Shown piece after piece: positions 1 to 64,000 of a DNA stretch of 64,000 bases. Numbering within the stretch: the first letter of the stretch is position 1; the number at the start of each line of letters is the position of its first letter. The stretch spans positions 434,001-498,000 of the forward strand of contig NZ_AWFI01000001.1 in the NCBI RefSeq assembly GCF_000682775.1, in the 5' to 3' direction. A model generated the notes under the pieces. It saw nothing but the letters and a program-made list of their open reading frames with translations, did no database searches and had not been told where the DNA came from. The stretch comes from Hyphomonas sp. L-53-1-40 (GTDB lineage: Bacteria; Pseudomonadota; Alphaproteobacteria; Caulobacterales; Hyphomonadaceae). A program made the translations under genes and the position numbers.

Positions 1-2
1 CG

Positions 3-179
3 GCCGCACTGTTCTGGTATATCTCGGGTGTATATCTCGTTTTGGCCGTGTTCAGTCTTCTGCGCATAGGCATCAACCGCCCAAGCATCGTCGGCAAGAA
101 AACTCGCTTCATTCCGATGGCGAAAAGCCCGCTAACGCGCGTCTATCGCAAGCGTGCGAAGCCCCAGCCCAAAGCCTAG
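3..179 (+). CDS. C-terminal end of a membrane protein (cut by window edge)
   Basis: The reading frame is open from the first bases and stops with TAG at 177-179, so only about 58 C-terminal residues are visible. They begin with a hydrophobic stretch ([19 protein letters not shown]) that would form one membrane helix. A strongly basic tail rich in Lys and Arg follows and would face the cytoplasm. The last bases overlap the stop codon of the convergent yraN gene. The family cannot be named from this fragment. Confidence 0.5.
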
Positions 180-562
180 GCCAGCCCCGGCCGCCACGCA
201 TCGCGCAGATGAACGGGCAGGCGACTCGGCGCGATGGCAATGATGTCGTATCGCCAGCCATGGTCTGAATAGCTGGGATGCTTGGCCATCCAATGGTCGG
301 CCGCGCGGGAAATTCGATTCCAGGCATGAAGTGTCACGGCGCCGAGCGCTGCGTTTGCTCGCCGACGTGCCTTCACTTCGACAAAAGCAACTATGCCGGA
401 TTTCTCCGCAATCAGATCAATCTCGCCAACCGGCGTGCGCACGCGTTGCGCGAGGATGCGATAGCCCTTGAGGCGGAGGTACAAGGCGGCAAGTGTCTCG
501 CCCGCGCGGCCACGTTTTTCGGCAGCCGTGCGCTTGGCGCTGGGGGCGCGCCCTTCAGCCAT
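176..562 (-). CDS. yraN: YraN family (UPF0102) endonuclease-like protein
   Basis: A 128-residue protein of normal length for the YraN/UPF0102 family, which has a restriction-endonuclease-like fold. The nuclease core is visible as GEIDLIAE followed by FVEVKAR, matching the E-x-D...E-x-K metal-binding arrangement. A helical N-terminal segment ([21 protein letters not shown]) precedes it, as usual. The biochemical role of the family is not settled; links to DNA processing have been proposed. The gene overlaps the end of rsmI by 8 bases, so the two are translationally coupled, and rsmI-yraN is a widespread pair. The annotation to family level is secure; the function is not. Confidence 0.9.
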
Positions 563-1487
563 CGGCTTTCAGTTGCAGCGCCCGCTGGTAAACGTCGCGC
601 TTCGGCAGACCCAGCGCTTCGGCTACGGCATTGGCTGCGGCCTTGGTCGGCTGGCCATCCAGTGCGTCGCGCAGGGCCGCATCGAGGCGTTGGGGCGTGA
701 CTTCATGTTCGCCCGGCGGGCCGACCAGCAATACAATTTCGCCACGTGGCGGGCCGGACTCGGCATAATGCGTGGCCAAATCAGCAAGCGTGCCTCGGCG
801 GGTTTCCTCGAACATCTTGGTCAATTCCCGCGCCACCGCCGCGTCACGGTCCCCCAGCACAGAGGCAAGGTCTGCCAGCGCATCGGCGAGGCGCGGCCCG
901 CTCTCATAGAAGATCAACGTGCCCGGCACCGCCTTTAGCGCTTCGGCGGCAGATTTCCGCGCGCCGGATTTTGGCGGCAGGAAGCCTGCGAAAAGGAATT
1001 TGTCACTTGGCAGGCCGCTGGCGACCAATCCCGCCAGCATGGCCGAGGCGCCCGGAATGGGGATGACCTTTACGCCAGCCTCCAGGGCTTCATGCGCCAG
1101 TTTCCAGCCCGGATCGGAAACAAGCGGCGTGCCAGCGTCGGAAATCAGTGCGATCTTCGCGCCGCCTTGTAGTGCCCGTATCAAGCCCGGTCTCCGTTCC
1201 GCCCCATTATGGTCATGATAGGGGCTGAGGCGAGCCTTAAGGCCATAGGCAGACATCAGCTTTCCAGCGACGCGTGTGTCCTCTGCCAGCACTTCATCGG
1301 CAGCGGCCAGCACGTCCAGCGCGCGCAGGGTGATGTCGCGCAGATTGCCGATCGGGGTGGAGACCACATACAGGCCCGGATCCAGAGATACAGCCGGTTG
1401 CCCCTTGGGGAGACCGCGCCTAGAGTCGCCACCGGCGGGAATCGCCCCGGAGTCAGAAGGATCAGGAGATGACATTGCTTCAACCAT
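555..1487 (-). CDS. rsmI: 16S rRNA (cytidine1402-2'-O)-methyltransferase RsmI
   Basis: RsmI uses S-adenosylmethionine to methylate the ribose of C1402 in the decoding centre of 16S rRNA. The 310-residue protein carries the tetrapyrrole-methylase fold signatures: [19 protein letters not shown] near residue 40, [21 protein letters not shown], and IPGASA followed by [10 protein letters not shown]. About 35 poorly conserved residues precede the core. The annotated ATG at 1487 and a second ATG at 1475 both overlap the divergent lipoprotein gene starting at 1469, so the true start is uncertain and the shorter form is plausible. It is followed by and overlaps yraN, as in many proteobacteria. Confidence 0.95.
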
Positions 1488-2797
1488 TGCTCAGGAAGCT
1501 TCCCGCGCCAAGTCTTCTGTTGGCATCGCTGCTTCTGGCCACCGCCTGTGCCACAGCGCCTGCTCGCCAGCCAGTGCCCATCGGCACCGGACAGCCCCGC
1601 GAGGAGCCTGTTACGGGCGTGCCGCGCGACTTGGGCGACATACCGGGCGAAGAAATCGAAATCGGCGACATGGAAGATTTGGGCGACGCAACGCGCGGCC
1701 GAGGCGACCGTGGCCTGACCCCACCCTTCATGCAGGGACGTGAGATCAAGCGGGCAGCCGTGCTGCTGCCCTTTTCTCATCCGAACGCCAATGTCCGCGC
1801 CGAGGCCGAAAGCATGCTGGCAGGGATTGAACTTGCCTTGTTTGAATATGCCGACAAGGATTTCCTGATTATCCCGAAGGATACCGCCGGCAAGACCTCC
1901 GTGGCCGAGGCGCGCACGGACGAAGCCTTTGAAGACAAAGTGGATGTGATCCTTGGCCCGCTCTTTGGCGCAAACGTGAAAACCGTGCGGGAAATGGCGC
2001 GCGAGGAAGATATTCCCGTCATTGCCTTCTCCAACGACCGGTCTGCGGCAGGTGGCGGAGCCTATCTCGCTTCCATCTCACCGGACGAGGAAGTCCGCCG
2101 GGTCATGGAATATGTGGCCGCGCGCGGCGTAGACACGTTTGTTTTTCTGGGCCCACGCTCGGATTACGGGCGTCAGGTTGAGGCCGCAATGCGGTTTGAA
2201 GCCTCCCGGCTTGGCGCCGTCATGGCCGCCTCAGCCTTCTATGGCGAGGATAGCGGCGCAGGTGCCGAAGCGCGCCAGATCGCCAGCGTCCTCAAATCCG
2301 AACTGGCCGGCCGTCCCGGTCGCGTGGCCGTGATGATCCCTGAACGAGGCGTCAAATTGCTCTCGGTAGCGCCGTTGCTGCCTTACAACGGCGTCGATAT
2401 GCGCCAAGTGAAGCTGATCGGCACCTCTTATTGGGATGATTCCAGCATCTGGCGCGAACCGACCCTGCGCGGCGGCTATTATGCTGCCACAGACCCCGGC
2501 AACAAGAGCGCCTTCACCGAAACCTATCGTCGGATCTATGGCCGCGCGCCAACCGATCTGGCTGCACTGGCCTATGATGCAGCCGCATTGACCGTTCGCC
2601 TCGCCGCAGATGACAGTCTGACCTATGGCGGCGTGACCGATCCGGACGGCTTTTTCGGAGTAAATGGCCTGTTCCGCTTCCGCATTGACGGCACGTCCGA
2701 GCGCGGCTTGGCGGTCATGCAGATCCAGCCCGGTGGCCCTGAACTCGTCGAAGGGGGCGTTCAGTCCTTTCCCACAGGCCAGACCGGCCCAAGCTGA
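1469..2797 (+). CDS. Penicillin-binding protein activator (LpoA-like lipoprotein)
   Basis: A 442-residue secreted protein with a hydrophobic signal and a lipobox-like LLLATAC near residue 27. Next comes a low-complexity Gly/Asp/Glu linker and then a periplasmic type-I ligand-binding-like domain, with AAVLLPFSH at its start and VDVILGPLFGANVKTVREMA in the middle. This matches the LppC/LpoA family, outer-membrane lipoproteins that stimulate peptidoglycan synthases from the periplasm. The divergent rsmI-yraN neighbours are the same as around E. coli lpoA, which supports the call. An AGGAG directly abuts the ATG with almost no spacing, so the exact start is unclear. The C-terminal residues (TGQTGPS) are not conserved. 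Confidence 0.82.
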   Translation: MTLLQPLLRKLPAPSLLLASLLLATACATAPARQPVPIGTGQPREEPVTGVPRDLGDIPGEEIEIGDMEDLGDATRGRGDRGLTPPFMQGREIKRAAVLLPFSHPNANVRAEAESMLAGIELALFEYADKDFLIIPKDTAGKTSVAEARTDEAFEDKVDVILGPLFGANVKTVREMAREEDIPVIAFSNDRSAAGGGAYLASISPDEEVRRVMEYVAARGVDTFVFLGPRSDYGRQVEAAMRFEASRLGAVMAASAFYGEDSGAGAEARQIASVLKSELAGRPGRVAVMIPERGVKLLSVAPLLPYNGVDMRQVKLIGTSYWDDSSIWREPTLRGGYYAATDPGNKSAFTETYRRIYGRAPTDLAALAYDAAALTVRLAADDSLTYGGVTDPDGFFGVNGLFRFRIDGTSERGLAVMQIQPGGPELVEGGVQSFPTGQTGPS

Positions 2798-2830
2798 GCC
2801 TGATCATTACGTGGCGCGACCTGTGACATT

Positions 2831-2861
2831 CCCTTGCACCGGCCGGTCACGTCCCCCACAT
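2831..2861 (+). promoter_or_regulatory. Sigma-32 (RpoH) type promoter of dnaJ
   Basis: CCCTTGCA at 2831-2838 and CCCCACAT at 2854-2861 are separated by 15 bases. They closely match the heat-shock consensus CCCTTGAA-N13/15-CCCCATnT. Transcription would start near 2868, about 37 bases before the dnaJ ATG. A heat-shock promoter directly upstream of a chaperone gene that is not preceded by dnaK here makes functional sense. This is a sequence match only. Confidence 0.65.
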
Positions 2862-2904
2862 GTGCGGCTGATCTGAGACAATTCTGGAAGACGATAGCCA
2901 TTCC

Positions 2905-4065
2905 ATGAGCAAGCGCGACTATTACGAGATTTTGGGCGTATCCAAGGATGCGGACGAGAAGCAACTCAAGTCCGCCTACCGCAAGCTGGCGATGAAGTAT
3001 CATCCGGACCAGAATGCCGGGAATCCTGAAGCCGAAGAGAAATTCAAGGAAGTGGGCGAAGCCTATGCGGTTCTGAGCGATGCTCAGAAGCGTGGTGCCT
3101 ATGACCGGTTTGGCCATGCCGCCTTTGAAAATGGCGGTGGGGGCGGGGGCAACCCGTTTGGCCAGGGCGGCAATCCGGACGATATTTTCTCCGACCTGTT
3201 CAGCCAGGTTTTCGGCGCAGGTGGCTTTGGTGGTGGACGTCGCCGTGGCGGGCCACAGCGCGGTGCAGATTTGCGCTATGATCTGGAAATCACTCTGGCT
3301 GAAGCGTGGGCCGGCAAGGAAGAAACCATTCACGTGCCCCAGGCCGTGCCATGTACAGGCTGTGACGGCTCCGGCGCAGCGCCCGGCACCAAGCCGGAAA
3401 CCTGCGAGACGTGTGACGGCCATGGCCGCGTGCGCGCCCAGCAAGGCTTCTTCACGATGGAGCGCACCTGTGTGCGGTGTTCCGGCAAGGGAAAGATCAT
3501 CAAGAAGCCCTGTAAGGAATGTGGCGGCGCAGGGCAGGTTCGCGAGGAGCGCAAGCTCCAGGTGAAAATCCCGGCAGGCGTCGAAAGCGGTATGCGCATC
3601 CGCCTGTCCGGCGAAGGTGAGCCTGGCGATCAGGGCGGGCCGAGCGGCGACCTCTACATCTTCGTCGATGTCGTCGAGCATGACATCTTCGAACGCGACG
3701 GACCAAACCTCTATTGCCGCGCGCCCGTGCCGATGGCGACGGCTGCACTTGGCGGCGAAATCGAAATCCCGACCATTGATGGCGGCCGTGCCCGCGTCGT
3801 GGTGCCGGAAGGCGCCCAGACCGGCCGCAAACTGCGTCTGCGTGGCAAGGGCATGCCCTCGGTGCGCCAGTCAGGCCATACCGGCGACCTGTTCGTGGAA
3901 ATGTTCGTGGAAACCCCGCGCAACATGACCGCCCGCCAGAAAGAACTGCTGCGCGAATTCTGCGACTGCACCGGCGCCGATTGCCACCCGGAAAGCGAAG
4001 GCTTCCTCGGCCGCATCAAACGCTTCTGGAGCGGCGACGCCGACGAGCACCACCGCCCGAATTAG
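2905..4065 (+). CDS. dnaJ: Chaperone DnaJ
   Basis: Class A J-protein of 386 residues, the normal length; it stimulates DnaK ATPase and delivers unfolded substrates. The J domain (residues 1-70) contains HPD in MKYHPDQN. A Gly/Phe-rich linker follows (GGGGGGNPFGQGG). The zinc domain has four CxxCxGxG repeats: CTGCDGSG, CETCDGHG, CVRCSGKG and CKECGGAG. The two C-terminal beta domains (VKIPAGVESGMRIRLSGEGE; LRLRGKGMPSV) complete the protein. It stands alone, with no dnaK adjacent, behind its own sigma-32-like promoter. The stop overlaps the end of the convergent broken hydrolase gene by 4 bases. Confidence 0.97.
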   Translation: MSKRDYYEILGVSKDADEKQLKSAYRKLAMKYHPDQNAGNPEAEEKFKEVGEAYAVLSDAQKRGAYDRFGHAAFENGGGGGGNPFGQGGNPDDIFSDLFSQVFGAGGFGGGRRRGGPQRGADLRYDLEITLAEAWAGKEETIHVPQAVPCTGCDGSGAAPGTKPETCETCDGHGRVRAQQGFFTMERTCVRCSGKGKIIKKPCKECGGAGQVREERKLQVKIPAGVESGMRIRLSGEGEPGDQGGPSGDLYIFVDVVEHDIFERDGPNLYCRAPVPMATAALGGEIEIPTIDGGRARVVVPEGAQTGRKLRLRGKGMPSVRQSGHTGDLFVEMFVETPRNMTARQKELLREFCDCTGADCHPESEGFLGRIKRFWSGDADEHHRPN

Positions 4066-4920
4066 CGGCAGCCTTCCGCCCAGTTCAGCACCGTGTCGAT
4101 CAGCGCATCTCGTGACCACGAGAACGAATGATCGCCCGACAGGATTGCACTGGTTGCATCGACACCCGGCTCTGCTTCGTAGGCTGCGATTAGCGGCTTG
4201 ATGATGGCGTCCAACGGCACGGCTTCATCCTTGTCTGCTCCAACAATCAGGACCGACCGTCCGGCATAATTTGGCGCATAGGTCAGAGCATCAAAAGCCT
4301 CGCGATTATCGATCAGTTCGCTGACCATGGTCGTGCCATTTGTGCCTGCCAGCATCTGCAAGGAATCGCCATAGGCGATAAAGCCCGCTTTCCTATCCGG
4401 ATCTGCCGCGAGAACATTCGCCACGACGCCAAAATTCGCAGGAGCCAGCCCGGCGGTGCAGGCAATGGTTTCATCCTTCGCGCCCGCGGCGAGGGCTGCC
4501 AATCAGGATCAGCCTTTCAGAATCGGTCCGGTAGGTCTCCGCATTGGCTCGCAGGAAGTCCGTCGCGGCGGCCACGTCTTCGATCACATGCGTGAATGAG
4601 AATGTTCCCTCACTGCCCCATGCGCCGCGATAGTGAAAGAACAAGACGTTGAACCCGTCCGCGCGCAGATCCTGCGCCAAGTCGAGATTTTTTTCGTTGC
4701 CGGGAAATCCATGCAGCAACAGAACGGTGGGATGGGGGCCGGGTCCTTCAGCGACATAGATCAGCCCGTTGAGCCGTTGCCCATGGCTCCGAAAGTTCAA
4801 CTCGTTCAGTGCTGGCGGAAACTCGGTATCGTATGTCGGCGAAGTTTCAGTTGCCTCTTTCAGACTGGTGCAACCTGACATGAGCGCGAGCACTGCGGCG
4901 ATCAGAAACAAACTTCTCAT
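4062..4920 (-). pseudogene. Alpha/beta-hydrolase lipoprotein, inactivated by a deletion
   Basis: The gene starts at 4920 behind a strong GGAGGGGAG site and encodes a lipoprotein signal (MRSLFLIAAVLALMSGC). A hydrolase core follows with oxyanion region VLLLHGFPGNEKN and strand SERLILIG. The frame then runs into a stop shortly after LILIG. The rest of the hydrolase (AALAAGAKD... to the catalytic His region SGDHSFSW) continues in the next frame down to 4062. The residues missing at the break are exactly the expected GHSMGG nucleophile elbow, so the catalytic Ser is gone. The break is near 4498-4503 and fits a deletion of about 20 bases. It is unlikely to make an active enzyme; a sequencing error cannot be excluded but would have to remove a whole motif. 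Confidence 0.85.
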
Positions 4921-5038
4921 AGTGTTCTCCCCTCCAACCACCCTACCTGAAATCTGCCTCAGCCCAAACATGCTCGCGCGGGAACCGTCGCGACAGATGG
5001 ATCGTTGATCGGGGCATTCATCACCCGAGAGACACGCC

Positions 5039-6034
5039 ATGCCCTTCAGTTCAGACCCGGAGACGCTCTGCCGCGAAGGCGTGACGGCAGAGGCCATTGG
5101 CCTTGTCCGGTCAGACCCATCCAAGCCCGGCTGGACGCGGCGGCGGTGCGGCACAGGCTTTACCTACAAGGACGACAAGGGCCAGACCCTGAAGGGTGCG
5201 CGGGCCGAACGATGCCGCGCGCTGGTCCTGCCGCCGGCCTGGGACGAGATATGGATCTGTCCCCATCCACGCGGTCACATCCAGGCCACCGGACGCGACG
5301 AAGCGGGGCGACTGCAGTATCGCTATCACCCCACATGGTCGGCCGCGCGCAACTCGGCCAAGTTCGATGACCTGATCGCCTTTGGGCATGCCTTGCCGGA
5401 ACTGCGCCGCCGCGTGCGTCATGATCTCACCTATTCGGATTGCCCGCGTGAGTTGCGCCTCGCTGCCATTGTCCGCCTGCTGGACCGGGGCGCACTGCGC
5501 ATCGGCCGGTCGGGCCGCAAGACCTATGGCGCGGTCAGCCTGCGCAAGTCGCATGTCCAGATCGACGGCCACAAGATCATGTGCGCCTACAAGGGCAAGG
5601 GCGGCACGCCTCGTCGCGTCATTGTGAAAGATAAATTGTTGGCGAAGACCCTGGATGGTCTGATGGCCGAGCGCGGCGCGTTCCTCTTCCGCTCGCGCAA
5701 GGTCCGGCCCGCTGCGCAAGATGTAAACGCGTACATCCAGGAAACACTGGGCCTGTCCTTTACCGCCAAGGATTTCAGGACATGGAAGGGCAGCGTTGCC
5801 GCGATCGATGCCCTGACCAAGGCAGAGGACATCACCATCAAGGCGATCACGCAGGCCGCGGCCAACGTACTCGGCAACACACCTGCAATTGCCAAATCGT
5901 CCTATATCCATCCCGTTCTGCTTGATCTGGCCCGCGATAAATGCCGCCCGGATCAGGTTTGCGACGAGGCAGAGTCTCTTGCCGGGGAAGACCTGTTGCT
6001 CGCCGTGCTGGAGGCCGTGCAGCCCTTGGCCTGA
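5039..6034 (+). CDS. DNA topoisomerase IB (poxvirus-type)
   Basis: A 331-residue type IB topoisomerase, which relaxes supercoils through a 3'-phosphotyrosine intermediate. The N-terminal domain has GFTYKDDKGQ and LPPAWDEIWICP followed by GHIQATGRDEAGRLQYRYHP, typical of the bacterial family. The catalytic domain shows the Arg motif RLLDRGALRIG, a Lys region AYKGKGG, the FRTW motif, and NTPAIAKSSYIHP, in which Tyr289 is the expected nucleophile. FRTW is followed by Lys where most relatives have Ala or Gly. The gene stands alone between the broken hydrolase gene and the PLP enzyme gene. Confidence 0.93.
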   Translation: MPFSSDPETLCREGVTAEAIGLVRSDPSKPGWTRRRCGTGFTYKDDKGQTLKGARAERCRALVLPPAWDEIWICPHPRGHIQATGRDEAGRLQYRYHPTWSAARNSAKFDDLIAFGHALPELRRRVRHDLTYSDCPRELRLAAIVRLLDRGALRIGRSGRKTYGAVSLRKSHVQIDGHKIMCAYKGKGGTPRRVIVKDKLLAKTLDGLMAERGAFLFRSRKVRPAAQDVNAYIQETLGLSFTAKDFRTWKGSVAAIDALTKAEDITIKAITQAAANVLGNTPAIAKSSYIHPVLLDLARDKCRPDQVCDEAESLAGEDLLLAVLEAVQPLA

Positions 6035-6113
6035 CAAAGGCTGCGCGCTGCAATTGCCCTGATGGGCCAAGCCTCTATGGTGACGGCGAAGGCGGCTGGA
6101 GCAGGGGGCAGAT

Positions 6114-7193
6114 TTGGATATTTCACATCTTGATTGGGACAGGCGGCGCTGGGTACGCGAGGCGGTGCAGCGCATCAATGCGGATTTCAATCGCTCGGCT
6201 GACACTCATTTGATCAAGGTGGATCTGCCCGGTTTTCCGGAGCAGACTCTCTATTTGAAGGATGAGTCCACGCATCCGACCGGCAGTCTGAAACACAGAC
6301 TTGCGCGCTCGCTCTACCTGTTCGCCCTCTGCAATGGTTGGATCGGGCCAGACACGGTTATCGTGGAAAGCTCGTCCGGCTCCACCGCCGTCTCGGAGGC
6401 CTATTTTGCGCGCTTGCTGGGCCTGCGTTTCATCGCGGTGGTTCAAGAAGGCGTCTCGCGCAGCAAGATCGACCAGATCGCCTTCTATGGCGGCGAGACC
6501 CGCGCCGTGCCGCCTGCGGACATCTATGCCGAGGCGCAGCGCATCACGACTGAACTTGGCGGCCACTATATGGACCAGTTCACTTATGCCGAGCGGGTTA
6601 CTGACTGGCGTGGCAACAACAACATTGCCGAAAGCCTGTTCTCGCAATTGTCGATGGAGGCCCATGCCCTGCCGGACTGGGTGGTGATGAGCGCTGGTAC
6701 GGGCGGCACATCGGCCACGATCGGCCGGTTTATCCGCTATCGCTGTGACATCGCCGCGAAGACGTCGCTCTGCGTCGCGGACCCGGAAAACTCGGTCTTT
6801 TATGATCATTATGAGACGGGCGACCCGGATATCCGTATCGGGACGAAGTCTCGTATTGAAGGTATTGGGCGCCCGCGCGTTGAAGCTTCATTCCAGCCAG
6901 ATGTGATAGACCGAATGATGCGCGTGCCGGATGCGGCGTCCATCGCCACGATCCACTGGCTGCAGGATATTCTTGGCCGACGTTGTGGCGGTTCGACCGG
7001 CACCAATGTCTGGGCAGCACTAACTCTGATGCGCGAAATGCGCGCCGCCGGACAGGCGGGCAGCGTCGCGACCCTCATTTGCGATGGTGGCGAGCGCTAT
7101 CTTGATACCTATTATGATGATGCCTGGATCGCCTCTCAGGGGTTGGACCTCACGCCACACCTCGCCAGCCTGCAAGAATTCACGCGAGATTGA
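6114..7193 (+). CDS. PLP-dependent cysteine synthase-family protein (Cds1-like)
   Basis: A fold-type II PLP enzyme of 359 residues. The Schiff-base lysine sits in HPTGSLKHRLA, the substrate loop is ESSSGSTAVSEAYFA, and the phosphate-binding glycine loop is SAGTGGTSATIGRF. The N-terminal region and the C-terminal CDGGERYLDTYY resemble the cysteine synthase-like group that includes mycobacterial L-cysteine desulfhydrase Cds1, rather than CysK. The reaction (sulfide release from cysteine or a related beta-elimination) is inferred. Translation probably starts at TTG 6114, with AGGGGG about 6 bases upstream. The next gene follows with no gap, suggesting an operon. Confidence 0.8.
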   Translation: MDISHLDWDRRRWVREAVQRINADFNRSADTHLIKVDLPGFPEQTLYLKDESTHPTGSLKHRLARSLYLFALCNGWIGPDTVIVESSSGSTAVSEAYFARLLGLRFIAVVQEGVSRSKIDQIAFYGGETRAVPPADIYAEAQRITTELGGHYMDQFTYAERVTDWRGNNNIAESLFSQLSMEAHALPDWVVMSAGTGGTSATIGRFIRYRCDIAAKTSLCVADPENSVFYDHYETGDPDIRIGTKSRIEGIGRPRVEASFQPDVIDRMMRVPDAASIATIHWLQDILGRRCGGSTGTNVWAALTLMREMRAAGQAGSVATLICDGGERYLDTYYDDAWIASQGLDLTPHLASLQEFTRD

Positions 7194-8372
7194 TTGCTCC
7201 ATCGGATGGGCAACATGACGCCGCTTCGCATTTCCAACCGAGACGCTCGCCGCCTTTGGTTATGGACCAATGGGCTAGCCGAAACGCCTACCGGACAGCT
7301 CGATGTGATGGGCATGCTCCACGCCCTTGGCTTCGTGCAGATTGATACAATTCGCAATGTGACCCGTGCCCACCACCACATCCTGTGGAGCCGAAACCAG
7401 AACTATCGAGAAGAGATGCTTTGGCCGCTTTTGGGCAGAGATCGTCAGATCTTTGAACATTTCACCCATGATGCCTCGCTCATTCCCATGGCGTATTTGC
7501 CATACTGGCAGCGGCAATTCCGTCGCCTCGGTGCCAAAGTGGCCCGGCATGAATGGTTCCAATCCGGCCTTGCGCAAGAACAGATTGCCCAGATCCGCGC
7601 CCGGATCGAAGCTGAAGGCGCTTTGTCGACGCACGCCTTCGACACCAAGGCCACCAGTCGCGAAATGTGGGCCCGGCCACCGCACAAGAGAGCACTCGAC
7701 CAGATGTGGTATGCGGGAGACCTCGCCACCTGTTACCGACAGAATTTCGTCAAATACTACAATCTTCCAGATCGTGTTTTTCCTGCCCATCTTCGCGATG
7801 GGCCGCCGGATCACGAGCAGATAGACTGGCTCTGCCAGAACGCGATCGATCGGCTCAGCTTTGGCACAACCGGCGAAATCCAGCGCTTCTGGGAAGCGAT
7901 GAGTTCGGCAGAGGCAAAGTCATGGGTGATGAGCGCCAAGCATCTGGTTCCGGTCGAGATCGAGTGCGCAAATCGGCGAACGTTTCTCGCCTATGCAGTC
8001 CCGGAGATCGAAGCCCGGCTGGCGACCGCTGCGGCGCCGACGAGTCGCTTGCGCATCCTCAATCCATTTGATCCGGCGGTGCGAGATCGAAACCGCCTCG
8101 AACGGCTCTTTGGGTTTGATTATCGCAATGAAATGTTTGTTCCCGCCGCCAAGCGGCGCTGGGGGTACTATGTCTACCCGCTTCTCGAAGGGTACCGTTT
8201 CACGGGGCGTATCGAAATCAAGGCAGATCGGGCGAAGGGGTGGATGAGCGTGACCGGCTTTTGGCCCGAGCCGAACGTCAAATGGACCCCGGCTCGCCAC
8301 GATAAACTGAACGCCGAGCTTACCCGATTTGCCCGCCTCGCCGGGATTGCGGATGTTAGATGGGCCATCTGA
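7194..8372 (+). CDS. Winged-helix DNA-binding protein of the YcaQ/AlkZ glycosylase family
   Basis: A 392-residue protein of the HTH_42 (YcaQ/AlkZ) family, monofunctional DNA glycosylases that unhook interstrand crosslinks or remove bulky alkylated bases. The catalytic Q-phi-D/Q motif is seen as QIDTI in LGFVQIDTIRNVTRAHHHILWSR near residue 45. The later conserved blocks LNPFDPAVRDRNRLERLFGFDY and VYPLLEGYRFTGRIEIKADR also fit. The frame opens with TTG at 7194, directly after the stop of the PLP gene. ATG at 7206 or 7215 is also possible, and 7215 has GGATGGG upstream, so the start is unresolved. Confidence 0.85.
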   Translation: MLHRMGNMTPLRISNRDARRLWLWTNGLAETPTGQLDVMGMLHALGFVQIDTIRNVTRAHHHILWSRNQNYREEMLWPLLGRDRQIFEHFTHDASLIPMAYLPYWQRQFRRLGAKVARHEWFQSGLAQEQIAQIRARIEAEGALSTHAFDTKATSREMWARPPHKRALDQMWYAGDLATCYRQNFVKYYNLPDRVFPAHLRDGPPDHEQIDWLCQNAIDRLSFGTTGEIQRFWEAMSSAEAKSWVMSAKHLVPVEIECANRRTFLAYAVPEIEARLATAAAPTSRLRILNPFDPAVRDRNRLERLFGFDYRNEMFVPAAKRRWGYYVYPLLEGYRFTGRIEIKADRAKGWMSVTGFWPEPNVKWTPARHDKLNAELTRFARLAGIADVRWAI

Positions 8373-8404
8373 GTCACAACGGGACACCAGACATACGCTG
8401 CGGT

Positions 8405-9457
8405 TTATTCCGGGTGGGGTGGTGGCGGACCACGTCGCTGGCTGGCGTCGCAGCTGGCCGAAGGGGAATCCAGTACGCATCCGGTCTGGCCAGTGTGACA
8501 GCCAATGATGGCGTTACTGCCGGGCGTGTCGACGTGATAGTGATAGCCCAGCCCCGAAATATCATGTCCACGACAGGTATCCAGATCCGTGGGCTCGGTA
8601 CCATCCGTATTCAAACGCTCATGGATTGCGTAGCCATCCATCGCCAGTCCGATCATGGGGGCGTGCCCATCGGGGCTTTCCACGCCTTTGAGGCAGTCTG
8701 TCGCCGCGTGCAAATGGTAACCCGCGAATGGGTTTACATGTCCGCCGCAATCGTCAAATGGCGCCAGTGTGTGCGCGGACAGGATCGCGTCTGTAGGCGC
8801 GGACGCATCCATTTTTGCGCCGCTGAAGGCGACCCCGACGCCACCGTGATCCACGCGAGGGGCGATACGTGAGGCCGCAGTGCTCTCCAAGGGGATCACA
8901 AATGTCTGGGTCAAGCCTTCATCGAGGTATGAAATCTGGCATTCGACGCAATGATTTTCATAGGCCAAGTCGACATCGGACCTTGCCGCGGCCTCGCAAG
9001 CAATTTTGTTGTCGGTGACATTTATCTTTCCGGTCTCCGGGTCGAACATCTGCCAGACATCGTCCTTGTAGAATTCCGGCAAATTCTGGATGAAGCTGCC
9101 ATCGGCGTCATAGACTTTACCGCCGTCCAGCCAGATGCCAGCCATGTCCGGACCGTCGGAAATATTGCGCGGGCACCAGGGGCCAATATCGAATTCTGAT
9201 GGTTCAGGATTCAGGGTCAGTGAAAGGCATTGGGTCTCAGTGCCTTCTGATAATGTACAATCGACGACACTTGGGCCTTTTGAAAGTGCCGCCGGGTCGA
9301 ACAAGGCGGCAATTGGGGGCAGTTCGGTGGGGGCGACGGCGTGAGCGACATCGGGCTGATCCTGTTGACCTGTCGCTTTCGTGGGTTCGGCGCAACCAGC
9401 CAACAAGCAGGCTGCCGAATAAGCGCCCGCGACTTTCAGGGTGAAATAAATGCGCAC
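8405..9457 (-). CDS. YHYH-domain lipoprotein
   Basis: A secreted protein of about 350 residues with the YHYH domain. The motif is in GLGYHYHVDTPG near the C terminus, preceded by other His/Asp clusters (CGGHVNPFAGYHLHAATDCL, GLAMDGYAIHE). Many paired cysteines suggest disulphides outside the cytoplasm. I place the start at GTG 9457 because GGGAG lies 8 bases upstream and the resulting N terminus is a clean lipoprotein signal ending in LLAGC. The longer frame upstream of this GTG would bury the signal peptide. The function of YHYH proteins is unknown; metal binding is a guess from the histidines. The gene is convergent with the YcaQ-like gene. Confidence 0.8.
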   Translation of the reverse strand: MRIYFTLKVAGAYSAACLLAGCAEPTKATGQQDQPDVAHAVAPTELPPIAALFDPAALSKGPSVVDCTLSEGTETQCLSLTLNPEPSEFDIGPWCPRNISDGPDMAGIWLDGGKVYDADGSFIQNLPEFYKDDVWQMFDPETGKINVTDNKIACEAAARSDVDLAYENHCVECQISYLDEGLTQTFVIPLESTAASRIAPRVDHGGVGVAFSGAKMDASAPTDAILSAHTLAPFDDCGGHVNPFAGYHLHAATDCLKGVESPDGHAPMIGLAMDGYAIHERLNTDGTEPTDLDTCRGHDISGLGYHYHVDTPGSNAIIGCHTGQTGCVLDSPSASCDASQRRGPPPPHPE

Positions 9458-9609
9458 GGTGAAGGCTCCCGGAATGGTAAGATATTCAGAGCCACACCGA
9501 ACGAAGGGTGAAGGGCCTGTGATCGTGTCTATTCTCGTTGAAATGTTGTCACACTTTGTCAGCATAGTCTAAAAGAGCAGCGACCAACCGCCCGAATAGC
9601 GAGTTTATC

Positions 9610-10017
9610 ATGAGCATTACGATCTATCACAATGCAGACTGCGGCACGTCTCGCAATGTGCTTGAAATTATCCGCCAAAGTGGCGTTGAGCCGGATGTCG
9701 TTCAATACCTTCAGCGCGGTTGGACGCGAGAACTGCTGGCGGGTTTGCTGGCCGCAGCGGGTCTGACACCGCGCGAGGCTTTGCGAACATCCAAGAGCCC
9801 GGCTGAGGAGCTTGGTCTGACAGATCCGGCGGTGGATGATTCCATACTTTTCGAAGCCATGCTGAAACATCCCATTCTCGTGAACCGACCCATTGTTGTT
9901 ACCAAAAAAGGGACGGCTCTGTGCCGTCCCTCTGAGAAAGTGTTCGATCTGTTGGATAACCCGCCTGCCAGCTTCACAAAGGAAGACGGCGAGACGATCC
10001 AGTCTGGTCCGGTTTGA
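9610..10017 (+). CDS. arsC: Arsenate reductase (glutaredoxin-type)
   Basis: A 135-residue thioredoxin-fold protein of the ArsC/Spx superfamily. The catalytic Cys11 is in HNADCGTSRN, as in glutaredoxin-coupled arsenate reductases that reduce As(V) to As(III). The conserved Arg region is seen in HPILVNRPIVV. Length and motifs fit ArsC rather than Spx or YffB, but no ars operon partners (arsB, arsR) are nearby, so this may be a housekeeping copy. Unusually, codons at 9904-9931 form a perfect hairpin that is a good terminator on the opposite strand. Confidence 0.9.
   Translation: MSITIYHNADCGTSRNVLEIIRQSGVEPDVVQYLQRGWTRELLAGLLAAAGLTPREALRTSKSPAEELGLTDPAVDDSILFEAMLKHPILVNRPIVVTKKGTALCRPSEKVFDLLDNPPASFTKEDGETIQSGPV
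9904..9931 (-). terminator. Intrinsic terminator on the minus strand, inside arsC
   Basis: A perfect 9-bp stem (AGGGACGGC at 9909-9917 with GCCGTCCCT at 9923-9931, loop of 5) is flanked by six A residues at 9904-9909. On the minus strand this reads as a GC hairpin followed by a T run. It lies about 90 bases beyond the stop of the SpoIIAA-like gene at 10020 and probably ends its transcript within the convergent arsC coding region. Confidence 0.65.
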
Positions 10018-10019
10018 AC

Positions 10020-10412
10020 CTAGGCCATTTCGGTTTCGGCCTTTGCCTGTTCCAGCCAGACACGTGCGTCGGCTTCATCGGCAAGCTCATAGACTTTCAA
10101 CTCGGTGTCGGGCAGGGCCACCGCCTGCATCTTCGCCGACTGGCGTACCCATGCCTGGTCGGTGAGAACAGCGACCTTGCCAAAGCGTTTCTGTAGGGCA
10201 AAGAACTCAGCCTTGCGTGACCAGTCGCTGGCGACATTGTGGAGCGTGCCCAGATCCATATGCTGCAATCGCACCAGCAGGCTGCCGGGATCCTCCGCGT
10301 CAGTCTGCTCCATGATTTCATCAACAGCTTCCGGCATGGTGTCGGGGTTCAGTTCGCCCTGCGCGTCGATGGTGGTGAGGTGATTGGTTTCAGCTTGGAT
10401 TGTATAAGGCAT
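10020..10412 (-). CDS. SpoIIAA-like (STAS-fold) protein
   Basis: A 130-residue soluble protein matching the SpoIIAA-like family: an N-terminal segment with a central IDAQGELNPDTM, then LLVRLQHMDLGTLHNVASDWSRKAEFF, FGKVAVLTDQAWVRQ and a C-terminal VYELADEADARVWLEQ. In this family the middle block is usually the predicted domain that binds lipid-like ligands or partners. The specific role is unknown. An AGGAG lies about 6 bases before the ATG. The stop is almost immediately next to that of the convergent arsC, and its likely terminator is within arsC. Confidence 0.82.
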   Translation of the reverse strand: MPYTIQAETNHLTTIDAQGELNPDTMPEAVDEIMEQTDAEDPGSLLVRLQHMDLGTLHNVASDWSRKAEFFALQKRFGKVAVLTDQAWVRQSAKMQAVALPDTELKVYELADEADARVWLEQAKAETEMA

Positions 10413-10497
10413 GAGTCTCCTGATGGGGTTGCTTCTTCATAAGCAACGCTTTGAGGAGGGAGGCGTTCCCGCCCAATTGCATATCGGCGGAAGCGCG

Positions 10498-10532
10498 AAA
10501 AAAAAGCCCGGCCCAGGCAAGCCTGGACCGGG
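10498..10532 (-). terminator. Intrinsic terminator of the thiolase gene
   Basis: An inverted repeat at 10507-10518 and 10521-10532 (arm GCCTGGACCGGG with one mismatch, loop AA) is preceded by eight A residues at 10498-10505. On the minus strand this is a 12-bp GC-rich hairpin followed by eight T residues, about 40 bases after the thiolase stop at 10573. Confidence 0.85.
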
Positions 10533-10572
10533 AGAGGATTGAACAGATTGGAGTAAGCTTCTGGGAGGAAGT

Positions 10573-11817
10573 TTAAATCCGTTCAATGATGATTGCCGGA
10601 GCCATGCCGCCAGCAGCGCACATGGTGACCAGGCCATAGCGACCGCCAGAACGTTCGAGTTCGTCGAGTGCGGTGCCGATCAGGATGGAGCCAGTGGCAC
10701 CAATCGGGTGGCCAAGCGCCATAGCGCCGCCATTGATGTTCACTTTTTCCCGGTCGAGCTTGAGATCGCGGATGAACTTTTCGGCCACCACCGAGAAGGC
10801 TTCGTTGATTTCATAAACGTCGATGTCGTCTGTGGTCAGGCCAGCTTTTTCCAGCACTTTCTTGGCCGCCGGAACCGGCGCGTTCAGCATCAGGGTTGGA
10901 TCGTCGCCCATATTTGCCGTGGCCACGATGCGGGCACGTGGCTTCAGGCCGTTCTTGTCGGCATACTCTTTCGAGGTGACGAGGATGGCGGCTGCGCCGT
11001 CCACAACACCGGAAGAGTTACCGGCATGATGGACATGGTTCATCTTGCCTTCGAGTTGTGGATATTTCTTGGTGACCATCGCGCCATAGGTGTTTCCCTG
11101 ATCGTCGACCGGAATTTCCATGAACATGTTGAAGACGGTTTTCAGGCCGGACAGGCTTTCCATGGTTGTGCTGGGACGCGGAAACTCGTCCTTGTCGAGC
11201 GCCAGTGTGCCGTCGCGATTGTAAACAGGGATCAGGGACTTGTCGAAACGCCCTTCATCCATGGCGCGCTTGGCGCGCTGCTGGGAGGTCACGGCCAGCT
11301 GGTCAACGGCTTCGCGGTCGATGCCTTCCAGCGTGGCGATCGCATCGGCGCAGACGCCTTGCTGGGATTGTGGGTGCATCTCGCGCAAGTGAAGGTTACC
11401 GGCGTCCATCATTGGTGGATTTTTTGGATCAGCCGTCGATGCGGTGTAGCTCATCATCTCACAGCCGCCCGCGACAACGCAGTCTTCCATACCGGACATG
11501 ATCTGCGCGGCAGCAAGGGAAACGGTCGTAATGCCAGAGCCGCAGAAGCGGTCCAGCGTAACGCCGGAGGCTTTCACGTCGAAGCCGGCATCGAGGGCAG
11601 ACATACGGCCCATATCGGCGCCTTGTGCGCCGCGCTGGCTGGATGTGCCCCAGATGACATCATCTACGGTGGCCGTATCAAGATTATTGCGGTCTCGGAT
11701 CGCGCTCAGCACGGTTGCGCCCAGATGCTGGGGGTGCAGGTGCGCGAGCGACCCTTTTCCAACCTTGCCAATGCCTCGCGGTGTGCGCACGGCGTCGATG
11801 ATATAGGCCTCAGCCAT
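10573..11817 (-). CDS. Acetyl-CoA C-acyltransferase (thiolase)
   Basis: A thiolase of 414 residues that would cleave 3-ketoacyl-CoA in beta-oxidation or condense acetyl-CoA. The nucleophilic Cys is in [16 protein letters not shown], the NEAF motif in [15 protein letters not shown], the His in [14 protein letters not shown] and the second Cys in [11 protein letters not shown]-terminal [17 protein letters not shown] fits FadA/AtoB relatives. The gene stands alone with its own terminator. A dyad in its upstream region resembles operators of fatty-acid or branched-chain degradation regulators, which suggests a catabolic role. Chain-length preference cannot be read from the sequence. Confidence 0.93.
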
Positions 11818-11851
11818 CTGATCTCTCCCTTGGGTTTATGATTTTCCCAAG

Positions 11852-11873
11852 TTTACGCGCACGTAAGCGTAAA
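11852..11873 (-). promoter_or_regulatory. Candidate LiuR/FadR-like operator upstream of the thiolase gene
   Basis: TTTACGC at 11852-11858 and GCGTAAA at 11867-11873 form a perfect 7-bp inverted repeat with an 8-base centre. The centre itself contains ACGTAA, giving overlapping TTACG/CGTAA dyads. The composition resembles published LiuR-type sites (TTTACGT/ACGTAAA halves) that control branched-chain and fatty-acid degradation genes. It lies 35-56 bases upstream of the thiolase ATG, where a repressor would block transcription. Confidence 0.5.
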
Positions 11874-11984
11874 TCCAGCCGTGACGTCGGGTTATGCAGG
11901 TCAACTGTTTTTGGGGCTGTTCGGAACGGTCCAGTTTGTATTTCATTAACTATCGGGTAATCGGGAACAAACGGGGAGATCTGC

Positions 11985-13121
11985 ATGGCCGACGACGCGA
12001 ACGACCTGTCTCAGGATGACATCGCCTATTTCGCGAACCGCCCGTCACCCGAATACGACGAAGTGGTATTGCAGGCCGATTATGCCGCGCGCGCAGCAAT
12101 CAGCTTCTATCGGTTCCGCCAGCTGGGCGGTGGTCGCAACGGCACAACGCCCGAGACCAAAATGAAATTCGGCAAATCGACAGGACGGGGCATCCACTAT
12201 GTCTCCGATCATCCGCAGGTCCGTATTTTGAACTTGTCGGTCATCGCATTGCTCATCCTGTTTGAAAGCGCGGCCAATGCGTACTTCTTTGCGCAGCAGA
12301 GCGAGTTCGGCATCTCCGGCGGCATCTTCCAGGCTGCGGCGGTCTCGCTCGCCAATGTCGCCACCAGCTATTTCATTATCGGTTTCTGGGGCCTGCGCCA
12401 TGCCTCGATCGGACTGGATCCAAACAAGTCCTTGCTCGGTTTCGACAACCGGAACGTCATCAAGGCCTTCGGCGTTCTCGCCGTGATGATAGGGATCGTT
12501 ATTGTGCTGCTGGTGAATTTATCAGCTGCGCACTATCGCAACCTGCTCGATCTCAAGGCCACGCTTGGGGATACTCCAGGTGCTTTCAAAGCCTTCAATC
12601 AGCACACATCTACGCTCCCGCGCTTCTTCATAGATTCAGATATTTGCCAATCCATCCTGCAATCGCCCATGGGCGAGTCCATAGGCAGCGCCGCCACGAA
12701 TGCCATGTGCCGCCCGTTCGCTCTGCATTCTCTGGATGCGATGGTCCTGTTTGCCCTCGGCCTTGCCATATCGGCCATCGCCGCCTTCGAGGGGCGCAAG
12801 GCGGATGCATCTTTCCCCGGCTTCAGCGACGCTGCCCGTGGCATCGAGCGCTCTCGCAGAGACCTTCAGGATGCGCTGGACGACTACTATGACAGCTATG
12901 AAGACGCGCTTGAGGATGCCGAGAAGGATTTTGGCAAGCTGAGCCCGAAACAGAAGGTGGGGCTCCGTAGAGCGATGGATGCGCGGGTGTCGCCCTTCCG
13001 CCGCCTGCTTGAGACAGACCCTGACATCATGCGTGATGAATTCGACGTGCCGGAAGAGGTTGTCGAGCATATTTCCGGCAAGAAACCAAAAATCATGCCG
13101 CGCGCGGAGAATGACGCATGA
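11985..13121 (+). CDS. Four-helix membrane protein of unknown function
   Basis: A 378-residue protein with a soluble N terminus of about 75 residues. Three predicted membrane helices follow (around LNLSVIALLILFESAANAYF, IFQAAAVSLANVATSYFII and VIKAFGVLAVMIGIVIVLLV). A roughly 60-residue loop contains two Cys, then comes a fourth helix (MVLFALGLAISAIAAF). The C-terminal 120 residues are highly charged and probably helical or coiled coil (DALDDYYDSYEDALEDAEKD). I do not recognise a named family. The stop overlaps the start of the next gene as ATGA, so the two are translationally coupled and probably form a complex. A GGGGAG lies before the ATG. Confidence 0.7.
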   Translation: MADDANDLSQDDIAYFANRPSPEYDEVVLQADYAARAAISFYRFRQLGGGRNGTTPETKMKFGKSTGRGIHYVSDHPQVRILNLSVIALLILFESAANAYFFAQQSEFGISGGIFQAAAVSLANVATSYFIIGFWGLRHASIGLDPNKSLLGFDNRNVIKAFGVLAVMIGIVIVLLVNLSAAHYRNLLDLKATLGDTPGAFKAFNQHTSTLPRFFIDSDICQSILQSPMGESIGSAATNAMCRPFALHSLDAMVLFALGLAISAIAAFEGRKADASFPGFSDAARGIERSRRDLQDALDDYYDSYEDALEDAEKDFGKLSPKQKVGLRRAMDARVSPFRRLLETDPDIMRDEFDVPEEVVEHISGKKPKIMPRAENDA

Positions 13122-13921
13122 GCCGCAGGCGCAGACAACGCCAGCGCCGGATGGCCTATATCAATTTCGCGATAATCGCCCTGCTGATCGCCGGCGGCGT
13201 GGCGGCGTTCCAGTTCCTCAAGCCCGTCCCCTATGACGAGCAAACGCTCTGTCTGCTGAGCGACGAGTTGCCGCCCCACACCGCCATTATCCTAGACAAG
13301 ACGGATGAGTATGATGAGAGCCAGGCCGATCTCATTGCCGACCTGATCCGCCGCTCGCGTGACCGCCTCGAAGTGGGCGAGCGCCTTTCCATGTTCGAGC
13401 TCGACGCTGAAGGCCAGTTCGATCCGCGCGGCGAATTCTCGCTGTGCAATCCGGGCCGGGGCGGGCAGGTGAACCCACTCTTTCGCAATCCCCGGATGAT
13501 CGAAGAGCGCTATGCGACCCTTTTCGAAACGCCGATGGATGCCGTGATCGAAGATCTTGTCGTGCCAAAGGAAGCGCCCTCCAGCCCGATCCTCGAAGCA
13601 ATGGCACGGCTCGGCCAGACGGAGAACTTCTCACCCGACGCGCCCGCCCGCCGGATCGTGATCGTATCTGATATGCTCCAGAATTCCGATTTGTTCTCCG
13701 CCTATGGCGGCGGAGGCGTGCTTCCTGCCAACATGCCGCGCGCGCGTGATGTGGCTGAGGCGGTCGAGCGACGTTATGGGCGGTCCCTATCCGGCGTGGA
13801 GCTGGAGATTCGCTTGATTCCGCGCGGACGCTATACCGACATGCAACGCGGCGCTCTGAAGGAATACTGGAGCGAGGTATTTTCGGAACTGGGCCTGCAA
13901 GCCGACTGGCGAGACCTGTAG
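13118..13921 (+). CDS. Membrane-anchored vWA-like protein
   Basis: A 267-residue protein: a very basic N terminus (MSRRRRQRQRR), one membrane helix (INFAIIALLIAGGVAAFQFL), then an extracytoplasmic domain. The domain has features of a von Willebrand A-like fold: a first strand ending in an acidic site (AIILDKTDEYDES), a GERLSMFELD strand, and a later strand IVIVSDMLQNS. The first acidic site is DxTD rather than the canonical DxSxS MIDAS. It is coupled by ATGA overlap to the four-helix membrane protein and followed within about 75 bases by an aspartic-protease-like gene. Function unknown; metal binding is inferred. Confidence 0.65.
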   Translation: MSRRRRQRQRRMAYINFAIIALLIAGGVAAFQFLKPVPYDEQTLCLLSDELPPHTAIILDKTDEYDESQADLIADLIRRSRDRLEVGERLSMFELDAEGQFDPRGEFSLCNPGRGGQVNPLFRNPRMIEERYATLFETPMDAVIEDLVVPKEAPSSPILEAMARLGQTENFSPDAPARRIVIVSDMLQNSDLFSAYGGGGVLPANMPRARDVAEAVERRYGRSLSGVELEIRLIPRGRYTDMQRGALKEYWSEVFSELGLQADWRDL

Positions 13922-13994
13922 CGCCCACGGCCATTCTTCCCTGCATTTTGTCCGCACGCCCGCTTGTGGCATAATGTGGGAAAAGGATGCATCC

Positions 13995-14987
13995 ATGGGA
14001 GGATTGCCAACAACCCGGACCGACGAGCCTCGTCTCGTTCAGCACGCTGTTTTGCTCAGCCTGTTGCTCGGCCTCTTGTTGTTTCTTGGCCCGCCAGCCT
14101 GGTCGAATACCAATGAGCAGCAAATCATCCCGTTCGAGATGGATTCCCAAGACCGGTTGATGGCCGAAATCTCATTTGAAAACGGGTCAACCGCTACGGC
14201 GCTTATCGATACGGCCGCCACTTTGCCGATGATTGGCGGGGCCACAGCGCGCTCGGCCAATGTCGGGGTGATCGAGGGACAGGAGCAATTTGTCGAGATA
14301 CTTGGCCTTGGCGGCAAGGAAACGTTCCCCTTGATCGATTTGCCAAGTCTAAGGACAGGCTCGATTGCCCTGAGCCAGGTGCCTGCCGCCCTTGATAGCA
14401 AGATCGCCGTCAGCGGCGTGCGCAATGTACTGCCCATCAGTGCGCTGACGGGCAATGTCGTGGATTTCGATTTCGACCAGGGACATGTGACCGCCTATGA
14501 TCGGCGCCCGGCCGGGCGAATGCGAGAAGTCCTCTGCAAACGGCCCCTCGTTGTTCGCAACGGGCTCTATTTCGTGCAGGTTACGATCAATGGCCGGCGG
14601 GGGCTCGCCCTCATAGATACAGGTTCGACCATTACTTACATGAATTCGAAATTTGCGAGCCATGCAGGCACCAAAGTCAATGAGGATGAAACCAAGCGCC
14701 TGCTTGGGATAACCGGCGACGACTACAATATGCACGTTGCCCACGTTTCCCGTTTTGAACTGGATGACGTCGACATGACGGGGTTCAACATGATCGTATC
14801 AGACCCCGCCCTGTTCGAACATCTGGGCATGGCTGACGAACCGGTCATGATCCTTGGTATGGACTTTCTGTCACAATTCCGTGTACAGATAGATCGCGAG
14901 CATAATCTGCTCTATTTGCGAATTCGTCATAGCACAGCCAAGAAATGCCTGGTCTGCATGGAAGTGCAGTCCTATCGCAGGCGGTAA
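13995..14987 (+). CDS. Secreted retropepsin-like aspartic protease with two domains
   Basis: About 330 residues with a signal anchor (VLLSLLLGLLLFLGPPAWS) and two tandem retropepsin-type domains. The first has ALIDTAATLPMIGG with the putative catalytic Asp72. The second has ALIDTGSTITYMN with Asp208 in an intact DTG, and ends with MILGMDFLSQF, the usual late hydrophobic-Gly motif. Both aspartates are present, so a single chain could form a pseudodimeric active site, although the first domain lacks the usual DTG Gly. I prefer ATG 13995 (AAAGGA upstream) over 13974. It follows the membrane/vWA pair and may belong to the same operon. Confidence 0.75.
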   Translation: MGGLPTTRTDEPRLVQHAVLLSLLLGLLLFLGPPAWSNTNEQQIIPFEMDSQDRLMAEISFENGSTATALIDTAATLPMIGGATARSANVGVIEGQEQFVEILGLGGKETFPLIDLPSLRTGSIALSQVPAALDSKIAVSGVRNVLPISALTGNVVDFDFDQGHVTAYDRRPAGRMREVLCKRPLVVRNGLYFVQVTINGRRGLALIDTGSTITYMNSKFASHAGTKVNEDETKRLLGITGDDYNMHVAHVSRFELDDVDMTGFNMIVSDPALFEHLGMADEPVMILGMDFLSQFRVQIDREHNLLYLRIRHSTAKKCLVCMEVQSYRRR

Positions 14988-14994
14988 TGTACCC

Positions 14995-17796
14995 CTAGCC
15001 GAACGCACCATAGGCATGCGTCACCGACAGGCTGATCCCGTGCAGAATCCGGTCGATGTCATCCAGCGGCGCAATGATATCCTTGTGAATGCGATCATAC
15101 CCGTAGCCAGCTTGGCTCTTGGTATCATTTCCGGCCTCGGTCAGGGCTTTCAGCGGCGTATCCTGATCGCGGGAGTGCGGGAAGATCTCACGCAGCAATT
15201 CCACCGCTTCCTTGATCCGCAATTCCGCAACCATCTCGACCAGGTCGCGGCTGCTCGCATCGTGACGTTCCGACAGGCGGGGCACTTTCATGATCAGCGC
15301 CTGACGCACGGCATGCAGGACGTGCAGGTCCAATCTGCCCTCATGGCGTTCTTCCAGTGAAGGAGAGGTCTTGAGTTGGGCCAGAAGACGGTCAAACTTT
15401 CCAAGGTCCACGGACAAATAGTTCGCGATCTGGTTCATCGAAACGGACGTCTCATTGTTGCGCAGCGCGTAATAAACCCCGCGATAGGCATTCGCCTTGT
15501 CAGGGTCGGCCAGTTTCGAGTGTGCCACCCAGACGCCCGGATCATAAACGCGGGCATAGGCGCGTAGCGCGGGCAGGCTGGTCAAAAGCCGCGCGCGGGT
15601 CGCCAGCAGGATCAGGCCCTTCATGCGTGGGCTGTCATCAATCAGGTCAACCAGCCGCTCCATTTCGCGCTGCAGGGAGGAGCCGATGCCAGCGGCCACA
15701 TTCACTGGCATGCTGAGCTGTTGCAGCGTCGCATTGTGAGAGATCGCGCGCAGGGAGCGCGGGCCGACTGGTCCAGCGGCGCGGCGTTTCGGTCGCGAGC
15801 CCGCCTTTACCGTCAAGCCGCTGGAAAAGGCGCCCAGCAATCGACCATAGTCTGCATTGTCGAACAGGCGTTCCTGCCAGGCTCGCAGCGACCGGTAGAA
15901 GTCCCAGACAAGGTCCGTGCGCGTATAGAATGGATCCTTGGTGCGGTCGGCCGGGTCAGACAGTGTGTGGCTGCACCAGGCGGCCATCGTCGTTTCGGCC
16001 AGCGCCGGGTTGGCGAAGTGAAGGAAGCCATCACCGCCCTGAAAACTGACCTCATGACGGAGCTGCAGGCCCCGTGCGCGGGCACCGCCACGGGTCCATG
16101 GTGTCAGCAGATGATCAAAGCGCTGCTCGAACGTACCCGGCCATGCGCCGCGGCCCATGCTTTCGCCATGCGTGTTGAAAATCAGGAGGTCGACATTTAC
16201 GCCCTTGGCGGCCAGCGCCCGGGCGATCAGGTTGTGGATGCGCTCGATGGCCATGTCGGCGGCGACTTGTCCGATGAACCGTCCGGCATCGGAGAAACCC
16301 AACTGGATCGAAAGATAGCCGCGCTGTTGCACATAGGCGAGGAATTCCGGCTCTTCCAGCAAGCGCTCGATGAAGCGGCCGCCGGTCTCCAGCGCTTCCG
16401 GCGTTTCGAATAGCGGAGAGATATCGAGCTTGTCATCGACACCATATTGCCGCGCAAGGTACAGCGCGCCCATCACGGTGGCCGGATTCTCACTCTCGGC
16501 GATCAGGAAGCGGATGACCGAGCCGGAATCGATATGTTTCAGGATCTGTGCGCACATCATGAACTGACGTCGCGCCGTGGATTGTTCCAGGAACAGGTCG
16601 GCAAAGTTCACCTGAACCGGTTTGGACTTGCGGGCCTTTTGCGCCAGTTCAGCCAGGGCAAGACGACCAAGTTCCCGGTCTTCAGTCTGCAGGCCCAGAT
16701 CGCGGTTGATCACCGTGCGCACCTGCGCTGCGTTCACCCGCAAGTGAATGCGCGCCGTGCCCAATTGCAGCGCTTCGACCTGCGCCCTGACCGCCATCAG
16801 GTCTGCAGCAAGGCTGTCTTCGGCTTCGGGAATGACGCTGTCCAGCACGTCGAGGATTTCAGACGCGTCCAGCACGTTTCGCTTGGAATGCTCGGTCAGC
16901 GCATTTGCCGCCGGCACCAGATTGTCCGGATCGGTCAGATCCGCTGCAAACAGGGCCGCATGGCGTGCGGTATCTTCCGACGCGGTCTTGAGGCGCTGGG
17001 TCAGCTTGGCGATGGGGCCGATCTTCTGGCTGCCGCTGATGGATTCCAGCTGCGCTGCATAGCGATCAAGCTGGACCGCCTTTTCCGTCAGGCGGAAGGT
17101 AAGCGATTGGGACCAGTGGATATCGGCGCGGCCATCAAGGTCATATCCGACCCAACAGGCGAGCGTCGGTACGAAGATTTTCAGCGACCGCCACTCATTC
17201 GGGAAGGCCTTGCGGGCAACCGAAATCAGCACGGTTGCGTAGGCCAGTTGTGCATTGGCCGCGTGAGCAATCGCGCCCTGCACCTCATCATGTTCGCCCT
17301 GAAGGCTGATCTGCTGGTTCCACGCACGGGAGTCGGCACGGATCTGGCGCATCAGCATGTTGCGGCTGGTCTTTGTCGCGCTCACCACATGGTCGGCCAG
17401 CGCCGTGCGCAGATCCTTCGACAGGGCAAAGGTCGGGTGACCGGTAAACACGATGCCGCCGGTTGCCTGTTCGACGCGTGCCTTGAAGGCGTCAAATCCT
17501 TGAGCGGCCAGTGTTTCCAATTCTTCGGTGAGGCTCGCCCAGGCATTCTTCGCCTTGCCGCCAGCATGTTGGTTGCGAAAGCGGTCAGCGCGCTCCTCAA
17601 TCAGGTCCAGATGCACCTCATCGGCCAGCTTCGACAGATCGGCCAGCTTGGCCTTTCCGGTTTCAAGGTCGCGTAACAAGGTCTGCGCCAGCGCGAAGAC
17701 CGAATTGGTCAGCGGATCGATCTCAATCCGGGCGGCCTGTGCACGCAGGAAGGATTGGGCGGTCTCGAGGGTCGTAGGGGATGTTGTCGTTGTCAT
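14995..17796 (-). CDS. Divergent phosphoenolpyruvate carboxylase-family protein
   Basis: A 933-residue protein with the length and order of blocks of PEP carboxylase, which makes oxaloacetate from PEP and bicarbonate. The motifs are strongly altered. TAHPTE reads FTGHPTF, GGDRDGNP reads GYDLDGRA, the mobile-loop HGRGGS-GRGG region reads THGESMGRGAWPG, and the usual C-terminal RNTG is replaced by HAYGAFG. The catalytic His of the first block and one loop Arg (MGRG) remain, but the HGRGG Arg is Glu. It may be a specialised or regulatory homologue rather than the housekeeping enzyme. The gene is convergent with the aspartic protease gene. Confidence 0.65.
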   Translation of the reverse strand: MTTTTSPTTLETAQSFLRAQAARIEIDPLTNSVFALAQTLLRDLETGKAKLADLSKLADEVHLDLIEERADRFRNQHAGGKAKNAWASLTEELETLAAQGFDAFKARVEQATGGIVFTGHPTFALSKDLRTALADHVVSATKTSRNMLMRQIRADSRAWNQQISLQGEHDEVQGAIAHAANAQLAYATVLISVARKAFPNEWRSLKIFVPTLACWVGYDLDGRADIHWSQSLTFRLTEKAVQLDRYAAQLESISGSQKIGPIAKLTQRLKTASEDTARHAALFAADLTDPDNLVPAANALTEHSKRNVLDASEILDVLDSVIPEAEDSLAADLMAVRAQVEALQLGTARIHLRVNAAQVRTVINRDLGLQTEDRELGRLALAELAQKARKSKPVQVNFADLFLEQSTARRQFMMCAQILKHIDSGSVIRFLIAESENPATVMGALYLARQYGVDDKLDISPLFETPEALETGGRFIERLLEEPEFLAYVQQRGYLSIQLGFSDAGRFIGQVAADMAIERIHNLIARALAAKGVNVDLLIFNTHGESMGRGAWPGTFEQRFDHLLTPWTRGGARARGLQLRHEVSFQGGDGFLHFANPALAETTMAAWCSHTLSDPADRTKDPFYTRTDLVWDFYRSLRAWQERLFDNADYGRLLGAFSSGLTVKAGSRPKRRAAGPVGPRSLRAISHNATLQQLSMPVNVAAGIGSSLQREMERLVDLIDDSPRMKGLILLATRARLLTSLPALRAYARVYDPGVWVAHSKLADPDKANAYRGVYYALRNNETSVSMNQIANYLSVDLGKFDRLLAQLKTSPSLEERHEGRLDLHVLHAVRQALIMKVPRLSERHDASSRDLVEMVAELRIKEAVELLREIFPHSRDQDTPLKALTEAGNDTKSQAGYGYDRIHKDIIAPLDDIDRILHGISLSVTHAYGAFG

Positions 17797-17882
17797 GCCG
17801 CCAAAAAGACGGAAATTGACGTAAAGTCAAAGCCCTGCTGACCGCGACTTGAAATAAATCTGCGGATCGCCTCGCCGGAGGC

Positions 17883-18785
17883 CTATCTGCGCCCGAAAAA
17901 GCGGACGACGCCGATCAGTCCCGCAATCGCCGAGCCAAGCCCGCCAAGCAACACAAACAGGGGATTAGCCTGGTCAGCAAAGGCGATGGCGCGATTGATC
18001 CCCGAGACCTGTACGGTCACCGTGTCCCGGAAAGTGCGCAGCGGCACGACCGCGTCCTCATCAATCGCATAGATCTCAAAGACGAGATCATGGCTGCCGG
18101 CCGTCAATGGCAGCACCGACCAGCGCCAGACATTCTCGGTCAGCGGGGACAATGCCTGAACTTCCGGCGACATGGACACGATCTCGAAATTCGCGCCACT
18201 GAGACGCGCTTCAACACGATCGGACACCAGCGCTTCGCCTTCAATCACATTGCCGCGGCCGGGCAGTGCGTCGACCGCGGTGTCATCGCCAGTGGAGTCG
18301 ATGGCCAGAGTCACATCAAAAGCGCGCTTGTATTCGGCAGAACTGGGTGTTTCGTGCGCTACCGGCACGCTTTTAAGCGTCTCGACAAAGGATTCATTGG
18401 CTTGAGGCATCACATTCGCCGACCGGCTGGTCATGGGGGGCGCGTCAAAGCCCGGCGAGGAGCCGGCAGATTCCGGGAACACATCGCCCGGCAGGCTAGA
18501 GCCGAGGCTGCGGGCCGGGCCGGCTGCGGGCGCGCTGTCCGGCGCCTCCATCATCATCTCTTCGCTCTGCAGGGGCTCCAACTCAGCCATTTCCTCTTCC
18601 AGGGCGGGCGGCATGGCCGTCTCTGCATACGCCTCTTCAAAAGCTTCCTCGGTCGCCATCTCCTGAGGTGTGGCGGCTTCGACCATCTCGTCGCGTGGCG
18701 CATAGGTGTCCATCAGGACAGACCCGGCATAGCCCGCAGCCACGAGGCCGCAGAGCAGAAGGATAATGGACAGCAGTCTCAGCAT
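17883..18785 (-). CDS. Membrane-anchored acidic protein of unknown function
   Basis: About 300 residues from ATG 18785 (MLRLLSIILLLCGLVAAGYA). The N-terminal helix is followed by about 110 residues rich in Glu, Pro, Ala and Met with low complexity. A beta-rich extracytoplasmic domain comes next (FDVTLAIDSTGDD, ALVSDRVEARLSGANFEI, VWRWSVLPLTAGSHDLVFEIYA), then a C-terminal membrane helix (PLFVLLGGLGSAIAGLIGVV) ending in a basic tail. The layout suggests a periplasmic domain held at both ends. I do not recognise the family. An upstream in-frame extension to 18875 has no good ribosome site and would hide the signal helix. Confidence 0.65.
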   Translation of the reverse strand: MLRLLSIILLLCGLVAAGYAGSVLMDTYAPRDEMVEAATPQEMATEEAFEEAYAETAMPPALEEEMAELEPLQSEEMMMEAPDSAPAAGPARSLGSSLPGDVFPESAGSSPGFDAPPMTSRSANVMPQANESFVETLKSVPVAHETPSSAEYKRAFDVTLAIDSTGDDTAVDALPGRGNVIEGEALVSDRVEARLSGANFEIVSMSPEVQALSPLTENVWRWSVLPLTAGSHDLVFEIYAIDEDAVVPLRTFRDTVTVQVSGINRAIAFADQANPLFVLLGGLGSAIAGLIGVVRFFGRR

Positions 18786-18840
18786 GGCGGTTCGCGCTCC
18801 GTCAGTTTTCCCCACAGCGTGGTTAATCCCTAGCAGAGCT

Positions 18841-19674
18841 TTATGACAGGGGGAAACGTTTACGGCTGCTTTCATAAAAGGCGACCGCGGCTGCGTTGGA
18901 GACGTTCAGGCTCTCCATTTCAGGGGCTATCGGGATGCGTGCGAGTTCGGCGCAGGCCTTGGCCACGGCGGGTCGAATGCCCGGGCCTTCGGCACCCAGC
19001 ACGATGGCGAGTTTCTGTGCCCCTTCGACCGCATCCGCGATCAGGCGCTCGCCTTCGCCAGCCAGACCTACCGTGTGGTATCCGGCGTCCCCCAGCTGCT
19101 CCAGCGCGCGGGCAATGTTCACCACGCGCGCCTCGCGAACGGTTTCGATCGCGCCCACGGCGGCCTTTGCCGCGACACCGGTCACATTCGGTGCATTGCG
19201 CGTCTGCAACACCAGTCCACCAAAGCCAAAGGCGGCGGCCGAGCGATAGACTGCGCCCAGATTGTGCGGGTCGGATACCTGATCCAGCACGGCAATGTGG
19301 CTGATTCCGGCATCGATCAGGTCTTCAAGGGCGCCCGCTTCCAGCGGATCAACCTTCACGGCGATGCCTTGATGGACCGCGCCATCGGGCAGGCGGGCAT
19401 CAATGTCGCGCGCCGTCACCAGAACTGGCGCAATGGGCCCGGTGGCAGGCAGGCGCTGGGCGGCGTTTTCGGTGGCCAGCAATTCGTGACATTTGCGCGC
19501 GGGATTGGCCAGGGCGGCAGCCACTGCATGCGTGCCCCAGATCCAGAGCGGGCCGCCATCTGCGCCGCTGCCATCGCGTCCGGCTCCGGCTCGACGCGGC
19601 GGCCGGGCAGGGCCGCGGCGTGGATTATCTGCGCCAGCGTGTGCTTTTCGCGGTTTAGAATGGTTGCGCGCCAT
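18841..19674 (-). CDS. rlmB: SpoU-family rRNA 2'-O-methyltransferase (RlmB type)
   Basis: About 277 residues from ATG 19674. An Arg/Pro/Gly-rich N-terminal tail leads to LWIWGTHAVAAALANPARK, the substrate-binding domain, and then the SPOUT knot motifs: DQVSDPHNLGAVYRSAAAFG (motif 1), IVLGAEGPGIR (motif 2) and IPIAPEMESLNVSNAAAVAF (motif 3). These fit the enzyme that methylates G2251 of 23S rRNA. It lies on the minus strand just before the tRNA-Tyr gene on the plus strand. Frames extending past 19674 run through the tRNA genes and are not real. Confidence 0.9.
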   Translation of the reverse strand: MARNHSKPRKAHAGADNPRRGPARPPRRAGAGRDGSGADGGPLWIWGTHAVAAALANPARKCHELLATENAAQRLPATGPIAPVLVTARDIDARLPDGAVHQGIAVKVDPLEAGALEDLIDAGISHIAVLDQVSDPHNLGAVYRSAAAFGFGGLVLQTRNAPNVTGVAAKAAVGAIETVREARVVNIARALEQLGDAGYHTVGLAGEGERLIADAVEGAQKLAIVLGAEGPGIRPAVAKACAELARIPIAPEMESLNVSNAAAVAFYESSRKRFPLS

Positions 19675-19781
19675 TTCGGGTTTCCTTATAAGGCCGCTTC
19701 CGGTGTGGATCGGCGGTGCTTCGGCGCCTATGTGAAGCGCTGCTGCGACGGCGTCAAACGGCGTGTGGTCGCGGGTCCCGT

Positions 19782-19866
19782 GGAGGGGTGGCCGAGTGGT
19801 TAAAGGCAGCAGACTGTAAATCTGCCCGCATAGCGTACACAGGTTCGAATCCTGTCCCCTCCACCA
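19782..19866 (+). tRNA. tRNA-Tyr (GTA)
   Basis: A class II tRNA of 85 bases with encoded CCA. The acceptor stem GGAGGGG (19782-19788) pairs perfectly with CCCCTCC (19856-19862), followed by discriminator A and CCA. Anticodon GTA is at 19816-19818 in the loop CTGTAAA. The variable arm is long, as for tRNA-Tyr, and the T arm is AGG-TTCGAAT-CCT. It is followed 44 bases later by tRNA-Gly, a common alphaproteobacterial order. Confidence 0.96.
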
Positions 19867-19910
19867 CCCGCACCAGATGGTGTAAGGTGTCTTCGCAAGG
19901 CCCTGACTGG

Positions 19911-19984
19911 GCGGGTATAGCATAATGGTAATGCACCAGCCTTCCAAGCTGTGTATGTCGGTTCGATTCCGTCTACCCGCTCCA
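19911..19984 (+). tRNA. tRNA-Gly (TCC)
   Basis: A 74-base tRNA with encoded CCA. The acceptor stem GCGGGTA (19911-19917) pairs with TACCCGC (19974-19980), followed by discriminator T and CCA. The anticodon loop CTTCCAA gives TCC at 19943-19945. The T arm has GTTCGATTCC. It is probably co-transcribed with tRNA-Tyr. Confidence 0.96.
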
Positions 19985-20169
19985 GACAAAATTATCATGA
20001 TTTACAACGAACTAGCGCTTGTTCAGGCAGGTGATTACTGCGCGTCAGTCCACGCCGCGGCGGCGCCCGCAAAAGGGCTGCGCCAAGCGCCGCTGGTCCT
20101 GGATTTTGCCATGCCGGGAGCAGGGCGCGCGAGGGCGCAGTTGCGTGCGCAAATACGACAGTTTTACCG

Positions 20170-20196
20170 TTGACGGCTCGCGGATCAGCCTATACA
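20170..20196 (+). promoter_or_regulatory. Probable housekeeping promoter of tRNA-Leu
   Basis: TTGACG at 20170-20175 and TATACA at 20191-20196 form a sigma-70-type pair with a short spacer of 15 bases, ending about 20 bases before the tRNA-Leu gene. Position and hexamer quality support a promoter; the spacer is 1-2 bases shorter than ideal. Confidence 0.5.
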
Positions 20197-20216
20197 TCGG
20201 CGCCTTCCTACCCCGT

Positions 20217-20303
20217 ACCCAGATGGCGGAATTGGTAGACGCGCTACGTTCAGGTCGTAGTTCTCGCAAGGGAGTGGAGGTTCGAGTCCTCTTCTGGGCA
20301 CCA
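20217..20303 (+). tRNA. tRNA-Leu (CAG), host of the integrated element
   Basis: A class II tRNA of 87 bases with encoded CCA. The anticodon stem CTACG/CGTAG carries loop TTCAGGT, giving CAG at 20251-20253. The long variable arm and the T arm GAGG-TTCGAGT-CCTC are intact. The acceptor pairs CCCAGA with TCTGGG, but position 1 is A opposite C72, where G1-C72 is normal. The 3' end from 20288 forms the left repeat of an integrated element, so this end was probably supplied by the element on insertion. Confidence 0.92.
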
Positions 20304-20304
20304 G
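20288..20304 (+). repeat. Left attachment repeat (attL) within the tRNA-Leu 3' end
   Basis: CCTCTTCTGGGCACCAG overlaps the 3' T-arm strand, the acceptor 3' strand and the CCA end of tRNA-Leu. It recurs at 29868-29883 with one G missing. Tyrosine recombinases of this type commonly integrate into this part of tRNA genes. Confidence 0.85.
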
Positions 20305-20426
20305 CGGCTTCTCCGAGACAGTCCGAAAAGCTCCAAAAACCCTTGAAAAATATAGATATTTTCGCCCGGCGAGCGGTTTCTTTGTCCGATGCCGTGCGGG
20401 GGTATGCGCTCGCATCCGGCTTTATT

Positions 20427-20491
20427 GGGGGTAGATTAGGGGGTATGGTGGCATTTCCTGTCCCAATCCTGAGTGATCGATACCCCCAAAA
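20427..20491. promoter_or_regulatory. Left integrase arm-type binding repeats
   Basis: Two direct copies of GGGGGTA (at 20427 and 20439, 12 bases apart) are followed by an inverted copy, GATACCCCCAAAA, at 20479-20491, just before the integrase start. The same double GGGGGTA with 12-base spacing recurs inside the right end at 29788-29808. The matched layout at both ends suggests arm sites for the integrase; the copy next to the start could also be used for autoregulation. Confidence 0.6.
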
Positions 20492-20496
20492 CTGCC

Positions 20497-21693
20497 ATGC
20501 CCCTGACAGACACACAGCTTCGCCAACTCAAACCGAAAGCCAAGCAATACAAGGTGTCGGATAGCGGCGGCCTTTATGTGCTTGTGACTCCGAATGGATC
20601 CAAGCTTTGGCGGCTCAAATATCGGTACAATGGCAAGGAAAAGGTGCTGGCATTCGGGGGGTACCCAGATACGAGTCTGGCGCGAGCCCGAGCGCGGCGA
20701 AACGATGCAAAGACGTTACTGGCTGATGGAAAGGATCCGGCCGAGACCGCCAAAGCGAACAAGGAAGAAGCCGCTGCGCTGAACGAACACACTTTCGCAA
20801 ACATTGCCGCCGAATTGATGGAAAAGCTGCGAAAGGAAGGGAAGGCCGATACCACCCTCAAGAAGAAGCAATGGCTCCTGGACAAGGCGATTGCTGATTT
20901 TGGTGACCTTCCAATCACACAGCTAAAGCCTGCCACCGTGCTTGTGACGCTTCGAAAGGTTGAGGCGCTGGGCAAATATGAGAGCGCCAAAAGGCTACGC
21001 TCTACCATTGGCCAAGTTTGCCGTTACGCGGTTGCCACCGCCCGCGCCGACGATGACCCAACGTACGCACTACGCGGCGCGCTGATTGCGCCGAAGGTCA
21101 CCCATATGGCGGCGGCAACAACCCAAGACGAGTTTGCAGAAGTGGTGCAGGCGGTTTGGGACTATGAGGGCGGGGCACCGTCTACCCGCGCGGCGCTGAA
21201 GCTCATGGCCTTGCTATATACCCGGCCTGGTGAGTTGCGTCTGGCGCTCTGGGACGAGTTCGATCTGGAGGCGGCAACTTGGACCATCCCAGCCAGCCGC
21301 ACCAAGATGCGCCGCGAACACGTCAAACCCCTCGCGCCGATGGCTATTCAGATATTGCAGGATCTTCGGCGCGAAACCGGAAGCAACTATCGCGTCTTTC
21401 CGTCTTCCATTGCCCGCGACAAGCCGATCAGTGAAAACACGCTCAATCAAGCTTTGCGGCGAATGGGGTTTGAGAAAGATCAACATACGTCTCACGGCTT
21501 CCGAGCCAGCGCGTCCACTCTGCTGAATGAATGCGGACTATGGGACAAGGACGCCATCGAAGCCGAGCTTGCCCATATTGGAGCCGATCAGGTTAGGCGG
21601 GCCTATCACCGCGCGCTCTATTGGGAAGATCGCGTGAAGATGGCGAACTGGTGGGCGGACGAGATCGCTGCAATGGTGGCTGGAGCCCACTAA
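20497..21693 (+). CDS. Tyrosine recombinase, P4-type integrase (DUF4102 N-terminal domain)
   Basis: About 398 residues from ATG 20497, which gives the typical MPLTDTQLRQLKPKAK start; GTG 20473 is also in frame. The N-terminal arm-binding domain has GGLYVLVTPNGSKLWRLKYR and AFGGYPDTSLARARARR. The core-binding SAM-like domain follows. The catalytic domain shows Arg in LLYTRPGELRLALW, Lys after it, HxxR in TSHGFRASASTLLNE, and the nucleophile Tyr in VRRAYHRALYWEDR. It lies immediately downstream of tRNA-Leu and is the likely enzyme for insertion and excision of the element. Confidence 0.93.
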   Translation: MPLTDTQLRQLKPKAKQYKVSDSGGLYVLVTPNGSKLWRLKYRYNGKEKVLAFGGYPDTSLARARARRNDAKTLLADGKDPAETAKANKEEAAALNEHTFANIAAELMEKLRKEGKADTTLKKKQWLLDKAIADFGDLPITQLKPATVLVTLRKVEALGKYESAKRLRSTIGQVCRYAVATARADDDPTYALRGALIAPKVTHMAAATTQDEFAEVVQAVWDYEGGAPSTRAALKLMALLYTRPGELRLALWDEFDLEAATWTIPASRTKMRREHVKPLAPMAIQILQDLRRETGSNYRVFPSSIARDKPISENTLNQALRRMGFEKDQHTSHGFRASASTLLNECGLWDKDAIEAELAHIGADQVRRAYHRALYWEDRVKMANWWADEIAAMVAGAH

Positions 21694-21779
21694 CAGGTTT
21701 TCTTCGTACCCTCTCGCATTACAAAAACTCGTATCGTACGGTTGGGCTGGAATGGCGGCGGGAGCGTTACGAGACACAT

Positions 21780-22796
21780 ATGCAACACTACTATTTTAGC
21801 CGTCACGCCAAGATCAACTGGCTGACGCTGGACCAGTTTTCCTACTATTCGTCCGAAGACCTGTTGAATGGTGCTTTCTCGATACATTGGGAAAGTGAGG
21901 GTGATCACATTTTGGAGTTTCGTAATCAGCTGGAACAGCTGACGGACGACATACTGGAACAGCGATTTTCCGAGCGAATAGAGTTTCGAATTGCTGACCG
22001 GAAACGGCACCGAGAAGAGATTGACGCAGGGCTGTTCTTTAATGCGCCTGCCGCGTTTGCAGACTATGGGCGATGGGCTCGCAACCTGACTTGGACAATT
22101 GAGCAGTGTATCGCTTTGTCTATGGGGCGTTCGCCGGATGTGCTGTCATTAGAAGCTTTGAAATCCGCAGGCAGTGAAGCGTTACGTTCGGATTTGGGAA
22201 AGGAATACATAGGTCGCCTGGAAATTGCCTGGAACTGGATTTCAATTGGCCAACTGGCTGAAGTAGCCATACCCGCAGAGTATCTGGTTTGGCTCAACCA
22301 ATTACATTTGGACTTTCCGCCGGGACTCATACAGGCGCTTGAAGCTTTCGGAAATGAGATCATCGATTGGAAAGCGCAAAGCCAAACTCTGACAGGCCAA
22401 GTGGAACAGTTGCGGGAAGAAATCGACGCGCTGCATCAAGAGAACCGAAAATGGGCAGTTTCGTACGAGAGTCTGCAGACAGCTTCTGGCGGGCTGATAG
22501 CGGAATTGCAGGATCAACTCAGGCAGGCTGAACTTGCTTTGAGGGTATCCAGTCTTGATGAAACTACGAGTGAAGAAAGCGACAGTCCCGATCCACGCGT
22601 GCTGAAAAGCCTGCACAAGATTGTCTATGCGATAGCGCTGAAGAAATACCATCTCGACGTGACACAGGAGGAATGGCCAGCCGTCACCAAGATCCTGAAC
22701 GATCTTGAGCTGGCAGGATTGCAAATGTCGAGAAAGACTGTGCGCGGACACCTTATAAACTCAGTGGAGACAGCCGAGAAGGAGCTAGGGAAATAG
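21780..22796 (+). CDS. Element-borne coiled-coil protein of unknown function
   Basis: About 338 residues from ATG 21780, with GGGAG some 11 bases upstream; the open frame back into the integrase gene has no plausible start. The N-terminal 230 residues are mixed helical. A coiled coil follows (LTGQVEQLREEIDALHQENRK and LIAELQDQLRQAELALR). The C terminus (SLHKIVYAIALKKYHLD, then ILNDLELAGLQMSRKTVRGHL) looks like a small helical DNA-associated domain, often seen next to P4-type integrases. No enzymatic motif is seen. It could assist recombination or act in defence; neither can be shown here. Confidence 0.6.
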   Translation: MQHYYFSRHAKINWLTLDQFSYYSSEDLLNGAFSIHWESEGDHILEFRNQLEQLTDDILEQRFSERIEFRIADRKRHREEIDAGLFFNAPAAFADYGRWARNLTWTIEQCIALSMGRSPDVLSLEALKSAGSEALRSDLGKEYIGRLEIAWNWISIGQLAEVAIPAEYLVWLNQLHLDFPPGLIQALEAFGNEIIDWKAQSQTLTGQVEQLREEIDALHQENRKWAVSYESLQTASGGLIAELQDQLRQAELALRVSSLDETTSEESDSPDPRVLKSLHKIVYAIALKKYHLDVTQEEWPAVTKILNDLELAGLQMSRKTVRGHLINSVETAEKELGK

Positions 22797-22895
22797 GCTT
22801 ATTGCCCACGCTATAGGCAGGTACTAGCGCCTGTTCCCCCAGCATATACTGGACCTGTGCAAGCTTCCTCGCATCGAAACGAACGGAGAGAATCG

Positions 22896-23099
22896 ATGCG
22901 AGACGTCACTGAACTACCCAAGACGGGGTTTTTGCGCCTGAAGGATATTCTGGCCCCAGTCGGCCCAATTCCTGTCAGCAAATCGACCTGGTGGGCGGGC
23001 GTGAAAGACGGGCGGTTTCCCAAGCCGCTCAAGTTGGGCGCACGTGTCACGGTCTGGCGTGTGGAAGACATACGCGAGCTGATCGAAAATGGCGCGTAG
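22896..23099 (+). CDS. AlpA-family DNA-binding regulator
   Basis: A 67-residue protein from ATG 22896 with GGAG 8 bases upstream. It has the AlpA layout: FLRLKDILAP, SKSTWWAGVKDGRFPKPLKLGARVTVWRVEDIRELIE. These are excisionase-like winged-helix proteins that activate or direct site-specific recombination in P4-like elements. It overlaps the next gene by 11 bases, so the two are translated together. Confidence 0.85.
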   Translation: MRDVTELPKTGFLRLKDILAPVGPIPVSKSTWWAGVKDGRFPKPLKLGARVTVWRVEDIRELIENGA

Positions 23100-23565
23100 G
23101 CTGAACTGGCGCGCAATCCGTATCCATCGCAGTTATTCAGTAGACGAGGCGGCGCGCGCGTTGGGAGTGGCGAAGGTGACTGTGCGGCGCTGGATCGCGT
23201 CGGGCGACTTGCCAGCAATCGATAATTGCAAACCCATATTGATCCTGGGTGACGAGCTATCGGCTTACCTTCGAAAGCGGCGCTCACGGAAGCACAAGTG
23301 CCATCTCGATCAGTGCTACTGCATGAAATGTCGCGCGCCGAAGCGTGCCGCGTTTTCCGAAGCAGAATTGATCGGGGCAAGTGGTAAAACGGCGATGGTG
23401 CGTATGCTGTGCGAGACGTGCACGACAGTCATGCACAAGCGCGTCAGCTGGCAACAGGTTTCGCGTCTATCTGCCCTTGTCAGCCTGTCAGGCACGCATC
23501 GCTTCAAACACCTAGGTGAGACCAATCAGCCCTGCGTGAATGATCACTGCAAGACGGAGGTGTGA
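23089..23565 (+). CDS. HTH and zinc-ribbon protein
   Basis: A 158-residue protein. The N-terminal excisionase/MerR-like helix-turn-helix is YSVDEAARALGVAKVTVRRW followed by SGDLPAID. A zinc-binding half follows: CHLDQCYCMKC near residue 72 and CETC further on, forming a probable ribbon. The same frame overlaps the AlpA gene upstream and ends 3 bases before the recombinase gene downstream, so the three form one translational unit. A role as a DNA-binding accessory of the second recombinase is inferred from this arrangement. Confidence 0.7.
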   Translation: MARRLNWRAIRIHRSYSVDEAARALGVAKVTVRRWIASGDLPAIDNCKPILILGDELSAYLRKRRSRKHKCHLDQCYCMKCRAPKRAAFSEAELIGASGKTAMVRMLCETCTTVMHKRVSWQQVSRLSALVSLSGTHRFKHLGETNQPCVNDHCKTEV

Positions 23566-23568
23566 AAG

Positions 23569-24684
23569 ATGAAAAAGGCACAAGCGAAGAACGCCCGTAT
23601 AAAGCGCAAATACCTGCAATGGCTGGAGACCGCCAAAGGCATGACGCCCGCCACAGCTGACCAAGTCGCCGCCGCCATTTCTGCATTCGAAAAGTCTACG
23701 AATGGCAAGGACTTTGCCGCGTTTCACATTGAACAGCCACAGAAGTTCCAGCGAGACCTGAAGGCGGCGATCAATGTCCGCACCGGCCAGCCACTCGCGA
23801 AGTCCACAATCCGTTCGCGGCTAATGGCAGTGAAGTCGTTCTTCAAATGGCTGGCCGATCAGCAGGGTTACAAGAGCCGCATCAGCCATTCGGATTGCGA
23901 GTATTTCAACGTGACAGCCAATGATCGGAGAATTGCCACCGCCGAGCGGAAACAGAATGTGCCAAGCGTTGAGCAGATCCATCATGTCATCGACGCTGCG
24001 CCGCATGAGACCGCGATCCAGAAACGCGACCGCGCTGTGATTGCCTTCACCTTTTTGACTGGCATGCGCGACGCGGCGATTGCGTCCCTGCCTCTAGGCA
24101 AGGTGAGTCCGGAGCGCCGTGAAGTGTTTCAGGATGCGCGCCAGGTGAAGACCAAGAACGCCAAGACGATGACGACCTATTTCTTCCCGGTCGGCGGCGA
24201 GGCGGAAGAGATCGTCGCTGAATGGATCCGCTGCCTTCGTGCTGAGCTGTTGTTTGCGGACACGGACCCGCTCTTTCCGAAAACCAAGACCGGGCTGAAT
24301 GAAGAGGGGGTATTCGCGCCCATCGGCCTGACTCGCGACTATTGGAGCGACGCGGCCGGAATCCGCCGCATCTTCCGCGAACGCTTCGAAGCAGCAGGCT
24401 TACCCTATGCCAACCCGCACAGTGTCCGCAAAACGCTGATGCAACTCGCCTTTCGGAAGCAACTGGACCCGGAGGCCCTGAAAGCCTGGAGCCAGAATCT
24501 GGGCCATGAAGACCTTGCCACCAGCCTGAATAGCTACGGAAAGGTCACAGATTGGCGAACATCAGAGATCATGGAGCGGCTCGCTGCTAACGAAGAACGA
24601 TTTGTCACTCACGAAGAAACCGGAAATTTGCCGCCTGAGATGGTTGCCTGGATGGAGGAACAGGTGCGTCGCCACAAATCCTAG
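23569..24684 (+). CDS. Second tyrosine recombinase
   Basis: A 371-residue site-specific recombinase behind a good GGAGGTG ribosome site. A core-binding SAM-like domain (residues 10-105) leads to the catalytic domain with Arg in LTGMRDAAIASLPL, Lys in QVKTKNAKT, HxxR in NPHSVRKTLMQLA, His in LGHEDLATSLNSYG, and Tyr in the same stretch. It is unlike the P4-type integrase at the left end and is coupled to the AlpA-like and HTH/zinc genes. The element therefore carries two recombinases, and this one may act on another site or be a captured module. Confidence 0.85.
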   Translation: MKKAQAKNARIKRKYLQWLETAKGMTPATADQVAAAISAFEKSTNGKDFAAFHIEQPQKFQRDLKAAINVRTGQPLAKSTIRSRLMAVKSFFKWLADQQGYKSRISHSDCEYFNVTANDRRIATAERKQNVPSVEQIHHVIDAAPHETAIQKRDRAVIAFTFLTGMRDAAIASLPLGKVSPERREVFQDARQVKTKNAKTMTTYFFPVGGEAEEIVAEWIRCLRAELLFADTDPLFPKTKTGLNEEGVFAPIGLTRDYWSDAAGIRRIFRERFEAAGLPYANPHSVRKTLMQLAFRKQLDPEALKAWSQNLGHEDLATSLNSYGKVTDWRTSEIMERLAANEERFVTHEETGNLPPEMVAWMEEQVRRHKS

Positions 24685-24770
24685 TCTGTGAATTTGGAAT
24701 AGGGAGCCGTTGCGGCTGGAGATCCTTTGCGGCACTACAAAAGCCGGGAATCGAATCAATAGGGGCAGAT

Positions 24771-26399
24771 ATGCCAACACTGGACTGGATCGGGAAACAG
24801 GCGGTTGTAAATCATCACCGCGAGGTGCCTTACCGTCTGGTGCATTGCGATAGTGAGCTATCAGCGGGCGATCCCGATGCGGGCAATCTGCTGGTGCAGG
24901 GCGACAATCTGGAGGCCTTGCGCGCCCTGTTGCCGTATTATGCGGGAAAGGTGAAATGCATCTACATCGACCCGCCCTACAACACCGGAAACGAGGGGTG
25001 GGTTTACAATGACAATGTGAACTCGCCCGAGATCAAGGCTTGGCTGGGCAATGTCGTAGGCAAGGAAGCGGAAGACCTGTCACGTCATGATAAATGGCTT
25101 TGCATGATGTACCCGCGCATGAGGTTATTGCGGGACTTTCTGCGCGAAGACGGCGTGATTTTCATATCTATGGATGACAACGCTTCAGGTCCCTTGCGTT
25201 TCCTGATGGACGAGATATTTGGCGCATCAAATTTTCTTGCCTGTGCCATATGGCAAAAGGTCTTTTCACCCAAGAACTCTGCCCGCTTTTTCTCCGATGA
25301 CCACGAATACGTTTATGTGTACGCGCGCAACATATCACGCTGCGAACTGAATCTTCTCGACCGAAGCGCAGAGCAAGATTCCCGATACAGCAATGTAGAC
25401 AACGACCCGCGCGGCCCTTGGACCTCTGGCGACCTTTCGGCACGGAACTACTACAGCGAAGGCACTTACCCGATAACAACACCATCGGGACGGGTAATAG
25501 AAGGGCCACCTACTGGAATGTATTGGCGCATATCGAAAGATCGCTTCGCTGAGCTGGACCGAGACGGTCGCTTATGGTGGGGTGAGCGCGGCGACAATGT
25601 CCCGAGGCTGAAGCGCTTTTTGTCCGAGGTAAAACAAGGCGTTGTTCCGCAAACGCTGTGGTTTCACAAAGATGTGGGCAACACTCAAGAGGGCAAGAAG
25701 CAGCTACTTGAAGCGGTAAAGTTTGACGACAGCCAGTCCGTCTTCATTACGCCGAAGCCAACTAGGCTGATCGAACGGGTGCTGAAGATCGGTGCCGGGC
25801 CGGAAGATATTATCATGGATTCATTCGCCGGTTCCGGCACAACCGGGCATGCTATTCTGGAGCAAAACAAGCGAGATGGCGGCAACCGCAAATTCATTCT
25901 TGTGGAAATGGATGACACTATTGCGCGTAATGTGACGGCTGAACGTCTGCGCCGAGTTATCAAGGGCTACGACAAGGGCGATGACCCGGCCAAGCCGGTG
26001 GAAGGTCTCGGTGGCGGCTTCCGTTTCTGCCGAATGGGTACGCCGCTGTTTGACGAGTTTGGCGACGTGGCTACGGAAGTGACTTTTCCAGATCTCGCCG
26101 CGCACATCTTCTTTTCTGAAACCGGCGTACCGATACCGCAAAAGGCCAAAGGCGATTTTCTGGGCGTATTTCAGGATCGCGCTGTTTATTTACTGTTCGA
26201 CGCGGCCCACGCGGAGACACCACGCGAGGCGGCGGGCAATGTGCTGACGCCTGACAGGCTTGATGCTCTACCCGCGCCGCCGGAGCCTTTTGAAGGCCAG
26301 CGCGTGATCTATGCTGAAGGGTGTACAGTATCCAAGGACCGTCTGAAGAGCGCCGGAGCTGTATTCAAACAAATTCCCTACCAGATATACGGAGTATAG
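24771..26399 (+). CDS. Type III restriction-modification methyltransferase (Mod)
   Basis: An adenine-specific DNA methyltransferase of 542 residues. Motif IV DPPYNTG lies near residue 67 (YIDPPYNTGNEGWVY), before motif I DSFAGSGTTGHA near residue 351, which is the beta-class order used by type III Mod proteins. The middle 200 residues between the motifs would contain the target-recognition domain and are not conserved. Mod recognises and methylates the site, and also guides Res. AGGGG precedes the ATG. The Res gene starts 3 bases after the stop, so the pair is co-translated. Confidence 0.92.
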   Translation: MPTLDWIGKQAVVNHHREVPYRLVHCDSELSAGDPDAGNLLVQGDNLEALRALLPYYAGKVKCIYIDPPYNTGNEGWVYNDNVNSPEIKAWLGNVVGKEAEDLSRHDKWLCMMYPRMRLLRDFLREDGVIFISMDDNASGPLRFLMDEIFGASNFLACAIWQKVFSPKNSARFFSDDHEYVYVYARNISRCELNLLDRSAEQDSRYSNVDNDPRGPWTSGDLSARNYYSEGTYPITTPSGRVIEGPPTGMYWRISKDRFAELDRDGRLWWGERGDNVPRLKRFLSEVKQGVVPQTLWFHKDVGNTQEGKKQLLEAVKFDDSQSVFITPKPTRLIERVLKIGAGPEDIIMDSFAGSGTTGHAILEQNKRDGGNRKFILVEMDDTIARNVTAERLRRVIKGYDKGDDPAKPVEGLGGGFRFCRMGTPLFDEFGDVATEVTFPDLAAHIFFSETGVPIPQKAKGDFLGVFQDRAVYLLFDAAHAETPREAAGNVLTPDRLDALPAPPEPFEGQRVIYAEGCTVSKDRLKSAGAVFKQIPYQIYGV

Positions 26400-26402
26400 C
26401 GC

Positions 26403-29072
26403 ATGGCGGCGGTAAACTTCGAACTGCGCAGCTATCAACAAGACGCTCTTGACGCCTTGCGAGGCTATCTGGAAGACGTGCCCACGATGGGTGCGCGCAC
26501 GGCCTTCATAAGCGCCGCGAACATGCTCTACACGCCAGCGCCCTTTCTAAATGAAGACGCACCCTATGTGTGCATCCGCATTCCCACTGGGGGCGGGAAG
26601 ACCATCGTGGCGGCGCACTCAATTGGTGTTGCGGCAAAAGCCTATCTTCATACAGATAGCCCTATGGTGCTTTGGCTGGTGCCCTCAAAAGCCATCCTGA
26701 ATCAAACCCTGGATGCATTGCGCGATCTGGATCATCCCTACCGTGCCGCACTTGTCGCCGATTTCGGCCGAAACCTGACAGTACTCACGGTAGAGGAAGC
26801 CCTCTCCCTGTCCCGGCCCGATGCCAGTGGCGGGGCCTGTATCATTGTTTCCACCCTGCAAGCCTTCCGCGTCGAAGAAACCGATGGCCGCAAAGTATAT
26901 CAGGATGCAGGCGCGCTGATGGATCACTTCAGCGGCTTGAATGAAGAGCAGATCGCCAGACTGGAGAAAGTGGACGGAACACACCGCCCAGTTGCCTCAC
27001 TCGCCAACGTACTGAAACTGCACCGCCCCATGATCATCGTTGACGAAGCGCACAACAACCAGACCGCACTTTCGTTTGATACGTTAAGCCGTTTTGATCC
27101 ATCACTCATCTTGGAAATGACGGCGACTCCGCAGACTAAGATCGACCCGGCCAAGAATCTTTATCCATCCAACGTGCTGTATCACGTATCGGCGGCGGAG
27201 CTTAAAGCAGCGGAAATGATTAAGCTGCCAATCCGTCTGCAAACGGATGCCGATTGGAAAAAGGTCATTGGGCAGGCCTATGATTGCCGTGAAGCGCTGG
27301 AAAGTGAGGCGAAGAAAGAGCAGGCCGAGACCGGCGAGTATATTCGGCCAATTATTCTGTTCCAGGCGCAATCGAAATCAAAGACCGACCCCGATCGCCT
27401 GACCATCGACAAGGTCACAGAATACTTGACTGAGAAGATGCGTATTCCACGCGAACAAATTGCGTTGCATGGCGGCGGTTACAAGGAACTGGATAGTCTG
27501 GACGATGTGGCTGACCCGTCTTGCGATGTGCGCTACGTCATTACAATTCAGGCGCTGCGCGAGGGATGGGATTGCCCGTTCGCCTACGTGCTTTGCTCTG
27601 TCGGCGAACTGAAATCGGCAACTGCGGTTGAGCAGATTCTTGGCCGTGTTCTGAGAATGCCACAGGCGCGGCGCAAGACCCGCGATACGTTGAACCGTGC
27701 CTATGCATTTGTCGCGTCGAAAAACTTCAACGACACGGCGGGCAATTTGAAAGACGGGCTTGTCGTCGGCGCAGGGTTTGACCGACTGGAAGCTGAAGAG
27801 CTTGTGAAGGCGCACAGTGGATTCCAATTCTCGGAGGAACGCGGCGACTATCAGCACGAGTCAGACGCAATTCCACATACGCCCGATTCCAAGCCAGCGG
27901 ACGTGGTAAACGCTATTCAGAAGCTGCCGCCATCCATAAGAAACAAGGTGGAGTTTGACCCCGAAAGCCGAAAATTGAAGGTCACTGGTGTGGTCTCCAG
28001 AGATCAGCGCAACACAATGCTGATGACCTTCAACAAAGTGCCCGGCGCAGAGAGAGCCGTTGAGAGCCTGTTTATTCGCAGTAACCGCATACAGGCGAGC
28101 GAACTTCCCCAAGGTGACAAGCTGCCTTTCATTGTGCCGCAACTGTGCATTTACCGCCAAGGCGAGCTAGAGCTTTTGAGCCGGGACCATTTCTTGGACC
28201 TGCCCTGGAACCTCGCCGACTGCGACCCGGCAAACTTCGTTGATCGATACAGGATCAAGGACGCCTCAACCGTTGGGCTGATCGACACAAGCAATGAAGG
28301 CCGGATGACCGTTGCGTTTGTCGGCGACGTTCAGGAACAGCTTTCCATGCTGGTGCATGAGCCCGCGTGGACATTGCCGCGCCTCGTGAACTGGATTGAT
28401 CAGGGTATACCGCACCCTGACGTAACCAAACCCGCCGCCAAGGTGTTCATCAGCAACGCACTCGAAGGGCTGATGCAGCGAAAGAATTATGCTCTAGATG
28501 AGCTGGCACGCTATCGCGCCGAGATCCGGCGGGCCTTGAAGGAAGAAATCGACAAGCTGCGCAAGGAACGCGAAGCCGGGAGTTATGACGCCCTGTTTGC
28601 AGCTGATGCCCAGAAGTTCGAAACCGCAGCTGACAAAGCAATCGTATTCGATGCGCAGAGCTACGCCTACAACCAGCCTTATCGCGGCGGGCATAAGTTC
28701 CAGAAGCACTATTTTCAGGAAATTGGTGACCTCAAGGAAGCCGGCGAAGAGTTCCAGTGTGCTCAATATCTCGATAATCACAAGGACGTTCGCTATTGGG
28801 TGCGCAACGTGGATCGGAAGCCGAACGCATTCTGGCTCCAGTTGCCAAGCGGCAAGTTCTATCCTGACTTCGTCGCGCTCTTGACCGATGGCCGAATACT
28901 GGCCGTCGAATACAAGGGTGCGCATCTTATGGAGGAATCCCGCGACAAGCTTAGAATTGGCGAGCTATGGGCTGATGCAAGCAATGGGCGGTGCCTCTTT
29001 GCCATGCCGAGGGCCAAGGACTTTGACGAGATCCGGCGCGTGATTGAACTAGAGCAATCCGACACCCGTTAG
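26403..29072 (+). CDS. Type III restriction enzyme helicase/nuclease (Res)
   Basis: An 889-residue superfamily 2 ATPase with a nuclease tail. Walker A is RIPTGGGKTIVAAHS near residue 62, the DEAH box is IIVDEAHNNQT near residue 212, motif III is EMTATPQTK, and motif VI is EQILGRVLRMPQARR. Near the C terminus a PD-(D/E)xK nuclease is visible as FYPDFVALLTDGRILAVEYKGAHL. The enzyme translocates or slides along DNA and cuts when two unmethylated sites are oriented head to head. It follows Mod directly and converges on the GIY-YIG gene with a 4-base overlap. All motifs appear intact. Confidence 0.93.
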   Translation: MAAVNFELRSYQQDALDALRGYLEDVPTMGARTAFISAANMLYTPAPFLNEDAPYVCIRIPTGGGKTIVAAHSIGVAAKAYLHTDSPMVLWLVPSKAILNQTLDALRDLDHPYRAALVADFGRNLTVLTVEEALSLSRPDASGGACIIVSTLQAFRVEETDGRKVYQDAGALMDHFSGLNEEQIARLEKVDGTHRPVASLANVLKLHRPMIIVDEAHNNQTALSFDTLSRFDPSLILEMTATPQTKIDPAKNLYPSNVLYHVSAAELKAAEMIKLPIRLQTDADWKKVIGQAYDCREALESEAKKEQAETGEYIRPIILFQAQSKSKTDPDRLTIDKVTEYLTEKMRIPREQIALHGGGYKELDSLDDVADPSCDVRYVITIQALREGWDCPFAYVLCSVGELKSATAVEQILGRVLRMPQARRKTRDTLNRAYAFVASKNFNDTAGNLKDGLVVGAGFDRLEAEELVKAHSGFQFSEERGDYQHESDAIPHTPDSKPADVVNAIQKLPPSIRNKVEFDPESRKLKVTGVVSRDQRNTMLMTFNKVPGAERAVESLFIRSNRIQASELPQGDKLPFIVPQLCIYRQGELELLSRDHFLDLPWNLADCDPANFVDRYRIKDASTVGLIDTSNEGRMTVAFVGDVQEQLSMLVHEPAWTLPRLVNWIDQGIPHPDVTKPAAKVFISNALEGLMQRKNYALDELARYRAEIRRALKEEIDKLRKEREAGSYDALFAADAQKFETAADKAIVFDAQSYAYNQPYRGGHKFQKHYFQEIGDLKEAGEEFQCAQYLDNHKDVRYWVRNVDRKPNAFWLQLPSGKFYPDFVALLTDGRILAVEYKGAHLMEESRDKLRIGELWADASNGRCLFAMPRAKDFDEIRRVIELEQSDTR

Positions 29073-29692
29073 GCCGCCCTTTCCAAACCTTTGAAAGCGC
29101 TCAAGACTGGCTGCGATGCCTTCGTGAAAATCTTTGTGCCTTCCGGCACGGCAGATTCTAACGCGCTTTTTGCGTTGTTGTAGTCGCATGAATAGAGTTC
29201 GTAAGTGATGTGAGTTTCTCCCGCCCGGCAAGACTTTCCCGTGACGCGGTGCGCTTCCAGAATATTGTGAGCGGCGGCCTCGATTTTGCCGGCCCCGTTG
29301 ATCTTTTCTGTCACAGCGAGCGGCTGCCAGTCTGACGCATTTCCATATTGCATCGAAACCACATTAGCGACTCGAGAAGCAAGTTCTGTCGTGACCCCGA
29401 TCTTGATAAGTTTTCCGGTAAGGGAGCCAAGAATGTAAACGTGTCCCGGCTTTGAGAAGCGAAGTGCATAGGCGATACGGGAAGGATCACATTGTATGCA
29501 ATGCCCATGACGGCTGCGAAGAGTGTGCCCTTCAGCGCCGCAAGGTGAAGTTCCGAACGCGAACTTCTTGCCGATCTTTTTCATTGCGCCTCGCCAATCT
29601 GAGCTTGATTGGCCGCTTGCATCGTACAGAAGCGACGGATCGATCTTGTGCGCCTTAAGAAATTGAATTTGTGCCTCACTCAGTTTCGCCAT
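29069..29692 (-). CDS. GIY-YIG nuclease-family protein with an N-terminal zinc finger
   Basis: About 207 residues from ATG 29692 (GAGGAT upstream). A Cys/His cluster (SPCGAEGHTLRSRHGHCIQC) suggests a zinc finger. It is followed by a GIY-YIG/T5orf172-type domain whose two short motifs read HVYILGS and KIGVT with Arg in ASRVANV. A Glu in KIEAAAHNILEAH would be the metal ligand. The gene faces the Res gene and overlaps its stop. Such proteins occur beside restriction systems, where they may act as an extra nuclease; that role is inferred from position. Confidence 0.75.
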   Translation of the reverse strand: MAKLSEAQIQFLKAHKIDPSLLYDASGQSSSDWRGAMKKIGKKFAFGTSPCGAEGHTLRSRHGHCIQCDPSRIAYALRFSKPGHVYILGSLTGKLIKIGVTTELASRVANVVSMQYGNASDWQPLAVTEKINGAGKIEAAAHNILEAHRVTGKSCRAGETHITYELYSCDYNNAKSALESAVPEGTKIFTKASQPVLSAFKGLERAA

Positions 29693-29787
29693 GAGATCCT
29701 CGCTTTCGAATTTTACCGAGGATCGCTCCAATTCGTTAGCATTTTGATACCTACGGTTAACCCTATACCGAACAACGGTGTGAGCAT

Positions 29788-29808
29788 GGGGGTATATTTG
29801 GGGGTATC
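29788..29808. promoter_or_regulatory. Right integrase arm-type binding repeats
   Basis: Two GGGGGTAT copies 12 bases apart (29788 and 29800) repeat the layout at the left end (20427-20448) in the same orientation. They lie about 60 bases inside attR, within an otherwise AT-rich end segment (29815-29865). Confidence 0.6.
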
Positions 29809-29867
29809 AATTCGGCAAGAAAAAATAATATATAATAATTACAATGTTTTGTGAATTATATTTGATG

Positions 29868-29883
29868 CCTCTTCTGGCACCAG
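29868..29883 (+). repeat. Right attachment repeat (attR)
   Basis: CCTCTTCTGGCACCAG repeats the tRNA-Leu 3' end with one G deleted. It is the displaced chromosomal part of the original target and is followed by the original tRNA terminator. Confidence 0.8.
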
Positions 29884-29894
29884 GTATTTCGGTT

Positions 29895-29920
29895 GGCCGT
29901 CCTGTGGGGCGGCCTTTTTT
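29895..29920 (+). terminator. Displaced tRNA-Leu terminator
   Basis: An 8-bp stem (GGCCGTCC at 29895-29902 with GGGCGGCC at 29907-29914, one G-T pair) with loop TGTG is followed by six T residues. It lies 12 bases after attR, where the terminator of tRNA-Leu should have been before the 9.6 kb insertion. Confidence 0.8.
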
Positions 29921-29926
29921 GTGGGG

Positions 29927-30925
29927 TCAGGGGGCGGCGGTCAGGTCGCGATAGGTCCCGGGGGTCTGGCCCGCCCAGCGCTTGAAGGCGCGGGTGAAGG
30001 CGCTCTGTTCGGAAAACCCTGTCAGGAAAGCCACTTCCGCAATGGAATAGCGCGTGTTGGCGAGAAAGCGCTCGGCCGTCTCGCGCCGCGCCTGGTCCAC
30101 CAGGGCCTGGAAGGTCAGCCCCTGGTCCGACAGCCGGCGCTGCAGCGTCCGGGCACTCATGCCGAGATCCGAGGCAACTTGCGCCAGCGATGGAGTGCCA
30201 TCGGTCAGCACATCGGCAATCTGCAGCACGACCTGCCGGTCCAGCTGGCGATCCCCGGACTCGGCCGGCAGCATTCCCTCGGCCTGGGCGCTCAGGAATT
30301 TCCAGATGCTTTCGTCGCCGACCAGGTTCGGCTTGTCGAGCCTCAGTGCGTCAATGTCCGCCCCGAAAGTGATCGGACAGCGAAAGTGTGCCTCCAGTAG
30401 CTCACGCGAGCCGGCCGGTTCCGGGTGGCAGAACTGTACCGCGCCCGGTTTTGAATTCGGGCCGGTCGCCTCCCGGCACAGCGTGACATAGGTGGCCAGC
30501 GCGCCCTCGCTCGACAGGTCCAGGCCGAGGCGCGGCGTGTCTGGCCGCCGGTGCGTCCACCAGAATGTGTCGCCCTTGTCATACAGTTTGAACGTCGAGG
30601 CCGTGTTGTAGGCGCGCGCATGGCGGTCCATCCGCAGGAAGGACTGGCGCAGCGTCGGTGCCGATTTCCAAGCCAGGCCCACAGCGCCGAAATCGGAGCA
30701 GGTGGCCGACATGCTGACGCCGAGCAGGAAGCGGATATCCGGTGTCTCGGTCTCGGCGATGGTTTCCAGCAGGCTGTAATAATCGGCGGCGTTGATCATG
30801 GCGGGCGGGGGGCTGGCCGATGGCGACGGGTCGAGTCCGGCCACACGGCACAGCATGTCCCGGTCCATCCGGTCGCTGAGCCGCTCAATGATCCTCAATA
30901 CGAAGACGGTTGAAACTGTTGCCAT
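29927..30925 (-). CDS. AraC-family transcriptional regulator
   Basis: About 332 residues with an N-terminal arabinose-binding-like ligand domain (residues 20-210, with FLLGVSMSATCSDFGAVGLAWKSAPTL) and a C-terminal double HTH: LAQVASDLGMSARTLQRRLSDQGLTF and SIAEVAFLTGFSEQSAFTRAFKRW, followed by TPGTYR. This is the OruR/ArgR/GbdR-like branch. It is divergent from three genes, with a strong tandem operator in between, and probably activates them. The start is uncertain: ATG 30925 has AGGGAG directly adjacent, while the frame stays open to 31003. Confidence 0.88.
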   Translation of the reverse strand: MATVSTVFVLRIIERLSDRMDRDMLCRVAGLDPSPSASPPPAMINAADYYSLLETIAETETPDIRFLLGVSMSATCSDFGAVGLAWKSAPTLRQSFLRMDRHARAYNTASTFKLYDKGDTFWWTHRRPDTPRLGLDLSSEGALATYVTLCREATGPNSKPGAVQFCHPEPAGSRELLEAHFRCPITFGADIDALRLDKPNLVGDESIWKFLSAQAEGMLPAESGDRQLDRQVVLQIADVLTDGTPSLAQVASDLGMSARTLQRRLSDQGLTFQALVDQARRETAERFLANTRYSIAEVAFLTGFSEQSAFTRAFKRWAGQTPGTYRDLTAAP

Positions 30926-31009
30926 CTCCCTCGCGCTCCCCGCTCTGGCCTTCCCCCCAAGGGCGCGATCCCCATCGCACCTCACGCTTTCACATTGCGC
31001 CAAAGGGAT

Positions 31010-31046
31010 TGTCGCGTCCAGTCAACAGGATGTCGCGACCGGTCAA
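31010..31046 (+). promoter_or_regulatory. Tandem operator for the AraC-type regulator
   Basis: TGTCGCGTCCAGTCAA (31010-31025) and TGTCGCGACCGGTCAA (31031-31046) are direct repeats, 14 of 16 bases identical, 21 bases apart. Each fits TGTCGC-N8-AA, and the gap is N5, the pattern described for Pseudomonas aeruginosa ArgR, an AraC-family protein. The site sits between the divergent regulator and isochorismatase genes, at the position for an activator of the latter. Confidence 0.65.
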
Positions 31047-31174
31047 TACGCTCATCGTTGCCCCTCATACGATGAGTACAGATCAGCTCAGGGTGACGCT
31101 CCAGACCGGGAGTATCTCCCCGCCGGGCTGGCAAACTGGACCACCAGACCCAACAGCCGCGAGGAAAAAGACCC

Positions 31175-31996
31175 ATGTTGAATTCACCCAGTGCGCCACA
31201 AGCGCTTCTCAAGTTCATCGCGACGGCCACGGCTGTCATTGCCCTGATCGGCGTTGCAGCCGAAGCCGAGAGCCAAGGCGCCCGCCCGGCGTCGGCCAAG
31301 ATGCCGCCGGTCAATGATGGCTTGCCCATGCCAGGATTTGTAGTGACCACGGATGGTACAGCCATCGTTGTCACTGATCCGCAGAATGATTTCCTGTCTC
31401 CTGACGGCGTCACTTGGGGCGTGGTCGGGCAAAGCATCACGGAGAACGGCACGGTCGAAAATATCGGCGATTTGTTCAAGATTGCCGAGGAAACCGGCAT
31501 GCCCGTATTCGTCTCGCCGCATTACTATTATGAGCACGATCATGAGTGGCTCTTCGAGGGCACGCTCGAGACCTTGATGCACTCCATCGGCATGTTCGAC
31601 CGTCCATCCGCCTTGAACCTTGAAGGATTCGAAGGGTCTGGTGCTGACTGGCTGGACCAGTACAAGCCCTATATCGAGAATGGTGAGACGGTGGTGACCA
31701 GCCCGCACAAAGTCTATGGCCCGGATAGCAATGACCTTGCGCTCCAACTGCGTAAAGCCGGCATCAACAAGGTCATTCTTGCAGGAATGTCATCAAATCT
31801 GTGCACGGAGTCCCACATGCGTAGCCTGATCGAATCAGGTTTCGAGGTCATGGTTGTGACTGATGCAACGGCCGGAGCCATCACAGAGCATTACAATGGT
31901 TATAACGCATCCCTCACCAATTTTCGAATGATTGCCAGTGCCGTTGATAATACCGCCAACACGGTGAAGGCGATCAGGTCCGCCTACAAGAAATAG
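31175..31996 (+). CDS. Secreted isochorismatase-family cysteine hydrolase
   Basis: A 273-residue protein with an N-terminal signal (FIATATAVIALIGVAAEA) and the isochorismatase-like fold. The triad is visible: Asp in VVTDPQNDFLS, Lys in TSPHKVYGPDS, and Cys in LAGMSSNLCTESHMR. The family hydrolyses amides, carbamates or isochorismate; the substrate here is unknown, and the signal points to the periplasm. It is the first gene of a row with the YHS and DUF1348 genes, under the divergent AraC-type regulator. Confidence 0.87.
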   Translation: MLNSPSAPQALLKFIATATAVIALIGVAAEAESQGARPASAKMPPVNDGLPMPGFVVTTDGTAIVVTDPQNDFLSPDGVTWGVVGQSITENGTVENIGDLFKIAEETGMPVFVSPHYYYEHDHEWLFEGTLETLMHSIGMFDRPSALNLEGFEGSGADWLDQYKPYIENGETVVTSPHKVYGPDSNDLALQLRKAGINKVILAGMSSNLCTESHMRSLIESGFEVMVVTDATAGAITEHYNGYNASLTNFRMIASAVDNTANTVKAIRSAYKK

Positions 31997-32214
31997 GCTT
32001 CGGAGCCATCTTTCCTGCGCCCTCTCCCCGGATGGCTCCCTTGGCGCCCAGTTGAACTCACCCACCCACACCCATCAGCCGGGCGCCCTCTTGTTTCGTC
32101 GGCGGATATTTACAGGCCTTCCGCCGCCCGAAAATGCGTACTCCTTCGCGCAGCCCCTGAACCATCGGCCTGTTCCGCCAGATGACTGGCATTCACCCCT
32201 CAAGGATATCTGAC

Positions 32215-32700
32215 ATGACCAAGAAACTTTATCTCACCGGAATGGCCATCGCGATTGCGATGTCGGCCTCTATGCCCGCTTTCGCAGAAGACGAATACAA
32301 TGTGTCGAACGGCGTAACGACAGCGGGCGTTCCCCTAGGCCTGCACGGCGTCGACGCTGTCGCCCTGACAACCTATAACGCAGTCGCCGAAGGCGACGCT
32401 GCGTATACGGTCGTTGAAGATGGCGTCGCCTACTATTTCGCGTCTGCGGAATCGGCTCGTAAATTCAAGACTGATCCGGCTCGCTTTGCCCCACAATATG
32501 GTGGCTTCTGCGCCTATGCTGTTGCCCTCGGCAAGAAGTTCGACGGCGATCCTCACTATGCAGACATTGTTGACGGCAAGCTCTACCTGTTCGTGAACGC
32601 AGACGTCTTTGAAAAGTACAAAAAAGACGAGGTGCAAATTCTCAAACGCGCTGAAAAGACCTGGCCATCCATCCAGCACAAGGCTGTTGGCGATCTCTGA
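32215..32700 (+). CDS. Secreted YHS-domain protein
   Basis: About 161 residues from ATG 32215 (AAGGAT 9 bases upstream) with a signal peptide ending in MPAFAEDE. The YHS-like domain follows: [54 protein letters not shown]. The domain is seen in metal-transport and toluene monooxygenase proteins and may bind metal. The secreted location matches the isochorismatase upstream. Function unknown. Confidence 0.85.
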
Positions 32701-32768
32701 TCCTTTCATTGGCGGCCGGGCGGTGCGTCCGGTCGCATTTCTCCCTCCAGATATTGCAGGAGTCCAAT

Positions 32769-33230
32769 ATGCGTCCCCCTTCACCTCCTTTCACATTGCA
32801 AGCGGCCACCGAGAAAGTCCGCCTCGCCGAAGACGCGTGGAACGGGCAGGACCCCGAGAAAGTGTCGCTGGCCTATACCGAGGATAGCGTCTGGCGAAAT
32901 CGTGACCTCTTCATCAATGGTCGCGCCGAAATCGTCAGCTTCTTGACTGCCAAGTGGCGGCGAGAGATCCAGTATCGATTGATCAAGGAGTTGTTCGCCT
33001 TTTCGGATGACCGGATTGCTGTGCGATATGCGTATGAATTTCACGACCGGACCGGTCAATGGTATCGGGCATATGGCAACGAGAATTGGGAGTTCAACGA
33101 GTCTGGCTTGATGCAACGACGGCATGCCAGCATCAATAACCTGCCCATCTCGGTAGGTGAAAGAAAGCTCCGCTGGCTGATGGGCCGTCGTCCCGACGAT
33201 TATCCCGGTCTCAGCGAGTTGGGGCTGTAG
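32769..33230 (+). CDS. DUF1348 / NTF2-like family protein
   Basis: About 153 residues from ATG 32769 (AGGAG 8 bases upstream), matching DUF1348, a cystatin/NTF2-like fold: [79 protein letters not shown]. It lacks a signal and would be cytoplasmic. Many members have unknown substrates. It is the last gene of the AraC-controlled row and ends just before the fimbrial operon on the other strand. Confidence 0.85.
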
Positions 33231-33249
33231 GGTAGGCGCCGAGGCCGCC

Positions 33250-34197
33250 CTAATCCCCGGCGATCACCAGTGTCAGGCGGTCGGTGTACTTGCCGGCCGG
33301 GGCGTGGGTCGTGTCGGGGCGGATCAGAATGCCCAGTCGGTGTTGCGAGCTGGTGGCGCCTTTGACCAGCGCGGTTTCGGCTCCCGGCGCAGGCGCCACC
33401 AGCTTGCCATCAATCCGCAAGTCATAGGCGATGCCCGTGGACGTGAACTCGTGACGCAGCTCTCCACCATTCTGTGACAGAAGATAGATGGAGTAGAGCG
33501 TGTTGGCGTCCACAGCGAAATCGACCGACTTCTCCAATCCCTTCCTCATGGGACCGAAATCGAGCGTGGTTGACCGCAAACCGCCACGCGCATCGCTGCC
33601 AAATGAGGCAGTGACGCTCGGCGCGACGCGGGTGACCACTTCTACCGATTGCCGCGTGACCAGCTCCTGTCCGCCATCCCGGCTGTCATACAGGGAGACC
33701 ATGACGCGGCCTGTATATTGACCGGCCGGAACAAGTTGGCCCGGTGGCAACGAGATCTGGAATTGCGCCTGGCGCTGGCGCTGTCCCCGCGGAATGGACC
33801 CCTGTATTTCCACGACATTGCCAGCCTGTACGCTGTCGCGTCCGGCATGGTCGATCTGGAAGGCGAGTGCGTTCGGTCCGGAATGCATTTGCGCTTGTCC
33901 CGGCCCGCCATCCGGCTCGATACGGACGATATAGGTGCACCCATCTCCCCCATGCTCAATTGCGATTGTGGCAAGCTCCGAATGGATCCGGTCGCTGGCG
34001 CTTTCATAGCCGCGACTACGGGCGCCGCGATAGTGAATGGCCCGTGTCGGAACCGGGCGCAGCTGGCAGGGGTCAGTGGTCGATGGCTCGCCCGGCACGG
34101 CCATACTGGCAGGTGACTGGGCGATATCGTCCTGCGCCGAGGCGGCGTTTGCGAGGGTGAGGGCCATTATGGCCAGCCAAAGTCTTGCGAGCAACAT
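33250..34197 (-). CDS. Fimbrial tip adhesin with SCPU domain
   Basis: A 315-residue secreted protein (signal ending in NAASAQDD). Two beta-rich halves are visible. The C-terminal half (LDFGPMRKGLEKSVDFAVDANTLYSIYLLSQN, ending HAPAGKYTDRLTLVIAGD) matches the spore coat protein U/Csu pilin fold, including the terminal strand used for donor exchange. The N-terminal half also has SCPU-like strands (LVPAGQYTGRVMVSLYD) and is the likely receptor-binding domain, as in CsuE. It starts 1 base after the usher stop region, last in the operon, the normal place for the tip protein. Confidence 0.82.
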   Translation of the reverse strand: MLLARLWLAIMALTLANAASAQDDIAQSPASMAVPGEPSTTDPCQLRPVPTRAIHYRGARSRGYESASDRIHSELATIAIEHGGDGCTYIVRIEPDGGPGQAQMHSGPNALAFQIDHAGRDSVQAGNVVEIQGSIPRGQRQRQAQFQISLPPGQLVPAGQYTGRVMVSLYDSRDGGQELVTRQSVEVVTRVAPSVTASFGSDARGGLRSTTLDFGPMRKGLEKSVDFAVDANTLYSIYLLSQNGGELRHEFTSTGIAYDLRIDGKLVAPAPGAETALVKGATSSQHRLGILIRPDTTHAPAGKYTDRLTLVIAGD

Positions 34198-34198
34198 G

Positions 34199-36853
34199 TC
34201 ACGCGCCCTCCTTGTTCATCACGTGCACCGTCACGTCATAGGGCGCTGTGGTCTTGCGGGTCTTGATTTGTACCGGTTTGGGCAGGCGTATGACGCCAAT
34301 TTCGCCTTCGGGTACGCTGAAACTCGCGGTCGCCCCTTCGGGCGAGTCAAACTCCAGCGTCACCGTCTCTCCATGCTGCAGGCCATCAATATAGAAGCGG
34401 CCGCCGCGATTGGTGAACATCTGGTGACGTGTTCCATCACTGGTGATCGCATAGCCGGCCGCAAACGAGATAGGCTCGCCCAGCTCATCGACCAGCACCG
34501 ACATCACCGCCACGTTCCGATCATCGCCGATCTTCACGACATAGCCGGCCCGATAGCTCGGCAGGAATGTCAGGGCCTGGCCCCCCAGCGAGGTGCCGGC
34601 AGGGGCGTCCGGGGCATCAACCTCAATTGTGCGTAAGTAATATGAGTTCAGATCCGGGACGACCGCCGGGCCTATCGCGGAAGAATGTGCGGCATAGGCA
34701 GGCCGCGTGTCGAAGACCGAGCCTAGCGGGTCGACAGCAATGTCAAAGCCTTTCACTGCATCATTCTTGGAAAAGATCGCGAAACTGTCATAGACCGGTC
34801 GCGACATGGCCACTGCGCCGTCCGCGAAGACGATCGCCGACCCGAAGGCAAGCTCGGTCGTATTCTCGGAGCCGAAATCGTCTTGCGGTGTTGCGGCGCC
34901 CAGAACCTGCTCAATGCGTGCTTCAAACCGGTTTCCGACATATGATCCGCCGGCCCGCAATTCGTCTGAATTGCTTTGATGCGTGTAGGTCGTGTCCCAT
35001 CCAAAACTGCCGACGCTGCGATCCTGTCGCGACGTGTAGCCCGCGCGGGTCGAGGGCGTTCGGGTATCATGATAGACTTGGGCAAAGCCGTCGCCGAGGC
35101 GCACATTGAAGGACAGCCCGCCCGACCATCCGGTGCGGCCCGGCGCATCCTCATAGCGCACAGCCGTCCCGAATGTGCCGTAGCGGGTGGCCCATGTCAT
35201 ATTCAGGGAATGGGACTGTTCAAACTCGCTGGTATCATGACGCTGGCTGAACCGAGTGCCCATTTGGATGCGCGTGGTAGGCGTGAGCGTGCGGGAGGCG
35301 CGCGCGGAGATATCATATCGGTAGAGCGTTCGGGATCCGCCCAGTGCCATGAAGTCTTCTTCCTGGTACCGGACCTGAAGATCAAACCGGGTCTGGTGGG
35401 CCATGTCGGTATCGTTCCAGCGATACAGGCCGGTCAGCGCGCTGCCCTTTCCGTCATCATGGTCGCTATAACTGGTCAGCAGGCCGAACGTGCCGATGCC
35501 TGTCGAATAGAAAGCTTCTGCGCCGAGATTGACGAGATGTGTGTCCGCCTGGAAATTGAGGCCGGAGGTGAACCGGTCGGTCCAGCCCTTGCGATAGAAT
35601 CCGCTGGCGGCGGGATTATCCATGTCATATTCGCGCTCGCCCTCATTGAGCTCGGATGTCGGGCCAATGCTGAAGGCGAAATCGGTCGTGCCTTTCTTCA
35701 GCAGGCTAAAATCATAAAAAGCTGAAAAGACGACGCGGTCGACGTCACCACTGTCATATTCGATCTCGAGCACCACATCATTGCCGGCCGCGCTTTGCAG
35801 CGGCAGATCGGTCAGATTGTACCGGCCCGGCTGCAAACGAAAATCGCGAATATACTGGCCATTGATGTAGACGAGTACGCGGGCTGAGCGCTGCAGTTCG
35901 AATTGTTGCGACGGGTTCGTGCGATATTCCTTGTAGGGCTGCAGCCCGAAACTGCGGAACCCGGCAATCCCGAGAATATCGGGATTGCCCTGCAGGCCCG
36001 ATGTTGGAACCGACAGGTCACCCGCTTCAAGACGAATACGCTTGTTGACGAAATCCTTGGTCAGGCGCGTATCATTTCTGACGAGCCCTGTCTCTGATGT
36101 ATCGCTGTAGCGGGCGCCCGTTTCGAGTACGAGGCCGAGCGCGTTGACTGCGATGCCCATATTCACCTGGGTGGCGGCAAACCCGGTCGGCGCATATTGG
36201 CTGGCGTGGACATATTGTGAGCCCGCCGCGATGTTGACGACGGCGCTCGTGCTTGCCTGTTCGACCGTATCCAGATTGTTTACCTTGAAACGGGGCTGAA
36301 CCGGCACGAGCACGACCGCACGCATTTCAATAGGAACTTCTATCTCTAGATACAGGTTGGCATGATTGAATTCCGCTACCAGGCCAAGACTGTGGAGGTC
36401 GGCAGTCGTGATCTCATCGCGTGTCGAAAAGGCCTCCAGAAATTCAAGTTGCTTCTCATCAATCAGGAAGGGCAGCAGGAGATCAATCAGCGGCCTGCGG
36501 TCTATGCGGGTCTCGCCCGGAACCGTGCTGGGCGCCATCACAACATCGCCCTTGTTCAGTCCGGAAATGACAACCGGGTAGGGCAGGCTGACCGTGCTTT
36601 GCGCCTTGGCACCAAATAGCGCGCCAAATATTTCGTCGGGCGACGCATCTTTTGACAATTCCCGACTTTCAGGGTTTCCGGAATCCTGACCGGGTGTGTC
36701 CGCATGGGCCGCAAAGCCGGTCAGTTTGAACGCTGTCGCAGACGCCGCGAACAGCATGAGCTGCTGGAAGGGTTTGGAGTGTTTCGGTCTGCACACCGGG
36801 CCGCAGCGGGAGGCGGGGTGGCGGCTCGCCTTGGAGGAAATTGACTTGGTCAC
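34199..36853 (-). CDS. Outer-membrane fimbrial usher
   Basis: An 884-residue usher with a basic N-terminal signal region. It has no long FimD-type N terminus but shows a chaperone-binding N-domain, a large beta barrel (many alternating strands between residues 190 and 690; IRDFRLQPGRYNLTDLPLQSAAGNDVVLEIEYDSG is typical) and C-terminal domains with DELGEPISFAAGYAITSDG. The Csu/sigma-type usher fits best. It threads and assembles pilin subunits delivered by the chaperone. It is preceded by the chaperone gene and followed by the tip adhesin gene. Confidence 0.9.
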   Translation of the reverse strand: MTKSISSKASRHPASRCGPVCRPKHSKPFQQLMLFAASATAFKLTGFAAHADTPGQDSGNPESRELSKDASPDEIFGALFGAKAQSTVSLPYPVVISGLNKGDVVMAPSTVPGETRIDRRPLIDLLLPFLIDEKQLEFLEAFSTRDEITTADLHSLGLVAEFNHANLYLEIEVPIEMRAVVLVPVQPRFKVNNLDTVEQASTSAVVNIAAGSQYVHASQYAPTGFAATQVNMGIAVNALGLVLETGARYSDTSETGLVRNDTRLTKDFVNKRIRLEAGDLSVPTSGLQGNPDILGIAGFRSFGLQPYKEYRTNPSQQFELQRSARVLVYINGQYIRDFRLQPGRYNLTDLPLQSAAGNDVVLEIEYDSGDVDRVVFSAFYDFSLLKKGTTDFAFSIGPTSELNEGEREYDMDNPAASGFYRKGWTDRFTSGLNFQADTHLVNLGAEAFYSTGIGTFGLLTSYSDHDDGKGSALTGLYRWNDTDMAHQTRFDLQVRYQEEDFMALGGSRTLYRYDISARASRTLTPTTRIQMGTRFSQRHDTSEFEQSHSLNMTWATRYGTFGTAVRYEDAPGRTGWSGGLSFNVRLGDGFAQVYHDTRTPSTRAGYTSRQDRSVGSFGWDTTYTHQSNSDELRAGGSYVGNRFEARIEQVLGAATPQDDFGSENTTELAFGSAIVFADGAVAMSRPVYDSFAIFSKNDAVKGFDIAVDPLGSVFDTRPAYAAHSSAIGPAVVPDLNSYYLRTIEVDAPDAPAGTSLGGQALTFLPSYRAGYVVKIGDDRNVAVMSVLVDELGEPISFAAGYAITSDGTRHQMFTNRGGRFYIDGLQHGETVTLEFDSPEGATASFSVPEGEIGVIRLPKPVQIKTRKTTAPYDVTVHVMNKEGA

Positions 36854-36868
36854 CCTTCACGAAACCAA

Positions 36869-37624
36869 TCAGTTGCGGAAATAGTCTGTTTTGAGCGACG
36901 CAGATACAGGCCCAGGGGATAGCGAGTCCGCAACGGGCAGGTCGATAACGGCCTGCGTTCCGGCAATGATGTTGCGATTGTTGAGGGCTTCAGCAGCCTC
37001 GTCGGAAAGCTCTATAGTCTGACCTCCGGTCTGTAGCGTCACGACCGGGCGCTGAAGAATGGCGCGGCGCTGGCCAATGTTTTCCACGGTCAGGCGGAGC
37101 AAATTTTCGCCGGTTTCGGATTTCACAATCTCACCATATGAAATTCGGGCGTCAGGTGCGCCGGAGGCCGGCACGACGTACAGCGCGGCCTCATATCGGA
37201 AGCCGAGCTTCACATCGACGGAGACGCCCTCCGGTGTGCTGCCGTCACCCTTATAGGGTATAGGCAATTGTTCGACGACGAGGCGGTAGGCGAGTTCTGT
37301 GTCCGGATTGGAATCTCCGACCCACTGAACCCGTATGGATTGGCTTTGCCCGGGTGCCAGGACCATTTGAGGCGGGGTGACGATGAAATCATCATAGTCG
37401 ATTTCGCGCGTTTCATTGCCCATCTCGTCGGCAGACCGGCTGTAGACCTCGATCTGGAGCGCGATGGGCTCCTTATGTGTGTTCCGAACAACAAAGGTCT
37501 TTGCGGCGCCTGATCCGGTGGGAGAAAACTGCGCCACGATCGGGGCAAATTCATAGGCGGCGGCTGGCGCCGAAACTGCGGCAGCGATACAGGCGGCGAA
37601 TACGAATAGTGATCGAAAAAACAT
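36869..37624 (-). CDS. Periplasmic fimbrial chaperone (PapD/CsuC-like)
   Basis: A 251-residue PapD-fold chaperone with signal (FFRSLFVFAACIAAAVSAPA). Two Ig-like domains are seen. The first has RNTHKEPIALQIEVYSR and VTPPQMVLAPGQSQSIRVQWVGD; the subunit-binding positions include YDDFIVTPP and AYRLVVEQLPIP. The second has LRLTVENIGQRRAILQRPVV. It caps pilins and passes them to the usher. It lies between the pilin and usher genes in one operon. Confidence 0.9.
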   Translation of the reverse strand: MFFRSLFVFAACIAAAVSAPAAAYEFAPIVAQFSPTGSGAAKTFVVRNTHKEPIALQIEVYSRSADEMGNETREIDYDDFIVTPPQMVLAPGQSQSIRVQWVGDSNPDTELAYRLVVEQLPIPYKGDGSTPEGVSVDVKLGFRYEAALYVVPASGAPDARISYGEIVKSETGENLLRLTVENIGQRRAILQRPVVTLQTGGQTIELSDEAAEALNNRNIIAGTQAVIDLPVADSLSPGPVSASLKTDYFRN

Positions 37625-37714
37625 GTTTTCCGTCCTCAGACAATCTACGGTGACAAAAAGTGGCCAGGCGATGCCTGGAAAGACCAGACACCGCCTGACG
37701 CTGAAGACTCTGAC

Positions 37715-38227
37715 TTAGTAGTTGGCAGCCAGCGTGATGGTCAGCGTATCTTCGTACGTACCAGCCACGGCATATTCCGCCACGGAGTCGAACGACAGGT
37801 CGAGATTGCCGTTGCGGCTTCCGCCATTGGTCAGGATGTTTTGCCAGTCATTGTCGGTGACGATCGTCGCGCCAGCACCGGACAGGTCAGCCTGGGAGTT
37901 GTAGCTTCCGGTAGGGAAGATCCAGAAACGGGTGTCGACATCATAATCGATGTTGACGGCGCCAGAGCTTTCCTGGTGCTCCATGCCGCCATTGGCGGAC
38001 TGCAACGTCACCGTGTAAGGCGAGTTACAGGAATAGGCGATCGCCAGGAAGCCCTGGTCGCCAGAATCCAGCATGTCTACATTGTAGGAAGCCGAACCCT
38101 CAGGAATGAGTTCGCAATTGCTTTCAACTTCGCCAGACAGGTTGATGACCAGGCTCTCGGAGTCCTGAGCGGCAGCCGTGCCGGCGAGTACGGCAACTGC
38201 CGCAATAGCTGTAAGTGTACGCTTCAT
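37715..38227 (-). CDS. Major Csu-type pilin (SCPU domain)
   Basis: About 170 residues from ATG 38227 (AGGG 9 bases upstream). Signal MKRTLTAIAAVAVLAGTAAA is followed by a spore coat U-like pilin domain: NLSGEVESNCELIPEGSASYNV, AIAYSCNSPYTVTLQSANGG, with the two Cys forming the usual disulphide, and terminal AVAGTYEDTLTITLAANY. First gene of the fimbrial operon, so probably the major subunit. A cluster of dyads lies 80-165 bases upstream. Confidence 0.88.
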   Translation of the reverse strand: MKRTLTAIAAVAVLAGTAAAQDSESLVINLSGEVESNCELIPEGSASYNVDMLDSGDQGFLAIAYSCNSPYTVTLQSANGGMEHQESSGAVNIDYDVDTRFWIFPTGSYNSQADLSGAGATIVTDNDWQNILTNGGSRNGNLDLSFDSVAEYAVAGTYEDTLTITLAANY

Positions 38228-38309
38228 TGTGGTACCCTCGATTTTCCTGGCATGGGTGCAAGCCATAGCCAGGGTGTTCTGCCGCGCCACTATTGGCAGG
38301 GCAGTTCAT

Positions 38310-38394
38310 CCCACGTGAGTGGGCAGGAAAGGCGGATTTCCGCCGATTCAGGTCACGGGGCACACGTGTCCCGTGACCACACTCCGGATCCGGA
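38310..38394 (-). promoter_or_regulatory. Cluster of four dyads upstream of the pilin gene
   Basis: Four inverted repeats follow one another in 85 bases: CCCAC/GTGGG (38310-38323), GGCGGA/TCCGCC (38331-38344), GGTCACGGG/CCCGTGACC with inner palindrome ACACGTGT (38351-38378), and TCCGGATCCGGA (38383-38394). They lie 83-167 bases before the pilin ATG. They could be regulator sites, or hairpins in a long leader. No coding frame overlaps them. Confidence 0.5.
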
Positions 38395-39112
38395 AGGCAG
38401 ATCCGTTAGTGATCTCAAATTTCGCGATATGGTCGAACTGGTCTCAGCCAGGTTCTAAATTTTTGATGTCCCCGAGATTTCTTCTCTCCGATCCCTTGCC
38501 GTTTCTACGCTCATCAAGTTCGTTTCATGCTTCCGGCATTTGGCATGCAAGAAGATGCGTCCCCGAACTTACCCTTCATTTTTGAATACTATCGAAGGTT
38601 AAACGAATATTAACCGCCCTCTCCGGGCTTCTCAACCTCAGAATTATTAAAATCGAAGGATTGCGCGTGGAGGAGACGCCTTGAGAGCGAGTTTTGCGGA
38701 CCTCGACTGAGCAGTTCAAAAGATCGTGTGCAGATTTTTTGTATCGCATTGCGCGCGAGCAGGAAGTTCTCAGTCATGTGAGTAGTTGGGGCCAGAGGAA
38801 ATGACCCCTGCAAGGAAATCAGCAGGTTGGGGCCACTTCAAAATGTGAAACGCAATGGTTCAGCCTGGCGCTCCGTGATGTTTGCGCTACCGCTGCCCCA
38901 GGATAGCCTGTCAGCTTGATCATTCGCGATTCCCCGGGCGCACGAATTTTTTTGTTCAATCGTTTGATCGAAAGTTTTTTTCGCCAGAGCCGCAGAATGG
39001 CAAATTCAGCATTCGCGACAGATTGGTTTGGTTGCTTTCCGGGGTCTAAGTGCGATTGCTGGACGACAATCGAGCGGCCAGTGCACGTCTAGTGCATTGT
39101 CTGAACTCTGCC
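38395..39112. other. Intergenic stretch without a supported gene
   Basis: 718 bases between the fimbrial leader and the MarR gene. No frame has a ribosome site or protein-like composition; the longest, at 38610-38813 on the minus strand, looks random. The stretch is more AT-rich than its surroundings, contains a GGTTAA/TTAACC dyad at about 38597-38615, and two runs of seven T residues at 38947 and 38975. The pilin promoter may lie at its left end. Confidence 0.5.
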
Positions 39113-39592
39113 TCAATCGTTTGTATTGTGAGTATCTATGTTTCCAAGCATGTTCAGCGCGCTGATCAGGGCGTCCCATTGCGCCGTTCCAACCTTTTTC
39201 ATGAGCGCTGTCTGGGCATCATTCCATCGGGTGACGATGTCGGCTAGCAGGGAACGCCCCTGTTCGGTCAAGCGGACATGTCGGGCGCGCAAGCCCTCTG
39301 GCGTGAAGGTTTCGACCTGGCCTGTGCGTTCAAGCGCCGCGATGTTTCTGACCATGGTTGTGCGCTCGGTGCGCATGCGCGCTGCGAAATCGGCGACGGA
39401 GGTATCTTGCAGATAGTAGAGCTGCATCAAAAGAGAGGCCTGTCCGGGAGCGATGCCGGCTCCGTCCAGATAGGCACCGTAATGACGGGCAAGCGCGCGA
39501 TTTGCGGCGCGGGCCGCCTCGGCCATGCACACGTGAGGGCTGTGGCGGAGGTCTTCCAACAGCGGGATCTTGTCTGTCTTGTCCGTCAGCAT
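39113..39592 (-). CDS. MarR-family regulator
   Basis: About 159 residues from ATG 39592. The winged helix is seen in TSVADFAARMRTERTTMVRNIAALERTGQVETF and the wing in LRARHVRLTEQGRSLLADIV. N- and C-terminal helices for dimerisation flank it. It is divergent from the SDR gene, with a near-palindrome between them, so it probably represses that gene until a ligand binds. The start could be a few codons different, since no strong ribosome site is visible. Confidence 0.87.
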   Translation of the reverse strand: MLTDKTDKIPLLEDLRHSPHVCMAEAARAANRALARHYGAYLDGAGIAPGQASLLMQLYYLQDTSVADFAARMRTERTTMVRNIAALERTGQVETFTPEGLRARHVRLTEQGRSLLADIVTRWNDAQTALMKKVGTAQWDALISALNMLGNIDTHNTND

Positions 39593-39657
39593 GACGCATG
39601 TCCTGCACTGATTTTCTAGGTCGTCGATGATTGGGGGATTTACCGCGACGCCATTAA

Positions 39658-39673
39658 GTGTGCATATACACAC
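39658..39673. promoter_or_regulatory. Candidate MarR operator
   Basis: GTGTGCATATACACAC is a near-perfect palindrome (two central mismatches) in the 122-base gap between the divergent MarR and SDR genes, 42 bases before the SDR start. Size and position fit a MarR-dimer site. Confidence 0.5.
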
Positions 39674-39714
39674 AAATTGATCAAGAATACCAGACGTCAA
39701 GAAGGAGGCGTGAC

Positions 39715-40443
39715 ATGGCGCATTTGGACAAAAGCGTCGCGATTGTGGGGGCGGGCGATTACATTGGCTCGGCGATTGCGAAAAAATTCGCATCTGAGGG
39801 GTATTTGGTCGTGGCAGGGCGGCGCAATGGCGACAAGCTTGAGCCTCTGGTCGCCGAGATCGAGGCGGCCGGTGGCAGGATCTCGGCCCGATCTCTGGAT
39901 GCGCGCGAACCAGAAGATGTCACCGCTTTCCTTGCCGAAGCGGACGCGTTGGCACCGCTCGCCCTTACCATTTTCAATGTGGGGGCCAATGTAAATTTTC
40001 CCATACTTGAGACGACGGATCGCGTGTTCCGCAAGGTCTGGGAGATGGCCTGCTTCGCCGGCTTCGTGACGGGGCGCGAATCTGCGCGGCTGATGCTTGA
40101 GCGTGGAGAGGGCAAGATCTTCTTTACCGGTGCAACCGCAGGGCGACGCGGGGGGAATGGCTACGCCGCCTTTGCCGCGGCCAAGTTCGGATTGCGCGCC
40201 GTTGCCGAATCCATGGCGCGGGAGTTGTGGCCACAACATATCCATGTGGCGCATCTCATCATTGACGCTGGCGTCGATACCGAATGGGTGCGCGAACGGA
40301 TCAGGCAGGCAGGTGGGTCGAACAATCCGTCGGGCCTGATGCCACCCGAAGCCATTGCGGATGCCTATTGGCAATTGTTCCAACAACCGGAAACAGCCTG
40401 GACCTTCGAACAGGAAATCCGTCCCTATGGGGAGACATGGTAG
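39715..40443 (+). CDS. Short-chain dehydrogenase/reductase-like protein
   Basis: A 242-residue Rossmann-fold SDR behind a perfect AGGAGG. The cofactor motif is VGAGDYIGSAIAKKFASEG, and AGRRNGDKLEPL suggests NADP. The usual NxG is FNVGANVNFP. At the catalytic YxxxK the sequence reads GYAAFAAAKFGL: the Lys is present, but the position four before it is Phe, with a Tyr three residues earlier. Such Phe-for-Tyr SDRs exist as a subgroup of unknown activity. Controlled, by inference, by the divergent MarR protein. Confidence 0.85.
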   Translation: MAHLDKSVAIVGAGDYIGSAIAKKFASEGYLVVAGRRNGDKLEPLVAEIEAAGGRISARSLDAREPEDVTAFLAEADALAPLALTIFNVGANVNFPILETTDRVFRKVWEMACFAGFVTGRESARLMLERGEGKIFFTGATAGRRGGNGYAAFAAAKFGLRAVAESMARELWPQHIHVAHLIIDAGVDTEWVRERIRQAGGSNNPSGLMPPEAIADAYWQLFQQPETAWTFEQEIRPYGETW

Positions 40444-40519
40444 TATGTGTCAAACGGCGGATGCGAGTTGATTGGTTGCCGCCGACCCATGCGGATCGAA
40501 CATCCGAGACGAATACGCG

Positions 40520-42151
40520 CTACTGGGTCTGCGTTCTCGCGAGCCCCGCCTTCTCGTCTCCCCTTTCCAGTTCAGCCTCGAATTTGGTGATATATTCGTG
40601 CAGCCACGGCAAAAACCCGTCGCCGTCTGCTTTTCCCGCTCTGCTATTCGCCTCTGCGTCCAGGAAAAATCCGTGTGCCGATAGAACGTCTTTTTCTACC
40701 TGTACAACAAAGAATGGAGATGGTCGCAATTTCCTGTCTACTACTTTCTTGGGTCTGATGACTTCCGGTACATCAACGCATTCTGTGTCAAATTCGAATG
40801 GCTCCGAATTATCCGTCTCTTTGGCCTGAGTAGAAACAAGCACATGATTCTCTCGCTTTCTCTTTGCAGGCGGAACATCCTTTGTGCTGGTGTTTGGTTT
40901 TGGGCAATAGATGAGTTTCACCCTGCCGTGACAGAAGGATCCTGTAAGCGTTACCTTCTTTGTTTCTCCGATACATGGGCTGTCTAATTTGACGAGCTTA
41001 TGCGTAACAAACTGTGGGGAATGACCTATAGTGCGACGTCTTTGTGCGCTTTGATAGGGATCGTTAAGGCGGCCAAAGGATTCGGCAATCGCGAAGGCGG
41101 ACCTAGTTGCCCAGTCGCCTTCCGACTGGATAACAAGCATTTGGGGCAAATGAGACTCAACGAATCTCCGGTCAGAATATCGAAACTCGTCGATCGATTT
41201 GTATGACGCCGCCTCGAGTGCAGGGCTGATCATCAGCACGAGATCGGGTCCTCTTGGAATAGCCGCATACGGTGCTGTCTTATCGATCGGGTAGGCACGT
41301 TGGACATTGTAGGTAAACCTTGGGGCCATCGCACCATAGAGAACCCGTGCGCCCATACTGTGGCTCATGTATATGAGCTTGGTATCGGATCGTTTGGTCC
41401 CGGTCTTTGTGCTTGGATCATTGCACATCTCTGAGCTAGCCGGACACTCCTGTCCGATAATGTTCTCCATTGCTCCAAACAGCCGAGCCACTTGCGCGCT
41501 CCGGGCCAACTTGTCAGCACCGGAACGCCGGCTCCAATAATCCAGATATGGGATACCTGAGCGCCCCTTCCAGCTAACGAAAACACCTATGACCACCGCT
41601 GGGTCTTTATCTGTGCGCTCGCGTTCCATTCTTTGCCGCTCGCGCAAAAACTCGCGGAATTTGTGGAGGTCCTTGCCGCCCGTTTCTTGTTGGGTGGGAA
41701 ACTTCCCGTAGTTGTAAGCCTTGTTATTCTCTTTCCCGGAATCGTTTCGCCATCCATGTATGTAGACGAAGACAACGCGTTTCTTGTCATTGGTGTTGAT
41801 CAGCGCATGTAGCACCCGGCTATAGTCACACCGGGAGACGAGATCGCCGCCTTCACTGTAGCGTACAATTATCGGGTCGATGTGTGAAAGATGCTCTTCT
41901 TTTGGATGTGGTGTCCATTTTTTGTTGCGGTCCTCCAGGCCGAACTTATCCTCGGCACCAGGATTGGCATCATCTTCGTCGGCGAGGGGACCGGACTGAA
42001 TCAAGCTCTTTTGATCTGGGTACTTGCTGTAGAGATATCTGTCATAATCTTCGCAGGATGACATGGTTGCGGTGGGAGCGCGGTAGGCCGTGAGGCAGGC
42101 TGGCAGGCATGACAAGAGTGCCACAATGGTCAGAAATTGTATCAGTCGCAT
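40520..42151 (-). CDS. Large alpha/beta-hydrolase-like lipoprotein
   Basis: A 543-residue protein with lipobox LLSCLPAC near residue 18. A hydrolase core lies in the middle: oxyanion region VVFVYIHGWRNDSGKEN and nucleophile elbow LIYMSHSMGARVLYG (SxSMG rather than GxSxG), then LVLMISPALEA. It resembles DUF900-type hydrolases. The C-terminal 200 residues are charged and unlike known domains. The gene lies directly after the 518-residue lipoprotein gene in the same direction, and the two probably work together. Lower GC and unusual codons hint at transfer. Confidence 0.7.
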   Translation of the reverse strand: MRLIQFLTIVALLSCLPACLTAYRAPTATMSSCEDYDRYLYSKYPDQKSLIQSGPLADEDDANPGAEDKFGLEDRNKKWTPHPKEEHLSHIDPIIVRYSEGGDLVSRCDYSRVLHALINTNDKKRVVFVYIHGWRNDSGKENNKAYNYGKFPTQQETGGKDLHKFREFLRERQRMERERTDKDPAVVIGVFVSWKGRSGIPYLDYWSRRSGADKLARSAQVARLFGAMENIIGQECPASSEMCNDPSTKTGTKRSDTKLIYMSHSMGARVLYGAMAPRFTYNVQRAYPIDKTAPYAAIPRGPDLVLMISPALEAASYKSIDEFRYSDRRFVESHLPQMLVIQSEGDWATRSAFAIAESFGRLNDPYQSAQRRRTIGHSPQFVTHKLVKLDSPCIGETKKVTLTGSFCHGRVKLIYCPKPNTSTKDVPPAKRKRENHVLVSTQAKETDNSEPFEFDTECVDVPEVIRPKKVVDRKLRPSPFFVVQVEKDVLSAHGFFLDAEANSRAGKADGDGFLPWLHEYITKFEAELERGDEKAGLARTQTQ

Positions 42152-42171
42152 AGTGAAATCCCTTCGGAGGA

Positions 42172-43728
42172 TTACTGCTTCGAACGTATTGCCGCGTTGA
42201 ATACTTCCAGGGCTCGCGTAGCGGCTGGCTGGATCTGCTTTACATCAGTGTTCGGAGGGTTCGGGCCCGGTTGATTTCGCAAGGCCAACTGGGCCATCGC
42301 GACGGCGGGGTCGGGTGACAGCTGATCGTCAAACAAAAAGGTGTCGGTGATCTGAAGCTCATCAAAACTTTGCTGGCTGAGTGTGGGCGTTGCGAGTATG
42401 CGCAAGAAGGTTGCTGCAAGGTGACGGCGCGCCGTCATCTCTTGCTTTTTCGCCTCTAGGGCCTTCTGCAACTCGGCAGAAAATGCCTGGCTGTTTGCCT
42501 CTAGGCGGGCTTTCTTTTGATCGGCAGTTTCCCCTGCGGGCGCCGCCTTCAGCAGGGCTTTCGCCGCCGAGAACCATGCGGAATCCAGAGGCTTGGAGAG
42601 CTCGCAGGAGACTTGGCTGGAAAGTCCTTCTGGTGATGCGCAATAGCCCGTCGCAAGCTTCTCGACGGCATCGACTTTGGATGCTTCATCGACATCGCCC
42701 GGCTTGAGAATCGTGATGAGAAGAATCTCCGCCTGTGAGACTCCGTCCTCAATGGCCGATGACGCAATTGCACCCGGTTCGTCGCTGGGAAGGCCGAAAT
42801 GGCTCTCTTCAAGTCCCGTGAGTGCAGCAACGATTTGACGGCCATCGGCACCCGTATCATTCAGCCGCGCGGCAATGTTTCGTGCCCCCCGGATTGCCGT
42901 CTCACGATCTATGATGGCCTCCTTGGTATCGGCCAACCCCTCCATCAAGCTGCATGAGGAGTGGAACTGAACAATATCAGCCATCGCGATTCCAAACGGA
43001 TACTCGGCATACGTTGATACCAGTTTTTTCCTTAGCGCATTGCGCTTTTCGGTGCGATTTTTGTCTATCGCCAGACGGATCACTTCCACGGCCTGATTGG
43101 CAAAATAGTTTCGGTCCAGCGAGGCGCTGCCCATGATCGAGAGTGCACTCAGAGCGGAGTAGAGATTTGATGGATCCGTTGCATCTGTAAGGCTGGCCGC
43201 AGTCGATGCTATGCCAGCAAACATTTCCGTTCCAAATCGCGTATTGGTTTGGACACCGACGAGGGTGAAAAGGTAATTGCGGCAAGCATGTTCTGAGGCG
43301 AAAATCAGCTGGTTGGCTGTCGCATTCCGTATCGCAAGCTTTCGGTCGTCTGGCAGATGTTCCAGCGCCATAATAAGGCTTGAAAATACTTGATTTCCGT
43401 CTGTGTTCCATGTCTGAAATTCGAGCGTGCTGGGGGTGTTGGTGTCCTCGACCTTAGCGCGCTTCTGTTCTTCAGTGTCGCCTGGAAGGAGGCCGCCTTC
43501 AACTTTGAAGCACTCGTCAGGAATTTCGAAGGGCGTTCCAAGACGATCCTTCTTGGGGACGCAGATCTCGTTGAATAGAACTCGGTTTATATCTATCTCA
43601 ATGCGCGTGGACTGATCGTCACTAAACTCATATATCGCGCCTGGATATGTGCGCAGCGGCCCCTTCGATATGCAAGCGGTCATGAAGAGCATGAGTGTGA
43701 TTGCGATAGCTGTGCTGATGTTTTTCAT
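42172..43728 (-). CDS. Large lipoprotein of unknown function
   Basis: About 518 residues from ATG 43728 (GGGGGG upstream), with signal KNISTAIAITLMLFMTAC. The mature part is mostly helical, without a domain I recognise; Ala-rich segments such as FANQAVEVIRLAIDKNRTEKR occur, and Cys residues are scattered. A longer frame to 43839 would hide the signal. It is 20 bases before the hydrolase-like lipoprotein gene, suggesting a two-gene operon. Two direct repeats 21 bases apart lie in its promoter region. Confidence 0.65.
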   Translation of the reverse strand: MKNISTAIAITLMLFMTACISKGPLRTYPGAIYEFSDDQSTRIEIDINRVLFNEICVPKKDRLGTPFEIPDECFKVEGGLLPGDTEEQKRAKVEDTNTPSTLEFQTWNTDGNQVFSSLIMALEHLPDDRKLAIRNATANQLIFASEHACRNYLFTLVGVQTNTRFGTEMFAGIASTAASLTDATDPSNLYSALSALSIMGSASLDRNYFANQAVEVIRLAIDKNRTEKRNALRKKLVSTYAEYPFGIAMADIVQFHSSCSLMEGLADTKEAIIDRETAIRGARNIAARLNDTGADGRQIVAALTGLEESHFGLPSDEPGAIASSAIEDGVSQAEILLITILKPGDVDEASKVDAVEKLATGYCASPEGLSSQVSCELSKPLDSAWFSAAKALLKAAPAGETADQKKARLEANSQAFSAELQKALEAKKQEMTARRHLAATFLRILATPTLSQQSFDELQITDTFLFDDQLSPDPAVAMAQLALRNQPGPNPPNTDVKQIQPAATRALEVFNAAIRSKQ

Positions 43729-43764
43729 TATCGGCCCCCCAGCCGAGTTTGAAGTAGACCCACT

Positions 43765-43796
43765 ACCTATGGTTAGGTACCATAAACCTATGGTTA
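43765..43796 (-). promoter_or_regulatory. Direct-repeat operator upstream of the lipoprotein pair
   Basis: ACCTATGGTTA occurs at 43765-43775 and again at 43786-43796, exactly 21 bases (two helix turns) apart, 37-68 bases upstream of the lipoprotein start. Such spacing suits a dimeric or tandem activator on one face of the DNA. The regulator is not known. Confidence 0.5.
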
Positions 43797-43821
43797 TGTC
43801 GAATCGTTCTGGGCCCGAAAT

Positions 43822-43855
43822 AAAAAGCCCGCCCTCCAAAGACGGAGGGCGGGCT
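43822..43855 (-). terminator. Intrinsic terminator between the lipoprotein and phytase genes
   Basis: A perfect 12-bp stem (arms AGCCCGCCCTCC and GGAGGGCGGGCT, loop AAAGAC) is preceded by five A residues and followed by TT. On the minus strand it reads hairpin plus T run and ends the phytase transcript, whose stop is at 43883. It also separates phytase from the lipoprotein operon. Confidence 0.9.
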
Positions 43856-43882
43856 TTCGTGACTCTGGAGTAACGCTCAGGC

Positions 43883-44914
43883 TTAGTCGAGGCCGAGGGC
43901 GGATTCGATCAGGGACCAGTCGACCAGCTTGAAGTTCTGGTCGACGCCGGAAGCCGGATTGCCGTCATCCTGAACGACGAGAATGCCTTTCGGGAACCCT
44001 GGCAACGCCGCGGAGCTGACATCCAGACCGTCCGTGTGCGTTACAGCGTCGATGCTGCCATCGGCATTGGCGGTGACCGTGAAGACGCCGCGCGGCGCAT
44101 GGGGCGCTTTCAGGTTATAAACGACGAACCGGTCTGCGGCCTGGGACGACGCGACAAGGTAACCTGCGCCATCTGCACCGGCCCAGATGTCCATGCCTTC
44201 AACATCGGCGACCAGACCATTCTGTGCGGCGATCGTGTCGACGCTGACCGGGGCGGCAGACCAGTCATTCAGATCGAGCTTCCAGATGCCGTGCTCTTCC
44301 TCACCGAGAAAGACTTGCCCATTGGCTTCGTCGAATACGCAGCCTTCCAGTTGTAGCTGGCCGAACTGGCCAACCTGGATTTCAGCGACCAGCTCAGGGC
44401 CTTCGCTCATCTTGTCGGTCTGCACAGACCAGACCTGGGCCATGCCGTCCTTATAGGTGGGCATTGCGTAATAGGTGGTGCCGACCTGACCGGCACAAAT
44501 GCCATAGGGCTCGTCTTTCTGCGTTGGCGTGTCGCCAACATGGCCGATCGTGGCGGTGGCAGGGTCGATGGCGAACCAGCTGATGGAATTGGTTTCGTCA
44601 TTCGAGGCGACGGCGACATCGCCGCGCAAGTCGACATTGTTGACGCGGCCGACATCAAGGAATTGAAGCTCTTCGCCAGCGAGATTGTAGACATGGAGGC
44701 CTTCATCCTTGTTGGTGCCGAGGACCAGGCTGTGAGCCGGGTTTGCAACATTCACCCAGACAGCCGGGTCGTCCGCCTTGTCGCCTGTGCCTGTCATGGG
44801 CGCCGTTTCGACGGCGGCCGGAATAGGCGCTGTGTCGATGGCGTAAATCTGTTGGGCGGGCTCTGTGGCGCAGGCAGACAGAAGCAGGGCGGCGAGGGGA
44901 ATACAGCGTTTCAT
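43883..44914 (-). CDS. Beta-propeller phytase
   Basis: About 343 residues from ATG 44914 (GAGGAG upstream), with lipobox LLLSAC. The six-bladed phytase fold is indicated by DKADDPAVWVN, LGTNKDEGLHVYNLAGEELQ, VNNVDLRG, QLEGCVFDEANGQVFLGEEEHGIWKLD, VADVEGMDIWAGADGAGYLV and the terminal FPKGILVVQDDGN. It releases phosphate from myo-inositol hexakisphosphate, using Ca2+. A TonB-dependent receptor and a small lipoprotein gene lie upstream on the same strand, a common association in these bacteria. Confidence 0.93.
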   Translation of the reverse strand: MKRCIPLAALLLSACATEPAQQIYAIDTAPIPAAVETAPMTGTGDKADDPAVWVNVANPAHSLVLGTNKDEGLHVYNLAGEELQFLDVGRVNNVDLRGDVAVASNDETNSISWFAIDPATATIGHVGDTPTQKDEPYGICAGQVGTTYYAMPTYKDGMAQVWSVQTDKMSEGPELVAEIQVGQFGQLQLEGCVFDEANGQVFLGEEEHGIWKLDLNDWSAAPVSVDTIAAQNGLVADVEGMDIWAGADGAGYLVASSQAADRFVVYNLKAPHAPRGVFTVTANADGSIDAVTHTDGLDVSSAALPGFPKGILVVQDDGNPASGVDQNFKLVDWSLIESALGLD

Positions 44915-45035
44915 GAACACTCCTCAGGGGCTGGGATAAACAGGGTTCGGGCCGGTATTCCCTGCGTCCGGCACAAGATCAAGGCGCGCGGGCGAGTTTT
45001 CACAAATGTGCCATGTTCCGAGACTGTCGGACATG

Positions 45036-45060
45036 AAAAAAGCAGGCCAATGGGCCTGCT
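45036..45060 (-). terminator. Intrinsic terminator of the small lipoprotein gene
   Basis: An 8-bp stem (AGCAGGCC at 45041-45048 with GGCCTGCT at 45053-45060, loop AATG) is preceded by six A residues, giving a T run on the minus strand. It lies 30 bases beyond the stop at 45091. Confidence 0.8.
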
Positions 45061-45090
45061 TTCTCCGGAGTTCAAGGCATTCGAAAGCGT

Positions 45091-45354
45091 TTAGCCGCCA
45101 CCGCCAGGTGCTGGGGATGACAGGGCGCGGCGTTGCGTTTCTGACGCTGCGTCACGACCGGCCGCTTCGTGGCGAGCCCATTGTTCCTTGGTCATGCAGA
45201 TCTTGCCTGGATATACTTTGCCGGGAACCGGCACGCGTTCACAGACCATGTCTGGATTTTCGCCCCCATCGGCGACCGAGTAGCCCTCTTTCTTCTTGAG
45301 GGCGCAGCCGGATACCGCGATCAGGGCGGCCAGGGCCAGAATTGGTGCTTTCAT
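45091..45354 (-). CDS. Small lipoprotein of unknown function
   Basis: An 87-residue protein with GGAG 9 bases upstream and lipoprotein signal MKAPILALAALIAVSGC. The mature part has two Cys and a charged C terminus ending in PGGGG. A short motif VPGKVYPGKICMTKEQW resembles small proteins seen in related genomes. It has its own terminator and lies between the phytase and TonB receptor genes. No function can be assigned. Confidence 0.7.
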   Translation of the reverse strand: MKAPILALAALIAVSGCALKKKEGYSVADGGENPDMVCERVPVPGKVYPGKICMTKEQWARHEAAGRDAASETQRRALSSPAPGGGG

Positions 45355-45481
45355 GAAAGATTCTCCCGCTAATTGTATCCTTCTAGCAGGAAAAACACCG
45401 GGTGCACCCCCTTATGTAAGGAAAATGTACCCAAACGATTGCAGATGCACAGGGTTTTGGCTGGGTGCCATGCCTTCATGC

Positions 45482-45511
45482 AAAACCGGGCGAGGATCGC
45501 TCCCCGCCCGG
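45482..45511 (-). terminator. Intrinsic terminator of the TonB-receptor gene
   Basis: A 7-bp stem (CCGGGCG at 45486-45492 with CGCCCGG at 45505-45511), extended by an inner GGA/TCC, is preceded by four A residues. It lies 30-50 bases after the receptor stop at 45538; four T residues on the plus side make it weakly bidirectional. Confidence 0.7.
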
Positions 45512-45537
45512 CTTTTGGTAAGGTTCGTCAACCGAGC

Positions 45538-48324
45538 CTAGTACGTCAGGCGGGCACCGATAACGTAGCGGGCACCATATTCGTCATATTGCGACAGGCG
45601 GCTCTCTGCCCCGAAATAGTAGAATTCCGGTTCGTCAGTGATGTTCTTGCCTTCCACATACACTTGGAAATTGTCGTTCACGTCATACTTGGCCGACGCT
45701 TCGATGCTGAGATGATCGCCGGTATAGCGGTCGAGGTTTGCACCGAAGAGTTCGTCCAGATAATCGTCACGGAAGTTTGCGGAAATGCGCAGGTCCCATG
45801 GGCCTTTGTCGTAGCCGATCGACGCATTCCAGATCAGGTCGTTCTGCTTGAGCAGCGGAACATCGCGGGTCAGGAGCGGGTCTTCCTCATCCGGCACAGA
45901 TGCTTCGGATTCGGCGATCGTCACATTTGCGGACACCAGGAAGCCTTCCCAGAAGTCGCCAATAAAATCGAGCTGCTGGACGTAGTTGAACTCGATGCCC
46001 TGCACCGTGGCGTTGTCGCCGTTGACGTAGGTGAAGACTTCTTCAACCGTGTCAGGCAGCAAGGACAGGTCGACCGATCCGGGTACGTCGCCGATGTCGT
46101 AGTTTGCACCGAAGATCGGGTCTGAGATGTCCTTGTAGAACACGCCGGCCGACAGGACTGAGAGCTTGGTTGGGTAGTATTCTATCGAGAGATCGAAATT
46201 GTCCGCTTCATACGGGTCAAGGGCCGGGTTCCCGATTTCGGCTTCGTCGCGATCATCATTCAGGGCGATGGTCGGACGCATTTCACCGAAGGCCGGACGT
46301 ACGATGGACGCATAGTAAGCGGCGCGACCGATCAGATTGTCGGAGAAGGCATATTTCAGGTTCACACTTGGCAGGACGTGCGTGTAATCGTCGTCATACT
46401 TGCGAATGGCGACGTTCTCAGGATCGTCACCCTCGAAGAAGATGTTGCCGGTTGCCGAAACGTCTGTGGCTTCGATACGCACGCCAGCAACGACGGTCAG
46501 ATCGTCGAGCTGGAACGTTCCCATGCCGTAACCGGCAATGATCATTTCCTCAATCGTGTAGTCTTCTGACAAGCTGTCGAAATTCGTACCGTCTTCATCC
46601 AGTTCATCATCCGTGAACGTGTTGCGCAGGGCGCTCGTCAGACCGGCATTTGGCCATTCGTACATCGGATTGTTCATGCGCCAGCCATCAACCAAGGCGT
46701 TCGCGTTGATATAATCTGACATCAGAACGTCGTCGCGTTCCCAGATCATCAGGTTCTGGTCACGTACTTTTTCACGGTCGCGAATTTTCACACCCATTTT
46801 CCAGGTCACTGGCGTGCTGCCAATGGAGGAATCATTCGTCAGGTCGAGCTTGTAGGCCCATTCAGTGTCTTCATTGACAGTGGCTTCCTGTTCGAAGGCA
46901 TCCATCTCGTAGCTGGATGGGTCGTAGACGAAGTCCACGCCGGTTCCGGTGAGGCGCGGCTTTTTCGGGTCAGAATTGTCCCAGACAATGATGCTGTCGC
47001 CGTCCATGTCGTCGGAGCGGAACGCCACGTCGTGGTTGTTGGAATCGTCTTCTTCGGCATAGGCGTAGGAGACTTCGTAGTCGACCGTCCAGCTGCCGGC
47101 ATAGGTTTTGCCGCCGAGTGCGTAAGTCTGGATATTGCGGGTTTCTTCTCTCTGGCGAACTTCGGCGTCGACTTCAGCGAAGTTGAAATTGTAATTGTTG
47201 CCATCGATACTGACGCCTTCTTCGGCCAGGTCGCGGAACTCGAACTTGTTGCGGACTTCGTCATCTGTGTACTGGTTGAACAGTGTACGCAGGTAGAGCT
47301 CTGTATTCTCGGTCATGCGGTAGTCGACATTGAAGACGAGACCGACGCGTTCGCGGGTCAGATCGTACCAACGCATTTCGTAGTCGTCATTCGGAACATA
47401 GGCGTTCAGGTCGTCATCAAAGCCCCATTCGCCGATTTCGTTATTGTGTGCCACGATGCCGAGCTTCTGATAGTTCAGCGAGGCGGCAACGCCCAGCTTT
47501 TCACCGAAGACGTTGGAATAGGTCAGCGTGGCCTTTGGCGAAATTTCTTCCGTGATCTCGTTATAGGAACCCTCGACTTTGGCGCGGATGAACTGGCCGT
47601 CGCGGTCGAACGCCGAAATGGTCTTGAGGTTGATGACGCCGCCGATTGTGTCAGCGTCGACATCCGGGGTCAGGGATTTCTGGACTTCGATACCGTCCAG
47701 AAGGTCAGATGGTACACCATCCAGAAGGACGCCGCGGCGATCTTCCGGAGATGGCGTGCGCACGCCGTTGATGGTGGCTGAGATCAGGTCAGAGTTGATG
47801 CCGCGGATCGAGACGTAGCGGCCTTCGCCCTGGTCATTCTCAATGGACAGGCCGGCCACACGGGATAGCGAATCTGCCACCGTCGTGTCAGGGAAGTTGC
47901 CGAGGCCATCGGAGTCGATGACGCTGATGATGGCGTCGGAGGCGCGCTGCTGGTTGATCGCGCCAGCCTGGGCAGCGGTGGAGCCCACGACCAGGATGTT
48001 GTCGAGATAGCGAACGTCACTGCCGAGCTGGATGCTGAAATCCGTGTCGCCGGACACGGTGACTGTATCGACGAGCGTGTCTGCACCGACATACGAGATG
48101 CTGATCGTGTATTCACCAGCCGGGACGTTGCCGAAGCGATACTTGCCGAAGCGGTCGGACGAGGCGGTACGGTCCAGCCCTTCGAGGGTAACGAGTGCGC
48201 CCTGCAGGCCGGCTTCGCCGGTGGCGTCGGTGACGGTCCCTTGCAGGACGTCGGCAGCGGCAGCCTGCGCCAGCACGGCAGTGGCAGCTCCAAGCAGGAG
48301 AAGCTTGCGGGAGGTAAAGGTCAT
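45538..48324 (-). CDS. TonB-dependent receptor with carboxypeptidase-regulatory-like domain
   Basis: A 928-residue outer-membrane receptor. Signal LLLLGAATAVLAQAAAAD is followed by a beta-sandwich regulatory-like domain (residues 27-95, GTVTDATGEAGLQGALVTLEG). A TonB-box region and plug come next (SRVAGLSIENDQGEGRYVSIRGINSDLI, GVLLDGVPSDLLDGIEVQKS), then a 22-strand-type barrel ending in ARYVIGARLTY. It takes up a large substrate with energy from TonB. The phytase nearby suggests a link to phosphate compounds, but the substrate is not shown by the sequence. Confidence 0.93.
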   Translation of the reverse strand: MTFTSRKLLLLGAATAVLAQAAAADVLQGTVTDATGEAGLQGALVTLEGLDRTASSDRFGKYRFGNVPAGEYTISISYVGADTLVDTVTVSGDTDFSIQLGSDVRYLDNILVVGSTAAQAGAINQQRASDAIISVIDSDGLGNFPDTTVADSLSRVAGLSIENDQGEGRYVSIRGINSDLISATINGVRTPSPEDRRGVLLDGVPSDLLDGIEVQKSLTPDVDADTIGGVINLKTISAFDRDGQFIRAKVEGSYNEITEEISPKATLTYSNVFGEKLGVAASLNYQKLGIVAHNNEIGEWGFDDDLNAYVPNDDYEMRWYDLTRERVGLVFNVDYRMTENTELYLRTLFNQYTDDEVRNKFEFRDLAEEGVSIDGNNYNFNFAEVDAEVRQREETRNIQTYALGGKTYAGSWTVDYEVSYAYAEEDDSNNHDVAFRSDDMDGDSIIVWDNSDPKKPRLTGTGVDFVYDPSSYEMDAFEQEATVNEDTEWAYKLDLTNDSSIGSTPVTWKMGVKIRDREKVRDQNLMIWERDDVLMSDYINANALVDGWRMNNPMYEWPNAGLTSALRNTFTDDELDEDGTNFDSLSEDYTIEEMIIAGYGMGTFQLDDLTVVAGVRIEATDVSATGNIFFEGDDPENVAIRKYDDDYTHVLPSVNLKYAFSDNLIGRAAYYASIVRPAFGEMRPTIALNDDRDEAEIGNPALDPYEADNFDLSIEYYPTKLSVLSAGVFYKDISDPIFGANYDIGDVPGSVDLSLLPDTVEEVFTYVNGDNATVQGIEFNYVQQLDFIGDFWEGFLVSANVTIAESEASVPDEEDPLLTRDVPLLKQNDLIWNASIGYDKGPWDLRISANFRDDYLDELFGANLDRYTGDHLSIEASAKYDVNDNFQVYVEGKNITDEPEFYYFGAESRLSQYDEYGARYVIGARLTY

Positions 48325-48633
48325 GGGAGGTCGTCCTTGCTCTGGGAATCCGTATTAAGAAGTCTACGCTTCGAAAACTGCGGCCCCGTCCCACGCCAGA
48401 GTTACGTCTGGATGACAGATGCGTAATGTTTTTGTGACGCACCCGGAATTCTCAGGAAACAGAGGCAAAGGCCTGCCATGCGGGGAAAAATTCGTGCTTT
48501 TCCTGCAACACTTATTGGAGTCGCGCTCAGGTAGAGCGAGCGAATCATACCGAAATCTAGAGGGTTTTCGGAGCCTGAATTCGATGGGGTTCGCACCCAT
48601 GCGACACTGCCCCTCTCACCGCAGGAGGCCCGC
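48325..48633. other. Intergenic region between the TonB-receptor and GTA genes
   Basis: 309 bases with no gene. On the receptor side a CTGTCAT half-site occurs on the minus strand (48412-48418), like one half of a Pho box, next to a CCAGA/TCTGG dyad (48396-48411). On the GTA side a good GCAGGAGG precedes the terminase gene. A hairpin at 48584-48600 resembles a tRNA T-arm but has no tRNA around it. Confidence 0.4.
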
Positions 48634-49437
48634 ATGACCCGACAGCCCCATCGCCAACGCCTAATCCGGCAGGTCCGGCTCCAGCGCCTGCTGGGGCGGA
48701 GCATGGCGGAGATCGCAACGCAGGTTGGCCGGGGCGCCAGCACCGTCTGGCGTGTGATCCGGGACAATGGGCTCGACGCTCCGGAGATGCCGCTGGAGCG
48801 CCAGCGCCTGTCGCTGAGCGAGGCACACGACAAGGCGGTGGACCGCATGATGGCGGCGGATGTGACGCCGGAGGAGTTACGCGGGCTGAGTGGCCTGATC
48901 ATGCGGCTGGCGGCGGAAATTCGGCGGATGGAAATGGCGGTGGCGACTTGGGAAGGGGATGAGGATGTGCGGATTGCCGGACGTGCCGACGAAGACGAAG
49001 CGGGCGAAGACGCCGAAGACGAACTCTCCCCAGCCGCTGAACAATGCCGGCTGGACGCCCTTGCTGCCGGATTTCAAACAAAGGGCGCGTCAGGCGGCGC
49101 AGAGCAACGACTGGAGCACGCTGGCGGAATGGGAGTGCAGCCTGGTCAGCCAGAATCCGTGGATTCTGCACGCCCGCGATATACAGGTGCCGCCGCCGGG
49201 CGGATGGCGGAGCTTCGTGTTCATGGGCGGACGCGGCGCTGGGAAGACGCGGGCGGGGGCCGAATGGCTCCGCTGGTCGATGATTCACGGGCGGTGTCAC
49301 CGGGCGGCGCTGGTGGGGCCAGCCCTGCACGATGTGCGCGAAGTGATGATCGATGGGCCGAGCGGGCTGAAATGGATCGAGCCGCTGAAGTGCCGCCGCC
49401 CGCACTACTCACCCAGCCGGCGTATCCTGAGCTTTGA
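48634..49437 (+). CDS. Small-terminase-like HTH protein (GTA gene 1 type)
   Basis: A 267-residue frame behind GCAGGAGG. The N-terminal 100 residues contain an HTH (MAEIATQVGRGASTVWRVIRDNGL), then a helical region rich in Arg and Glu, as in GTA small terminases. After about residue 110 the frame overlaps the large terminase gene by 479 bases and looks like an out-of-frame shadow. The real protein may therefore be shorter, or its original stop may have been lost. Only the N-terminal part is supported by composition. Confidence 0.5.
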   Translation: MTRQPHRQRLIRQVRLQRLLGRSMAEIATQVGRGASTVWRVIRDNGLDAPEMPLERQRLSLSEAHDKAVDRMMAADVTPEELRGLSGLIMRLAAEIRRMEMAVATWEGDEDVRIAGRADEDEAGEDAEDELSPAAEQCRLDALAAGFQTKGASGGAEQRLEHAGGMGVQPGQPESVDSARPRYTGAAAGRMAELRVHGRTRRWEDAGGGRMAPLVDDSRAVSPGGAGGASPARCARSDDRWAERAEMDRAAEVPPPALLTQPAYPEL

Positions 49438-50350
49438 CAATGGGGCGGAAGCGCATGTGTTCTCTGCCGAAGATCCGGACAGTTTGCGCGGGCCGCAATT
49501 TGATGTGGCCTGGTGTGATGAGATCGCGGCCTGGATGCGCGGGCAGGCCGTGTGGGACACGTTGCAAATGGGGCTGAGGCTGGGGGCGGAGCCGCGCGTG
49601 ATGGCGACGACCACGCCGCGACCGACGGATTTCTTCAAGGGGCTGCTCACCGGGCCGGGGACATTGGTGCGTCAGGCCAGCATGGCCGAGAATGCGGAGA
49701 ATCTGTCAGATGGGTTCGTGGCGGCCATGCAGGCGGCCTATGGCAATAGCGCGCTGGCCCGGCAGGAGATTCATGGCGAATTGCTGGAAGATGCCGAAGG
49801 CGCGCTGTTCCGCCGACAGATGATTGATGCGGCACGGGTGAGCGCGCCGCCCATGCTGGAAGATGTGATCGTGGCTGTGGACCCGCCCGCAACGAGCGGG
49901 CCTGCGGCGGATGCCTGCGGGATTATTGCGGCGGGCGTGCGCGACGGGGTCGCCTATGTGCTGGCCGATGCGTCGGCGCCGGGCCTGAAGCCGCTCGACT
50001 GGGCAAGGCGGGCGGTGGCGGTGTGCCGCGAGGTTGGCGCGCGAGAGATCATTGCCGAGTCCAATCAGGGCGGGGAGATGGTGCGGCAGGTGCTGGAAAG
50101 CGCCGGGGCGGATGTGCCGGTGCGTCTGGTGCATGCGCGGCTGGGCAAGCGCGCACGGGCCGCGCCGGTGGCGACGCTGTATGAGCAACGCCGTGTCGCG
50201 CATGTCGGCCTGTTGCCGACACTGGAAGATCAGATGTGCCAGTTCGGCGCGGAAGGGTTTCGCGGATCGCCTGACCGGGTGGATGCGCTGGTCTGGGCCA
50301 TCTGGGCACTTTTGCAGCAGGGCAGTGGGCCTTGGGTACGGGTCTTGTGA
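48959..50350 (+). CDS. GTA large terminase (packaging ATPase/nuclease)
   Basis: About 463 residues at most. The ATPase has Walker A in FVFMGGRGAGKTRAGAEWLR and Walker B/motif FDVAWCDEIAAW, followed by MATTTPRPTDFFKGL. The RNase H-like nuclease is seen as VIVAVDPPATSG and the acidic residues in GAREIIAESNQGGEMVRQVL and DRVDALVWAIWAL. It cuts and pumps DNA into the head. The N terminus before about residue 45 is not conserved, so the start may be further in. It precedes a gap of about 2.7 kb before the portal gene, filled by foreign genes. Confidence 0.9.
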   Translation: MRMCGLPDVPTKTKRAKTPKTNSPQPLNNAGWTPLLPDFKQRARQAAQSNDWSTLAEWECSLVSQNPWILHARDIQVPPPGGWRSFVFMGGRGAGKTRAGAEWLRWSMIHGRCHRAALVGPALHDVREVMIDGPSGLKWIEPLKCRRPHYSPSRRILSFDNGAEAHVFSAEDPDSLRGPQFDVAWCDEIAAWMRGQAVWDTLQMGLRLGAEPRVMATTTPRPTDFFKGLLTGPGTLVRQASMAENAENLSDGFVAAMQAAYGNSALARQEIHGELLEDAEGALFRRQMIDAARVSAPPMLEDVIVAVDPPATSGPAADACGIIAAGVRDGVAYVLADASAPGLKPLDWARRAVAVCREVGAREIIAESNQGGEMVRQVLESAGADVPVRLVHARLGKRARAAPVATLYEQRRVAHVGLLPTLEDQMCQFGAEGFRGSPDRVDALVWAIWALLQQGSGPWVRVL

Positions 50351-50410
50351 TCTGCCTTGATCTTGCCAGACCCGTGATCGAAGGTGCGGGTCGAAAGCGA
50401 GGGATTTCAG

Positions 50411-51503
50411 ATGAGCCAGATGACACGCCGGGCCTTTACCGCCACCGGACTGACGGCTGCAGTGGCCGGATGTGCAAGTGTTCCGCAGACGCCGGGCATG
50501 GTGATGAAGCCTGTGCCGCCGGTGCGCGTGTCTGCGGACCGGATCGTGCGCGTGGACGTGGGGCTGAGGCCCTATCGGGCGTCCGGTTTCCGCGTGGAGC
50601 GGGAGATGCTGGGCGAGACGACGGTGGTCCACAATTACGGACATGGCGGCGGCGGGATCACCCTGTCCTGGGGCTCGGCGCAGCTGGCCGTGGAGGAAGG
50701 GTTTGATCCGGATGTGGCGGAATATGCCGTGCTGGGCGCGGGGGCGCTGGGCCTGTCGACGGCGATGTTGTTGCTGGAACGCGGGGCGAAGGTGACGCTC
50801 TATGCCAAGGCGCTGAGCCCGAACACGACCTCCAACATCGCAGGCGGGCAGTGGTGGCCGGCTTCGGTGTATGACAGTGCGGCCATCGCCCCCGGATACA
50901 TGGACCGGCATGTCGCGGCGGCGCGTCATTCTTTCCGGCGGTTCCAGTTACTGACAGGGCCGGAGTACGGCATCAGTTGGGAAGTGAACTATGTCTTGTC
51001 TGACCGGCCCGTGACCAACCATCCGGCGCGGGCGGGCCACCCGATGGAGGAGTTTGCCATCAATGTTGTCGACTATGCGCCGGGCGAATTGCCCTTCACG
51101 ACCGCGCATGCACGCAGCTTCGACACGATGATGGTGGATACGCCGCATTATCTGCGCAAGCTGGAAGAGGATATCAGGGAACGGGGTGGACGGATCATTG
51201 TGCGCGAGTTTCAGGATGCGGCGCAGGTGGCGGCGCTGGATGAGGCGGTTGTGTTCAACTGTACCGGGCTTGGCGCGGGCAAACTGTTTGGTGATACCGA
51301 AATCCATCCGGTGCGCGGCCAGCTGGTCATCCTCGAGCCGCAGGCCGAGATCGACTACAATATCATCACTGGCGGCTCGGCCTACATGTTTGCTGGGCGG
51401 AACTTTCCAGCACCATAACTGGTCGCTGGAACCGAGCGATGCCGACACCGCCGCGATCCTCGCCGCGAACCGGCGCCTGTTTGCGGGTGGGGTTGGGGCC
51501 TAG
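50411..51503 (+). pseudogene. FAD-dependent D-amino-acid-oxidase-like gene, frameshifted
   Basis: Start ATG 50411 (GAGGG upstream). A Tat/lipoprotein-like leader (MTRRAFTATGLTAAVAGC) leads to an FAD domain with AEYAVLGAGALGLSTAMLLLERGAKVTLY, NTTSNIAGGQWWPASVY and NCTGLGAGKL. The frame reads through ITGGSAYMF and then shifts at about 51392, ending at 51418. The proper ending (LGGTFQHHNWSLEPSDADTA, AANRRLFAG) continues in another frame to 51503. Residues normally between AYMF and GGTF are missing, so a deletion caused the shift. It lies inside the GTA cluster but is not a GTA gene. Confidence 0.82.
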
Positions 51504-51943
51504 CCCCCGGTGCGGAAGGCTTTCCGGCCGAAATAGGCGTTCTTGGGGGCGGGGGGCGTGTCGTCCGCGCTCGCGTCTTCGGCGGCCTTGGCGGGTTCGG
51601 TCGGCAGCGGATTGGTGCCGTTCATCAAGCCGCGGATCCAGGCGCAGGCGGCACCAGCCGTCGAGACTTCAAGGTCCGGGACAGATCGGTCCATGCGGCG
51701 CGCCAACTGGCGGGCCTGGTGGGCGGTCAGCGATTTCAGCGTGGTTTCGAACAGGTCGGCCCCGACGGTATCGCGCAGGTGCTTCATGTCGTCCGTGGTC
51801 TGGCCAGCGGAGATCATCAGCTTTTTTACCAGCAGCATTGTCGCCGCCGCAAAATCCTTCTCGCCCAGCTTGGCAAAGCGATCGCGTTGGTTGAGCAGGG
51901 ATTCCAGCGCTACGGCGCTGCGGGGAGTGGCGGTGTCGCTCAT
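51500..51943 (-). CDS. ParA-operon partner of unknown function
   Basis: A 147-residue protein whose ATG overlaps the ParA stop as ATGA, so the pair is translationally coupled. It is mostly helical (LESLLNQRDRFAKLGEKDFAAATMLLVKKLMI, LFETTLKSLTAHQARQLARRMDRSVPD), with a C terminus rich in Pro and Ala. No known ParB features are seen. Position behind ParA suggests it is the partner or cargo adapter of the ATPase. The gene ends 4 bases inside the dead oxidoreductase gene on the other strand. Confidence 0.6.
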   Translation of the reverse strand: MSDTATPRSAVALESLLNQRDRFAKLGEKDFAAATMLLVKKLMISAGQTTDDMKHLRDTVGADLFETTLKSLTAHQARQLARRMDRSVPDLEVSTAGAACAWIRGLMNGTNPLPTEPAKAAEDASADDTPPAPKNAYFGRKAFRTGG

Positions 51944-52824
51944 TGAATTTTCTCTCGTACTTCCTTGAGCAGGCTCTCGATGATGCCGAGCGCGTCACCG
52001 GGCCATTTGGCCTGCAGCGTCGGCTCCGGGCCAAGCTCGATCGGGTTGGTGGCAAAGCCCTGCTTCATCGGGATGACCGTGTCGAACATGTCGAACTCGG
52101 TTTCCTTGGCGCTGGCGGCCTCGCGCATGGCATTCAGCACGACTTGCTGGTGCGGCGTGCCATCATAGCGGGTGGCGAGCACGCAGGGCAGGTTCTCGAT
52201 ATCGCGATTGCGGAGGTTTCGCATGATATCGCCCGTGAACAGGTCGAGGCCGAGTGTGGACATAAAGTCCGGAATGGTTGGTACAATGATCAGGTGGCTG
52301 GCGGCGAGGACGGTTTCGGTCATCACCGAAATGCCGGGAGGGCAGTCGCAGATGATGACGTCATAATCGGCCTTCAGCTTCTCGAAATCATCGCGCATGC
52401 GGCGGCCAACCTGGCCCTGCAGCGCTTCCATGGAATAGCCCTTGGCGGTAAGCTCATAGATCAGCTCGCGCTCGGTCTTGCGCAGGCGCGGCGAGGACGG
52501 GATCAGGTCCAGTTCGAGCGGCTTGCCATTATAGCTGACATCAGACGCGTCGGTGACGATGAATTCCGACAGGCGCTTGTGCTCGCCAGCGAAGAAATTC
52601 TCCAGCAGCCAGTCGGAAATCGTGACGTAATCATTGATGGCCTGAAAGAGGTGCTCGTCGCCTTCATGACCGTAGACCAGCAGGGACGCATTGGCCTGTG
52701 TATCCAGGTCCACCACCAGTGTGCGAAAGCCATTGGCCGCAAAAGCTTCTGCCAGACTGACACAAGTAGTGGTTTTGCCAACGCCGCCCTTGGAGTTGGC
52801 GACGGAAATGACACGTGCCGACAT
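51940..52824 (-). CDS. ParA-family ATPase
   Basis: About 294 residues from ATG 52824 (AAGGAG 9 bases upstream). The deviant Walker A is VANSKGGVGKTTTCVSLAEA, Walker A' is VVDLDTQANAS, and Walker B is DVIICDCPPGISVMTETVL. It is a positioning ATPase of the ParA type; the cargo may be DNA or a protein complex. No parB or parS is seen beside it. It sits, with its partner gene, on the opposite strand between the terminase and portal genes. Confidence 0.88.
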   Translation of the reverse strand: MSARVISVANSKGGVGKTTTCVSLAEAFAANGFRTLVVDLDTQANASLLVYGHEGDEHLFQAINDYVTISDWLLENFFAGEHKRLSEFIVTDASDVSYNGKPLELDLIPSSPRLRKTERELIYELTAKGYSMEALQGQVGRRMRDDFEKLKADYDVIICDCPPGISVMTETVLAASHLIIVPTIPDFMSTLGLDLFTGDIMRNLRNRDIENLPCVLATRYDGTPHQQVVLNAMREAASAKETEFDMFDTVIPMKQGFATNPIELGPEPTLQAKWPGDALGIIESLLKEVREKIQ

Positions 52825-53041
52825 TCTGTAAGCTCCTTTGCCCCTGATCGAATGGCGAAAGAGCAGATTTGCGCCCGTCTGGCTATGGCTGCGGGCCAAG
52901 AAAATACAGGGATAGTGACCGGTTAATCCTCAACTATTTCGCCATAGCGGACTGATTTTTCGCGACTTTTCCAAGCTGAATCCGATGGGGGTGGCGAGGA
53001 TTTAATTTCTGCTCATCAACGCAAATGGAGCAGCGCCCCTC

Positions 53042-54175
53042 ATGAACCCGATCTGGCCCTTCAACCGTCGCCCGCGCGAGGCGAAATCCGCGCCCCCTCT
53101 GGTTGCGCTATCCGAGGTAGGTGAGGCCCGTTGGGGCAGCCGGGACGGCGCGGCCCTGACGCGGGACGGATATCTGGCCAATGCCATTGCCTATCGGGCG
53201 GTCCGCATGGTGGCGGAGGCGGCGGCTGCGGTGCCGCTGGTCACGGCGCATGAGGGCGCGAGTCGCCTGTTGCGACGGCCCCAGCCGGACGGCATTGCGA
53301 CAGAATTGTTCGAGACGGCCTATTCCCAGCTCCAGTTGACCGGGAATGCGTTCCTGGAAGGGGTGCGACTGGAGGCGGCGGACGGGGCGGGAGTGTCGGC
53401 GCTTTATGCGCTGGCCCCGTCCGCCATGCGGCCGGTTGCGGATGCGCGCGGATGGGTCGAGGCTTGGGCCGTGCGTGAGCGTCATGGCGAGCGACTGATC
53501 CGGCGCGATGCCGAGACCGGCTGGAGCCCCGTGCTGCACCTGAAACTGTTCAACCCGGTCAGTGACACGATGGGGCTTCCGCCGCTTGGCGCCGCAAGGC
53601 GGGCGCTGGACCTGCACAATGCGAGCGCCGACTGGGCCAAGGCCCTGATCGACAATTCGGCCAAACCCTCCGGCGCGCTGGTCTATGGCGGGCATGGGCG
53701 GATGCCGCCGGACCAGTTCGACGCGCTGAAGGCCGAACTGGAAGGCATGTATTCCGGCGCGGCGAATGCGGGGCGGCCGCTATTGCTGGAGGGCGGGCTG
53801 GACTGGCGGCCGATGTCGCTCTCGCCGGCAGAGATGGATTTCCTTCAGGCGCGGCATGGCGCGGCGCGGGAGATCGCGCTGGCGCTGGGCGTGCCGCCCA
53901 TGCTGATCGGCATTCCGGGAGATAATACGTATTCAAACTACAAGGAAGCAAACCTCGCTTTCTGGCGGATGACCGTATTGCCGCTGGTGCAGAAGATGGC
54001 TGCGGCGCTGTCGGCCTGGCTGGATGTGCCGTTCGGCGCGGAAGTCGAGGTTCGCGCGGACATTGATCGCGTGCCCGCCCTATCGGCCGAGCGCGATGCG
54101 CTCTGGGCGCGCCTCGAGGGCGCGAGCTTTGCGACAGGCGAAGAGAAGCGAAAGCTTGCGGGGTTGCAGCCATGA
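53042..54175 (+). CDS. HK97-family portal protein (GTA)
   Basis: A 377-residue portal with GGAG upstream of its ATG. Typical blocks are LTRDGYLANAIAYRAVRMVAEAAAAVP, LQLTGNAFLEG, VLHLKLFNPVSDTMGLPPL, FDALKAELEGMYSGAANAGRP and ALALGVPPMLIGIPGDNTYSNYKEANLAFWR. It forms the ring through which DNA enters the head. Its stop overlaps the next start. The sequence looks intact. Confidence 0.93.
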   Translation: MNPIWPFNRRPREAKSAPPLVALSEVGEARWGSRDGAALTRDGYLANAIAYRAVRMVAEAAAAVPLVTAHEGASRLLRRPQPDGIATELFETAYSQLQLTGNAFLEGVRLEAADGAGVSALYALAPSAMRPVADARGWVEAWAVRERHGERLIRRDAETGWSPVLHLKLFNPVSDTMGLPPLGAARRALDLHNASADWAKALIDNSAKPSGALVYGGHGRMPPDQFDALKAELEGMYSGAANAGRPLLLEGGLDWRPMSLSPAEMDFLQARHGAAREIALALGVPPMLIGIPGDNTYSNYKEANLAFWRMTVLPLVQKMAAALSAWLDVPFGAEVEVRADIDRVPALSAERDALWARLEGASFATGEEKRKLAGLQP

Positions 54176-54402
54176 AGCTCGACCGGAAAGTGACGATCGG
54201 ATTCCTCGTCGCCGTGCTGGTGCAGACCGGCGGGGCGCTGGTCTGGGCGGGCGCGGCAGCGGAGCGGATTTCAACGCTGGAAGACACGGTGCGCGACCGT
54301 CGCGGCGTGGTCGAGCGGCTGGCGCGTGTCGAGGAGGGCGTGGACCGGATGGAAAGCCAGCTGGACCGGATCGAGCGGCGATTGGAGGGCGCGGATGAAT
54401 AG
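54172..54402 (+). CDS. Small GTA protein with a membrane helix and coiled coil
   Basis: A 76-residue protein overlapping the portal stop. A membrane helix (IGFLVAVLVQTGGALVWAG) is followed by a coiled coil (ISTLEDTVRDRRGVVERLARVEEGVDRMESQLDRIERR). A small gene of this kind stands between portal and protease in RcGTA-like clusters; its role is not known. It overlaps the protease start by 8 bases. Confidence 0.8.
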   Translation: MKLDRKVTIGFLVAVLVQTGGALVWAGAAAERISTLEDTVRDRRGVVERLARVEEGVDRMESQLDRIERRLEGADE

Positions 54403-54811
54403 GGATACGCCCCTCCTGATCGAAGGCTATGCCTCGCTGTTCGGTGTGCCGGATGCGAGCGGAGATGTCGTGCGGGCGGGCGCCTTTGCCCGCAGCCTGC
54501 AGCGGGGCACGCAACTGCCCATGCTGTTGCAGCACAGGCCCGGCGCCATGGCCGGACGCTGGGTGCGGATGATCGAGGATGGGCGGGGGCTCTATGTGCG
54601 CGGTCTCGTCGAAGGTGTCGCGGCGCGGTCGCTGGTGGCGCAGGGGCTCAGCGGCCTCTCCATCGGGTTTCGCCCACGCCTCTGGAACGCACGGCGCCCG
54701 GATGGGCGGGAACTGGTCGAGGTGGACCTCGTCGAAGTTTCCCTCGTGACCAGTCCGATGCAGGCACGGGCGCGGTTTTCCCTGCTGGGGGCGGAGGCAA
54801 AAGCGGCGTGA
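54395..54811 (+). CDS. HK97-family prohead protease (GTA)
   Basis: About 138 residues from ATG 54395. The S78 (HK97) protease core shows EGYASLFGVPDASGDVVRAGAFARSL, His in LLQHRPGAMAGRW, Ser in GLSGLSIGFRPR and ELVEVDLVEVSLVTSPM. It cleaves the capsid delta domain during head maturation. It is shorter than phage proteases but normal for a GTA. A dispersed repeat lies between it and the capsid gene. Confidence 0.92.
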   Translation: MNRDTPLLIEGYASLFGVPDASGDVVRAGAFARSLQRGTQLPMLLQHRPGAMAGRWVRMIEDGRGLYVRGLVEGVAARSLVAQGLSGLSIGFRPRLWNARRPDGRELVEVDLVEVSLVTSPMQARARFSLLGAEAKAA

Positions 54812-54828
54812 CTGGGAAGCCCGCGCGC

Positions 54829-54921
54829 GTGCTTCGACCCCGGCCATCGCTGGGGCAGGCTTCGCTCAGCATGAGCGCTTTGAAAGTACGGAACTCATCC
54901 TGAGCGACGTCGAAGGATGAT
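54829..54921. repeat. Dispersed intergenic repeat (TCATCCT/AGGATGA type)
   Basis: TCATCCT at 54895-54901 and AGGATGA at 54914-54920 form the ends of a hairpin around GAGCGACGTCGA, and CTTCGCTCAGCATGAGCG precedes it. Units of this kind are scattered between genes in many alphaproteobacteria. It lies between the protease and capsid genes, where a hairpin could affect transcript stability. Confidence 0.55.
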
Positions 54922-54945
54922 GAATTTGAGAGGAATGGAGACAAC

Positions 54946-56112
54946 ATGACCAAGGAAACCAAGATGGCGGGCGGCGGCGATGCCGAACTGATGGCCGCCT
55001 TTGCCGCCTATACCGAGGCGAATGATGCCCGGCTGGCCGAGATCGAAGCCAAGGGTGCAAGCGATCCGCTGACGGATGAGCGGCTGTCGCGCATTGATCG
55101 GCGGCTCGAAGCGCTGAGCCTGAAAATGGCCCGGCCGGAGGCAGGCGAGGGGAAGACCGCCGACGAGGATGCGCGCAGCGCGGCCTGGGGACGTTATTTG
55201 CGCAGCGGCGATGATAGCGGGCTGTCGCGGCTGGATGTGAAGGCGCTGAACACCGGTACGGATGAGCAGGGCGGCTATATTGCGCCGCCGGAACTGGACC
55301 GACTGATCGAGTCGCGCCTGCTGGCCGCGAGCCCGATGCGCCAGATCGCGACCGTGCGGCAGACCTCTGCGGGCGTCTACAAGAAGCCGGTCGGGCTTGG
55401 CGCGGCGGCGAGCTGGGTCGGCGAACAGGTTGCGCGGACGGAGACGGCGCAATCTGGGCTGTCGCTGCTCGAATTCCCGGCGGGCGAGCTTTACGCCATG
55501 CCGGCGGCGACGCAGACCCTGCTGGAAGATTCCTATGCCGATATAGATGCCTGGCTGGCCGATGAGGTGGAAGCCGCCTTTGCGGCGCAGGAATCAGCTG
55601 CCTTCATCAGCGGCGATGGCGACGGCAAGCCGAAGGGCTTTCTCGACTATGATATTGTTGCCGAGGCGAGCCATGTCTGGGGCAAGGTGGGCTCGGTGGC
55701 CGGGGACTTTACCGCCGCCGATGCGGCTGACCAGCTGATCGATTTGATTTACACACCGAAAGCGCAGTTCCGCGCCAATGGCCGTTTCGTGATGAACCGG
55801 CGCACCGTGGCATCCGTCCGCAAGCTGAAGGATGTGGACGGGCGCTATATCTGGCAGCCCGGCACGGGTGGCGAGCCCGCCACGATCATGGGCTATCCGG
55901 TGACCGAGGCCGAGGACATGCCGGATATCGGCACGGGCAATGCGGCCATCGCCTTCGGGGATTTCCGGCGCTTCTACCTGATCGCCGACCGGCAGGGCGC
56001 GCGTGTGTTGCGCGATCCATATTCCGCCAAGCCCTTCGTGCTGTTCTACACGACCAAGCGCGTTGGCGGCGGCGTGCAGAATTTCGACGCTGCGAAAGTG
56101 ATGGTGTTTTAG
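54946..56112 (+). CDS. HK97-family major capsid protein (GTA)
   Basis: A 388-residue capsid protein with a GGAG ribosome site. A coiled N-terminal delta-domain (residues 15-75) is followed by the HK97 fold: LNTGTDEQGGYIAPPELDRLIESRL, LLEFPAGELYAMPAATQTLLEDS, AFISGDGDGKPKGFL, FVMNRRTVASVRKLKD and IMGYPVTEAEDMPDIGTGNAAIAFGDF. About 400 or more copies would form the head. The sequence looks intact, in contrast to the tail genes. Confidence 0.95.
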   Translation: MTKETKMAGGGDAELMAAFAAYTEANDARLAEIEAKGASDPLTDERLSRIDRRLEALSLKMARPEAGEGKTADEDARSAAWGRYLRSGDDSGLSRLDVKALNTGTDEQGGYIAPPELDRLIESRLLAASPMRQIATVRQTSAGVYKKPVGLGAAASWVGEQVARTETAQSGLSLLEFPAGELYAMPAATQTLLEDSYADIDAWLADEVEAAFAAQESAAFISGDGDGKPKGFLDYDIVAEASHVWGKVGSVAGDFTAADAADQLIDLIYTPKAQFRANGRFVMNRRTVASVRKLKDVDGRYIWQPGTGGEPATIMGYPVTEAEDMPDIGTGNAAIAFGDFRRFYLIADRQGARVLRDPYSAKPFVLFYTTKRVGGGVQNFDAAKVMVF

Positions 56113-56127
56113 CGCGTCGCTTACCTG

Positions 56128-56241
56128 CGTCATCCCCGACCGCGGAGCGGTCTGGGGACCCATCTCCGGAGGCTGCCTCGCAAACATGGAGCGCGTTCGG
56201 GAGCGGGGCCCCCAGACGGGCGTGGCCCGTCGGGGGTGACG
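56128..56241. repeat. Dispersed intergenic repeat with long inverted ends
   Basis: CGTCATCCCCGAC at 56128-56140 and its near-complement GTCGGGGGTGACG at 56229-56241 (12 of 13 paired) bound a GC-rich unit. It begins with inner hairpin GACCGCGGAGCGGTC and contains GGGGACCCATCTCCGG. It is a typical non-coding dispersed repeat in alphaproteobacteria, here after the capsid stop. Confidence 0.6.
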
Positions 56242-56285
56242 CGCCCCTGAATATTCAATCTCAATCCAATCGAAGGAAACCAGAC

Positions 56286-56489
56286 ATGTTCGAATCCATT
56301 CTCACCACCCTCATCCGCCAGGCCGCTTTGTTGACCGGCCCGCAGCAGGAGGAATTCACGACCAAGATTGCCGAGGCGCTCTCGACCCTGATCAATTCCA
56401 CCGAGACCGAGATCGACAATGAACTCGTCCGCAGCGTTGCCCTGCCCATTGGCGGCGCGCTGATCGGGAAGCTGGAGGGGATGGTTTAG
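56286..56489 (+). CDS. Small protein in the GTA cluster
   Basis: A 67-residue protein with AAGGA before its ATG. It is helical and amphipathic, with FTTKIAEALSTLINSTETEID and a C terminus with IGGALIGKLEGM. It resembles no GTA gene I know and stands between capsid and connector. Its stop overlaps that of a small frame on the other strand. Confidence 0.6.
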   Translation: MFESILTTLIRQAALLTGPQQEEFTTKIAEALSTLINSTETEIDNELVRSVALPIGGALIGKLEGMV

Positions 56490-56584
56490 GGTAGCTTTTG
56501 CATGAGTTCCAAGCTCAGCAGCAGCAGTCCAAGTAGTATTCGAAGCCAGTCCATCCATTCACGCAGTTTCTTGGCAATCTTCAT
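56486..56584 (-). CDS. Candidate 32-residue hydrophobic small protein
   Basis: An open frame on the minus strand from ATG 56584 to TAA 56486-56488, with GGAG 8 bases before the ATG. The product begins MKIAKKLREWMDWLR and continues with a hydrophobic helix (ILLGLLLLSLELM), ending in KLP. A basic amphipathic start plus one helix resembles small membrane peptides, including type I toxins. It lies in a 191-base gap of the GTA cluster. Its reality rests only on the ribosome site and composition. Confidence 0.35.
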   Translation of the reverse strand: MKIAKKLREWMDWLRILLGLLLLSLELMQKLP

Positions 56585-56680
56585 CACATCACTCCATTGA
56601 TTCGATGTGGTTCAAGCTCCCATGAAGGCTGTATATCCAGAGTGTACGGCGAATAAGCCCATAAAAACAAAGGGTAAGAG

Positions 56681-57214
56681 ATGAACAATCTGACGGTGAT
56701 CTCACCGCCGGACGGGGAGGCTTTGTCTCTCGGCGCGGCGAAGGACTATCTCCGCATCGGCCATGCGGGCGAGGATGAGCTCGTCACAGGCCTGATCGCG
56801 TCGGCGCGGGCGCGGCTGGAGGCCGAGACGGGCTTGGCGCTCCTCACGCGCACGGTGAAGCGGTGGTTCGACCGCTGGCCATCGGGCGTGACGCGGACCG
56901 GCATGCGGCTGGTGCCCGGGCCGGCCTCGGCGCTGGTCTCGGTCGAGACCGTCGATGCAGACGGTGCAGCACAACTCTACACCGCGCGGTTCGCGCTCAG
57001 CGGCGGGCGGCTGGTGGCGCTGCCATCCATTCCGCCGGGCGGAAATGCGGATGTGACCTTTGTCACTGGCTTCGGCGCGGCGGCGGATGTGCCGGAGGAT
57101 CTGGTGCAGGCGCTGAAGCGGCTGGTGCTGGCAGCCTATCGGCGCGAGAGGGGCGAGGCCCTGCCGGACGAGGTCCGCGACATCCTCGCCGCGCGGCGGG
57201 AGCGGAGACTATGA
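56681..57214 (+). CDS. Head-tail connector (GTA gp6-like)
   Basis: A 177-residue protein of the phage gp6-like connector family: LGAAKDYLRIGHAGEDELVTGLIASARARLEAETGLALLTRTV near the N terminus and a C-terminal helix PEDLVQALKRLVLAAYRRERGE. It docks on the portal and joins head to tail. Its stop overlaps the start of the truncated DUF3168 gene. It is the last apparently intact GTA gene. Confidence 0.88.
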   Translation: MNNLTVISPPDGEALSLGAAKDYLRIGHAGEDELVTGLIASARARLEAETGLALLTRTVKRWFDRWPSGVTRTGMRLVPGPASALVSVETVDADGAAQLYTARFALSGGRLVALPSIPPGGNADVTFVTGFGAAADVPEDLVQALKRLVLAAYRRERGEALPDEVRDILAARRERRL

Positions 57215-57399
57215 GCGCCGAGGCCGCCATCGAAAGCGCGCTGATGGATTTGCTGCGCGCAGATGCAGGCGTGCAATCCGTGTTCGGCAATCCGGCACGC
57301 GTGTTCGACGCCGAAAGCGATGCGCCGATCTTCCCCTATGCCCAATTGGAGCGCCATGAAGTGACCCCCGCCGGGGCGGCTCAGGCTGACGCATGTTGA
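57211..57399 (+). pseudogene. Truncated DUF3168 gene (GTA tail terminator)
   Basis: Starts at ATG 57211 with GGAG upstream. The first 55 residues match DUF3168 (AIESALMDLLRADAGVQSVFGNPARVFDAESDAPIFPYAQLERHEVTP), but the frame ends after 62 residues instead of about 130. The conserved second half is absent. The sequence beyond the truncation belongs to the host-specificity protein, so a large deletion joined the two. Confidence 0.82.
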
Positions 57400-58534
57400 T
57401 CTGGAGGCGGACTATCAGCCGGGCATGGCGGAGGCGCGAATTAACGGCGGTGATGCAAGGCTGGTGCAGGACGTGGCCGTCGGGCGGAAGCTGTTGCAGC
57501 CGCGCTGCTGGCATCGGCAGCGAGCGGGGAGACGACGACCTGTGCGGTGTCACTCTCGGCGCTCGCATTGGAGCCGGGGGATGGGTTGCGCGTTGAGGGC
57601 GGGCAGGTCTGGCGTGTCACGGATGTAGTCGACCGGGGCGGCGTGCGGGCGCTGACCTGCCGGGAGGAGGTTGCTGCGGTGCCGCGCGTGCGGGCTGGCG
57701 AGACGGGCAGCGCGCCGCCGGCTGCGGACCTTGTCGTCATGGATGCGCCGAGCCTGCCGGAGCTTGGCGAAGGCGTTGGGCCGCTGGCGGCGGCATGGGC
57801 CGATCCGTGGCCAGGTGAGGTGGTCGTGTCTGCCGGTCTGGCCGACGACGCGCTGAGCGAGGCGGTGCGACTGGACCGGCCGGCGGGAAGCGTGCGGCGC
57901 GGGGCCGGTGGGGCGGTGGGACCGCGCAAATGCGCTGGATGTGTATTGTCCGGGCGGAGAGTTTGCGAGCCTGCCGGAAGATCGTGTCCTGTCGGGCAGC
58001 AACGCCGCGCTGCTGGAGACGGCGACGGGGTGGGAATGTGTGCAGTTTGAACGAGCTGACCTGATCGCGCCGGACACATGGCGTCTGACCAGGCTGTTGC
58101 GGGGGCAGCGAGGGAGTGTGCCCGGCGACGCAGCGATTGGCGCGCGGTTGGTTATGCTGGATGCGGCGGTGGCGCGGGCACGCCTTGGCGGGGAGGCCTA
58201 TGGGGCGGAGCTGGTCTGGCAGGCCAGGGCGGATGATATCCCACAGACGGCCATGTTCGAGGACCGTGCGGGCTTGCCCTGGCCAGTGACGCACCTGCGG
58301 GTGCAGGATGGCCAGCTCAGCTGGACCCGGCGCGGATCGGATGTTCCAGAAAGCTGGGCCATGCCGGAGGCGGAGAATGTTGGCCGGTTTGCCGTCGCAT
58401 TCGATATGGGGGCGGGATTTGGCGCGCAAACTGTGGTGGAGGCGCCCTTTGCAGACTGGGTAGAGGGCGCAAATGCGGCGCGGGTGGCTGAGATCGGACC
58501 GGATGGGCGGACGGGCTTTTGGACCGTCATTTGA
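57376..58534 (+). pseudogene. C-terminal remnant of the GTA host-specificity protein (gp15-like)
   Basis: Three frame segments together give the end of the gp15-like protein. First comes a short stretch with LTHVDLEADYQPGMAEARI. Then, after a shift near 57490, AEAVAAALLASAASG and LALEPGDGLRVEGGQVWRVTDV, followed by PSLPELGEGVGPLAAAWADPWPGEVVV. After a second shift near 57900 comes NALDVYCPGGEFASLPEDRVLSG, then TWRLTRLLRGQRG and the end at 58534. The N-terminal bulk, about 900 residues in relatives, is missing. The remnant cannot make a working tail tip. Confidence 0.8.
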
Positions 58535-58670
58535 CGAGTTGCTAGCTGCCAAACCGGGATGCATTGCGGCGCGGGTCGATCCGGTAAGGTAATATCCGGG
58601 TTTCATTACGGTTCCGGACATCCTAACTGTGATCGGATATCAGATTCGTGACTGGAAGGATTTTCCGCCC

Positions 58671-59552
58671 TTGGCCCTCGATCCCTATAAAGTGCTCGGC
58701 GTTGACCGCTCGGCCAGCGAGGCCGAAATCAAGAAGGCGCATCGCCGGAAGGCGAAGGATTTGCATCCGGACCAGAATCCGGACGATCCCAAAAAGCTGG
58801 AAGCTTTCAAGCAGGTCTCGCAGGCATGGGACATTCTTGGCGACAAGGAAAAGAGAGCCAAGTTCGACCGCGGCGAGATTGACGGAGACGGCAATCCGAC
58901 CGGCTTTGGCGGCGGCTATCCGGGCGGCGGGCCCGGCGGCGGGGGACAGCGCTGGGAAACACGCGGCGGTGGCAATCCGTTTGGCGGCGCACAGGGCGAC
59001 CCGTTCGAGGATATCCTCTCTGGCATGTTCGGCGGTGGCGGCCGGTCGCGTCGCAGCGGGCCGGTCAAGGGCCGTGATGTACGCTATCGCGTGACGATCG
59101 ACTTTGCGGATTCAGTCACGGGCGCGCGGCGGCGCATGACCATGGCCGACAATACAGCGCTGGATGTGAATATTCCGGCAGGCATTGAATCTGGGCAGAC
59201 GCTACGTCTGAAAAGTCAGGGGCAGGCATCGCCCAATGGCGGACCGCCCGGAGACGCCTTGCTGGAGGTTGAAGTGAAGCCCAGCAGCGTCTGGGAACGC
59301 GATGGCAAGGATCTGCGCATGTCAGTACCGATTGATCTCAAGATCGCGGTGCTCGGCGGCAGTGTCGAGGTGAAGACACCGTCCGGCCCGGTGACTTTGA
59401 AAGTTCCTGCGGGCTCCAATACCGGCTCTCAATTGCGTTTGCGCGGCAAGGGTGTGCAGACATCCACGCCGGGCAATCTCTACGCTCGACTTGAAATCGT
59501 GCTGGATGATCCGAAAGATGACGGGCTGAAAGCCTGGGCTGAAGGGCGCTAG
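58671..59552 (+). CDS. CbpA-like J-domain protein (class B, no zinc domain)
   Basis: About 293 residues from TTG 58671 (AAGGA 10 bases upstream), giving the usual LALDPYKVLGV start; a GTG at 58629 lacks a ribosome site. The J domain has DLHPDQNPDD with intact HPD. A Gly-rich linker (GFGGGYPGGGPGGGG) leads directly to the two C-terminal beta domains (VNIPAGIESGQTLRLKSQGQ, LRLRGKGVQTS). Without zinc repeats it is a class B co-chaperone of DnaK. It is the second J protein in the window and converges with the GGDEF-EAL gene, 4-base overlap. Confidence 0.9.
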   Translation: MALDPYKVLGVDRSASEAEIKKAHRRKAKDLHPDQNPDDPKKLEAFKQVSQAWDILGDKEKRAKFDRGEIDGDGNPTGFGGGYPGGGPGGGGQRWETRGGGNPFGGAQGDPFEDILSGMFGGGGRSRRSGPVKGRDVRYRVTIDFADSVTGARRRMTMADNTALDVNIPAGIESGQTLRLKSQGQASPNGGPPGDALLEVEVKPSSVWERDGKDLRMSVPIDLKIAVLGGSVEVKTPSGPVTLKVPAGSNTGSQLRLRGKGVQTSTPGNLYARLEIVLDDPKDDGLKAWAEGR

Positions 59553-61993
59553 GCGACCTCGATCTCGAAAATCGGATTGTCGGCCAGCACGCGGGCAACC
59601 ATGTCCTCGAATGGGGCGGGAGCGGCAATCAGGTAGCCCTGCAATTCCTCGCATGCCAGCAGGGCCAGCGCTTCGGCCTGGTCTTCGGTTTCAACACCTT
59701 CGGCCACGACCGGAATGTCCAGCGAATGGGCAAGGTGGATGATCGCCTCGACAATGGCGCGGGATTTTACGTTGGCATTCATGGACGTCACGAAGGACCG
59801 GTCGATCTTGATCCGGTCGAACGGGAATTCCTGAATATAGCTCATTGACGAATAGCCGGTCCCGAAATCATCCAGAGAAATCTTGATGCCGAGCGCTTTC
59901 AGATCAAGCAGGATGCTGGTGGCGAGCTGGGTGTTGTGGATGATTGCGGTTTCCGTGATCTCCAACTCAAAGCGCTCTGGATCAAGTCCGGTCTGTTCGA
60001 GTGCGGTGCGAACATGGTCGACCAAGTCCGGATCGAGCAACTGGCGGGCAGACAGATTTACGGCCACCGTCTCCTTGCCCGACCATTGGCTGGCTGCAGA
60101 ACATGCAGCGAAGATGGTCCAACGTCCGATATCATTGATCAGCATGCTCTGCTCTGCCAGGGGAATGAACTCATCCGGGCCGATCAGGCCGACATTCGGT
60201 CGATTCCAGCGGATCAGCGCTTCCCGGCCGACAATGGCACGCGAGGATGCGCTGACTTTCGGCTGGAAGTGCAGCACGAATTCGTCATTCTCTATCGCCT
60301 TGTGGAGCGCGCGTTCGAGATTGCGCTTTTCGATCTGGCGTTTGTGCAGAATGGCATCATAGAACCGTACGCAGCCGCGTCCGTCAGCCTTGGCGGAGTA
60401 AAGCGCGCGGTCGGCAAAGGTGAGGATGCGGGCAGGGCTGGTCGCGCGTTGTGGGACGATTGCGATGCCGATACTGCCGCCGCAGTTCAGCGTTCGCTTG
60501 CCCATGGCCAGTGGTTCGGAAATGGCGGCCAGTATGTTGTTCGCAACCCGGGTAACCTCTTCGGGTGTGGATCGGCCGCGCACCAGAACGGCAAATTCAT
60601 CCCCCCCGAGACGAGCCACCATGTCCTTGTCAGACAGCTCGTTGGAAATGCGGCGGCCCATCGCCTTGAGGAGCGTGTCTCCAGCGCCGTGGCCGTACTG
60701 ATCGTTGACTTCCTTGAACTCGTCCAGATCAATGATCATGACGGCCAGGTTCTTGCGATGCTCAGCGTCTTTGCTGACCGACGATTCAAGCGCCATATTG
60801 AAGGCGACCCGGTTGGGCAGGCCTGTCAGAGTGTCACGGTAAGCGAGTGCGCGCACACGGGCTTCGGCGCGGATGCGCTGGGTCATGTCATGAACCGCAA
60901 AGAAGACGAAATCTTCGTTCGTATCCTCAGTGCGCCGACTGGAGATCGTGGCGATCATCTCACGGCCATCTGCAAACCGGATGCGGCGTTCGCCATAATC
61001 CCGGTTTTCCTTCAGGGAGAAGGTCTCGTCTTCAATCTGGAAAAGGTCCTGAACAGAGCGACCCGACAGCTTTGGCAATCGATCTACATCCGCCAGATGG
61101 CCCAGATCCTTCAGGTCTTCGAGGTCGCTCAAGCGGTCGCTGAACATGATCCGTGCGGCCATGTTGGTCTGAAGGACGAGACCATCAGCTGACACCATGA
61201 AGAGACCTTCGCTGCTTGAATCAGCCAGCACGGACAATTTGCGTTGTTCCTTGTGGCGAAGTCGCTGGAAATTACTATCGAGGCCGGCCGCAAGGGCGGA
61301 GAGGACCACCACGACCAGCATGGCGACGGCGATGATTGCGCTGAGGCCGGTGGTGTGAAGGGCAACTATCGGCGTACTCAGGCCCCTGATCGGGATCAGG
61401 GTTGTGCCGGATGCGCTGACAAAGTGAATAGAGATGACTGCCAGAACGCTGGTGACTGTGGCGATCGCCGTGCTCCAGCGGACCTTCGGGTTCGCGCCGA
61501 GCAAATAGGTGCCAGCATAGCCCAGAAAGCCGAGCACCATCGCGGCTGTGATGGTCAGTGTATCGTACTCGATGACAGCAGAGGCGCTCAGCGCCGACAT
61601 GCCATAGAAGTGCATTCCGGCGACGGCGGCGGTCGCGATGCCTGCGCATGCCAGACGAAGCGTGCCATCCGCATTCAGGCGCAGCAACAACGCGGTGGTG
61701 ACGAAGCCAGCGATAGAGATAAGGGCGGACACAATTGTGCGACCGGCATCGAAGACGATTTCGAAGCCGGGTTTGTAACCGAGCAGCGCGATGAAATGGG
61801 TGGCCCAGACTCCGAGGCCCACAACCGTGCCGGCGGCAATCGCCCACAGGATCTTGTTGCGGGTCAACAGTGCAGCCTGGCTGCGATAGTAGATGATCAG
61901 GGAACAACAATTGCTGAATGCCAAGACGAACAAGGATGCAAGCACATGCTTCCAGTCGTGCTCCGTCGTTATGCAGTTCAACACTTCGTACAT
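59549..61993 (-). CDS. MHYT-PAS-GGDEF-EAL cyclic-di-GMP protein
   Basis: An 814-residue membrane protein. Seven hydrophobic helices with the MHYT sensor pattern (VWATHFIALLGY, AGMHFYGMSALSA, ISIHFVSASG), which is thought to sense gases or redox through metal, are followed by a PAS domain. GGDEF is intact (MVARLGGDEFAVLV), and EAL is intact (VGREALIRWNRPN, DDFGTGYSSMSYI). The inhibitory RxxD site upstream of GGDEF is absent (SDKD). It may make and break cyclic-di-GMP. The call is firm; the net activity is not. Confidence 0.93.
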   Translation of the reverse strand: MYEVLNCITTEHDWKHVLASLFVLAFSNCCSLIIYYRSQAALLTRNKILWAIAAGTVVGLGVWATHFIALLGYKPGFEIVFDAGRTIVSALISIAGFVTTALLLRLNADGTLRLACAGIATAAVAGMHFYGMSALSASAVIEYDTLTITAAMVLGFLGYAGTYLLGANPKVRWSTAIATVTSVLAVISIHFVSASGTTLIPIRGLSTPIVALHTTGLSAIIAVAMLVVVVLSALAAGLDSNFQRLRHKEQRKLSVLADSSSEGLFMVSADGLVLQTNMAARIMFSDRLSDLEDLKDLGHLADVDRLPKLSGRSVQDLFQIEDETFSLKENRDYGERRIRFADGREMIATISSRRTEDTNEDFVFFAVHDMTQRIRAEARVRALAYRDTLTGLPNRVAFNMALESSVSKDAEHRKNLAVMIIDLDEFKEVNDQYGHGAGDTLLKAMGRRISNELSDKDMVARLGGDEFAVLVRGRSTPEEVTRVANNILAAISEPLAMGKRTLNCGGSIGIAIVPQRATSPARILTFADRALYSAKADGRGCVRFYDAILHKRQIEKRNLERALHKAIENDEFVLHFQPKVSASSRAIVGREALIRWNRPNVGLIGPDEFIPLAEQSMLINDIGRWTIFAACSAASQWSGKETVAVNLSARQLLDPDLVDHVRTALEQTGLDPERFELEITETAIIHNTQLATSILLDLKALGIKISLDDFGTGYSSMSYIQEFPFDRIKIDRSFVTSMNANVKSRAIVEAIIHLAHSLDIPVVAEGVETEDQAEALALLACEELQGYLIAAPAPFEDMVARVLADNPIFEIEVA

Positions 61994-62223
61994 CTGAGAG
62001 TAAAATCCTTTTACGGGATTTTCATGCGGATGATTACGTTACCAAAAAACAAATCCTACTGTGCCAATCCGGGGCCGCTCTGCGGGGTTTGGAGAATGTG
62101 AGCAAATTGCGGTAACTCGTCGAAAACGTTACTTCTGTAATCTTCACTACAGTTTCAGGTGAGGGGCGCAGTTCTTGGCGGGTGCTGGAAATGTGTACGT
62201 AAATATATCGGGGAGAAATGTTA

Positions 62224-63384
62224 ATGACCTACCGCCGGAAAAATGTGAGGCGCCGTCAAAATGTGAAGCTTGCGCTCGCCAGCCTGGCTGTTCTGGCTGC
62301 GTGCGCCCATCCGAACCGGCCGGTTTCTCCCATTGAATCCGACATGCTTGCCTATTCTTCGGCCATTTCAGATGCCCGGCAGGAACAATTGCTGATGAAC
62401 ATTGTTCGTCTGCGATACAATGATCCTGTCACCTTTGTTGACGCTGAGCGGATCACCACGACCGAAAATACCCAGATCAATGGCATGTTGGCGTCAGCGC
62501 TGGCGCTGGGCGGGCAGGATCTGGATGAAGTTCTGAACGGAAATGTCGGGACCAATATGAGTAGCCAGCCCTCGATCGCGTATTCGGCGTTGAGGGGGTC
62601 GGACTATGCCCAACAGATCCTGCAGCCATTGCCGCCGGCAACCATCTTCCTGATGAGCCAGTCGGGTTGGAGCGTTGAACGATTGATGTTGTGTTGCGTC
62701 TCCCGGATCGGTGATCTGGAGAATGCGCGGGCAGCCGCCGGGCCAACCCCGCCCGTCATGCCGGATAATGCGCGCTTTCGCGAACTGGCCGCGCTGATGC
62801 GTTCGCTTCAGGAACGGGGGCAATTGATGGTGCAGGTCGTGGATGCGGACACATCGGAAACCGATGGAGACGGCAAGCCGCGCGTGATCCTCAAATGGAA
62901 TCGGACCTCCGAACTTGGCCAGCAACTTGCCGATTTCTTTCGTCGCTATTGGGTATCGGATGTCAGCGTGATTCCCGGTGACCGCTACATCACGGAGATA
63001 TCCACGCGGGGGAATTCCCTTGGCGATTATGCGGCGCGCGGGCGATCTCTGCTCGGCGTGTTGTCGGCGCTGTCGCAATCGGTTCACGTTCCCGAGGCGC
63101 ACCGAGACATCGCCCGTGCCTCGCAACCTGTCTCGGAATATTCGGACGACCCATGTCGGGCACCGGGAGGCTGGCATGATGTGAATGGCGGCCTGTTTGC
63201 CGTGCAATCGGCGGAGGCGCGCCCAGCTAGTGCGACGATTGCGGTCGAGTATCGTGACTATTGGTTTTATGTCGATGACCGGTGCCATGATGCCAAGGAA
63301 ACCCTGAATTTGCTGGATCACCTCTATGCCTTGCAGGCGGGTATCAGTTCCGACGCGACGACGCTGCTGCTGCTTGGCGGCTAG
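62224..63384 (+). CDS. Lipoprotein of unknown function
   Basis: About 386 residues from ATG 62224 (GGGAG 8 bases upstream; ATG 62218 is too close). The signal has a basic start (MTYRRKNVRRRQNVK) and lipobox LAVLAAC. The start of the mature part has the conserved pattern QEQLLMNIVRLRYNDPVTFVDAERI, seen in many proteobacterial hypothetical lipoproteins. The rest has RYITEISTRGNSLGDYAARGRSLLGVL and VEYRDYWFYVDDRCHDAKETLNLLDHL. The family is recognised by pattern only; function unknown. Confidence 0.7.
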   Translation: MTYRRKNVRRRQNVKLALASLAVLAACAHPNRPVSPIESDMLAYSSAISDARQEQLLMNIVRLRYNDPVTFVDAERITTTENTQINGMLASALALGGQDLDEVLNGNVGTNMSSQPSIAYSALRGSDYAQQILQPLPPATIFLMSQSGWSVERLMLCCVSRIGDLENARAAAGPTPPVMPDNARFRELAALMRSLQERGQLMVQVVDADTSETDGDGKPRVILKWNRTSELGQQLADFFRRYWVSDVSVIPGDRYITEISTRGNSLGDYAARGRSLLGVLSALSQSVHVPEAHRDIARASQPVSEYSDDPCRAPGGWHDVNGGLFAVQSAEARPASATIAVEYRDYWFYVDDRCHDAKETLNLLDHLYALQAGISSDATTLLLLGG

Positions 63385-63529
63385 GTCTGTCGTGGGTGTT
63401 ACAGAGCTGAGGCCATCGTCTCGCGAGCGAGGCTGCAGGCCCATCAATATTCAACCCTAAAGCGGGCGAATATGATTGCCGTAGAGCGGGTTTGGACTAT
63501 CTTCCCATTCGAAAAATGGGATTGGACCA

Positions 63530-64000
63530 ATGGTGGGCCATCTACGCCATATAGTTCGATCACGCACGGTCGAAGACATATTTGACAGATCTGTTGTCGC
63601 CTTGCGCGAGATAGGGCTGACCCGGGTCTATTTTCAGGGGCCTATTGGAAGTGACCGGTCCCTGACCCGAAACACGGCGAGCTTCGGGTTTCCTGAAGCA
63701 TGGGAGAAATCATACGAATTGAACTGGCAGGTTCACGACCCGATTCCGGACGCCGCGTCCCGGATCGGAGGACCACTATACTGGCACCGCCTGCCATCAT
63801 CGGTGTCACTCTCCGAGAATGAACTCGCCTATATGGAGTTCCTGAGAGAGATGCAGATGGGCCAGGGAGTCTGCATGCTCCAATATGGCAATGTGTCGAG
63901 AGTGGGTTTGATCGCGGCCAGCACGGATCCTGACGGACCGGAAGTCGAGAGCATCGACCGCGAGTTCTTTCAGTTTGTGGGCATGTCGTCATTCATGCGG
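63530..64000 (+). CDS. LuxR-type regulator, N-terminal part (cut by window edge)
   Basis: An open frame of at least 157 residues from ATG 63530, with no stop before the window ends. It matches an autoinducer-binding-like domain: VEDIFDRSVVALREIGLTRVYFQG, FPEAWEKSYELNWQVHDPIP, LYWHRLPSSVSLSENELAYMEFLREMQMGQGVCM. Conserved Trp, Tyr and DP residues fit LuxR-type ligand domains. The HTH expected at the C terminus is outside the window. No luxI-like gene is seen here. Confidence 0.65.
   Translation, partial: MVGHLRHIVRSRTVEDIFDRSVVALREIGLTRVYFQGPIGSDRSLTRNTASFGFPEAWEKSYELNWQVHDPIPDAASRIGGPLYWHRLPSSVSLSENELAYMEFLREMQMGQGVCMLQYGNVSRVGLIAASTDPDGPEVESIDREFFQFVGMSSFMR

Follow-up and report, generated by a model that had tools for sequence, protein, structure and literature searches.

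It is very probable that the RcGTA-like gene transfer agent (GTA) cluster, a domesticated phage, of the marine bacterium Hyphomonas sp. L-53-1-40 that lies in the window (the whole stretch of 64,000 nucleotides analysed here) was inactivated by a single recent deletion of 5.6 kb, and that this event is one of about 14–16 separate losses of the cluster in the genus. Pfam and NCBIfam profiles, together with the gene order of relatives, locate the cluster at 48.6–58.5 kb of the window, which is part of an 868-kb contig (C1) of a 3.31-Mb genome that is 99.94% complete. Hyphomonas atlantica, H. pacifica and H. jannaschiana are among the named relatives with a related capsid.

The truncated cluster and its deletion junction

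The head genes of the window cluster stand in GTA-type order. The closest relatives are L036 (a MAG, same locus as genome G035) and L104 (genome G017), with ∼84–92% DNA identity in the region. In the following list the gene numbers g2–g15 are those of RcGTA.

48634..49437, plus strand: TerS-like HTH ORF (HTH_23 below cut-off, E 0.004), present as the same 267-aa ORF in L036, its 3' part overlapping TerL
48959..50350, plus strand: large terminase TerL (g2), open, 463 aa (PF03237, PF17289; 94% identity to L036)
50384..51418, plus strand: FAD oxidoreductase (DAO-like), a non-GTA gene broken by a 20-bp deletion; the L036 ORF is open (379 aa, PF01266)
51500..51943, minus strand: geneX, 147 aa, antisense within the cluster, no Pfam or NCBIfam match
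51940..52830, minus strand: ParA-like ATPase (AAA_31, CbiA), antisense, upstream bookend of the deletable interval
53042..54175, plus strand: portal (g3), open (PF04860, TIGR01537)
54172..54402, plus strand: g3.5, open (99% identity to L036)
54395..54811, plus strand: prohead protease (g4), open (PF04586; 99% identity to L036), ATG start read off the sequence
54946..56112, plus strand: major capsid (g5), open (PF05065, TIGR01554)
56286..56489, plus strand: 67-aa ORF located between the capsid gene and g6, conserved in genus loci (PHROG match at E 0.046 only)
56681..57214, plus strand: head-tail adaptor (g6), its frame open although 15 bp are deleted in frame (TIGR02215, phrog_442)
57211..57399, plus strand: truncated tail terminator g8 (DUF3168, PF11367), native to 57380 and then out of frame
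57380..57381, plus strand: deletion junction; 5,592 bases of L036 are absent
57386..58534, plus strand: C-terminal stump of g15 (megatron), about residues 803–1203 in shifted frames (PF23666, GTA_megatron; alignment to relatives)
58629..59552, plus strand: DnaJ-like gene, downstream bookend, matched in 42/42 genus genomes

A preliminary description of this DNA had claimed that a large deletion fused g8 to g15 and removed the tail half, and the comparison with relatives bears this out. The 62-codon ORF at the junction matches PF11367 (Tail_completion_gp17, E 4.7e-07) over profile positions 2–50 of 124; g8 is 136 aa long when intact, as in L036 and L104, and in the window it is cut after ∼57 codons, its final six codons being g15 sequence read out of frame. 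What follows is the C-terminus of g15, with a match to PF23666 (Rcc01698_C, E 3.8e-24) at 57908–58531 and to positions 1061–1243 of 1299 of NCBIfam GTA_megatron (90.9 bits, cut-off 800). The join corresponds to L036 12386|17979, the gap relative to L104 being about equal, and alignment with both relatives reveals an intact 5.6-kb tail module exactly at this point, where g8 through g15 are each a single open frame. Missing from the window are the end of g8, g9 (PF06199), g10, g10.1, g11 (PF09718, tape measure), g12, g13 (PF09931), g14 (NlpC/P60) and about residues 1–802 of g15. The L036 cluster is complete from g2 to g15, with a GTA_megatron match above the cut-off, and L104 has portal to g15, its contig beginning after the terminase. 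The window cluster, without a complete g9–g15 tail and baseplate and with GTA_megatron below the cut-off, is a remnant and not a working member of the RcGTA-like GTAs.

The motif GCGGC (5 bp) occurs at the breakpoint and is common to both flanks in L104. Illegitimate recombination, probably at such a short direct repeat, would account for the single internal 5.6-kb deletion that fused g8 with the last part of g15 and thereby inactivated the cluster. Since no tail remains, transfer would be dead: an infective GTA particle could not be expected to form when its tail tube, tape measure and baseplate are missing, and tailless heads would be the most that the cluster could still make. At other scars in the genus BLAST matches overlap, and these overlaps represent candidate microhomology.

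The preliminary description had also taken the head genes to be intact. This holds for the reading frames, as TerL, portal, g3.5, protease, capsid, the 67-aa ORF and g6 are all open, and requires a correction for the head block as a whole, in which TerS/TerL stand apart from portal, with the broken gene for the FAD oxidoreductase and two genes in antisense orientation in between. Directly downstream of the oxidoreductase, 383 bp are also absent relative to L036, and L036 carries between g3.5 and protease a palindromic-looking, REP-like insert (9351–9486) that is not present in the window. The 67-aa ORF was matched in 16/19 genus GTA loci searched (57–96% identity), with no match in L106 and L108 (L116 stops short of it) and no Pfam family; it is a candidate for a head or connector gene of the GTA that has so far gone unrecognised. 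GeneX could be extracted from 38/42 genus genomes, with or without GTA, and ParA is strongly matched in 41/42 (the exception being G013), GTA-less ones included.

A misassembly, with an artefactual junction in a strain whose cluster would be complete, is highly improbable. It is judged here from assembled sequence, and the only other record found with the exact junction, IMG/VR contig L196, is probably the same assembly because its entire length of 10,588 bp matches the window at 100% identity. Yet the junction lies deep inside its long contig in a nearly complete genome, an assembly join would not create three extra deletions in the stump (see below), the missing 5.6 kb were found on no other contig, and 21 other species genomes are without the cluster at the same locus. 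The preliminary description had proposed to look for the tail genes at another locus, and in the window genome the queried tail sequences were not found: a 6.4-kb DNA query from L036 matched at its two flanks only, the g13 protein, present in 18/42 genus genomes, was not detected, and neither PF06199 (tail tube) nor PF13547 (GTA_TIM) gave a match, the Caulobacter control being positive. Ranked by capsid, the next six IMG/VR contigs (L197–L202; 97–99% identity) all run on into tail sequence. In the case of L196, what IMG/VR lists as a viral contig is the head remnant of a dead GTA in a bacterial genome.

That listing, and the fact that the head genes belong to phage families, could be taken to indicate a decayed ordinary prophage instead of a GTA. 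We regard this as exceedingly improbable: g15 of L036 scores 1265.9 bits for GTA_megatron and has the GTA_TIM domain, position and gene order are the same across GTA-positive members of the genus, with a congruent tree, and no integrase or replication family was found among the ten window ORFs scanned.

Selection, small deletions and the age of the loss

An MG94-type codon model with branch-specific omega was fitted to the window, L036, L104 and L107. For the head set (portal, g3.5, protease, capsid, 67-aa ORF and g6; 1,187 codons, TerL left out) omega is 0.048 (0.030–0.072) on the window branch vs 0.068 in the background, so that the relaxed selection for which the preliminary description proposed to examine portal and capsid was not observed. 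The g15 stump (380 codons) yields 0.202 (0.126–0.325) vs 0.092 (2dL 7.68), and the neighbours DnaJ, ParA and geneX yield 0.036 vs 0.073. When L108 is added as outgroup, the rise in the stump is not significant (0.180 vs 0.114, 2dL 2.43), and omega = 1 is rejected (2dL 36.9, L108 included). Free-ratio estimates for the stump region are 0.085 for L036, 0.151 for L104, 0.076 for L107 and 0.194 for the window; L104 reaches its value with an intact g15. A single window/background ratio for head and stump is disfavoured (2dL ∼9.6–9.8, on a coarse grid). Taken together, this favours head genes that are still constrained, as seen in one lineage with few substitutions.

Small indels differ likewise. 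The stump has three more deletions that are specific to the window and not common to L036, L104 or L107 (22 bp after 57478, 18 bp after 57725 and 17 bp after 57885), so that the 1.15-kb stump contains two frameshifting deletions, compared with zero frameshifts in the head genes. The indel scan covered TerS–TerL against L036 only and had 54403–54899 (protease) outside it; in the head part its sole window-specific event is the in-frame deletion in g6, and no window-specific indel was found in TerS–TerL (vs L036 only), portal–g3.5 or capsid. The window DnaJ gene shows a 3-bp gap as well as an insertion of 3 bp.

Because the stump omega is well below 1 (0.18–0.20), the deletion occurred late on the window branch. 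If this omega is assumed to mix functional and neutral time, point estimates place the event within the last 7–12% of the branch, that is, in roughly its last tenth, with a range of ∼0–26%. Hence 'frozen partway through loss', the reading offered in the preliminary description, is not the best one, the more so as in 21/42 genus genomes the loss at this position goes further. The window is a fresh case of recurrent collapse rather than a frozen relic, because losses across the genus are unclustered and mostly on tips, as detailed in the next section.

Probable recurrent loss at one locus across Hyphomonas

The locus, bracketed by the kept ParA-like and DnaJ-like genes, was surveyed in 42 Hyphomonas genomes: the cluster is present in 19, lost at the locus in 21 and intermediate in the window alone, G024 being unjudgeable (its g15 runs from residue 46 to the contig end). 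The state of G013 is based on sequence at the edge of a contig, and contig ends interrupt six of the GTA-positive genomes (G008, G009, G016, G033, G034 and G041). The window capsid is matched in 21/42 genomes, 20 matches being of GTA type and the one in G032 only 25% identical. In the 34 genomes with both bookends on one contig, the ParA–DnaJ spacing is 11.1–12.05 kb in 13 and 0.38–2.71 kb in 20; the window, at 5.80 kb, provides the sole value between 2.71 and 11.1 kb, and among the many deletions at this locus its own has gone least far. Broken or partial matches in GTA-positive genomes (g15 in G039 and G016, g10 in G034) may reflect early decay or sequence error.

Recognisable and differing stumps are left in 15/21 lost genomes, and none was detected in G014, G025, G028, G036, G037 and G038. 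Six stumps read as follows.

G003: protease joined to g15 1033
G027: portal 59 joined to g15 720
G010: portal 338 joined to g15 1091
G022: portal 234 joined to g15 1073
G019: portal-g11-g12-g15
G029: portal 40, g6, g15 1132

In G003 (L131 5244–11508) terminase, portal, g3.5 and protease are whole, and capsid and tail are deleted up to the end of g15. In G019 (L139 2778–3400) the g11–g12 piece is 92% identical to that of the sister G020, the flanks being 97–98% identical. The g15 stumps of G003, G019 and G027 have omega values of 0.166, 0.273 and 0.120 (2dL against 1: 4.7, 8.3 and 171), which, being below 1, fit recent loss; against recent loss stands the portal stump of G019 (56 codons), with omega 0.749 vs 0.036. 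TerL is uninterrupted without a capsid in four genomes, where its omega on the branch vs the background is 0.076 vs 0.192 (G003), 0.084 vs 0.178 (G006), 0.000 vs 0.106 (G019) and 0.117 vs 0.124 (G027).

These survivors bear on the preliminary suggestion that the head genes are kept for another purpose. On such a reading, the products of the terminase, portal, protease, capsid and adaptor genes would go on forming tailless heads that package DNA, perhaps in a storage, lysis, decoy or stress role, and selection would keep these genes. The low omega of the window head set, set against the higher one of the stump, and the frameshift-free head genes above a stump with two frameshifting deletions speak for it. 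The test has little power, however, because the deletion is recent and most of the branch predates the loss, and both the lack of significance with L108 and the value of L104, whose g15 is intact, weaken the rise in the stump. Moreover, there is no consistent retained set: portal and terminase survive without capsid in G003, and G006, G019 and G027 keep only terminase genes whole, so that the differing survivors argue against a general head-particle function. We therefore consider selection for tailless heads improbable, although a head function may have been kept in the window.

Trees were built from rpoB, ParA, DnaJ and geneX (41 tips) and from rpoB alone (33 tips), G024 being left out; they thus rest on one to four genes, two of which are the locus's own bookends. 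On these trees complete and lost states do not cluster, with 14 Fitch changes vs 13.8 in shuffled data for 41 tips and 11 vs 11.2 for 33 tips. On the four-gene tree 22 of the 41 tips count as lost, the window among them; 16 irreversible losses compare with a simulated mean of 9.0 (P 0.004), and the terminal loss rate is 16 relative to an internal rate of 1 (2dL 14.3); with rpoB alone (18 lost) the figures are 14 vs 7.5 (P 0.004) and 21 to 1 (2dL 12.0). In the weakest variant, in which G013, G024, G033, G034 and G038 were dropped, the tip bias is less marked, with 13 losses vs 7.7 (P 0.0145). Single species make up 13/16 lost clades; the others are G014–G030, G022–G026 and one of five species (G015, G025, G032, G036 and G037), so that some loss lies off the tips. 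If loss is irreversible, then 14–16 losses are needed, mostly on tips, and GTA loss in Hyphomonas is frequent, young and mostly tip-located.

The unclustered states would also be expected if the pattern arose by gain or regain of the GTA through horizontal transfer or recombination, and the bookend flanks, common to GTA-positive relatives, would make homologous replacement easy. This explanation is nonetheless unlikely for the genus pattern. The main clades are the same in the GTA tree and the rpoB tree (r 0.90, 120 pairs, 16 genomes), some shallow nodes differing; inheritance of the GTA in the genus is thus mostly vertical at this level, and the agreement implies that replacement across clades is not the cause of the pattern. 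In addition, the stumps differ among species, and a scan of G009 vs G018 detected no GTA-specific identity tract. For this pair (GTA distance ∼0.003, rpoB ∼0.023) a GTA-specific exchange was discounted, the whole locus and its flanks being 99.1–99.7% identical. Many separate losses hence remain our preferred reading, with repair by homologous recombination between close species as a possible addition.

Absence of the GTA capsid extends beyond Hyphomonas and is commoner there by raw counts, the capsid being found in 17/38 Hyphomonas genomes vs 39/53 genomes of eight other genera (completeness at least 90%, E up to 1e-40, G024 counted as capsid-less).

Implications and relation to known GTAs

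GTAs are old, and the genus-wide pattern of loss bears on why bacteria keep them; its lasting interest is that losses are frequent and mostly young. Roughly one in two species genomes of Hyphomonas no longer has the cluster, after losses at a single site that were separate and for the most part recent. The genus thus offers a natural experiment on what GTAs cost and what they bring, in which the scars can still be read and closely related sisters with the GTA are available (G019/G020, G004/G008). The half-deleted cluster of the window allows one to test whether tailless heads do anything. To explain why the losses are young and mostly on tips, either GTA-less lineages would tend to be replaced, or their losses would be repaired by recombination with GTA-positive relatives. 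It is thus tempting, if tentative, to speculate that with half of the species GTA-less and the losses young and on tips, GTA-less lineages are short-lived or repaired, that the GTA is kept by between-lineage selection or repair and not by benefit to the producer, and that the window represents a first step, with head genes still selected after loss of the tail. A limited search of the open-licence literature found no earlier report of GTA scars in Hyphomonas. According to Redfield and Soucy 2018 (PMC6209664), modelling indicates that neither transfer of its own genes nor a plausible recombination benefit can maintain a GTA, its producers being lysed.

The relatives of the window match the RcGTA-like GTAs (Rhodogtaviriformidae) in the order TerS-TerL-portal-protease-capsid-g6-g8-(g9-g15), and share with them a GTA_megatron g15 and vertical inheritance on the main clades. 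The window differs in lacking g9–g14 and two thirds of g15, and Hyphomonas differs in having ParA and geneX inside the cluster. To our knowledge, the Caulobacter CcGTA is the nearest studied system. PF20057 (DUF6456), which we take to mark the C-terminal part of GafZ/GafA, was found in 0/42 Hyphomonas genomes, the Caulobacter control being positive, and Hyphomonas GTAs may use another activator. An antisense passenger gene, CCNA_02873, is described within the Caulobacter GTA cluster in PMC9632790, and resembles in this respect the antisense gene inside the Hyphomonas cluster. Finally, some alphaproteobacteria are without RcGTA-like clusters, which Kogay et al. 2019 (PMC6821227) read as purging or non-acquisition where a GTA is useless or harmful; in comparison with the absences treated there, those in Hyphomonas have left visible scars at the same locus in 21/42 genomes (15 with stumps), to which the half-deleted cluster of the window is to be added.
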